Source: Triparma columacea (Eukaryota; Sar; Bolidophyceae; Parmales; Triparmaceae). From it: 38,650 nt of DNA. The notes under the pieces were generated by a model. The model was not told the origin of the DNA and made no database searches. It saw only the letters and a program-made list of their open reading frames with translations. The position numbers and the translations under genes are program-made. Shown one piece after another: positions 1 to 38,650 of this stretch. Numbering within the stretch: the first letter of the stretch is position 1; each line of letters opens with the position of its first letter. Where the stretch lies: NCBI GenBank assembly GCA_030267965.1, contig BRYA01000558.1, positions 1 to 38,650 on the forward strand, in the 5' to 3' direction.

Positions 1-1066
1 AGTAGGGAGAAGGGCACGTATTGTGGATGGTGATGGTTCCAGAAAGCCTGTAAATATCATCACCATTTCCTGAGTCTACTGTGTTTCCATTGAAGCTTGT
101 TCCGTAGACATTGATAGTTCCACTCCAAACAACAATTGCTCCACCTCCCCAATCACTACTTGTAGCTCTATTGTTGGAAAAAACTAAGAGGTCCAAGTCG
201 ACTATGGCATCACCCCCAATGTAAACCCCTCCACCACGACTAGCATACCCCTTGTCGAAGGTGAGAGCTCGGAGAATAAGTGTACCACTCCCAGTTCCAT
301 ACACCCATATTACTCTTCTTTCATTCTCTCCATCCAACACACAGCTTGCGTTGTCCTCCACACACTTGACCTCTCCATTCAAGTCATCTGTGTACAGCAT
401 GCTATTACTACTTGCACAAGTCCCCTCTGAGCATTTATACGACCCATCAGCTAGAACCGTAGAGTCACCATTCGCCATGATGGAGTTGCCAGTGTTACTA
501 CCACCATTACTGACCGTGTTGAACAGCCCGTTCATATCGACCACATTCACCTCAGCCAACGACCTCCCTCCGACTAGGACTAAGCAGGTCCAAAAGATTA
601 GGCAAATATGAGACACTTTCACTTGGCTGCATTGCTTAGATTTCTTGGTATTTTGGTAAGGATGAAATGGAATCCAATGTTTCAGTCTTTCTCCAAATGG
701 TCTCATTTCTCCTGCCCAGCCATCTTTCGCCTGAAACCACCTTCCTCCACTCTTCCAGACCGACGCAATGCACGCCTTCGGTCCTCTAATCTCGAATATG
801 AACCACGAGGCAATATAGAGGATGAGAAAAGGAAGAAGAATGAAAGTGTAGTTCAATCCTCCCTCTGAGTAGACGTTGTCCCCGAGGAAATGGCACAACG
901 CACCGTACCCCCCACGATTACTCTCTTGACAGAAGTTCTTGCAAAGATTGATGGGAAAGCTTTGGCTGTATTCCAACCAAGTACCCTCGCAAACAGTGCA
1001 GTCATCAACTAACGCCTGGTTATGAGATTCGTACATGGCCCCGCTGCTATTGAAGCTGCTTGACAT
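1..1066 (-). CDS. Polymorphic-membrane-protein-like beta-helix surface protein (3' end cut by window)
   Basis: Minus-strand reading frame is open from an in-frame stop at 1142-1144 to the window edge. I start it at the ATG at 1066; a second ATG lies at 1036. The first ~130 residues are Cys-rich (DDCTVCEG, CKNFCQES) and carry a hydrophobic segment (about 20 residues, FILLPFLILYIASWFIF). A second hydrophobic stretch (CLIFWTCLVLVGG) follows, then Gly/Asn-rich repeats: RGGGVYIGG, then WGGGAIVVWSGTINVYGTSF and GNGDDIY..GTITIHNTCPSPY. These are short beta-helix coils like those of Pmp-type or pectate-lyase-fold surface proteins. Inference: membrane-anchored or secreted beta-helix protein of unknown role. 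An acceptor-like CTCAG at about 1123 preceded by a pyrimidine tract suggests an upstream 5' exon, so the true start may lie further upstream. The C-terminus is outside the window. Confidence 0.6.
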   Translation of the reverse strand, partial: MSSSFNSSGAMYESHNQALVDDCTVCEGTWLEYSQSFPINLCKNFCQESNRGGYGALCHFLGDNVYSEGGLNYTFILLPFLILYIASWFIFEIRGPKACIASVWKSGGRWFQAKDGWAGEMRPFGERLKHWIPFHPYQNTKKSKQCSQVKVSHICLIFWTCLVLVGGRSLAEVNVVDMNGLFNTVSNGGSNTGNSIMANGDSTVLADGSYKCSEGTCASSNSMLYTDDLNGEVKCVEDNASCVLDGENERRVIWVYGTGSGTLILRALTFDKGYASRGGGVYIGGDAIVDLDLLVFSNNRATSSDWGGGAIVVWSGTINVYGTSFNGNTVDSGNGDDIYRLSGTITIHNTCPSPY

Positions 1067-1478
1067 TCCCTCCTCCAGATGGGAATGTTTTTCTGAAGAC
1101 CACAAGAGAGGTGGACTGCTGAGGTGCGGGAAGAAGGTAGTTCAGGTGGGGGGGCAGGGGGGGAGGGGGCGGATGGGAGGGGCGTAAGTAACGGTGAATG
1201 TGTGTGTTTGATGATGTGATAAGAATGAAAAATGCAGTTCCCCACCCCCCCCACCGTACGACCTAGGAGGCAGTTTTTAACCTCCTTACCTTGTTAAAAT
1301 CGAATGTGTAGGTCAAATTATACAAATGGAATATAATATACTCCGATTACACGGCGCGTTGTGACAATAAACGGATTAAAGCTTCAAAATTAGCAAGGAG
1401 AACAGGGCTTTTGAGCGCATCTGCCGAATTCCTGCTGTCGGCTTCTCGGCTTCCTAAATAGCTGTTGACTTGAAGAAA
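1067..1478. promoter_or_regulatory. Divergent intergenic region between Pmp-like and ABA4-like genes
   Basis: About 410 bp between two divergently read genes. On the minus strand it holds a C-rich tract (1140-1250) before a CTCAG acceptor-like site and, further out, an ACAAG|GTAAGG donor-like site near 1290, which suggests a 5' leader intron for the beta-helix gene. The plus-strand side (about 1310-1478) is A/T-richer and presumably carries the promoter of the ABA4-like gene. No classical TATA box or recognised operator was seen. Confidence 0.35.
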
Positions 1479-2231
1479 ATGAACCCTGATAATATCTTCC
1501 CGCTTCTCAACGGGGTGTTAGTCGGTTGGGGTTTGCTCCTCTTGCGTCCTCGCTGGGAGCGCACCCCCGCAATAACCCTCCTGATTGCCCAATGTTATGC
1601 CGTTGCCTATTCCGGCATCCTTTTCTTCCGCGCAATAGTGGACCCTACCCCCTTCCCTTCCGGTGGAAGTTTCTCCACCCTCTCCGGCGTGGCCGCAATC
1701 TTCTCCGACCGCCCCTCCCTCCTCGCCGGCTGGACGCATTACATTTCCTTCGACCTCCTCGTGGGTAGGTACTGCCTGCTTGACAGTCAAAAGAGGGGAA
1801 TTCCGCACTACATGTTCGCCCCGGTCCTGCCGATCCTGCTCTTGGTCGGACCCGCGGGCCTCGCAGCGTACGGTCTCCTCACTGCCCTCTGGAGCGCCCC
1901 CAAGAAGAGGCCTGGTCGCCCCAAGGGTTCCTCAGACAAGACCACCAGGAAGACCTCCAAGGCCCCCAAGTCCCCCAAGCCTTCCAAGGCCCCCAAGGCC
2001 AGCGCCGAAGCTGCCCCCCCCTCCTCCACGAAGAAGAAGAATTCCTCACGCCCCAAGAAGTCTACCCCCTCCTCCCCTTCCTCCCCCTTGACCCCCCGCT
2101 CATCGAAAAGGCAGAGCAGGGCACCAGAGGCTTTCAAGGCCGACTTCTCGTCGGTGTGGTCGAAGTCAAACCCATACGAGGTGGAGCCCCCGAGGTCCGC
2201 AAGCAGGGAACCTGGGAAGAGAAAAAGGTAA
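1479..2231 (+). CDS. ABA4-like (DUF4281) four-helix membrane protein with AT-hook/basic C-terminal tail
   Basis: 250 residues from the ATG at 1479; the frame is closed by a TAA at 1455 just upstream. Residues 1-140 contain hydrophobic helices and the DUF4281 signature GWTHYISFDLLVGRYCLLD...RGIPHYMFAPVL...LLVGPAGLAAYGLL, close to plant ABA4, which is needed for neoxanthin synthesis in plastids. Odd points: no signal or transit peptide precedes the first helix, so plastid location is not evident. The last ~110 residues are a Lys/Pro/Ser-rich tail opening with the AT-hook-like KKRPGRPKGSS and repeated (K/A)PK.SK motifs, ending in GKRKR. That tail is not part of the ABA4 family and resembles DNA-binding linker-histone tails. 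The family call is fairly firm; carotenoid function is an inference. The stop codon is followed by AATAAATAAATTAAA, a likely poly(A) signal region. Confidence 0.75.
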   Translation: MNPDNIFPLLNGVLVGWGLLLLRPRWERTPAITLLIAQCYAVAYSGILFFRAIVDPTPFPSGGSFSTLSGVAAIFSDRPSLLAGWTHYISFDLLVGRYCLLDSQKRGIPHYMFAPVLPILLLVGPAGLAAYGLLTALWSAPKKRPGRPKGSSDKTTRKTSKAPKSPKPSKAPKASAEAAPPSSTKKKNSSRPKKSTPSSPSSPLTPRSSKRQSRAPEAFKADFSSVWSKSNPYEVEPPRSASREPGKRKR

Positions 2232-2306
2232 GAAAATAAATAAATTAAAACCCGACCATCAAAAGTCTGGGTTGATGTCCTGTGAATGTGTAATTAAGGT
2301 TTATTG

Positions 2307-2341
2307 GGGGAGAGGAGAGAGGGAGCAAGAGAGGAGAGAAC

Positions 2342-2382
<41 letters not shown>

Positions 2383-2414
2383 GGAACGAAGAGAGAGAGA
2401 GAGAGAGAAAGAGG
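2307..2414. repeat. (GA)n microsatellite
   Basis: Interrupted GA dinucleotide tract in the short gap between two convergent 3' ends. Pure runs lie at about 2343-2379 and 2389-2407. No gene is seen in 2232-2529. Confidence 0.9.
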
Positions 2415-2529
2415 TTAAACAACATAACATTTTGCGTTGCGCAACAACACCACACAATTGTTGAGTGAAGAAAGATCCTCCACCCCCCCCGCGCTCCAGG
2501 GTGCCCTTAAAATCCCCACCCCCCCCCCT

Positions 2530-3327
2530 TCACATGTCCAGCGCCGCCATAATTTTCCCCAACGCCGCCTGTGCAATGACAACCTGTTTCTTGCTCTCGT
2601 CCAGGTACTTAAGCACCTCCTCCTTCCCCCCCCCCGGGTTGTACTCCCCGAACTGGCTGATGAACGCCATGCTGTTGCTCATGTTCATGGCCGTGTTCCA
2701 GTCCTCCGTCGCTTCAAAGAAGCTCTCCAGTTTATCCTGCGGAAGGTCCAGGTTCTTCACCTTCGCGAACACCTTCTCGATCTGAAATAAAGGGTCCGTT
2801 GTGCTGCGGAGGCCCATGTAACGACGGACGGGCTCGGCGTCGCGCTTGCACTCACCGCCGTTCTCCCTGCAAACGGTGGTCTCAGAGTCCCAGTGGGATA
2901 GGAGGTAGTCGATGCCCTCCGCTCCTTTCCGTATCCTATCCTTGTCAGCTTGTGTGGGCCCACCGGCAGCCTGAGCGCTCTCTGTGAATGCTGCTTGCGC
3001 GAGGGTGGTTGTCATGAGGACCCCTGCTGTGATTCCGAATCCTCTTCTTGTTGATGTATTTTGAGTGGATGATTGGGTGTTTGATTGAGATTGAGTGGAT
3101 GAAAGTGAAGAAGAACTACTAGATGTACGAGGAAAGAGAGAAGAGGAATGGATAAAAGAGGAGGAAAAGGCAGGAGAGAGAGGAGGCGATGAGGTGGCTT
3201 TCTGAGATACATGGAAAGAGAGGGGACTCCTTCCATTGGATAATAAATTGTAGGACAGTGATGAGGAGATTATAAGGGTAGAGATAAGGATATAGACGTG
3301 TAGAGTAGCTTGTGAGTATAGATACAT
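2530..3327 (-). CDS. Thylakoid-lumen photosystem II extrinsic-type protein (Psb31-like)
   Basis: About 265 residues from the ATG at 3327 (an in-frame ATG at 3360 would add 11). The leader is three-part. A hydrophobic signal peptide (VYILISTLIISSSLS) targets the ER. A Ser/Thr-rich transit region of ~60 residues follows. Then comes TRRGFGITAGVLMTT..AQA, a twin-arginine lumen signal with an AQA-A cleavage site. The mature part (~150 residues) is helical and begins near ADKDRIRKGAEGIDYLL. It includes ETTVCRENGGECKRDAEPVR, LRSTTDPLFQIEKVF and SQFGEYNPGGGKEEVLKYL, which I recognise as a conserved ochrophyte lumenal protein resembling diatom Psb31, a four-helix PSII extrinsic subunit. Targeting is read directly; the exact family name is less sure. 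It is divergent from another plastid-targeted gene 128 bp away, so co-regulation is likely. No introns. Confidence 0.72.
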   Translation of the reverse strand: MYLYSQATLHVYILISTLIISSSLSYNLLSNGRSPLSFHVSQKATSSPPLSPAFSSSFIHSSSLFPRTSSSSSSLSSTQSQSNTQSSTQNTSTRRGFGITAGVLMTTTLAQAAFTESAQAAGGPTQADKDRIRKGAEGIDYLLSHWDSETTVCRENGGECKRDAEPVRRYMGLRSTTDPLFQIEKVFAKVKNLDLPQDKLESFFEATEDWNTAMNMSNSMAFISQFGEYNPGGGKEEVLKYLDESKKQVVIAQAALGKIMAALDM

Positions 3328-3455
3328 GATGAAATAGGATTGTTGGGCGGATTGTTTCATTCCAGCATCTGATTTTCTCATCATATCCTTAATATCATCA
3401 AATATCATCCAATAACAAAGACTAACGAACACTAAGATTACAGCAAATCTACAAT
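3328..3455. promoter_or_regulatory. Compact bidirectional promoter between two plastid-protein genes
   Basis: Only 128 bp separate the start codons of the lumenal PSII-type gene (-) and the DUF1275 gene (+). The stretch is A/T-rich with several ATCATC/AATATCATC repeats (3376-3411). Inference from geometry: a shared bidirectional promoter. Confidence 0.45.
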
Positions 3456-4826
3456 ATGTACATCAGCACCATCACTTCCATCATTTCCATAATTTCCATC
3501 ATCCTTTGTACCTGCGACTTTGCTTTCCCCTTCTCTCCCTCTCATTCCAACGTTGGAATCCGCTCAAATTTCCATCAATCACATCTATACTTAACTTCAA
3601 AACCACAATATGTAAACCAATCTTACAAACAACACCTACATCAATCAAAGAAACCCTTCAAACCCTCTCTTCCCGACACCTCATCCAATAACTCCCCCAA
3701 AATATCCCACTCCACAACTCTCTTCTCAACCGCCCTACCCCAAACATCAACCACCCCAATAACCCTCCCCCCCCTCTCCCCCCCCTCTCCTCCACCCCCC
3801 ACCTCAAAACGTATAATATTCGGTCTCTCCTTAACCGCTGGTTTAGCCGACGTCTCCCTCTTCCGTTCCACTGCAGCCTTCCCTACAATGATGACGGGTA
3901 ACACAATGAAGTTTCTCGATGCCTTCCTAAACGGCCGAATCAACGACGCTTTATTCTTCGCAAGTTTAGTAGGGATATATACAGTTGCTACGGCGGGGTA
4001 TAAGATTGTTAGTAATGGCGTAGAGAAGAGAGGGGAGATGGGAGGACGGGTTAGGATGAGCACACCGAGACTTCTTTCACCGATAGGTAAGGGGAGGGGG
4101 GGGGGGTTGGGGCGAGGGGTGAAGGTTGTGTGCGGTGAAGGTTGTGTGGGTTGAAGGTTGTGTCGGGTGAAGGTTGTGTGCTCCGGTGAAGAGGTAGCTC
4201 CCACAACGTAGAGACACGCTTAATGGTTCAACGCCAGCATCGCTTGAACTGAGATCAAACAACTACCCCGAGGAGGAACAAAACTCCAAACCCTCCAAAA
4301 AGTTTTTCGTAACATCCTCCCCCTCACCTCCCTAACCTCCCTCCTTCCCCCCTAACCTCCTTCCTTCCCCCCTCCCCTCCCCTCTCCTCCCCTTCTCCTA
4401 GTCCTATTCCTCTTCCTTCTCTCCGATCACATGTACCCCTCCCCTCGTCCAACTCTCCGTCTCCTATCCTTCGCCTTCGGTTTAATAAACGCCTGCTCAA
4501 TCGAGTCCGCCGGTACAATAACCTGCATGCTAACCGGCCACATGCACAAGCTCGCAAACGCCTTCGTAGAAGACGGTAAAATCACCAACACAAAAATACT
4601 AAGGAGGAGCCTCGCCGTACTCGGGGGTTTCTGTATAGGCGCAGGGCTGGCGGTTTTGGGGGAGGGGTGGGTGCCGGGGTATTTTAGGAGAGGGATTAGG
4701 AGCACGTTGGGGGGGATGTACTTTGTGATTATGGCGGTCATGAACGATAAGGGGGGGGTGGATACGAACGTACTGGGGAGGAGGGAATGCGTTATTGATG
4801 AGTATGATGCGGGATGCAAGGAATGA
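3456..4826 (+). CDS. Plastid-targeted DUF1275 (YoaK-type) membrane protein, two exons
   Basis: Exons 3456-4086 and 4402-4826, joined in frame (G|GTAAGG donor, CTCCTAG acceptor), give about 351 residues. The N-terminus is a signal peptide (TSIISIISIILCT) ending in DFAFPF, which resembles the ASAFAP cleavage motif of red-lineage plastid proteins, then a Ser/Pro/Thr-rich transit region of ~95 residues. Exon 1 then has the DUF1275 hallmarks: SLTAGLADVSLF and FPTMMTGNTMKF, and helix ALFFASLVGIYTVATAGY. Exon 2 supplies the second half: LLSFAFGLINACSIES..GTITCMLTGHMHKLANAF and helix LAVLGGFCIGAGLAVLG. DUF1275 proteins are polytopic membrane proteins of unknown substrate; a plastid envelope or periplastid location is inferred. 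The intron holds a minisatellite. Confidence 0.8.
4117..4190 (+). repeat. Intronic minisatellite, ~14-bp unit GGTGAAGGTTGTGT
   Basis: About four to five imperfect copies of (G)GTGAAGGTTGTGTG in the DUF1275 intron (4087-4401), directly downstream of the donor. The rest of the intron is C/T-rich (4311-4400) up to the acceptor. Confidence 0.85.
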
Positions 4827-5123
4827 AGAAGGGGCGTAATGGGGGGGGGGTGGGGGGGGGAAGGAGAGAGGGGGTTTGATACAAGCTCTTGGGAGCTTTG
4901 AGAACACACGAAACTTTCACAAAACGAGTACACTTTTTAGCTTTGGTTTATGCGAGTACAAAGCCTAAATCAAATGCTTTGTAACTTGTAATCAACAAAG
5001 ACTCTCAACAAAGCTCACCACCAAAATTCGAAGAAATTCAGGTTTGGCGAATTCAAGGTTTCAGGTTGTCCCATAAAACCTACTACAGTAGCAATATTTG
5101 GACAAAGACAAAGACGCAAGCTG
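4827..5123. other. Intergenic gap, no gene seen
   Basis: 297 bp between tandem plus-strand genes. It contains long G runs (about 4842-4860) just after the DUF1275 stop, then A/T-rich sequence that is presumably the promoter and leader of the zinc-finger gene. No ORF or RNA is supportable. Confidence 0.5.
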
Positions 5124-6740
5124 ATGTCGTGCTTGCCGGTGTCTCCTGGGGAACTAACCCTCCAAATTGACATGTTTGCGCCTAGTATCACCACCACAAT
5201 AGATGAATTCGTGGTGGAAGAAGTAGTATCTGCGGACCTGGGTGTCCTTGCTGGGTTTCAAGGGCACAACAAGGGAAGATCGATAGCAGGTGGTGTAGAT
5301 GGATCGGGAAGCGACCTCGTCGTTGTACAAGACGATGCTGTGATACGGCATGATCTGCTTGTTTGCAAACCATGTGATGAGGATGAGTTTGTGGAGGTTG
5401 TTGCTCAAGGGAAGACCAACAGCAGGAGCAAGGAGAGTAAGAGAGAAACGAGAATGGAATACACTTATGACAATGGCGAAGAAGACTATGACGAGGACGA
5501 TGACTCTTGGGATGGTGATGGTAATGGTGGGGAAAATGATGATGATGAATATAAGCCTGGGTATGATAGTAGCACAATATGGTATACATGCCCGCAAGAG
5601 CGGTGTGAATATAAGGGAAAGATGAGAAGCAGCATTAAGATACACCTTGCTCATATTCACGACATTGGTGTAACCTGGCATGCATGCCCACAAGAGGGTT
5701 GTGAATTTAAGGCGAAGGAGAGAGGTATTCTCAAGAGGCACCTTGCTCTTATTCATGGCATTGGCGTAACGTGGCATAAGTGCCCGCAAGAGAGGTGTGA
5801 ATATAAGGCGAAGGATAGAGCCGTGATCGAGAGGCACCTTGCTCATATTCACGACATTGGTGTAACATGGCATACATGCCCACAAGCGGGTTGTGAATAT
5901 AAGGCGAAGGGGAAAGGCAGCATCAAGCTACACCTTGCCAATTTTCACGATATCGGCGTAACCTGGCATACATGCCCACAAGAGGGTTGTGAATTTAAGG
6001 CGAAGGGGAGAAGCAATATCAAGAGCCACCTTGCCAATATTCACGATATTGGCGTAACCTGGCATAAATGCCCGCAAGAGGGGTGTGAATATAAGACGAA
6101 GACGAAATGCAGTATCAAGTTACACCTTTCTCGTATTCACGACATTGGCGTAACCTGGCATCCATGCCCGCAAGAGGGGTGTCAATATAAGGCGAAGAAG
6201 AAAAGCGAAATCAAGCGCCACCTTGCAGAAGGTCACGACATTGGCGTAACGTGGCATACATGCCCGCAAGAGGGTTGTGAATATAAGGCGAAGGTGAAAC
6301 GCAATCTCAGGTTACACCTTGCTAATATTCACGATATCGGCATAACATGGCATACATGCCCGCAAGAAGGGTGTGAATATAAGACGAAGGAGAGGGGTAT
6401 TCTCAAGAGGCACCTTGCTCATATTCATGACATAGGCGTAACGTGGCATACATGCCCGCAAGAAGGGTGTGAATATAAGGCGAAGGAGAGAGGCAACATC
6501 AAGCAGCACCTTGCTCATGTTCACAATATTGGCGTAACCTGGCATACATGCACGCAAGTGGGGTGTGATTACAAGACGAAGCAGAAAGGCACCCTCAAGG
6601 CCCACCTTGCTAATATTCACAATATTGGCGTAATGTGGCATACATGCCCACAAGAAGGGTGTGAATATAAGGCAAAGCAAAGAGGCGATATCAAGAAGCA
6701 CCTTGCTAATATTCACCGTGAAATTGAAGCGTCTAAGTAG
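5124..6740 (+). CDS. Twelve-finger C2H2 zinc-finger protein
   Basis: 538 residues, single exon. Residues ~1-150 are a unique N-terminus with an acidic stretch (EEDYDEDDDSWDGDGN, ENDDDE). From ~153 to the end there are 12 tandem 32-residue fingers (96-bp DNA repeat, 5580-6718) of pattern C-x4-C-x12-H-x4-H, consensus WHTCPQEGCEYKAK..G.IK.HLAHIH. The spacer DIGVTWH from the last His to the next finger replaces the usual TGEKP linker. Helix positions facing DNA (just before the first His) vary between fingers while the scaffold is almost constant. Family knowledge: such arrays bind DNA or RNA in the nucleus. Start is uncertain: ATG at 5124 has weak context, and the ATG at 5172 (MFAPSITTT) has G at -3. 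Function unknown beyond nucleic-acid binding. Confidence 0.85.
   Translation: MSCLPVSPGELTLQIDMFAPSITTTIDEFVVEEVVSADLGVLAGFQGHNKGRSIAGGVDGSGSDLVVVQDDAVIRHDLLVCKPCDEDEFVEVVAQGKTNSRSKESKRETRMEYTYDNGEEDYDEDDDSWDGDGNGGENDDDEYKPGYDSSTIWYTCPQERCEYKGKMRSSIKIHLAHIHDIGVTWHACPQEGCEFKAKERGILKRHLALIHGIGVTWHKCPQERCEYKAKDRAVIERHLAHIHDIGVTWHTCPQAGCEYKAKGKGSIKLHLANFHDIGVTWHTCPQEGCEFKAKGRSNIKSHLANIHDIGVTWHKCPQEGCEYKTKTKCSIKLHLSRIHDIGVTWHPCPQEGCQYKAKKKSEIKRHLAEGHDIGVTWHTCPQEGCEYKAKVKRNLRLHLANIHDIGITWHTCPQEGCEYKTKERGILKRHLAHIHDIGVTWHTCPQEGCEYKAKERGNIKQHLAHVHNIGVTWHTCTQVGCDYKTKQKGTLKAHLANIHNIGVMWHTCPQEGCEYKAKQRGDIKKHLANIHREIEASK
5580..6718 (+). repeat. 96-bp coding tandem repeat (12 zinc fingers)
   Basis: Twelve direct 96-bp units, each beginning TGGCAT.CATGCCC.CAAGAG and containing CACCTTGC..ATTCACGA. 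High similarity at silent positions suggests recent expansion or gene conversion. Confidence 0.9.
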
Positions 6741-6859
6741 AGTTGATTCATCTTATATTGTGTAGAGTGGAAGCATGCATAAACGAAGCATGCTAAACGA
6801 GGACAAAGAAAGAGGCAATCAAAGTGCCCCTGTTTTCTACTCCCAAACAAGGCGTTTAA

Positions 6860-7153
6860 TTAGTTCCCCCATATTCCGAACCACCCCCTCTTCCCCTCTC
6901 CGTTCCTTTCCTTCTCCTTACCCCTTTCCATATCCCTAATGTTAATCCTCCTCATCTTAACCTTTTTAAATATATCCTCCTCCTCAAGTTCCTCCCCCTT
7001 AGGCGGTCTCCTCTCCTCCGGCGGGAACGTAACGTAACGAGTGGCGGCTACTATCCTCTCCATGTTTGAGGGGGACGCGTAGATACAGGTTGCCACAACG
7101 GGGATGGAGAGGTAGAGACTGAACTTGAAGACTTCTAGGCTGAAACCTCCCAT
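6860..7153 (-). CDS. PET100: PET100-like cytochrome c oxidase assembly protein
   Basis: 97 residues, single exon. It begins MGGFSLEVFKFSLYLSIPVVATCIYA: an amphipathic start and one hydrophobic helix, followed by a ..YVTFPPEERRPP motif and a highly charged Lys/Glu/Arg tail. This matches PET100, a small inner-mitochondrial-membrane protein that assembles the nuclear-encoded subunits of complex IV. Known members start MG.KLE.FR/K, have a single helix and a charged tail with a PPE motif. Usual length is 70-110 residues, so the size fits. The tail RDMERGKEKERNGEGKRGWFG is poorly conserved. Alternative: another small single-helix mitochondrial assembly factor. Confidence 0.68.
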   Translation of the reverse strand: MGGFSLEVFKFSLYLSIPVVATCIYASPSNMERIVAATRYVTFPPEERRPPKGEELEEEDIFKKVKMRRINIRDMERGKEKERNGEGKRGWFGIWGN

Positions 7154-7776
7154 GGTTCGTTGATGGAGGGTGTGGGAGGGGAGGAGGAGTAGAGGGAAGG
7201 AGTGGGGGGAAGAGTAGAGGGAAGGATTGAAGTTGTAGGAGAGAATGAGTCACCCGGAAGTGTGTTTTTTGGAAGTGGTGATGATGGTGTATAGAGGTGT
7301 TGTATATGGTAGTATAGAGTAGTATAGAGTAGTATAGAGTAGTAGAGAGGAGTATATGCAGCACTGTAGGTTTAAGGGGAAAAGAAAGGGTTAAAGCAAA
7401 TTGCTCTTTGTTTTCCTCTCCACTTTTGCCAACTTGATGATTGATAGGAAAGGGGGGAAAATAATGTTTGATAACAAACGACAAAGGTCAAGGCGATCGA
7501 ACGCTTCTGCGACAAGCACGGCGAAGACTGAGATACACGTCTCAATGCTATACATTTTTGATATTTTTGAGAATAAAGGCGAATTAGTTAAAACTCAAGC
7601 CCCTTTGGTTTGGTCCTCAGCGACCCAAACCCCACCTCAAATCTTAGAGACTCCCAACATTCAATCTAGGTATTGTGTCTGTCTCTTGATCACATCACCC
7701 ATTTCACGTCCCCCGTTTCAAATCCCCCCTTTCACAGGCCCACTGCGAAAGGAACGCATGGACTGATGCCACCACT
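7154..7776. other. Intergenic region with AGTATAGAGT repeats and a duplicated 3' flank
   Basis: No convincing gene. At 7296-7346 there are four copies of GTATAGAGTA-type repeats upstream of the PET100-like gene. At about 7460-7711 the sequence (GTTTGATAACAAA, then ATTGTGTCTGTCTCTTGAT and CCATTTCACGTCC) matches 9590-9692, the 3' flank of the second leader-sharing gene. The flank of this gene pair is therefore duplicated too. A plus-strand ORF at 7401-7766 has no protein-like features and is disregarded. Confidence 0.5.
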
Positions 7777-8883
7777 TCAATCAGGGCAAGACGTTGTCGT
7801 GCATGAATCCTGCAACTCGGTAGAATAGACATTGTCAAATTCCATCGTCCCGCTTGAGCTGGACGAGACACCCGAACTACAGGTAAGGGTGGCTGTGTAA
7901 TCTGCGTTCAAGATGCCGTATTCAAAAGTTCCGACGATCTCAACGCACTCTCCAGGATCAACATCAACGGTACAAGCTGAATCGAGCGCGTATGATTCAG
8001 AAGTAGTAGTCGTTTCGGACTGGGAGAAGGATTCAGAAACGGCTAAGGAAACACCCTCGGTTGCATCCACGACTTCAAAGTCCTCTTTGAGAGAAATGGT
8101 TAAACCCTCAGTAAGCGTGAGACTCGATGACACGGTCAAGCTTTGCGTCATGGTTGAAGTCCAAACGTAACTGGCCGCGCACGACAAGCTTGTGTCCTGG
8201 CCACCCAAGTTGTTGCATTCGTAGGTAAAGTCGCTGGAGCTGGTTGCCGTGAACTGCACGTTACTGGTCACCACATCGCTCATGACTGGGTCTAAGCAGT
8301 CGGGTTCGCTTTTCGTGCAACCAGAGTCGCAATCGCAGCTCCACTCAAAGATGTCTCCTTTACATTTGAACGTTACTTTGTCCGAGCCTTCGTAGTATGC
8401 GACGTTGTAACTTGTGTCACCACCATCATTTCCATCCTCGATTTTGATTTTTGCTGTATACACGTCTCCTGGGGTTCCCTCGTCACTAAGCTTTATGCAT
8501 TTCGTCTCGCCTACCGGGTACCAATTAGTTTCGTCTGACCACCCTTTGATCTCGAATTTCAGTTCGTAAGCCCCAGAATTTTCGACACACACTTCGTCGG
8601 TATAGAAAGTTGAAGAAGAAGATCCACTTGTGTTGCCCTTGTTGCCCTTGTTGCCCTTCTTGCTCTTCTTGCCCTTCTTGCCCTTGTTGCCCTTGTTGCC
8701 CTTTTTGCTCTTCTTGCCGTTAGCAAAGATGTTGACACTGTCGCTGATGTCATTACCGCCAAAGGCAAAGTCCTGTAGGCCTCTTGAAGGGGACCTCGGC
8801 GATTTGTCAGTGCCGTGGCTAGTGATGGCGAGGAGTACCAAAACTAGCAGTAAAGCAGCGAACAAAGTTACTTGTGACTTCAT
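7777..8883 (-). CDS. Secreted protein with KGN/KGK-repeat leader and aerolysin-like (ETX/MTX2-type) C-terminal domain
   Basis: 368 residues, single exon. Residues 1-24 are a signal peptide (LFAALLLVLVLLAITSHG). About 56-84 is a Lys/Gly/Asn tract of KGN and KGK triplets. A Cys-containing middle domain (~95-200; KCKGDIFEWSCDCDSGC) follows. The last ~165 residues have long Ser/Thr-rich alternating strands, a putative insertion hairpin (SLTVSSSLTLTEGLTISL...), then CTVDVDPGECVEIVGTF and DYTATLTC, the order seen in aerolysin-fold pore-forming proteins. The aerolysin call rests on this pattern only. Role is unknown; such proteins in algae may serve defence, endomembrane remodelling or prey interaction. 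Leader and upstream region are shared with the gene at 10004-12630. No sign of disruption. Confidence 0.7.
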   Translation of the reverse strand: MKSQVTLFAALLLVLVLLAITSHGTDKSPRSPSRGLQDFAFGGNDISDSVNIFANGKKSKKGNKGNKGKKGKKSKKGNKGNKGNTSGSSSSTFYTDEVCVENSGAYELKFEIKGWSDETNWYPVGETKCIKLSDEGTPGDVYTAKIKIEDGNDGGDTSYNVAYYEGSDKVTFKCKGDIFEWSCDCDSGCTKSEPDCLDPVMSDVVTSNVQFTATSSSDFTYECNNLGGQDTSLSCAASYVWTSTMTQSLTVSSSLTLTEGLTISLKEDFEVVDATEGVSLAVSESFSQSETTTTSESYALDSACTVDVDPGECVEIVGTFEYGILNADYTATLTCSSGVSSSSSGTMEFDNVYSTELQDSCTTTSCPD

Positions 8884-9230
8884 CTTTTGTCAATATGAAT
8901 ATGATCAATAAAGTCGAGGGCTAAGGAAGAGGGCAATTTTGTGTGAGATATTGCACGCGATTAGGGCAGAATAAGTCTGAATTGTGTCTTGAAGGGTATG
9001 TGTGCCTTATATACGTATATTTACAAACTTCTAAGGGCTCAATCGACCAAAATTTTGAGTAGAAATCACATTTGTCGAGAACGAGGCGTTTGGCGGAAAT
9101 CCCTATTTTCTTGAAATGAAACATTAGTTGGGGGAGGAAAGGCAGTGGTCGATACAAGCAAGTGATTCCAAAGCGTTTGCAACTCCTTCAACGCTTACCT
9201 CTGTCTGGTGAAATCTTTTATGAGTTGTTT
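8884..9230 (-). promoter_or_regulatory. Promoter/5' region of the aerolysin-like gene, duplicated at 12631-12975
   Basis: About 340 bp upstream of the ATG aligns closely with the region upstream of the DUF285 gene. It includes the block right before the ATG (ATTGATCATATTCATATTG on the minus strand), GCAATTTTGTGTGAGATAT, and a TATA-like stretch (plus strand TATACGTATATTTACAAAC near 9010-9028) about 125 bp from the start codon. Similarity fades after GAAATCTTTTATGAGTTG. Confidence 0.6.
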
Positions 9231-9901
9231 CCGAATAAGAAATCCTCTGTGTCTGTCAGGGAAATCGACGGACTTCTTTTCCTTCTTTTTTTGCAATTTA
9301 ATTAATTTTGGTTTTCACTTTATATTCGAAACGTTTTTATTCGTCGCGTCACCCAGATGTAGAGAGACCCCGCGATCGCCCCCTTTGTCGTTGAAGGGCA
9401 ATAAAGGGAATCGAATCAAGGTATGCATAAATGGTTGAGGTTTTTGGAGCCTCCAAAAACGAAAACGTTTGTCGTAAATGGAAAAAGAAAACATTTATAT
9501 TCGTAAAGATTTCGGGACCCTCCTGCATGCCGCTCAACAGTAACTTTGGAGTTTGGAGTTACAGAAATATAATAAGAATAACTCCACATATTTGATAACA
9601 AAAGACAGACCTTAAACCAGAGCTTAGAGAACTCCAAACTGTCACTCTAGATATTGTGTCTGTGTCTTAATCAAATTCCCCATTTCACGTCCATCCCCCA
9701 TTTCACTTCAATCCCCCATGTCACGTCCACCCCCCATTTCAAGTCGTTCGTGGATTTTCCTGATTCGTACGCGTGGGCACACTGGCAGAGTTTCAACATC
9801 CCTCTTTCAGTCCCTCACGACGTATTTTTCCGCGCCCCGGCACCCAAACCCCCTCTCATTCATTAATGTTGGTGGCGAGGTAGTTGGGGAAGCAGACTGA
9901 T

Positions 9902-9949
<48 letters not shown>

Positions 9950-10003
9950 TTGTCCTTGCCCCCCTTACTCCTCGTCCGATGTGTCCTCGTCCGATATGTC
10001 CGC
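9231..10003. other. Intergenic region holding the 3' flank of the DUF285 gene
   Basis: No gene seen. 9590-9692 matches the 3' flank of the aerolysin-like gene. Four imperfect 18-bp copies of CCCCCATTTCACGTCCAT lie at about 9676-9741, and a hexamer microsatellite follows. The part at 9240-9580 is A/T-rich and featureless. Confidence 0.5.
9902..9957 (+). repeat. (CTGTCC)n hexanucleotide microsatellite
   Basis: About eight near-perfect copies of CTGTCC followed by CTTGTC variants, 50-100 bp downstream of the DUF285 gene stop codon. Confidence 0.92.
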
Positions 10004-12630
10004 CTACTCTGAGGTGCAGTTGTTTTGGCCCTGTACGTACTTTCCGGAGCCAGAGGTGGTACCGGCAGGGCAATCAATGCATTCTCCGTTAGCGTCGGGT
10101 TCCAGATTAGTTGTTGGTTGGCCAGAAACAAAGAACATGTCAAAAAAATTACCATCCAAGACTTTGCAGACGTTCCAGACCGTGACGTCCTTGACAAAGG
10201 CAAGTGCGTAATAGAACATAGCCCTCATGTCAGTGACACTCGAGACATCCCAACTCCCAATATCCTGGTTGAAGACATAAGCGTTACTGCGTTGAATTCA
10301 ATGCCGCGTGGACATGTGCGAGATGAGATTTGCGTGTGCGTGGGTGAATGTTAGAATGAGAAGCGAGTGTATTACTAAATATAGAATGCAGCAAAGATAG
10401 TACGCAAACAATGAAGACCTCATCTCCAAAGCATCTCTCAATACTCACCTGAACATATTATACATGGTAGTGACACTCGAGACATCCCAATTCCCAATAT
10501 CCTGGTTGAAGTCATTAGCGCGACTGCGTTAAATTCAATGCCGAGTGCAGATGTGCGAGATGAGATTTGCGTGTGCGTTTGTGAATGTTAGAATGAGAAG
10601 CGAATGTATTACTTAAAATAGAATGCAGCAAAGATAGCACGCAAACCAAGAAAACCACCACTCCAGAGCATCTCTCAATACTCACCCGAACATATTAGCC
10701 ATGTCAGTGACACTGGAGACATCCCAACTTCCAATATCCTGGTTGAAGACAATCGCGGCACTGCGTTTAATTAAAGGCCGAGTGGAAATGTGCGAGATGA
10801 GATTTACGTGTGCGTGTGTGAATGTTAGAATGAGAAACGAGTATATTACTCAAAATAGAATGCAGCAAAGATAACACGCAAACTACGAAGACCTCATCTC
10901 TAAAGCATCTCTCAATACTCACCCGAACATATCATACATTTCAGTGACACTCGAGACATTCCAACTCCCAATATCCTTGTTGAAGACATATGCCGAACTG
11001 CGTTTGATTCAAGGCAGAGTGGAGAAGTGCGAGATTAGATTTGCGTGTGCGTGTGCGAATGTTAGAATGAGAAGCGACCGTATTACTTAAAATAGAATGC
11101 AGCAAAGATAGCACGCAAACCACGAAGACGTCTACTCCAAAGCATCTCTCAATACTTACCTGAACATAGATTGCATGTCAGTGACACTCTCGACATCCCA
11201 ATTTCCAATATTCTGGTTGAAGGCAAGTGCGGCCCTGCGTTAATTCAATGTCGAGTGGTGATGTGCGAGATGAAATTTGCGTGTGCGTGTGTGAATGTTA
11301 GAATGACAAGCGAAAATCGGATACAGCAAAGATAGCACGGAAACCACGAAAACCTCCACTCCAGCGCATCTCTCAGTACTCACGCGAACATATTAGACAT
11401 GGTGGTGACACTCGAGACATTCCAACTCCCAATATCCTTGTTGAAGACATATGCCGAACTGCGTTTGATTCAAGGCAGAGTGGAGAAGTGCAAGATGAGA
11501 TTTGCGTGTGCGTTTGTGAATGTTAGAATGAGAAGCGATTATATTACTCAAAATAGAATGCAGCAAAGATAGCATGCAAACAAGGAAGACCTCATCTCCA
11601 AAGCATCTCTCAGTACTCACAAGAACATTCCATCCATGTTAGTGACACTCGAGACATCCCAACTCCCAATATCCTGGTTGAAGACAAATGCCTGACTGCG
11701 TTTATTTCAATGCCAGTGGAAATGTGCGAGATGAAATTTGCGTGTGCGTGTGTGAATGTTAGAATGAGAAGCGAGAATATAATTTAAAATATAATACAGC
11801 AAAGATAACACGCAAACTACGAAGACCTCCACTAAAAAGCATCTCTCAATACTCACAGGAACATATACTTCATGTCAGTGACACTCGAGACGTCCCATTC
11901 GCTGATATCCTCGTTGAATACAACTTTGCCTTCGAATGCATTCGACATGTCAGTGACATCCCTCGTGCACCTGCTCAGCCGGCGATTTGATTTGGGTCCG
12001 CAGGGGGCGGATTGCCGAGAGGAGAATATGAGGGTTAGTTGTTACTGGGGCTCGCGTGTTCACCCTCCCGTGATGCTTCGTTGTCCCGTCCTACTTTGTC
12101 CGCTTGCCCACCACATAGCCCCATCTGCATCCTCTCTACTCGCTTGTTCTTCCAACTACTTACCAGTCCGTGATGTTGCCGTATGTGCTTGTCGCACTGG
12201 TAGGATCAGAAAACCAGGCATCAAGTGCAATCCTGAAGGTATCATCGTTGAGGCAGGGTAGAGTAGGTGCAGGAGTTGGAGCAGGCGTTGGGCTATCAGT
12301 TGGCTGCGGAGTTGTGACCTTGTTGCCCTTGTTGCCTTTCTTGCCTTTCTTGCCCTTGTTGCCTTTCTTGCCCTTGTTGCCCTTGTTGCCCTTGTTGCCC
12401 TTGTTGCCCTTGTTGCCCTTGTTGCCCTTGTTGCTCTTCCCAAAACTACCAAGAGTGGTTGCTTCAACAGGAAAGGTTGCTTTGTTGACTTCTTTCAACA
12501 CATCCATGCTGGTGCTGTCAGAAAGGCCTCTTGAAGGGGACCTCAGCGATTTGTCAGTCCCGTGGCTAGTGATGACGAGGAGTACAAAAACTAGCAGCAA
12601 AGCAGCGAACAAAGTGACTAGTGACTTCAT
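10004..12630 (-). CDS. Secreted DUF285/BspA-type repeat protein encoded by a tandem exon array (9 exons)
   Basis: Hand-built exons on the minus strand: 12164-12630, 11857-11970, 11621-11695, 11384-11458, 11160-11234, 10923-10997, 10686-10760, 10449-10523, 10004-10286. All splice sites are GT(G/A)AGT..AG, every intron is phase 2, and the product is 437 residues. Exon 1: signal peptide almost identical to the neighbouring aerolysin-like gene (32 of the first 36 residues), a KGN-repeat tract, then a TP-rich linker and FRIALDAWFSDP. Exon 2 has ITDW-CTRDVTDMSNAF and one repeat. Exons 3-8 are each exactly 75 bp and encode one 25-residue DUF285 repeat, e.g. FNQDIGSWDVSSVTNM. Exon 9 has a last repeat and a Cys-rich end (GECIDCPAGT..NNCTSE). 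DUF285 repeats form right-handed solenoids on secreted or surface proteins. Ligand unknown. Confidence 0.82.
10214..11970 (-). repeat. 237-bp tandem exon-intron unit array
   Basis: Direct repeats of a 75-bp exon plus a mostly 162-bp intron (161 for the first, 149 for one). Conserved intron blocks include GCGTGTGCGTGTGTGAATGT, TTAGAATGAGAAGCGA, ATAGAATGCAGCAAAGATA and AGCATCTCTCAATACTCAC (plus strand). Both exons and introns are well conserved, so the whole unit was duplicated. Confidence 0.92.
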
Positions 12631-12975
12631 CTTTTGTCAATATGAATATGATCAATTAAAGGCGAGGGCGAAGGGAAAGGGCAATTTTGTGTGAGATATC
12701 AAACGCTAGGAGGGTAGAATAAGTCTCTAGTATTGTTTTGAAGGATGTTTGTGCCTTGTATACGTATATTTACAAACTTCTAAGGACTCAATCGACCAGA
12801 ATGTTGAGTAGAAGTCAAAGAGATTGAGAACGTGGTGTGGCGGAAATCAACCTATTTTCCTTGATGAAATAGTAGCGGGGGGAGAGAGGCACAGTGGTCG
12901 ATACAAACAAGTGATTCCAAAGCGTTTCAAGTCCTCTTACCTCTGTCTGATGAAATCTTTTATGAGTTGATTTGT
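12631..12975 (-). promoter_or_regulatory. Promoter/5' region of the DUF285 gene, paralogous to 8884-9230
   Basis: Collinear similarity to the upstream region of the aerolysin-like gene, including GTCAATATGAATATGATCAA beside the ATG, the TATACGTATATTTACAAACT block at about 12759-12779, and CGATACAA.CAAGTGATTCC. Inference: both genes are under the same control. Confidence 0.6.
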
Positions 12976-13898
12976 TTGGTCCTGGAACACGGTGGCAATG
13001 GCAAATTGGCTTGTGAAAGTGCAGTGGGATAAAAATCAAAGTGGGAATAGCTAACTTTTATACGATTCGGGGGAGAGAAGGATGGTTTGAAGTACGTTGT
13101 TGTGCAAAACAATTAAAGTTTCGACGCAAATATTTTGAGTTTGGATGCCAAGGGAAAAGATGAAGGTTTGAGATTTTTCCACGCGGCTTCGTCAATAAAA
13201 ATAAGCGTGACCCGTTCAAATAGGGAGCGGAATATGCAAAAACAAGCGAAATCGCAAAGGCCTCAGAGGAGGGGTCAATCCTAATTTCACGCTTGGCTTC
13301 GCGCAATTGGTCACCACTTCCTTCCTTGGGAAAAATAAGAAAAGAGCTGGGAAAAGATGGTGACGCCGGAGATTTTATTTCTAATTTTAGGCACTTGTGT
13401 TGTTATATGTATGCTACCGAATTATCGAAAAGTTGTAAAAACTAACGTTCGCCTTCATATAGAAAGTGGTCAATTAATATTTATTTGTGACCAAGATGGC
13501 TTTTTATAATTTTTTCTGCTCCCCACCGTTGCAACGTTATGCTTAGGACCTCCTTTTGAAATAAATGTAATCTATGAACCATTTTGATAACACAAAATAT
13601 CTCAAATAAGATTCTTGTTGTTGACAATTCTTTCCCATTTTGAGGCCTCTCAACTTGTCTCATTTGTTGTCTCATTTGTCGGTAATATAATAAAATAGTA
13701 CCATTTACACACACACTTAAGTCATTAGTGACGTATCGGCGTCAATTATCTCTCTCAACACACACACATCTACCAACACATCTACAAACACATCCACCGA
13801 TCCTTCTTCATACTTTGGAGCTCTCATTTCACCCACATTTTGTAGTGTGTATTTTGTAGTGTGCATACACAACCCCATACACGCACAAACCACCAAAC
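12976..13898. other. Intergenic region, no gene seen
   Basis: About 920 bp between the divergent DUF285 and CDPK genes. It is A/T-rich with a CA-rich stretch (CACACACA, 13706-13790), probably the CDPK leader. Short ORFs on both strands have no recognisable protein features. Confidence 0.5.
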
Positions 13899-16229
13899 AT
13901 GGGAAACTGTCTATCACCCAACTCAGGCTCCCCAGACTTTGACACCATAGGCATGCAGGAGGCTATGGACTCCTCTAACCACGCGTCCAGGGCCAACTAC
14001 GTTTGGGTCCGTAACGAGGACGTCACCGAGGTCTACGATGTCGTCAAGGTCATAGGTATAGGTAGCATGGGGGAGGTTAGCGTAGTCAGGAAAAGGAGGG
14101 ACGGGAACAAGAGTCTTGCCAAGATGCATAGCGACAGCACCAACAACCTCAAGGCATTGGGGGAGAAGGAGGAGGAGAAGGAGAAGGAGGGGAAGGGGGG
14201 GGGAGAGGGGAAGGGGGGGGGAGAGGGGAAGGGGGGAGAGACACATCAACCCGAGAGTCCAAATGCCCTGACTCTCCCTCGCAAGAACTCGTCAGGGAGC
14301 ATTTCCGTAGACCTCCACAAGCTCTCCCGCTCCTTCGCCTGCAAGACGGTCGCCCTCGCCCTTATGAAGAAGGAGGAGGTCAAGGAATTTGAGAACGAAA
14401 TCTCCATCCTCCGAGAGCTCGACCACCCCAACATCGTCCAGCTCTTCGAGTGCTTCAGGGGGAAGCGGAAGATGTGGCTCGTCATGGAGCTGTGCACGGG
14501 GGGGGACCTTACCAGCAGGGTCCTCACGGAGGCCCAGGCGGTAAAGGTCATGGGGCAGGTCATGAGGGCCCTGAGCTACATGCACAAGAGGGGGGTGTGC
14601 CACAGGGACCTCAAGCTCGAGAACATCATGTTCGAGAACGTGGAGAGGGGGAGCGGGGTGAAGCTTATAGACTTCGGGCTCAGCGCGAAGTACAGTAAAA
14701 ACGAGAAGATGACCAAGGCCTGCGGGACGGTGTACACGGCGGCCCCGGAGGTGATTACGGGAAAATCTTACACGACACAGACAGACATTTGGTCCGCCGG
14801 CGTCTGCGCCTACATCCTCCTCGGCCAGGACCTTCCCTTCCTCAAGGATCATTCCGAGCTGTCTGACCCAGCCAAGGTGAGCGCGGCGAGCGAAGCGAGC
14901 CGCTGAAGGGGTTTGGGGGGGGGGGGGGGTGTGTGTGGTGTGTGTGTGGGGGGGGGGAAGGGGGGGGAGGGGGAGAGTAGAGGTGGAGAGTAGAGGTGGA
15001 GAGTTGCGGTGCTCAAGCGTACAACCAACTCAAGCTTACAACCAACAACTCCAACAACTCAAGCTAATTACCCCCGCCCTCCAAAACCACCCCCACCCCC
15101 CACCCCCACCCTCCACCCAACTTCCTCACTAACTCGTCCTCGTCTCTGTCCCCGCAAGTTTGACCGTCTCGTTAACGCCCGCTACACCTTCCAGACAGAG
15201 AGGTGGGGAAGGGTCAGCAAGGCAGGTAGGGAGTTCGTGGCCTTCTGCCTCAGGAAGCACCCAGGGAGCAGGTGGACGGCCAAGGAGGCCCTTTTGCACG
15301 CGGACGACAAGTGGAGGGTTTTGTTCAATGATGAGGGGGTGTTGATCAGCAAGGGGGGGGGGGCGGCTGCTGCTGCTGGGACACCGAGCCCGGGGGGGGG
15401 GAGAGGAAGGAAGAGGATCAACAGCGTGATGCTGAGGAGCTTCGAGGACTTCGGAGGGTACTCGGAGATGAAGAAGAAGGTTTTGATGACCATGGCTCAC
15501 ACGATGGACAAAGGGGGACTGAAGGAGTTGGCGGAAATGTTCGAGAATATAGGTGAGGGGGGGGGGCGGTGAGCGAAGTGATGAGCGGCGAGCGAAGCGA
15601 GCCGCGTAAAGAGTAGAGGTGGAGAGTAGAGTTGGAGAGTAGAGATGGAGCGTAGAGGTGGAGAGTAGAGGTGGAGAGTAGAGGTGGAGAGTAGAGGTGG
15701 AGAGTAGAGGTGGAGAGTAGAGTTGGAGAGTAGAGGTGGAGAGTATAGGTGCTCAAGCGTACAACCAACTCAAGCGTACAACTAACTCAAGCTAATCACC
15801 CCCCCCCTCCAAAACCACCCCCACCCCCCACCCCCCACCCTCCATCCCCAAGATGTTAACAACGAAGGTACCATTACGCTGGTGGAACTCCGCGACGCAC
15901 TGAAGGAAAAGAGGGACATTGACGAGGATAAGATCGGCAAGATCTTCAAGGGAATCGACTACGATCGAAGCGGGGTGATACACTACAAGGAGTTCCTGGC
16001 GGCGGCCATGGAAAGCCAGGGCCTTGTCACGCAGGAGAGGCTGCTGGAGGCGTTCGACAGGATGGACAGCGATAACTCAGGGAGGATCAGCAAGGAGAAC
16101 TTAAAGGAACTTCTGGGGACGGACTACGACGAGGAACTCGTGAAACAAATGCTTGGAGGGGAGGGGAAAGAAGAGGAGGGGATTGACTACGAAGCGTTCC
16201 TGGAGCTCATGTTCGGGACAAAGGAATAG
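13899..16229 (+). CDS. Calcium-dependent protein kinase (CDPK), N-myristoylated, three exons
   Basis: Exons 13899-14876, 15159-15552 and 15853-16229 join in frame to 582 residues. MGNC at the start is a myristoylation/palmitoylation signal, so membrane association is expected. Kinase motifs: Gly-loop GIGSMG (53-58), VAIK-equivalent Lys ~149 in FACK, HRDLKLEN (235-242), DFG (258-260), APE in TAAPEVI. EF-hands follow in exon 3: DVNNEGTITLVE, DYDRSGVIHYKE, DSDNSGRISKEN (last acidic residue replaced by Asn), and a degenerate fourth (GGEGKEEEGIDYEAF). Family role: Ca2+ binding relieves the pseudosubstrate block, giving Ser/Thr phosphorylation. Odd: an ~80-residue low-complexity insert (KEKEGKGGGEGKGGG..) between beta-2 and beta-3 of the N-lobe. 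Both introns carry related repeats. Confidence 0.93.
14883..14903 (-). repeat. Intronic mirror-repeat element (GGCTCGCTTCGCTCGCC family)
   Basis: Copy of GGCGAGCGAAGCGAGCC seven bases after the donor of CDPK intron 1. A second copy lies at 15585-15605 in intron 2. The outer GCGGC/GCCGC can pair; the core GAGCGAAGCGAG is a mirror palindrome. Confidence 0.8.
15604..15748 (+). repeat. 13-bp minisatellite GTAGAGGTGGAGA in CDPK intron 2
   Basis: About ten imperfect copies of GTAGAGGTGGAGA; two to three copies of the same unit sit at 14976-15005 in intron 1. After the tract both introns continue with CAAGCGTACAACCAACTCAAGC and CCTCCAAAACCACCCCCACC. Confidence 0.9.
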
Positions 16230-16276
16230 TGTTTGTGTGTTTTTATTTTGTTAAGTTTTGTTTTCATTTTGTTCTG

Positions 16277-16344
16277 GGGAGCGGTCAAAGGTTGGGCCTT
16301 GTTGGTCGCTATCCAACCAACAAGGCCCAACCTTGACCGCTCCC
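16277..16344. repeat. Near-perfect ~29-bp inverted repeat (hairpin)
   Basis: Left arm 16277-16306 and right arm 16316-16344 are complementary apart from one bulged base, with a ~9-base loop. The arms contain GGTTGGGCCTTGTTGG and its complement. It sits 48 bp after the CDPK stop codon. Confidence 0.9.
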
Positions 16345-16530
16345 GACGAACCTCAACCTCCATTTCTGGTTCACGTCGAACTTCTTCCACGTCTCATAAC
16401 TTATCCCCCCGGTCTCGTACACGAACTTGATTCGATTGTAGAGCTCGTAAGAATCCTGGATTATGAGAGCAAATGGGGCGCCGGCCTTTCTAATTGTCTT
16501 GCCAGGCTCACCAGGGAGCGAACCAAAAAA
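16309..16530 (-). pseudogene. Possible 3' exon or fragment of an unidentified gene
   Basis: A 74-codon minus-strand frame ending in TAG inside the hairpin loop reads like real protein (GAPFALIIQDSYELYNRIKF, VYETGGISYETWKKFD, QKWRLRFVGSGQGWALLVG). Upstream there is CTCTAG, which serves either as a stop or as an AG acceptor, and I could not find a convincing preceding exon. It could be a terminal exon, a gene remnant or chance. Family not recognised. Confidence 0.28.
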
Positions 16531-16594
16531 CTAGAGTGGGCCGAGTTAGGCGGGGAGGGCAGGGTCGGGTAAGGGTAAGGCCGTCCAACATTTC

Positions 16595-16726
16595 ACGCGG
16601 CATTGAGGAGAGGAGAATCTTGCTGACATTCTCAGGATTCGAGGAGGGGAGGAGGAGGACACGCGGCATTGAGGAGAGGAGAATCTTGCTGACATTCTCA
16701 GGATTCGAGGAGGGGAGGAGGAGGAG
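16595..16726. repeat. 66-bp direct duplication
   Basis: Two adjacent, almost identical 66-bp copies starting ACGCGGCATTGAGGAGAGGA. The unit is a multiple of three and open on both strands, but no gene is evident. The rest of 16345-16962 has no supportable gene apart from the fragment at 16309-16530. Confidence 0.9.
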
Positions 16727-16962
16727 GAACTAGAAGGACACGTTGGAACCAAATGGTGGTTGCGATTGAATATGGCAAGATGGACAAAACACTCGGGAAA
16801 TTGGACCGAGGAAACGAACGACTGATACCCAAAATATAACATGAAACACAAACATTGTGGTGAAAACTTCTTTCCCCTTGATTGTTTTATGCTCAGATGA
16901 AAATGAAATCAAAAAATCGACATTTCGCAGAAAAGGGCTCCCCTCGAGACCCGTCAGACATT

Positions 16963-17033
16963 GGACTATTGGTGTAGTGGCAACATGAACCCTTCCCAAG
17001 GGTTCGCCGCGGATTCGATTTCCGCATAGTTCA
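16963..17033 (+). tRNA. tRNA-Gly (anticodon CCC)
   Basis: 71-nt cloverleaf without intron. Acceptor GGACTAT pairs with ATAGTTC (one G-T) plus discriminator A. D-arm GTGT-AGTGGCA-ACAT. Anticodon stem AACCC/GGGTT with loop TTCCCAA, anticodon CCC at 16995-16997. Four-base variable loop. T-arm GCGGA-TTCGATT-TCCGC. The internal A box (TGGTGTAGTGG) and B box (GGATTCGATTT) fit Pol III transcription. It decodes GGG; G-rich coding sequence here makes that codon common. Confidence 0.93.
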
Positions 17034-17037
17034 CTCA

Positions 17038-17045
17038 TTTTTTTT
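17038..17045 (+). terminator. Pol III oligo-T terminator of the tRNA-Gly gene
   Basis: Run of eight T residues four bases after the discriminator base. Confidence 0.85.
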
Positions 17046-17262
17046 GCACCCCGGTACAACGCCCAGGTGAGAGGAGCATCCTGGCAAAGTTTGAGAGTGA
17101 TTGGAGCAGGACAAAAGTTTTTTTTAAAAATCACTGTGAGGCACCGCGAGACTTGCGGGAAGAAGGAGGCAATCAAGGCAAAGAGAGGCATTAATGCTAA
17201 TTTTGTTGCCCGGCGTGTCAATTCTACATAAAACAATTGAACGATTAATTTAACAAAAAGAG

Positions 17263-19206
17263 TTACAGAAACTCCAGAATTACTCTCCACAAAACTTTCG
17301 GCATATCTCCAGCTCCGTCCATTTGCTCCAGACTACCCGGTCCAATTGGGTGATTCTCCTCGTGATCCCAGGTTCTCTTAAGGCACAGTAGAACGGTGAC
17401 GCGTTCACGTATGCGGTGCCACCTGTAATGGAGAAGGTCCTCGACAGTCAGCATGTTTTTATCAGCAGCAGCAGTGATTAGGGCGGTGCAGCCCCAGAAG
17501 CAGTCTGAACCGATGAAGACAGCAGGAGATAGACTGAGTTTCGTTAGGGCGGAGCATCCGAGGAAGGTGGAATGGCCGATCATCGTCACTGAGTCCGGGA
17601 TGGTGATGGCCGTGAGGGAGGAGCATCTGTAGAAGGCGCCATCGCCAATCGACGTCACTCCATCAGGGATGGTGATGGCCGTGAGGGAGGAGCATCCTCT
17701 GAAGGCGGCACGGCCAATCTCCGTCACTGAGTCCGGGATGGTGATGGCCGTGAGGGAGGAGCATTCGTAGAAGGCGCATTCGCCAATCGTTGTCACTCCA
17801 TCCGGGATGGTGATGGCCGTGAGGGAGGAGCATCTGCAGAAGGCGCCCTCGCAAATCGTCGTCACTCCGTCTGGGATGGTGATGGCAGTGAGGGAGGAGC
17901 ATTCGTAGAAGGCGCCCTCGCAAATTGTCGTCACTGAGTCCGGGATGGTGATGGCCGTGAGGGAGGAGCATGAGTGGAAGGCATCTGCTTCAATCGTTGT
18001 CACTCCATCCGGGATGATGATAGCCTTGAGGGAGGAGCATCCTCTGAAGACGGCACGGCCAATCTCCGTCACTGAGTCCGGGATGGTGATGGCCGTGAGG
18101 GAGGAGCATTCGTAGAAGGCGCATTCGCCAATCGTTGTCACTCCGTCTGGGATGGCGATGGCCGTGAGGGAGGAGCATCTGCGGAAGGCGGCAACGCCTA
18201 TTGTCGTCACTGAGTCCGGGATAGTGATGGCCGTGAGGGAGGAGCATGAGTGGAAGGCATCTGCTTCAATCGTTGTCACTCCATCCGGGATGATGATAGC
18301 CTTGAGGGAGGAGCATCCGTAGAAGGCGCCCTCACTAATCGTCGTCACTCCGTCTGGGATTGTGATGGCCGTGAGCGAGGAGCATCTGTAGAAGGCGCCA
18401 TCGCCAATCATCATCACTCCGTCCAGGATGGTGATGGCTGTGAGGGAGGAGCATCCGTCGAAGGCGGCAGAGCCAATCGTGGTCACCAAGTCCGGGATTG
18501 TGATGGCTTCGAGGGAGGAGCATTCGTAGAAGGCGAATTTGCCAACCTTTGTCACTCCTTCAGGGATTATGATGGCCGTGAGGGAGGAGCACCCCCTGAA
18601 GGTTGCATTGTCAATCATCGTCACTCCGTCCGGGATGGTGATTGCCGTGAGGGAGGAGCATTCGAACAAGGCGCCAACGCCAATAGACGTCACTCCATCT
18701 GGGATGGTGATGGCCGTGAGGGAGGAGCATTCGTAGAAGGTGTATTCGCCAATCTTCGTTACTCCGTCTGGGATGGTGATGGCCGTGAGGGAGGAGCATC
18801 CTCTGAAGGCGGCACGGCCAATCTCCGTCACTGAGTCCGGGATGGTGATGGCCGTGAGGGAGGAGCATCTGTAGAAGGCGCCATCGCCAATCGACGTCAC
18901 TCCGTCTGGGATGGTAATAGCCGTGAGGGAGGAGCATCTGTAGAAGGCGCCCTTTTCAATCGACGTCAGTCCTTGTGCAAAAGTCACTTCTGTGAGTTCA
19001 CGATTGCCTCTGAAGCTCTCTGTTCCGGAGTACACTGCTGTTTTGGGAAGGGGATAGTACCCAGCTGGGACGTCATAGTCATCACTATACTCATCACTAT
19101 CGTCATCACTATACTCATCACTATCGTCATCACTATAGTCATCACCATGGTCATCACTATTTTCATCACTATCGTCATCACCAAAAGCAAAGTCTAATTC
19201 ACTCAT
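17263..19206 (-). CDS. BspA-type leucine-rich-repeat (LRR_5) protein with acidic N-terminus
   Basis: 647 residues, single exon. Residues ~8-45 are an Asp/Ser/Glu/Tyr-rich acidic stretch (DDDSDEYSDD repeats) with no signal peptide, so the protein is probably intracellular. About 60-565 is a solenoid of roughly 21 repeats of 23 residues, consensus FYRCSSLTAITIPDGVTTIG.GA (69-bp DNA repeat), which is the LRR_5/BspA type. A distinct ~60-residue C-terminal cap follows (DLLHYRWHRIRERVTVLLCL..W), a tail I associate with large LRR_5 families in stramenopile genomes. Such repeats mediate protein-protein contacts; partner unknown. Near-identity of many repeats suggests continuing expansion or conversion. 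The upstream region has a single CTAACCCTAACCC stretch. Confidence 0.85.
   Translation of the reverse strand: MSELDFAFGDDDSDENSDDHGDDYSDDDSDEYSDDDSDEYSDDYDVPAGYYPLPKTAVYSGTESFRGNRELTEVTFAQGLTSIEKGAFYRCSSLTAITIPDGVTSIGDGAFYRCSSLTAITIPDSVTEIGRAAFRGCSSLTAITIPDGVTKIGEYTFYECSSLTAITIPDGVTSIGVGALFECSSLTAITIPDGVTMIDNATFRGCSSLTAIIIPEGVTKVGKFAFYECSSLEAITIPDLVTTIGSAAFDGCSSLTAITILDGVMMIGDGAFYRCSSLTAITIPDGVTTISEGAFYGCSSLKAIIIPDGVTTIEADAFHSCSSLTAITIPDSVTTIGVAAFRRCSSLTAIAIPDGVTTIGECAFYECSSLTAITIPDSVTEIGRAVFRGCSSLKAIIIPDGVTTIEADAFHSCSSLTAITIPDSVTTICEGAFYECSSLTAITIPDGVTTICEGAFCRCSSLTAITIPDGVTTIGECAFYECSSLTAITIPDSVTEIGRAAFRGCSSLTAITIPDGVTSIGDGAFYRCSSLTAITIPDSVTMIGHSTFLGCSALTKLSLSPAVFIGSDCFWGCTALITAAADKNMLTVEDLLHYRWHRIRERVTVLLCLKRTWDHEENHPIGPGSLEQMDGAGDMPKVLWRVILEFL
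17550..18990 (-). repeat. 69-bp coding tandem repeat (LRR_5)
   Basis: About 21 copies of a 69-bp unit containing GTGATGGCCGTGAGGGAGGA on the plus strand. Higher-order blocks of several units recur (e.g. the CATGAGTGGAAGGCATCTGC variant twice). Confidence 0.92.
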
Positions 19207-19803
19207 TGTAGGGATGGAGAGGATCTTTTATACCGTCCTTTCGGTAAACTAACCCTAACCCTGGATTTATTATACAGTCTTGTCGTTAACAGCTTCAATA
19301 CTCAACGAATTCCTACATTATTGACGGGGATCAGGAGGGTTAGTGTGGTGTAATGGAGTAAGAACAAGGGAGAGGGATTGTGAGACCCCTCAAGGATGTG
19401 CCATTACTAATAACATCGTAAATATGGCCGAAAGTAGTATTATGTAGTCTATGAGACGAAAAATCCAACCCAATGAATACTCCGTGTCGACCACGATTGT
19501 GGAAATAACTTGAAGTTGACATGAATAGGAGATAAAAATCAACAATAGCACAAATAACAAGTGGTGAAAGCCTTGAAAAGTGTTATCATTGTTATTGTTG
19601 CCCTTCTTACCAATATTTCAAAGCTATATTTATTGCTTTGGTGGAATCCCTCAAATCCTCAATCCACCACTGAAATGAAATATAATAACAATTATTTATT
19701 GTGTGAGACTTGTTTTCGAACAGACTTGCTTTTAAAAACTCTCCCTTCCCTTCCCGCCCCCCGCCTCCCGCCACCCACCCCCTTCCCCCCCCCCTAATGT
19801 GCA
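19207..19803. other. Intergenic region, no gene seen
   Basis: About 600 bp between the LRR gene start and the ZMYND12-like stop codon. It holds CTAACCCTAACCCTGG at 19249-19264 (two telomere-like units only), otherwise A/T-rich sequence and a C-rich stretch at 19741-19795 next to the downstream gene end. Confidence 0.5.
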
Positions 19804-21781
19804 CTATCCTGCCACCCTCCCCCTACTGTCGCTTGGGGTCATCCTCATGGAGTCGTCGAAGCCTCCTCCGCTCTGCCTGCTGCTGGGGGGCAGCGGTATG
19901 GGTGACTGGGTGGCAGCTCTCGGCATGTCCTCCGGGAACTGGTTCATGAGCTGATCGAATCCTTTCATTCCCTCCACCCCTCCCGAGTGTATGCCTATTG
20001 GGACGGTCCCTCCGGCTGAGCCTCTAGCCGCCGTTACCCCCCCTGCGCTCGCTCCGGTGGTCGCCATGCCAGCGCTCCCTCCGAAGCCTCCTCCGCTGCG
20101 CCCCGTTGCGATCTCGTTTTTGACGGTCTCGGCGATGCTCATGACGTCCTGGGTGGAGGAGTGGTTCTCCCCCAGTTTGTCCTTGTAGATTGCGGCCGCC
20201 GTCTGAACGTATTCGTTGGCCTTGTCCTTGTCCCCGAGGAAGAGGTAAAGGAGTCCCACCGTGTACTTGACCTCGCCGGTCGCAATGTGCGCGTCTCCGA
20301 GCAGCTTCACTCTAGTTTGCATGATTTTCTCCAGCATTTCGATCCCCTCTCTCAGCTGGCTCTCACTGAAGGTCTCCGCGAGCTCCGCGTTGTTTCTGAC
20401 GAGGCTGGGGTGGGGGAGCAAAGGGGGTGTTAGGTGTGTGTAAGTGCTTCTATTCCAATCCGATCTTTCAGGCGACGAGCGAGGGACATACTCGAAGACG
20501 AGGACATTAGCAGCGGAGTGACGAGCAGAGCGAGTCGCTGCTCTCGTTGCTCCGCTCGTTGCTCCGCTCGTTGCTCCACTCGTCGCTTCGCTCCGCTCGT
20601 CGCTTCCCCACCACTCACCCCAGGAACTTGTACCAGATGTCCACCACCTTGTCGTAAAAGGCGAGCGCGTTGTCGACCTTGTTTTGGATGTAGAAAATAT
20701 TGGCCATGTGAAAGTACCCTCCGCTGGTGTCCACGTGCTCCGGTCCTACTTCCAAGCTGCTGTGGTAGATGTCCTTGGCGAGCTCCTTGAGGGCCTCTTC
20801 GAGTTTGTCCTGCGCCGTATAAAGCTTTCCAAAGTTCCTGTGGAGCTGGCTCTTGAGCGCATTTGAGCAAGATGGGTTCTTCAGTACGCTCCAGTTGGCA
20901 AGGCTGAGGGGGGGGGGGGAGGGAGGTGGGGGGGGGAGGCACGCATGGGCGGGAGGCACGGGTGTTGAGAGTTAGTGAGGTCTTTGCATCACTATTCAAA
21001 CTCCATTAGAGTCCTCGGTGAACAATCTTCATACGGCTCGCTTCGCTCGCCGCTTCGCTTCGCTCGCCGCTTCGCTTCGCTCGCCGCTTCGCTTCCCTTA
21101 CCTCAAAAACTCCTCACACTGCTGAAACTTCTCCAAGCCCAAATTAGCCTCCGCGAGCAACAAATACGGGGGTACGGACTCGACGCTGCCGTCTCCGAAG
21201 ATGTCCTTGAGGAAGGCGAGGGCCTGTATCGCGCCGGGCATGGCCAGGCTGTACTGGCCATTGATCAACATTTTGCTAGCCTCCTGTTGGCATAAGTCGA
21301 TGAGAGCCCTCTTGCTCATATTCACAGTGTATTCCCTCTTCGCTCGGTCCTCTTGGCTTCCCACCACCATGGCGCCCGACCTCAAAGGCCCAAGGATTGG
21401 GGCAATCTTGTGCATAATTCCGTGCCAGGCCTGTTCGGCATGTTCCCTCGTGGCGTAGAACAAGACTATATCGGGGGAAACGACCTTGCAGGTGGCCGGG
21501 AAACCCGTGAGCTCGCACTTCGGGGCATCGCCCTGGGTTAGGGGGGTGGGGGGGTGGGGGGGGGTGGGGGGGATTGTAGAGAGTTAGTGAGGTCCTCCCA
21601 TCATTATTCAGACTCCGTTAGTCCTCGCTAAGCAATCCTCACGAGGCTCGCTTCGCTCGCCTCGTCCTTGCTGAACAGACTTCACGCGGCTCGCTTCGCT
21701 CGCCGCCCCCGCCGAACCCACCTTGCTAAATGACAAAGTGTTGAGAGACTCGATGCGGTATTCCATCTCCTGGTTGCTCAT
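19804..21781 (-). CDS. ZMYND12: ZMYND12-like TPR protein (axonemal), four exons
   Basis: Exons 21722-21781, 21102-21532, 20619-20903 and 19804-20404 join in frame to 458 residues. After a short N-terminus, the region PKCELTGFPATCKVV..FYATREHAEQAW..H is collinear with the MYND finger of animal ZMYND12, but most zinc ligands are lost. Then come TPR-like helices: ESVPPYLLLAEANLGLEKF, NWSVLKNPSCSNALKSQLHR, DTSGGYFHMANIFY, ALAFYDKVVDIWYKFL, GEVKYTVGLLYLFLGD. These match ZMYND12 motif by motif. A Gly/Ser-rich tail (~90 residues) ends the protein. ZMYND12 is a sperm/ciliary axoneme protein linked to TTC29 and dynein function (family knowledge). It is divergent from the SPEF2-like gene 181 bp away, supporting a flagellar role. 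The introns carry repeat elements. Confidence 0.82.
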
Positions 21782-24165
21782 CCTCTCCTCCTCAACTTTC
21801 CGGACCTCCGACTGTTACTGTGTGCGTTCACACGACTACCAAAATATGCCCGACTCGCTTCCTCTTTGCGCTTCTCTGCTCAACCGGACCAAATAAAGGG
21901 TAGGCAAATAACCCCAGTCCATTCCAACTGCTTCCAAAACACAGCAAGACAAACCATTTGACATGGCCTCCTACGTGTCGAATTGGCTCAACAACGAGAT
22001 ATGCCTGTCGACATACATCACGGCTCCCTCCAAGCAGTTCGCTAATGGCTACCTATTTGGGGAGGTCCTATTGGCCATAGGGTGGCTTTCCGAGTCCAAG
22101 TGAGTAGCATGAAAGGGGCTGTATTACGAGGATATGGGGGGCCACAGAAGGCGACAGATGACGATTTGTTGTCTTCGAGGCGATACGACGAGCGTTTTAC
22201 CCATGTACTTCAGAAGCTCTCCCAAAGACTGTTGTTTTGGTTCGCACCCCCCCCAATCCGTTAGTCCTTGCTGAACAATCTTCACGCGGCTCGCTTCGCT
22301 CACCGCTCGCTTCGCTCACCGCTCGCTTCGCTCACCACTCGCTTCGCTCGCCGCCCCACGCCTCGCTCGCCCCCCTCCCCCCCCCGCCCCAGGTTTTCCA
22401 TCATGAGGAATCACCATACCACCAACGTGAGGCTGAACAATTTTGAGATTGTCGACACGTGCCTTCGAAACAGCGGCGTCAACTTTGAACCCAAGAAGTC
22501 CATCCCCCTCATTGTCACCGAGGCCCGAGGTGCTGCAAGCGACCTTCTGCTCAAAATAAAAAAAGCTAAGGAGCTTCAGGACAACCCCCCGCCCAAGCCA
22601 GCCCAACCCTCCACCTACTCCGTCCGTCCTACAAAGTTCGTGCGTCCGCCCATGACAGACTGGGGCCTCGACGATTTCATGCTTAAGACCATGGATAAGA
22701 TCGGGACGCACAACTTCAACAAGCTCGACGAGGAGATCAACTTGCGTCGGTTCCACGACACCCAGAGATTAGAGGAGCGGAAGCAACTTCGAAGGGAGGA
22801 GATCGAAGACATGGAGAATAAGGAGAGAGTCAGAATTAGGATCAAAACGGAGTTGCAGCGAGCACGTGACAGGTGAGAATATTATTATGGGGAAAAGAAA
22901 TCAAGGATCACATCGATCGTCCTTCAAAATCCGTTAGTCCTTGCTGAACAATCTTCACACACAGGGCCGCCTTTATGGATAAGTGGATCGAGGAAGGGAG
23001 GGAGTCCTGGCAGGTCAACGAAGACAAGAGGGTCGAGAGGGAGAAGGTGAGATTGGGCAAAATATCATGAATGAAAGACAGCGCAAAGAAGGTACCTCAA
23101 CTAATAATATCATTACCAATGAAACCCTCTCCGCGGCTCGCTTCGCTCACCGCACCAATGAAACCCTCTCCGCGGCTCGCTTCGCTCGCCGCACCACTCG
23201 CTTCGCTCGCCGCACCACGCCGCAGCACCTGCTTGAGTACGAGGTTGCTGTCGTCGCCAAGAGGGACGCCATCAAGGAGAACGACAGGCTTATCCATCAA
23301 CACGACGGCAAATCCAACATATCCTCCTTCGAGCGAAATATGAAGCGCCTCGGCGTTGGCAATGATGACACTGACCCGGCCACCTTTAGGCCGTCTCACG
23401 AGTCCGGCTTGAACTACCTGCAGCGCCTCGACGACACGGTTAAGGAGGCGAATCTCAACCCGTCAGGCAATTACGAGACGATGGAGAACCTGCACAGGGC
23501 GGAGAAGGTCAATAAGAAGGCGAGGAAGGAGGTGAGAATAGGCAAGTGGCAGAGGAGCTAAAACTTCTTTATAACCCCCTTCCTTTGCTCGCCCTTCGCA
23601 GCGCGAAACGAGGCGAAGGAAAATGCTCGTTGACCAGAGCATCGCGCAGAGGGAACTCTCGAAGAGGGAAGCCCACGGAATGATGATGGAGGGCCTTGCC
23701 GCATCTGCAAGAAAGATTAAGGCCGAACACCACGAGAATTGGGTTCTGAAAAAGAGGAAGGAGCTCGACACCAGAGAGACCGACCAGAGGGTCAACCTGA
23801 TGACAACAGTCAGGATATCTAACCAGGAGTCCCTCCTGAAGGATTTCTTTGCCAAGACTGCCCTCGAGCACGAGGCCCCCGAGAGCCAGCAGAAGAAGCA
23901 GGACCGCCTTGACGAGATCGCCAAGATCAAGGCTGACGCTAAGGCCAAGAAGCGAGTCAATGCTACCGCCGTTTGTAACCATGCCGTCGACAAGCTCTTG
24001 GATCTCGTCGAAATCATCTGCGGAGAAAGGGAGCAGCTCCAAGGGCCCATTGCTCCTCAACTATACCGAGATCTCAGGTGAGTGAGAATGAGCTGGGAAG
24101 CGCAAAAGGCAACTCATATCATTAACTAAAACATCCTTCCGCGCTCATCGCTTCGCTCGTCGCAG
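20405..24165. repeat. Introner-like repeat family in introns of the ZMYND12-like and SPEF2-like genes
   Basis: Introns 1 and 2 of the minus-strand gene (21533-21721, 20904-21101) share a block GAGAGTTAGTGAGGTC..TATTCA.ACTCC.TTAG. The block then reads like CCGTTAGTCCTTGCTGAACA, followed by GGCTCGCTTCGCTCGCC in one to four copies. The same two parts occur in SPEF2 introns 1 and 2 (22258-22360, 22931-22962), and the second part alone in intron 3 (23132-23215) and, diverged, in intron 5 (24143-24162) and ZMYND12 intron 3. No copy was seen in an exon. Confidence 0.75.
21782..21962. promoter_or_regulatory. Bidirectional promoter of two axonemal genes
   Basis: 181 bp between the divergent ATGs. It contains GTGTGCGTTCACAC (short inverted repeat) near 21819-21832. 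I could not find a clear X-box (RFX) motif by eye. Confidence 0.5.
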
Positions 24166-26539
24166 GAAACTGTACGTTTCCAATAAGCCCTTCTTTGAGC
24201 CACCCCCCGTCGAGGACGACGACGAGTGGAATATGCTCGAGGAATGCAAGGGATACGTGGAGGGTAGCAGTTGGATAGACGGGGGAGAAGGCGGAGACTG
24301 GGGCTATCCAGAGCTCACCCTCCCCCCTCCTAACCCAACTGAGAAACCTCTCGCTGGCTGTGAAAGCCCCGATTACGCCGTCAGCGTGAAGGCCGCGCTT
24401 TGCGGCCTTGCGAGGGACGACGAAGCAATCAAGGACTACGTCGCTTGGACCCTCTACGAATACGCCAGCTTCCTTCGAAGGGGCGACGAAAATTGGGACA
24501 TCGTCTGCGACAAGCACACCCAGATCCTCAAGATGGACACTGCGGACAACACTGACCTGCAGGAGATCGAGGATGCCATTGATCTGCTTGAGGAGGATCT
24601 TGGTGACGTGGCCGAGGAGCAAGTCGAGGCTGCAAGAGACGTTTGCGACGGAAGTAGCGGGAGGGCGAGGGAGTGGATTGCCGCCCTGATTGGGGAGAGA
24701 GAGGTTGGACTTCGTGGGCTTTGCTCCTTAGTCGTCGAGGATGCAACTGTAAAGTTGAATGAGCTGAGGACTAGCAGGCTTGAAGAGGCTAGCGTCGAAG
24801 AACCCGTCCCCGAGGAAGTGCTCGCAAAGGACAGCATCGCGGACGAAGAAGGGAACACCGACGCTGATGGCGAGGAGAAGAAAGAGGGGGGCTTGGCAGC
24901 TGCTAGCCAGGCAACGGAAGAGACGGAGGACGACGAGACGAAGGAGAGGAGAAGAGAAACGGAGGAAAACATCGCTATGAGCGAGGAAGAGGTGAAAGAG
25001 AAGGAGAGGTGAGAACTGGCGGAGCGATGAATGAACGGCATCCGCAAGAGACAACACTCAAGTCACTACGCAACCCGCGCTCCATAACCAACTTAGTGTA
25101 ACAACCAACTGACCCCCTTTGTCCCCCCCACCCCCCCGTAGGATGAGAGAGATTCAAAGAAGGGCTGATCTGAAGGAGACCGCCGACGCCTACTTCCCCA
25201 AGTACCTTACTACCTTAGAGCAAGTTGTGGCTACCTCACCCTTCCTTAAAGAATGTTCCCTCCCCACTGTTTCCGTTGTCTCCACGGCAGAGGCACTTCT
25301 GGCAGACTTTTCCGAGAAGGACGACATTGACGGTTACTACGAGGTCGTCTCAGTGGTTTGCTCCATGGTGGCGCTCCTCGCGCGCCTATCCTTCAGAGTC
25401 AACAGGATGTCTTCGGCCGCCGAGGCTGTGACTGAGAAGTTGGTGTCCTCCCTCAACGCAATGTGCACGAGGAGGGCCAAGTTTGAAACCGCCAGTATCG
25501 TGGAGCTGGCAGCACGCATCGGCGATGCCGCTTCAACTGGGTGGAAAGCAGAACTGAAGTTCCAGATGGACCTCTCCAAGGACGAGAGTGTGCACAAGGA
25601 CGCAGACTTCCTAGCCGTTGTCTTTGACACGAGGGGGGAGAGGATTTCAATCGAGTTTGTGCAGCACCTCGCGACTAGGTTCAGGAAGGTAACCAAGGGA
25701 AATTCGACCATTAGCAACGATAGCTTCTTGAAGGTCTTCCAGAGGGTGGTCGGTGACGGCCAGGGCGTTTCGACCTGGGAGTGGACGGACCCAAAGCGGC
25801 TGCTAATGATCGGAAAGCTCTTTGACCCCAATGAGACTGGTCGCATTCCTTGGAAGAAATTTATGCACTCCCTTGTCTGTCACTTCCTCCCCAGCCTTCC
25901 CTCGATTGAGGGGCTCAGGGACATGGCTGTTAGCATCAAGGGGGACAAGGGGCTGCCCGTCTTCAAGAAGGATGGCTTTTGGACTGTAGCCCGAGGAGCT
26001 TTCTTCAACATGAGGTTATGGTTCGAGGAAGGGGAAAGGGCGGTGACACAGGAGATGGGGAGGAAGATAAAGGAGGTGTATGCGACTGTGTTCCAAGAGA
26101 ACGAGGTGAGGGCGAGGAGCAAAGCGACGAGCCACATGTGACTTTGGCACCGACCATCAAACGAAACAAACACAACACAACAATAAACTAACCCGCGCTC
26201 CCGCAGGCTGTCGAATTCACTGAGCTCTTGCTTGCGTGGAGCGCCACCGAGGGACCGGACAAAGGTATCAGCTTACTGAGGGGCATGACATCAATTTGCG
26301 GTGCCGCGGACGTCGATCTCAAGCCGGGGGGCAGTGGGCCCATGGGTCCCACCGTGAGCCTCTCAGAGCTCGAGGGCATCATCTCCTTTGACTACAGTAA
26401 CCCCAAGGGGAACCTTAGCTACGCGAGTTCTGCCTTCAGGGCTGCAGGGGGGGAAGGCGATGGGAGGGTCAGTTTCAGCAGCTTGAGGAATGTTGTGAAT
26501 GGGGAGTGGAACGCGCTTGAGTTGGTGAGAATATTTTAA
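21963..26539 (+). CDS. SPEF2: SPEF2/CPC1-like central-apparatus protein, eight exons
   Basis: Exons 21963-22099, 22393-22872, 22965-23046, 23226-23531, 23602-24077, 24166-25008, 25142-26105 and 26207-26539 join in frame to 1206 residues; donors are GTGAG. The start SYVSNWLNNEICLS..SKQFANGYLFGEVL and VRLNNFEIVDTCLRNSGV form the CH-like (DUF1042) domain of SPEF2. Long Lys/Glu/Arg helices follow (residues ~160-440), then WIAALIGEREVGLRGL and an acidic stretch (EETEDDETKERRR). SPEF2/CPC1 is a projection protein of the central pair of motile cilia (family knowledge). Animal SPEF2 (~1800 residues) has a central adenylate-kinase domain; no P-loop GxxxxGK(S/T) is visible here, so this form is short. 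The last codons (LVRIF-stop) resemble an unused donor (GTGAGAATA), so the 3' end is tentative. Confidence 0.85.
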
Positions 26540-26580
26540 GGCGGAGAAGGAGGGGGAAAAAATAAAGTAGTAGTTCACGT

Positions 26581-27897
26581 ATGGTCTCCCCAAAATGTAC
26601 ATATCTATATATTATCATAGCACTTCTATTTTTTAGAGGGTTTATGGCCCCACATTCGGAGAGATGGTTTAAAGACACGTTCACAGTCGAAGAACCCCCG
26701 CCAACGTCGATAGGAGACATCTTCTCTGTTGAATATGACGCAGAGGGTGCAGCAACACTCAACATATCCGGAGGAAAGAAAAGGTTTTACATTGGAAAGT
26801 TCAGTACACCCACGGTCACTGAGCTTCGCGCGTCCCTCAGCAACATAACCACCTCCGAAGAAACAACGCGCGCAACATTTTCCAACGTCTCCGGCAACGT
26901 ATGTTCTTTTCACTCCTCTTCTTCTCCAGTGAGTCCTGGATCAACCCCAACCTGCGTCATTCAGGCTGCCTCTCAAATGAACTGCCTCGAAATGGTCGGT
27001 CCTGGAGTCGCCCCGGATAGTGGTGTGACTGGTTACTTTAGAGATAGGACGCAGGGTCCTGCGTGCGCCCTTACTTGCCCTGCTGGGACTGTGTTTCGAA
27101 ATTACTTCGTTCAGACGACGGATCCTAGCACTGGGCGGCAATTTGTGGGACAGTGCAGGGGTGGAAGGCAGATCAACCTTGCATCTAGCGTAGAGGAATT
27201 GCTGGAGAATGAAAAACATGGGTACTGGGCCTTGAGAAATGGTTACCTCCTTCCCGCAAAAGGCAAGATGGCGAAGCTCAACCAGGCGTTGGAGGAGGGT
27301 GGCGAGGAATTGTGCGAGCGGGTCATCGAGTCCTTTGGTGTTGGTGTCCATTGGGGAACTGAGGTGGGGGGTGGTGGCGGGGGTGGGGGGGGCATCGTTT
27401 GCCAAGTTTACGCATCGGCTGTTCCCGTTGCTTACTGCAAGAACACTTCCATCACGGACTGGGCGCCCTTTGCTCGGCTCACCTTGAGGGCCATGTATAA
27501 GGCCACGCTTTTGGTGGGCGCGAAACTCGCGAGGGAGTCTGGGGAGCGAGTCACTGTGTACTTGACCATGCTTGGTGGTGGCGCCTTCGGTAACCAAATG
27601 ACATGGATTCTCGATGCAATAGAGGAGGCATTTTGCGAGTTTGGAGGGGAGGCTTTGGACGTCAAGTTGGGTGAGTGCCAAAAAAAAAAAAAAAAAAGCA
27701 GGGGTGGTGACTGGAGAGGAGTGGAGCGGCAAGCGAAGCGAGTGCGTTGAACGAAGCATATAGCCACGCCACAACAGTGGCCGTGTCGAGGTGGATACCC
27801 TTACCCCCCCCTTACCCCCCCCCCCCTACCAGTCCACTACAGCTCAGTGACGGCAAGGTACAAAGAGTTTGCAAAGAAGTTGAAGAGGAAGTCATAA
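26581..27897 (+). CDS. Macro-domain-like protein of unknown function, two exons
   Basis: Exons 26581-27670 and 27833-27897 join in frame to 384 residues; starting at the second ATG (26644) gives 363. If the first ATG is used, residues 4-20 are hydrophobic (YLYIIIALLFF), a possible signal anchor, but that stretch may be leader because it ends TTTTTTAG. Core motifs: GYFRDRTQGPACALTCPAGTVFRNYF, WALRNGYLLPAKGKMAKL, QVYASAVPVAYCKN, WAPFARLTLRAMYKATLL and LTMLGGGAFGNQMTWILDAI. I recognise this set from an uncharacterised family found in bacteria and algae. The GGGAFGN..WI..AI segment resembles macrodomain ADP-ribose-binding loops, so nucleotide or ADP-ribose handling is a guess. A poly-Gly run (residues ~262-271) is a local expansion. 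Its stop is 20 bp from the convergent neighbour. Confidence 0.7.
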
Positions 27898-27917
27898 TAT
27901 GTTTTGTTGAATACAAA

Positions 27918-29982
27918 CTACATCCCTTTCTTCTTCCTCCCCCTCCCCTTCCCTCCAACCTTCTTCGTCCGCCCCCCCTCCACCTGCCCCCTCAATTTCC
28001 TTGGCAAGTGTCCTCCCGCTGCCAGTTCGTTTGCTGGGCTTGGCGGGGGCATGTTTTCGTATGATGCTTCCCTTGCCTTCATGACGTGGTCCTTCAGTGT
28101 CGTCCTTCGCTGGGGTGCTTCCAGGCCTTGCCACTGGGCCATAAGTGGTTCTGCCTCGTTCTCCTTCCCTCCGTCCACCTCTACCCCTACCTCTACCTCC
28201 AACCCACCCCCCATCCCCCCCTCTCCTCCCTCCCCTCCGCTCAGACCCCTGACTATGTCCGAAAGGACATCGCACCTTCTCTGGAGTCTTTCAATTTCCC
28301 TTTCTCGTTCCCCCGTCGCCCTCTCTGCACCTCTCTCTACGTCAGCGAGGAGGATTCGCAGTTTTCCCGCCTCTCCCTTTGCGTCCTCCTCCCCCCCTCT
28401 GGCCCTCCTCAAGTCAACTTCCAATCCCGAAACCTGCGACAAGCGGGGGAGGAGGTTGAAGGGGGTCAGTTATGAGACGCGTTGTAGTACTCTCAACTAC
28501 TACTTCGTCCGTCTTTTCGCTCCTCACCTTCTCCACCAACTCCCCGATCTCCCTCCTGACCTCCTCCTCCCTTCTCTCTGCCATCTCCTTCCTCCCCTCG
28601 GCATCCTCCAGCTTGTACACTAGAAGCTCCGTCTCTCCCTTCTTCCTCTCCATGTCCCTCTCCTCGTCCTTCAGTCTCTTCTCCCACTCGCCCCTCTCCC
28701 TCTCTACCCTCTCTACCTTATCTCTCATTTCCTCGATTTCCTCCCTCAGCCTCGGCACTGCGTGCACCCTGAGCTTGGCCTCGCTCTCCCTGAGCCGCTC
28801 GGCCTCATCCCTGAACCCTTCCATTTCCCCCTCGACCCTGTTCGCTTTCCTTCTCGCCTCGTCTCTCTCCTCCTCTGCGGTCCCTAGCCTGTCCTTCAGG
28901 CCCTTAAACGTCCCCTGAATCTCTCCGACCATGCAGCTCAGTGTGGTACTCTTCCCCTCCTCAGTCTCTAGCCTCTTCTCCAGCTCTGCAACTCTCTGTG
29001 GCAAGGCGTTTGTTAGCTATGCAGTCTCTAATACAATCCTTCCCACGACTTCGCTTCGCTTCGCTTCGCTGCCCCCCCCTCCCCTCACCTTCTTCCACCT
29101 CCCCAACTCCTCAACTGCCTTCCCCTTGCCGCCCCTAAGGCCCTCCATGATACCCACGATCCTCCCAACCTCTTCCTCCTTCTCCTTCAGCCTTAACCCT
29201 ACCTCCTCAAGCCCCCCCCTGATCTCCTCCCTATCCTCCTCCGCCCTATTCCTCGCCTTTCTCTCTCTCTCCGCCTCCCCCATAGCCCTCTTTAACTCCT
29301 CTCTGGCCACGACCTTCGCCTTCTCGATCTCTTCTCTTACATGCGCCAGCTCGTTCTTGAGTATCTCCCTCTCCCCCGTGAGTTCAGCAATTTTCCCTTC
29401 TGTCCTCTCCCTCTCCCTCACTTCCCTCTCCTCTAGTCCGCCTCTCCTGCCCTCCTCTTCTATGAGCCTCCCCTCCAGCTCCCCTACCCTGCTCCGCAGG
29501 ATGTTATTCTCCTCCTCAGCCAGCCTCCTCGCTCTCTCCTCTTCCCCAACCATCCTCTTGAGTTTCTCATTCTCAAACCTCACAATATCGCCCCTGCCTT
29601 TCTCGCCCTCTAGCTCCGAACGGACCACAGCATAATCTTTCACCGCAGCGTCCAATTCTTGAACGCTCTCCTCCCCCACAACTGGAGTTGAAGAGACTGT
29701 TGACTCCAGTGCTTTCATAAGGTCAGTCAATATTGGAACAAGCTCGCCGACCCTGGATCTATGAGCCGACAGAGCGCGAATTCCCCCCACAACCGAACCC
29801 AAGGTCTGAGATGGCGGGCAACCTGTCCCTCCTGGAGCCTTTGGCAGAGACCTGTCCAAACGAGGGGGGTGGGCGGAGGAGGACTCTGGAGACACCAGAG
29901 CCGAGGATGCGGATAAACACTTATTCTCCGGGTCCGGAGACAATAAGACTGAGGCAGGAAGCGACATATGGGAGGCAGACAT
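27918..29982 (-). CDS. Coiled-coil protein of unknown function, three exons
   Basis: Exons 29089-29982, 28528-28995 and 27918-28433 (all phase 0) give 625 residues. Residues ~1-80 are Ser/Pro-rich. About 90-500 is almost continuous heptad-type coiled coil rich in Glu, Arg and Lys (e.g. EEERARRLAEEENNILRSRV, EEERDEARRKANRVEGEMEG). A Gly/Val/Glu stretch follows, then a conserved-looking DHVMKAREASYENMPPPSP segment and a very basic end (TKKVGGKGRGRKKKG). No family recognised. Centrosomal, flagellar or cytoskeletal proteins look like this, but nothing specific can be claimed. The antisense strand is open because of CTCCTC-rich codons. The intron at 28996-29088 carries TTCGCT repeats of the intronic repeat family. 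Confidence 0.7.
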
Positions 29983-30245
29983 GCGCTCTTCAAGTCTTGC
30001 CTGATAAACGGTGTAATTTGAGTTTTCAGAGTTTTCAAGGTCAGATTGTACAATGATTTCCTTTTAACACCCTTCCCGCGCCAACTCACAGGCGACGTTT
30101 ATTTATTTCTCAAACTTCTCAAATAAGACGGAAAACTAATTTGGTGCGAAGTCAATTCTGGAAAAATCAAATTGATGTCAGGAAAGGCAAGAAATCGAAG
30201 AAGGTCCGAAGAAGGAAGCAACAAATCGGTTTCTCAAGTTTCAAG
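29983..30245. promoter_or_regulatory. Divergent promoter region, coiled-coil gene / PAF-AH-like gene
   Basis: 263 bp between the two ATGs, A/T-rich in the centre (30100-30175). The frame upstream of 30246 is open back to 30141 but has no ATG, so it is read as leader. Confidence 0.4.
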
Positions 30246-31355
30246 ATGGGCAACGTATTCTTATTCCCCCTGCGCGTTTTCATCGGTCCCCGTAAAACCC
30301 TCATGAGCCAACTACCCACGTCCACCTCTCTCAAGCACTTCCCTGCCACGAAATCCTCTCCAGGCTTCGATCTGTACTATCAAATTGTAAAGGGAACTGA
30401 GGAAGCGGGCGGAGAACATCGGGACTGGCTTCCGAGTTGGAACCACGGCGCGGGTTGGGGTCATTTCGTAGGGTTGCCTACTTGGCTACTGGGCTCTGTG
30501 TCAATGTTAGCTTTCGGAGGAACCAAGTTAACCCTTCGATCTGATGCCCCCCACCCCCAGGGCAAGCGTCGTGTAATAATTTGGAGCCACGGTCTCGCGA
30601 CATGGGGGAGCCATTACAGTCTTATGTGCACAATGTTAACGAGCATGTCCGACAAGCCTGCAGTGGTCGTGGCGGTTAACCACACCGATGGATCCGCAAC
30701 CGCTTCAGAGAAGCTTGGCGGGGAGGAGGTCCTCTACCAGGTTGTTGGGAAGGGCAACCCTAAGGAGAAGGAGATTAGGGCAGAACAACTGAAAATTAGG
30801 GCCAAGGACGTCGCAGCTGCGTGGGAGGCCGTCAAGGGGATGAACGAGAAGGGGGAACTTGAGGGGACATTTGATACTTCTTGTGGATTCGTCGTTGCTG
30901 GGCACTCCTTCGGGGGGGGGACAGCGGTCGCGACGGGAATCGACCATAAAGATTGCGTTGGCGTGATCGCATTGGACCCGTGGATGTTCCCTGCGCAAGA
31001 CGCAGGATTCCTCTCTCGTGCGAAGGACAGCAAACCCGTACTCAGCATTACTTGTGACGCGGGCGCTTTGTCGTCTCCTCCTTACTGGAGGTCCAACTGT
31101 TCTCTCCTTGAGGAGCTGCCCGAAGGTAGCACAAAGGTGGTAAGATTCAAGGGCTCGGATCATATTGATGTGTCCGACGTTGCCTTGATGCTGCCGAATG
31201 CAAGAGTTTCAAGACCATCTGCAGAGACTTATTTCTTGGAACATAAGAGGTACATAAGTGATTTTATGACGTCAATTGGATGGATGGAGGGGGGCGATGA
31301 CGAAAAACAGGGGGGCGAGGAAGAACCTTGGGTTCAGCTAGTTCCGCCTTACTGA
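30246..31355 (+). CDS. Platelet-activating-factor acetylhydrolase-like lipase (PAFAH2 type)
   Basis: 369 residues from the ATG at 30246 (AAGATGG context, first ATG in the frame). MGN at the start could be myristoylated, as in animal cytosolic PAFAH2. Alpha/beta-hydrolase features: oxyanion region VIIWSHGLATWGSHYS, VAVNHTDGSA, nucleophile elbow AGHSFGGGTA (Ser221), acid in ALDPWMFP (Asp244), and His306 in GSDHIDVSDVALMLP. All three catalytic residues are in the order and context of the PAF-AH family. Animal PAFAH2 has ~390 residues. Family role: hydrolysis of the sn-2 acetyl or oxidised short acyl chain of phospholipids. An insertion rich in Lys/Glu (KGNPKEKEIRAEQLKIRAKD) corresponds to the family's QVRQRA region. 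Convergent with the SET gene 63 bp away. No intron. Confidence 0.87.
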   Translation: MGNVFLFPLRVFIGPRKTLMSQLPTSTSLKHFPATKSSPGFDLYYQIVKGTEEAGGEHRDWLPSWNHGAGWGHFVGLPTWLLGSVSMLAFGGTKLTLRSDAPHPQGKRRVIIWSHGLATWGSHYSLMCTMLTSMSDKPAVVVAVNHTDGSATASEKLGGEEVLYQVVGKGNPKEKEIRAEQLKIRAKDVAAAWEAVKGMNEKGELEGTFDTSCGFVVAGHSFGGGTAVATGIDHKDCVGVIALDPWMFPAQDAGFLSRAKDSKPVLSITCDAGALSSPPYWRSNCSLLEELPEGSTKVVRFKGSDHIDVSDVALMLPNARVSRPSAETYFLEHKRYISDFMTSIGWMEGGDDEKQGGEEEPWVQLVPPY

Positions 31356-31418
31356 CCAAGTAAAAACGTTCCCAAAAAAGTCAGTTCTGATTAGAAATTC
31401 ATTCTTCGCTACAGCGCT

Positions 31419-32912
31419 TTACCTTCTTTTCTTCTTCCCCCCCCCCTCCTGCCCCCCGTCTCCCTTAATCGAAGCGATAGCGATCTGCAACCCCTCGCTT
31501 TCAAAATTCGTGATCCATTCCTCAACCTTTTCGATCCACTGCCTCCCGTAAGCCTTCGACTTGTCGTCCTCGAAGGATACGAGCGCCCTCGCGATGGTGA
31601 CGCACTGCTTCGCGAGCGCTCTGTCCCCCCCGAATTTACCGAGTCCACCGAACCAATCGAAGAGCCTCTCGCAAACGTCAATGGCCTCGGCGAGCTCCAC
31701 CTCCTCTATGGTACCTCCGACTAGGAGCTTCCTGTTGATCTCGTGGCACGCCCTGTCAAGGGTAAGCATCTGGACCTGAACTGTCGCCCAGTGGCGAGGA
31801 CCGAGGGTGGATAGAGAGAGGGCGTACATTTCGTCCTCCATCTCAGTGTCCTCGTCAACGTCCATGTCATCGGGGGAGGAAGTAGAGGATTCAGGTGAGG
31901 ATAGGAAGGAGAGTATCTTCTTGGTAACCTTATCCTCCGTAACGATGCATGGGTGCGAGGGTGCAAGAGTGGTGTTGCATCGTTTGCATACTCCCGCGCT
32001 CTCACCCTCGTCGGCGAGCTGAATGTAGCTCACGTCTACCTCCTCCCAAGCGACCTCCTCGGGGAGCGCATGGGAGGAAGACCTGGGGTGGCAGAATGGG
32101 CAGGGGATGGTACGGGTGAAGTCAGGCCTAAGGGAAACTTTGGAATCGAGACAACGCCGGCACGAGCACTGGAAAAACTTTGACTCAAGTAGGATCCTGC
32201 GCCTCTCAGAACGGCCAGCGTAGACCTTGAGGCCGAGGTACGAAACGGTGATCTCCTCCCCGGGGGTAATGTCCCTGAGTGCCTTTACGTGCTTGCCGTT
32301 TTGGGAGGTTGGGAGGTAGATGGCGTTGGGGTTACACGAGTGGTTGAAACGGGAGAGACCGGAGACGTAGAGGAGGCCGTCCTCGAAACAGTTTGCCATA
32401 GCGACGACGACGGCACGGGCGGTCGAAGTTAGGGTTGGTTTGGGGGAGACAAGGGTGAAGGAGAGAGCCTGGACGAGAGAAGTGAGTCGTGAAAGGGTTT
32501 TAGTTAGTTAGTAGTAGTACGCTTGAACAAGGGGCGAATTACTGCTGCGGAAAGAGCTTGCGCTGATGTTCGTTCGTCACCCCTTTTGTCCTACGCTCAC
32601 CTCCTCAGACACCTTATTGACCATCTGTACGAGGTCCTTTGGGAGTTCTGGCGCGCACAGCTCTAGCCATTTCTGCCGTTCCCCCGGTTCGGAGTTTACG
32701 AACGACTGAGCGTAGAGCTTGAGCTTCTCCTCGGGGTGTGAAATACTGGTAGATGGTAGGGTGTGGTTTATCGGAAGGGCAAGGAGGGGATTGGAGTCTG
32801 TTAGGATGGTTGTAGAGGCGGGGATAGGGGAAGTCGCGAATACGCCCTGTGAAGAGGAGGTGGAGGAGACTTGTTTCACTTCAAAAATGGTTGAGTTACT
32901 AAAAGTGGACAT
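31419..32912 (-). CDS. SET-domain (SMYD-like) methyltransferase, two exons
   Basis: Exons 32601-32912 and 31419-32468 (phase 0; GAG|GTGAGC and GTCCAG|GCT) join to 453 residues. The SET domain starts in exon 1 (QGVFATSPIPASTTIL, matching the GRGVFA..DI..G motif). It ends in exon 2 with SRFNHSCNPNAIY, ALRDITPGEEITVSYLG (catalytic Tyr in SYL) and the post-SET zinc cluster FFQCSCRRC. The insertion between the halves is that of SMYD-type enzymes, but no MYND finger is visible. A TPR-like C-terminal part contains an acidic patch (DDMDVDEDTEMEDE) and ends in GGGKKKRR, possibly nuclear. Family role: lysine methylation of histone or non-histone proteins; substrate unknown. Confidence 0.88.
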
Positions 32913-33352
32913 CGAGAGTTTGTGGGGTCGAGAGGGGGGGTTGTTGTTTGGGGTGTTGGAGGCTTTGAGTGGAGCGTGGTGTAGTTCTGAGGCTTTTAAA
33001 GATATAGAGGAAAGTGTTGTGAGGTCGAAAGGTAGTACAAATCAAGTATGACGGCTGATTGAACTGTGAGAAAAATGAGGTTGTTCAAGGATGGGCAAGG
33101 ATGAGCAAGAATGGGCAAGGATGGGTGTTTGTAAGCTTAAACGATCCCTTGGACGCAGCTGTAATCGTCCCCTCCTCCACCTGTAAAAAACCACCCCAAA
33201 TTTTTTCGTTCAAACGTTGCAATCTTATTTCAATCTCGTGCAGCAACTTTAATCCCAAACCTCGAGGTCTCCGCCCCTCCTTATGCGTCTGCCCCCTGTC
33301 CCCTAAACTTTCCCCCCCTACTCCTCCTTTTTCTCGCTCCTCCCCTCTTGTC
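32913..33352. other. Intergenic region, no gene seen
   Basis: 440 bp upstream of the SET gene and downstream of the Lhc gene. It includes a short repeat of GAATGGGCAAGGATGGGCAA type at 33088-33127 and C/T-rich sequence at 33250-33350. A plus-strand ORF covering 33059-33928 is antisense to the Lhc exon and is discounted. Confidence 0.5.
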
Positions 33353-34406
33353 TTAGATGCCCTCTGGGAAGAAGTACCCGGCCTTGCTAACGTAGTCAGG
33401 GATGACAAGTCCCCCTCCAATCTGTTCGAGGACCCCCATGCCGCTAGCGTTCGCCTGGGCCGCCAGTCCGAAGACCCCGATCATGGCGAGCCTGCAGTGC
33501 TTGAGCTCCTGCAGCCTCTTCTCCTCGTATTCCTCGGGCGAGTAGTTGAGGTTGAAGGGGTTCCACCTCCCGTCGCCTTGACCGATCTTGAGGTCGCCGG
33601 GCTGGTAGTTTCCACCCTCCTCCTTGATGTAGTTGAGCCTCTTGATCTCGAGGAAGGACATGAAGGCGAAGATCTGGAGGAGGGCGAGGCCGGGGACCTG
33701 GTTGAAGGCGGCGAGGGGGTTGGTGTTGCTGTAGGCGTCGAGGCCAGTCCAGTCGTTTCCGGGGAGGGTGCCGAAAAGCTCGGGGCCGAGGAAACCGAGG
33801 ACGGCAATCTGGGCGATGCGACCGTGGATCAGCTGTTTGAGGGGGGGGGGGGGTGGGGGGTGGGGGGGGTGGGGGGGTTGAGCCGGGGGTTGTTTGTTCC
33901 TCACTATGGTCGTTTGGCAGCAATTTAGGCGCTGCCAAAAGGTGTGAAGCAATTGCACGTATTTCCAAGATCACATCGTATATCACACGCTACGAACTTT
34001 TTGGGATATCTCTTCACTGGTAACAAACACAACTTGCGAAACAACCTCTCATAAACCTCTCCGCATAACTCTCTCTCACCTCAGCCTCCCTGTACCAATC
34101 GAGGCCGTTGATCTGGTATTGATCTTTCCCCAGGATCCAAGGTCCAACTGGTGTGGTTGAGAAGCCCCACGGGTCGAATCCGACGTCCCCAAGCATGCTC
34201 CCATCGAGTGTTGCTGGTGCGGTGGCAAAGGGGAGGGCTACGGAGGGGTTCGCGGCGGCCCAGGCGGCGGCGGAGGGGGACATGCCGGAAGAGGGCTTGC
34301 CCTTTACGGCCTTGGTACCCTTGACGGCCTTGGTGGCCTGGAGAGGGAAGTTGTAGGCTGAGGCGGAGAGAAGGGAGGAGAGAAGGACGGTTAAGGCGAG
34401 CTTCAT
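33353..34406 (-). CDS. Chlorophyll a/c light-harvesting protein (FCP, Lhcr-like), two exons
   Basis: Exons 34080-34406 and 33353-33832 (phase 0) give 268 residues. The leader is a signal peptide (LALTVLLSSLLSASA) with cleavage near ASA-YNF, where Tyr takes the place of the usual Phe, followed by a transit-like region containing KAVKGTKAVKG. Antenna motifs: GDVGFDPWGFS, helix-1 REAE|LIHGRIAQIAVLG (chlorophyll ligand Glu/His, salt-bridge Arg; the intron cuts right inside this motif), helix-2 ALLQIFAFMSFLEIKR, GRWNPFNLNYSPEEYEEKR, and helix-3 LQELKHCRLAMIGVFG. KHCRLAM instead of NGRLAM points to an Lhcr (PSI-associated, red-type) antenna. Location: thylakoid membrane. The intron (33833-34079) contains ~40 bp of C-rich sequence on the coding strand just before the acceptor. 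Confidence 0.92.
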
Positions 34407-35219
34407 GGCTGAGGGAGGGGAGATTTAGGAGGGATACGAAAATGCGGGTGAGATGAGATTGTAATTTATGCGATAAGAGGGATGTAGGGGTAGATATAGG
34501 GCTGGATCTATCGTCAACCAGTCGGCCTCAGAGTAAAATGATATATATAGAGAGTATATGTTAATTTGGATAAAGTGTTGGGGTAATATAAACAGTTATT
34601 GAGAGAATAGACACATAAGGGGAAAGATAACGCAGAGGAGTGTTCATTTTTTGGCTCTCTCATCAGACGATGCTGGCCACCTATATGTCTGCTTTACACA
34701 CTTATTCCAGCCTTATTTCACGTTAAATATAGGTAATACATATTGACTACTATTACAATCATATATTGACTAAGGAGAGCCGATATAAACGTTTCCTGAA
34801 GTTCTCACCAGAGACAGAAAAGTGCGGAGGTGAAGAGGTCGAAGAAGGGGTGATTTGGCAGGGTTTTGGAGCCAAAAGTTCCTGTTCAATGATTCTTGCC
34901 CGCCTTAACTCCTCGTAATAAATCCAATTTTGCAATTTCAACGCGGTGCAGTTATTGCCTTCCCAGTGCGTCGAAGGGAGGGTGACACTTACGTTAGAAG
35001 CGTTATTTAGGGGGATGAAGTTGGGATTTACAAACGTTTACGAGGGTCTGCACGTGAGCGCACTTTGATTGAGAAATATAACGTAGATACTAACCCATTT
35101 GTCGACCGTACGCCAAAAAGGACCGTAAAGCTTACTCTCAAAGAAAGGGAAATTCCGAAATACCAGACTCCCCCGGCCAAAAGGTTTTCTATTCGTTTTT
35201 GTTTGGATTTTGTTCCCTC
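34407..35219. other. Divergent intergenic region, Lhc gene / SAMHD1-like gene
   Basis: About 810 bp, A/T-rich, with ATATATAGAGAGTATATG near 34542-34560 that could act as a core promoter element. Small ORFs at 34759-34941 and 35065-35319 show no protein-family features; the second overlaps the first exon of the SAMHD1-like gene in another frame. No RNA gene recognised. Confidence 0.45.
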
Positions 35220-38199
35220 ATGGTATCGTTATCTTTGCCCGATGATTACGGTGCTTCGTCATTTGAAACATAGTAAGTACTCCTATCCCAGCATAATTGG
35301 CGCGCTAGGTCGCTCTTGAGCATATTATTCATGATATTGTTCTCGGCAGCATTATTTTAGGAGCTTAAAAACTCACCCATCACCCCCATGTCAGTCCTCT
35401 CAAGCACAAAAACGGGGCATACTCCCGAACAAATGACGACATCCACAACTCAATAGAGCTAGATGCATTGACTCTAGCCTTCCTAGACACCCCCCAGATG
35501 CAGAGGTTGAGGGGGTTGAATCAGCTTGGTTTAAGCAACTACGTCTACATCCCCGCCACCCACACCCGTTTCGAGCACTCCCTCGGCGTCGCCCATCTCG
35601 CCCAGACCCTCTGTGAGAACCTGAGGAGGAGGCAGCCCAAGCTTGAGATCACAGCCAAGGACGTGGTGTGCGTGAAGCTCGCGGGACTGCTGCACGATTT
35701 GGGACACGGACCGTTCAGCCACCTTTACGACGGGGAGCTCAGGAAGCAACTGAAGGTGGGTGGGGGGGGGCAGGACCTGTATAGAGGGAACATTGGTCCG
35801 GTGATGAGGTTCCCACGAGGCATATTTTTATTCGACCCTTTCTTACACCAACTCGTGCCCCCCTCCCTCCCCCCCCCCCCCCTCCCCGCGCTCTTTTCCA
35901 GCTGCGCGAAAACGACGCATCATCTGCATCTACATCCACTTCCACATCCACATCCAAACCCGCGTCTGCTTCCGCCCCCGTCACACCTCTGGGTGAGGAC
36001 CCATCTACCTTCAACGAAAAGAACTCCGGTTGGACCCACGAGGACGCCTCCCTCGTAATGATAGACGCCGCTTTGGCCCACATGGGTCTTTCGATAGACA
36101 TGGATAACCCGGACGAGCCTTTGAAGCAGATCGGTAACGGGATAGATAGGAACACCTTCGGGGTCTACGACGCCATCCTCGACGACATCCCGGAGGAGAA
36201 CATACTCACATCGAGGGACCTGTATTTTATCAAGGAGTGTATACACGCGAGCGACGGACCTCTGGACGGGAATATCAAGTTCGAGGGGAGGAAGAGGGAG
36301 AAGGAATTTCTCTACGACATCGTCTCCAACAGGCACAGGTAAGAGAAATGCTAGAATGTATGACCTACGCTACCTTCACTCTACTAAACAGCGCTTTCTG
36401 CGTCTCTCGCTCCAACTCGCCACTGTTCCGTTAATTCGCCCTTAGCGGTCTCGACGTTGACAAGATGGACTACTTTGCCCGTGACATGAAGAGGACCCTC
36501 GGGTCAGGGCAGGTTAACTTCATGCTAATAGAGGAGGCCTTCGTCGCCAAGGGCCTGTGCGGGCAGGGGCTGGTGAAGAAGGGCAACGAGTACGTTGTGG
36601 GCAAGTGCTGCAGGTGAGAGAACACACAACAGCAGGAAAGGGAGGGGAAGAAGACTGAGAGGCACATTAACGTTTCAAACTGACGCAACCGTTCCAGAGC
36701 GTGCTTGAACAGGGGGAAGACTCAGGAGCACTACATGCTATGCTGGCCTGAGAAGGACGCGGTGAAGGCCATGGAGTTCTTCAAGACCAGGTTCTCCATG
36801 CACAGCAACGTCTATACACACAAGGTGAGGGAAGAAGGAGAAAGGAAAAGAAGGAGCGACAAAACGACGACGGTAGAGAGATAAGCAGTGCGCGCGTAGA
36901 ACTCACAGCGGTAACTTTACTAACCTCGCAAACTCTGTTCATCGCCAGACGGTCAAGGCGATCGAGTACATGGTGACAGACATCCTCGTCCTCGCCGACC
37001 CTTACCTCCCCATATCTAACGGCAAGGGCGGGACAACAAGGATCAGCCAGGCAATGGTCGACCCGGACGCCTACCTCCAGCTGAAGGACTCAGTGTTGGA
37101 CTTGATCGAGTGCAGCCCTGACGTTCGCTTAGCGCCTGCGCAGAAGCTAATCAAGAGGCTGCGGAGCAGGGAGCTTTACAAGTGCGTCAAGGCCTTCCCT
37201 GTTAGCGACACGGCGGTGGCTCAGAAGTTCTGGAGGGACAGCGACGAGAACAGTGTCCGTGAGGCCATTGCTGCCAAGGCCACGGAGGTTATGAAGAGGA
37301 ACAGGGAAATCATCGGATGGGGGGAGGAGAATGGGGGGGGGGTTGAGGGCGAGGTTACGAAGGAGGACATCATAGTTGAGAAGAGGGCGATCCACCACGG
37401 GCAGAAGAAGGACAACCCGGTTGACAAGATGAGGTTCGTTGCAAAGTCGGAACTCACGAGGCTTAAGAATACGCCACAGATGCTACCGAGCGCAAAGAAG
37501 GTGAGGAGGGAGGTAGGGGAGGGGGCGGGAGGTGGGAGGGAGCGGCGAAGCTCAAGGTTTCTTGAAGAACTAACTTATCATTGAACGCTAAACCTTTCGG
37601 GCTCCTCCGCTCCTCGCTAGATATCGGACAAGGTTTACGAGGCCAATATGCCTCGAAAGTTCCAGGAGCTTCTGCTCCGCGTTTACAGCAAGAGCCTGTC
37701 CAAGGGGGACCTAATATTGGCCGCGACCGAGGAGTACATAGAGGGGGAGTGGAAGGGTTACGAGGTTAGCGGCATCAGCCACCACACTCCCACCAAGGCT
37801 GGGGGGATCATGAGGAGGAGGAAGGAGAGCGGGGGGAGCGGGGGGAGCGGGGCGAAGAAGGGAAGGAGGGCGTGGTCGGAAGAGGAGGTTTACAACGGAC
37901 AACTAAGCCAGGAGACTTACTGCGCGGACGACGAGACACTAACGGAGGACCATAGGAGCAGCCTGGGGAGGAGCAGCTTCGGGACTGGGGACGAGATTGT
38001 GAGCGACTTTGAGAGCAGCCAGGGGAGCGTGGGGGTCAAGAAGGGGCTGGATTTGAGCCTTGCATACGAGGGGGCAGGGGCTCGGAAGAGGAGCCTCGAT
38101 GGGTTGGGGAAGGGGGACACTGGGTGCGAGACACCGTTGAAGGGTAAGCCGAGCAAGAAGAAGGGAAAGATTAGCGGGGAGGCAGGGACGCCGTTTTAG
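35220..38199 (+). CDS. SAMHD1: SAMHD1-like HD-domain dNTP triphosphohydrolase, seven exons
   Basis: Exons 35220-35272, 35395-35755, 35902-36338, 36446-36613, 36698-36824, 36949-37500 and 37621-38199 join in frame to 758 residues. Motifs follow SAMHD1 order: TNDDIHNSIELDALTL, LDTPQMQRLRGLNQLG, TRFEHSLGVAHLA (metal-ligand His ~79), LAGLLHDLGHGPFSHLYD (His-Asp ~118-119), IVSNRHRSGLDVDKMDYFARD (last metal Asp), AFFKTRFSMHSNVYTHK-type segment, and DNPVDKMRF. Family role: Mn/Fe-dependent cleavage of dNTPs to nucleoside plus triphosphate. No N-terminal SAM domain is present. Exon 3 adds a Ser/Thr/Pro-rich insert (ASTSTSTSTSKP), and the last ~170 residues are a Lys/Gly/Ser-rich tail absent from animal SAMHD1. 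Exon 1 is only 53 bp; the ATG at 35220 has C at -3 (CTCATGG). Confidence 0.9.
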
Positions 38200-38299
38200 A
38201 AAAATAAACATTGAGGGGTATAGAGGAAAGGAAAGGGAAGGATCGTTTATTACGTATATGTAAAATTCATCCGCGTCCACATGTAATTCTCAAGCGCAT

Positions 38300-38599
38300 T
38301 CACACAATGCCCTCCTCAAACACCAGCCTCCCCTCCTCGAACCTCTCCAAGTCGAACCTACTCCAGTCTATGCTCCCCTCCTTGAACTTCCCCTCCGTCA
38401 GCAATTCCATCCCCGCCTTCCCCACGCTCGGTGCCTGCTGTAGTCCGTGGCCGCTGAAGCCGTTAAGGATGAGCAGGTTCCTGTGCTTGGGGTGGAAACC
38501 TATTATACCGTTCTGGTCGGAGGTGTTGTACTCATAGAAGCCACCCCAGCTATTGAGGACCTTGGCATTACCGAACGCCTCAACCCTGTTGTACAAACT
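38300..38599 (-). CDS. FOXRED1-like FAD-dependent oxidoreductase, last exon (5' part outside window)
   Basis: The last exon reads SLYNRVEAFGNAKVLNSWGGFYEYN.SDQNGIIGFHP..NLLILNGFSGHGLQQAPSVGKAGMELL, ending SIDWSRFDLERFEEGRLVFEEGIV-stop. It matches the C-terminus of FOXRED1 (animal equivalents: SWAGFYDYNT.DQN, GFSGHGLQQAPGIGRA). FOXRED1 is a DAO-family flavoprotein needed for mitochondrial complex I assembly. The acceptor is ACTCCCAG|AGT at 38600-38601, preceded on the coding strand by a C-rich tract (38611-38650, seen as G runs on the plus strand). Everything upstream, including the FAD-binding GxGxxG, lies beyond the window. Convergent with the SAMHD1-like gene, 100 bp apart. Confidence 0.85.
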   Translation of the reverse strand, partial: SLYNRVEAFGNAKVLNSWGGFYEYNTSDQNGIIGFHPKHRNLLILNGFSGHGLQQAPSVGKAGMELLTEGKFKEGSIDWSRFDLERFEEGRLVFEEGIV

Positions 38600-38650
38600 C
38601 TGGGAGTAGTGTAGGAGGGGGGGGAGGGGGGGGAGGGGGGGGAGGGGGGC

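Follow-up and report, generated by a model that had tools for sequence, protein, structure and literature searches.

Why should a gene be assembled from a series of exons of one length and one phase, separated by introns that are themselves nearly uniform, and what does such an array say about the way in which its units change? The question is raised by a gene on the minus strand of a 38,650-nucleotide stretch (hereafter, the window) of contig BRYA01000558.1 from the Triparma columacea assembly GCA_030267965.1; the window also contains genes for a SET-domain protein and a chlorophyll a/b-binding protein. An initial annotation described the locus as a tandem array of 237-bp exon-intron units. 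The gene is organized as follows:

12630-10004, minus strand: whole gene, nine exons and eight introns, 437 aa
12164..12630, minus strand: exon 1, 467 bp; hydrophobic leader, KGNKGN-type basic low-complexity linker, PTxAPTPAPT linker and N-terminal cap (PCLNDDTFRIALDAWFSDPTSATSTYGNITD)
11971..12163, minus strand: intron 1, 193 bp, phase 2, GTAAGT...GAGCAG; outside the repeat-intron family
11857..11970, minus strand: exon 2, 114 bp; first DUF285 repeat, its 3' end being a repeat boundary
11696..11856, minus strand: family intron, 161 bp
11621..11695, minus strand: 75-bp repeat exon (QAFVFNQDIGSWDVSSVTNMDGMF)
11459..11620, minus strand: family intron, 162 bp
11384..11458, minus strand: 75-bp repeat exon (SAYVFNKDIGSWNVSSVTTMSNMF)
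11235..11383, minus strand: family intron, 149 bp (13 bp shorter)
11160..11234, minus strand: 75-bp repeat exon (AALAFNQNIGNWDVESVTDMQSMF)
10998..11159, minus strand: family intron, 162 bp
10923..10997, minus strand: 75-bp repeat exon (SAYVFNKDIGSWNVSSVTEMYDMF)
10761..10922, minus strand: family intron, 162 bp
10686..10760, minus strand: 75-bp repeat exon (AAIVFNQDIGSWDVSSVTDMANMF)
10524..10685, minus strand: family intron, 162 bp
10449..10523, minus strand: 75-bp repeat exon (RANDFNQDIGNWDVSSVTTMYNMF)
10287..10448, minus strand: family intron, 162 bp
10004..10286, minus strand: exon 9, 283 bp; last full repeat, terminal repeat, Cys-containing tail CIDCPAGTTSGSGKYVQGQNNCTSE and stop

Joined in this order, exons 1-9 form a single open frame of 437 aa ending at position 10004. 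The geometry of the initial annotation is borne out: six consecutive internal exons measure exactly 75 bp, all eight introns are in phase 2 and five of the eight are 162 bp long, the family introns measuring 161, 162, 149, 162, 162, 162 and 162 bp. Tandem Repeats Finder recovered the 237-bp unit (period 237 bp, 7.1 copies, 82% matches, 10226-11897); exon 2 ends and exon 9 begins at a repeat boundary, and the hydrophobic leader is visible at the N-terminus in exon 1, both as had been claimed. Any subset of the 75-bp exons stays in frame, so that, with exon length and phase identical, the exchange, loss or skipping of a unit is frame-neutral, as was foreseen. The Q/K alternation reported in the FNxD motif is present but sits at the third position (codon 7) rather than the second. 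Two units of the locus, 11458-11384 and the one at 10997, two units apart, share an identical tract of 87 bp, made up of the last 33 bp of the upstream intron and the first 54 bp of the exon.

The array is not alone in its genome. The expectation of further arrays was correct: across 50 fetched segments of the same genome (243 kb out of 37.85 Mb, one genome, the stretches being picked by unit matches), 37 contig-strands carry family units, comprising 302 homologous introns complete at both ends and 227 exons that measure exactly 75 bp. A genome search from the leader exon, as had been proposed, was productive as well, exon 1 having 64 matches, 25 of which start from residue 1 (including the window gene and its neighbour) and 39 of which cover only later parts, such as the cap. 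Between 1 and 22 fully flanked 75-bp exons are found per contig-strand, several arrays being read only partly. A genome-wide intron search with bases 10767-10920 as query gave 228 matches, the best copies at other loci being 94% identical. Removal of the family introns opens frames of 593 aa (contig C524), 408 aa (C439) and 328 aa (C4), running from exon 2 to the tail, and the Cys-tail type of exon 9 recurs in all three. Intronless blocks of the intron-unit sequence type occur beside intron units; an intronless block in C524 includes an exact copy at a distance of seven repeats. Altogether, about 300 units at dozens of loci share both exon core and intron, and their identity is nearly independent of locus.

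The equality of exon lengths is not a matter of chance. Gaps of at most 300 bp between successive homologous introns, measured with no assumption on exon length although with an intron profile trained on 162-bp introns between 75-bp exons, are 75 bp in 227 of 247 cases and multiples of three in 246 of 247 (90 bp in two and 72 bp in six); a further 18 longer gaps, taken as spanning other introns or gene ends, are outside this count. By contrast, the 126 introns that deviate from 162 bp show no frame constraint, their lengths modulo 3 being 0, 1 and 2 in 25, 53 and 48 cases, respectively. From these evolutionary signals, the family introns are predicted to be spliced out, because exon lengths are multiples of three, intron lengths are free and the split codon is constrained. 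The donor is GTGAGT in 299 and the acceptor AG in 302 of 303 family introns, and GTGAGTA is the most conserved 7-mer of the 130 ungapped introns. Of 302 introns, 275 contain a branch-point-like TTCTAAC, which in 216 of them lies at a single distance, 64 nt, from the 3' end. In the phase-2 reading, 226 of 227 75-bp exons are free of stops, whereas retention of the next intron brings in an in-frame stop in all 226 units. No intron is preceded by TG (Cys), CA (His) or CC (Pro), for which base frequencies predict 20.4, 14.8 and 6.4 occurrences, respectively, and the first base 3' of the intron is T in 214 of 226 units; with the bases of the split codon thus constrained, the two flanks of the intron behave as one codon.

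Superimposed on this uniform scaffold are a few positions of extreme diversity. The initial annotation noted that the exons differ at few codons, and such a set of variable residues is indeed present: codons 1, 3, 4, 19, 21 and 22 together with the codon split by the intron, seven in all, are far more diverse than the rest. Nucleotide diversity at their first and second positions is 0.60, compared with 0.103 in the intron and 0.124 at third positions of conserved codons. Codons 1, 3, 21, 22 and 25 are rich in Tyr, Ser, Gly, Glu and Asn and lack Cys. Their composition is strongly biased: at codons 1, 3, 21 and 22, stops (0 versus 63.7 expected), Cys (0 versus 32.4), His (2 versus 32.6) and Pro (2 versus 17.9) are depleted, and Tyr, Ser, Glu, Gln, Gly and Phe are in excess. 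Codons 1-4 seem to travel together, 26 distinct four-codon cassettes being common to several contigs compared with 14.3 (maximum 23) in 300 codon shuffles, and the corresponding sharing for codons 19-22 is not significant (32 versus 27.3, maximum 37). These observations suggest diversifying selection on the seven codons, for recognition or adhesion. At codon 2, however, the linked third base, though synonymous, is equally diverse (0.605), and therefore not every diverse site is itself selected. The same seven codons are equally variable in intronless arrays and, by consensus, in environmental relatives, which implies that the intron is not required for variability.

Since the introns are also alike, exchange between paralogous units can be measured directly. 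Intron identity is 0.900 within a contig and 0.896 between contigs, and identity at third positions of the exons is 0.931 and 0.933, respectively; for 84 intronless DUF285 repeats the figures are 0.793 and 0.518, although these repeats belong to several sequence types, 28 of them to that of the intron units, and this mixture depresses the between-contig value. Local copying nevertheless exceeds chance, the nearest intron relative lying on the same contig for 37 of 226 units compared with 3.4% expected at random; of 55 exons matched by another exon at 70 or more of the 75 bases, 25 have that partner on the same contig, the variable codons resemble one another a little more within than between contigs (0.481 versus 0.459), and three of ten tests show a weak association between neighbouring units at particular codons (p 0.014-0.025). 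Linkage and tracts were analysed in the 130 of 226 units that have an ungapped 162-bp upstream intron. Linkage (r2) is 0.012-0.015 at 5-19 bp and about 0.01 beyond 2 bp, decays with distance within approximately 40 bp while exceeding the shuffled level, and coincides with that level from 40 bp on; codons within a cassette are strongly linked, while the codon 1-4 cassette, the codon 19-22 cassette and codon 25 are near linkage equilibrium with one another. Tracts of 90-153 bp that are fully identical, and outside of which identity is ordinary, join 16 pairs (1.8 in shuffles), 12 between contigs and four on the same contig, some units being reused among pairs. In simulations of 300 units with neutral sites and random donors, compared with the data rather than fitted to them, the one of three tract lengths that came nearest in diversity, linkage decay and tract tail was about 50 bp, which still gave too much linkage at 3-9 bp (0.018-0.025 versus 0.012-0.014 seen), whereas with copying of whole units linkage at 10 bp or more reached about 18 to 35 times the level in the data. 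Chimeric assembly was considered as a source of the missing linkage and is thought unlikely, because mis-joins need long identity, yet linkage is low already at 5-19 bp.

The encoded protein matches PF03382 (DUF285), the repeat of the 'BspA family' surface proteins, with 323 bits against a cut-off of 25, the query being a hand-typed 438-aa version; in the Pfam scan of this query, the low-complexity linker also gave a collagen-like match, BILBO1_N matched below its own cut-off, and no ROC or COR domain was found. A protein-database search with the full-length query returned 7599 relatives among 7898 candidates scored; within the best 120 of the 7599, the named relatives are mostly bacterial or archaeal. 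Used as a query, the leader matched a protein (P0121) in which it is joined to a different body, and gave ten weaker matches, several labelled collagen-like. For an environmental relative (P0049), rather than for the window protein itself, an AlphaFold model has a pLDDT of 94-98 over most repeats and one beta-bridge per 25 residues, at codon 19, which gives the strand position; the model has no PDB match at E <= 0.001, and a sequence search of solved structures likewise gave no match. The family products are probably secreted, putative repeat-solenoid proteins.

How did the units come to be so similar? Unequal crossing over between neighbours, envisaged in the initial annotation as the driver of rapid change, would amount to ordinary tandem duplication of the 237-bp unit, with whole units moving. 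Arrays with a single period and 1 to 22 units per contig-strand are in keeping with it, as are the same-contig excess of nearest introns and close exon pairs, a lag-3 peak in the variable codons of the 22-unit array of C686 (0.555 versus 0.45-0.51) and the intronless copy in C524. Yet the introns of C686 carry no lag signal (0.893-0.909 at lags 1-11), no identical run of at least 200 bp exists among 8385 pairs, and simulated whole-unit copying yields an r2 of about 0.2-0.36 where about 0.01 is seen beyond 2 bp. Together with the near equality of identity within and between contigs, this simulation speaks against the process as the main one, and we hold it improbable in that role; local copying clearly contributes, but short-tract exchange across the genome fits better. 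The absence of structure might alternatively reflect a recent burst, in which all units descended from one ancestor at about one time and accumulated independent mutations with no exchange: pairwise identity is nearly uniform (about 0.90) and linkage almost nil, as in a star phylogeny. Such a history has a low probability given that linkage falls off with distance and remains above the shuffled level until about 40 bp, that identical runs of at least 100 bp occur in 10 pairs (0 in five shuffles) and that several intron sites, transversions included, have two common alleles; near-saturated codon diversity at 10% intron difference would, moreover, be hard to reach without strong selection. The genome-wide likeness of the introns, nearly regardless of locus, could also recall introner-type mobile elements inserted separately into pre-existing repeats. 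A pattern match, however, places the DUF285 motif on either side of 287 of the 302 family introns, and by eye the other 15 lie at segment ends (four), beside Ns (two) or next to a variant or stop-bearing repeat (nine); none of the 302 was found in an unrelated gene or position, albeit in stretches chosen by unit matches and hence biased against other locations. Exon third positions match the introns in homogeneity (0.93), indicating that exon and intron share a history, and intron position and exon homogeneity thus speak against introner insertion, to which we assign hardly any probability.

What maintains the variable codons, and to what end, allows further readings. They might be old and unconstrained, with conversion homogenizing only the well-matched core and intron and its tracts stopping at mismatches, a scenario in which no selection for diversity is needed. 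The variability of the same positions in intronless arrays and of the synonymous base of codon 2 agrees with this, whereas the apparent travel of codon 1-4 cassettes as blocks (the test for codons 19-22 not being significant) and the far-from-random amino acid use at codons 1, 3, 21 and 22 do not, and we regard it as unlikely. The suggestion in the initial annotation that the array serves mainly to produce many isoforms through alternative exon use is compatible with the in-frame status of every exon subset, and brown-algal ROCO genes with 72-bp phase-2 LRR exons are described as having multiple splice variants (PMC11378527); the uniformly strong donor and acceptor signals do not suggest regulated skipping, however, making this function rather improbable. 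A role other than recognition, as a cold- or ice-binding solenoid or a structural wall protein, is also conceivable: the available text of a diatom study reports DUF285 genes and transcripts to be abundant at high latitudes and likens the solenoid to antifreeze proteins (PMC11992049). The presence of the leader and basic linker on other bodies, too, is what a shared targeting module might show. A regular ice-binding face is not expected to vary near saturation at fixed positions. The diversity at the same positions of every repeat is near-saturating and argues against such a role for this face, whereas other faces might still serve it; we consider the role doubtful.

Taken together, the data favour, with moderate confidence, a reading of the locus as one member of a large family of putatively secreted DUF285 proteins, the units of which exchange short patches genome-wide under diversifying selection. 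Units from all over the genome seem to recombine as a single pool in which local copying is somewhat over-represented, a mechanism distinct from neighbour-to-neighbour unequal crossing over. Each unit is a 25-residue repeat encoded as a 75-bp phase-2 exon and followed by a homologous, predicted spliceosomal intron of about 162 bp. Short patches, in the order of 50-100 bp, would be copied between non-allelic units by gene conversion, which would keep the intron and exon core alike and reassort three small variable cassettes, namely codons 1-4, codons 19-22 and bases 1 and 2 of codon 25, between which lie the 42-bp exon core, the hexamer ATGTTC and the intron. The cassettes would be kept unlike one another by diversifying selection. 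More speculatively, the product might be an assortment of surfaces that bind a partner, prey, virus or mate in recognition or adhesion. A bolder and rather unlikely extension is that several hundred exon-intron cassettes constitute a germline repertoire generator for recognition proteins in a single-celled alga, with the ~162-bp intron and exon core acting as homology handles for constant patch copying between non-allelic units, possibly through a dedicated or RNA-templated mechanism, so that the three hypervariable surface cassettes would continually be combined anew.

In its 25-residue repeat, the Triparma family resembles the BspA family and DUF285 surface proteins. Prokaryotic genes lack spliceosomal introns, and the prokaryotic members of this family differ accordingly from the Triparma gene, with its one exon per repeat. 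The zinc-finger array of PRDM9 likewise combines a few hypervariable codons with a homogenized repeat, but is DNA-binding and encoded by one exon at a single locus, unlike the many exons and loci found here. Literature on DUF285 with introns, judged by title, contained nothing on such exon arrays, a search for BspA with exons in diatoms found nothing, and the accessible main text of the Parmales genome paper does not contain the words 'intron', 'tandem' or 'leucine-rich'. Equal-length phase-2 exon arrays as such are already known from a ciliate and from brown algae; the 75-bp DUF285 version is newly seen here. According to the available text on Tetrahymena, LRR genes there consist of tandem arrays of exactly 90-bp phase-2 exons in variable repeat number, for which ectopic recombination or gene conversion has been proposed (PMC6564038). 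As in Triparma, equal exons stand in tandem, neighbouring exons share a junction codon, and exons are scrambled between genes, often being nearer those of other genes than their neighbours (PMC6564038). The two systems differ in exon size and domain (75 bp and DUF285 versus 90 bp and LRR), in the link of the Tetrahymena introns to a LINE-like element (REP) and in that only one possible fused exon pair is described in Tetrahymena, whereas intronless blocks lie beside intron units in Triparma (PMC6564038). Linkage decay and variable cassettes are measured here, and the terms 'hypervariable' and 'positive selection' are absent from the Tetrahymena main text (PMC6564038). The brown-algal LRR-ROCO genes, as far as their published description was available, are likewise algal, with one solenoid repeat per phase-2 exon, and positively selected repeat positions have been reported and a recognition role proposed; they have 72-bp exons, ROC-COR GTPase domains and splice variants (PMC11378527), whereas the Triparma protein has 437 aa, 75-bp exons and no ROC-COR, and its introns are as alike as the exon core genome-wide. 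The family studied here makes linkage decay, tract length and the contrast with the intronless DUF285 arrays of that genome measurable, and if recognition is its function, it would represent a germline system of diversity in a free-living unicellular alga, a setting in which self/non-self recognition is little known. Collectively, the occurrence of such arrays in three lineages, each with its own exon size (90, 72 and 75 bp), suggests that the frame-safe design of equal exons arose more than once.

The gene on the minus strand of the window has the exon–intron geometry claimed in the initial annotation: it comprises 9 exons and 8 introns, every intron in phase 2, with equal-sized internal exons (exons 3 to 8, 75 bp each) and a predominance of 162-bp introns (5 of 8), and its 237-bp tandem period was also recovered by TRF (7.1 copies). 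In the encoded protein, a hydrophobic leader is followed by a KGNKGN-type linker and the cap TFRIALDAWFSDPTSATSTYGNITDW; DUF285 repeats (PF03382, scoring 323 bits with the cut-off at 25 in a Pfam scan of a 438-aa version) and a Cys-containing tail are also present. Features noted in the window are the following:

5580-6716, plus strand: C2H2 zinc-finger gene with a 96-bp tandem repeat (11.8 copies)
7777-8883, minus strand: neighbouring gene with the same leader as the window gene (93% in a 107-nt alignment)
9902-9955: nine copies of the hexamer CTGTCC, downstream of the window gene's stop
12630-10004, minus strand: window gene, 9 exons joined into 437 aa, ending at 10004
17263-19206, minus strand: BspA-type LRR_5 protein encoded in a single uninterrupted frame by 20.7 copies of a 69-bp tandem repeat

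The 7777-8883 gene is also homologous to the window gene in its upstream region (83% across 354 columns) and has a similar K/G/N-rich linker; its body differs and gave no match above cut-off in the Pfam scan. The leader resembles a secretion module that can be reused. A very similar leader precedes another, different 438-aa body in P0121, a database protein from an ENA contig. The LRR_5 gene is an intronless repeat-solenoid gene sharing the window with the exon-per-repeat gene, and a stretch resembling the CTGTCC hexamers (DRDRDR if translated in another frame) occurs at the locus on contig C4.

The search for other 237-bp arrays and for the leader exon suggested in the initial annotation placed the window gene in a family. 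The 37.85-Mb assembly (789 contigs, the window being C494) holds at least 279 matches to the 237-bp unit, a lower bound because only 40 of 83 candidates were scored, at least 228 to the family intron alone (40 of 86 scored), 64 to exon 1, of which 25 begin at its first residue, and at least 195 to DUF285, many within long uninterrupted frames (150 of 571 scored). Within 243 kb of this genome (50 merged segments including the window), a profile built from 162-bp introns yielded 310 matches, of which 303 are full-length; both ends are present in 302. GTGAGT starts 299 and AG ends 302 of the 303 full-length ones. Successive introns up to 300 bp apart (18 larger gaps were excluded) are separated by exactly 75 bp in 227 of 247 cases and by a multiple of 3 in 246; the other gaps measure 72 (6), 84 (2), 90 (2), 81, 87, 96, 99, 111, 150, 159, 273, 300 and 227 bp, the last being the sole out-of-frame one. 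One of the 227 75-bp exons contains an in-frame stop (unit at C272:998, plus strand), and 226 units with a 75-bp exon, on 37 contig-strands, entered further analyses. Some arrays run into contig ends (a truncated array has an intron copy beginning at base 2 of C485, and C423 ends at 51674, shortly after its last unit at 51617), so that the counts are lower bounds. A family intron also lies inside an apparent short DUF285 gene whose leader is of another kind (C51:548-701, minus strand; segment L083).

Four evolutionary signs say that the family introns, predicted from sequence, are real. The 126 introns of other than 162 bp have lengths of 0, 1 and 2 modulo 3 in 25, 53 and 48 cases and are not frame-bound; free intron lengths alongside frame-bound exon lengths are a sign of real introns. 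Retention of the following intron brings in a stop in all 226 units. GTGAGTA is the top conserved 7-mer of the introns, and TTCTAAC occurs in 275 of 302 introns, 216 having an identical 64-nt distance to the intron end. At the split codon NN|T, Cys, His and Pro dinucleotides never occur, although base frequencies predict 20.4, 14.8 and 6.4 of them, respectively; their absence is best explained by joint translation of both sides. Intronless blocks of intron-unit type, on C524, C4, C439, C634 and C368, have a third-position identity of 0.92-0.98 to the intron-unit consensus. The third base of the split-codon position is T in 23 of 28 intronless repeats of this type, in 19 of the 23 remaining ones situated in intron-family genes and in only 2 of 33 repeats from nine loci that we grouped as an older type. 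This pattern fits precise intron loss from spliced copies; the opposite direction is possible. At C524:33466-34290 (segment L078), 11 consecutive intronless repeats of intron-unit type share one frame with the intron-split repeats that immediately follow them downstream. Two of the 11, separated by seven repeats, match at all 75 bp; part of this block recurs as a near-copy on C4, and cDNA-mediated intron loss is a possible origin. Contig C439 (segments L054, L072 and L023) carries successive modules, each with a cap, a repeat array and a Cys-containing tail, one of them almost intronless and flanked by two intron-split modules.

Mean pi reaches 0.60 over the first and second positions of codons 1, 3, 4, 19, 21 and 22 plus those of codon 25, against 0.058 in other codons, 0.124 at conserved-codon third positions and 0.103 in introns. 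The variable residues adjoin in the protein (T-x19-M-x21-x22-M-F-x25-x1-A-x3-x4), with the intron in their middle, and the intronless arrays in this genome are variable at these positions too. Codons 1, 3, 21, 22 and 25 encode Tyr (15%), Ser (11%), Gly (11%), Glu (10%) and Asn (10%), and never Cys; codon 19 is predicted to form a beta-ladder bridge in every regular repeat of the AlphaFold model of P0049, an environmental relative.

The best account, which we consider probable, is that the units form one genome-wide pool in concerted evolution: short non-allelic gene conversion would make all units evolve together, and diversifying selection would keep a patch of residues diverse. In the one assembly that all pool and linkage results cover, identity is 0.900 within versus 0.896 between contigs for introns and 0.931 versus 0.933 for conserved-codon third positions of intron units, and intron likeness between loci does not predict likeness at variable exon sites (correlation 0.03). 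The 84 intronless repeats form a contrast (third-position identity 0.793 within versus 0.518 between contigs); being of mixed types, 28 of them intron-unit type, they show locus-wise or type-wise evolution and are no clean one-variable control. In the 130 units whose upstream intron is ungapped, pairs of common intron sites have an r2 of 0.0865 when 1-2 bp apart, of 0.0119 when 5-9 bp apart, of 0.0148 when 10-19 bp apart and of 0.0103 when 20-39 bp apart, and the shuffled level is reached from 40 bp on (0.0081 versus 0.0077). Variable codons are linked inside cassettes (codons 2-3, z 17; 21-22, z 13; 1-3, z 7) and hardly between them: of 13 tests that paired codons of different cassettes or spanned the upstream intron, 1 gave p <0.05 (codons 1 and 25, p 0.046), and codons 22 and 25, six bases apart, show no linkage. 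Identical tracts of at least 90 bp join 16 pairs versus 1.8 in shuffles, 12 of them on different contigs and some sharing units; identity outside the tracts is 0.80-0.91, and none of the 16 pairs has an identical tract of 200 bp.

Unequal crossing over of whole 237-bp units is improbable as the main driver. It is favoured by a lag-3 peak in C686 and by how often closely similar exons lie on one contig. Local copying occurs too: of the 55 exons that have a counterpart identical at 70 or more of 75 bases, 25 have it on their own contig, and 37 of 226 units have their nearest intron relative on theirs, versus 3.4% of pairs. In forward simulations of random-donor conversion (300 units, an assumed N; two runs per setting), whole-unit copying gave r2 of 0.21-0.36. 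Tracts of 50 bp on average gave pi of 0.105-0.110, r2 of 0.011-0.017 for sites 10-19 bp apart, and 100-bp runs in 7-11 pairs versus 9 observed in introns, with linkage exceeding that observed at 3-9 bp; 100-bp tracts gave 22-27 such pairs and 20-bp tracts 1 and 21.

The leader, solenoid and variable patch point to a putative role of the window protein in recognition or adhesion; a cold-related role, as suggested for DUF285 in diatoms (PMC11992049), is also conceivable. The window gene works like the Tetrahymena genes with tens of thousands of phase-2 LRR exons of exactly 90 bp, scrambled between genes (PMC6564038), and the brown-algal ROCO genes with 72-bp phase-2 LRR exons and splice variants (PMC11378527). 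It differs from the former in exon size (75 versus 90 bp) and domain (DUF285 versus LRR) and from the latter in exon size (75 versus 72 bp) and domain, and on these grounds it belongs to neither type.
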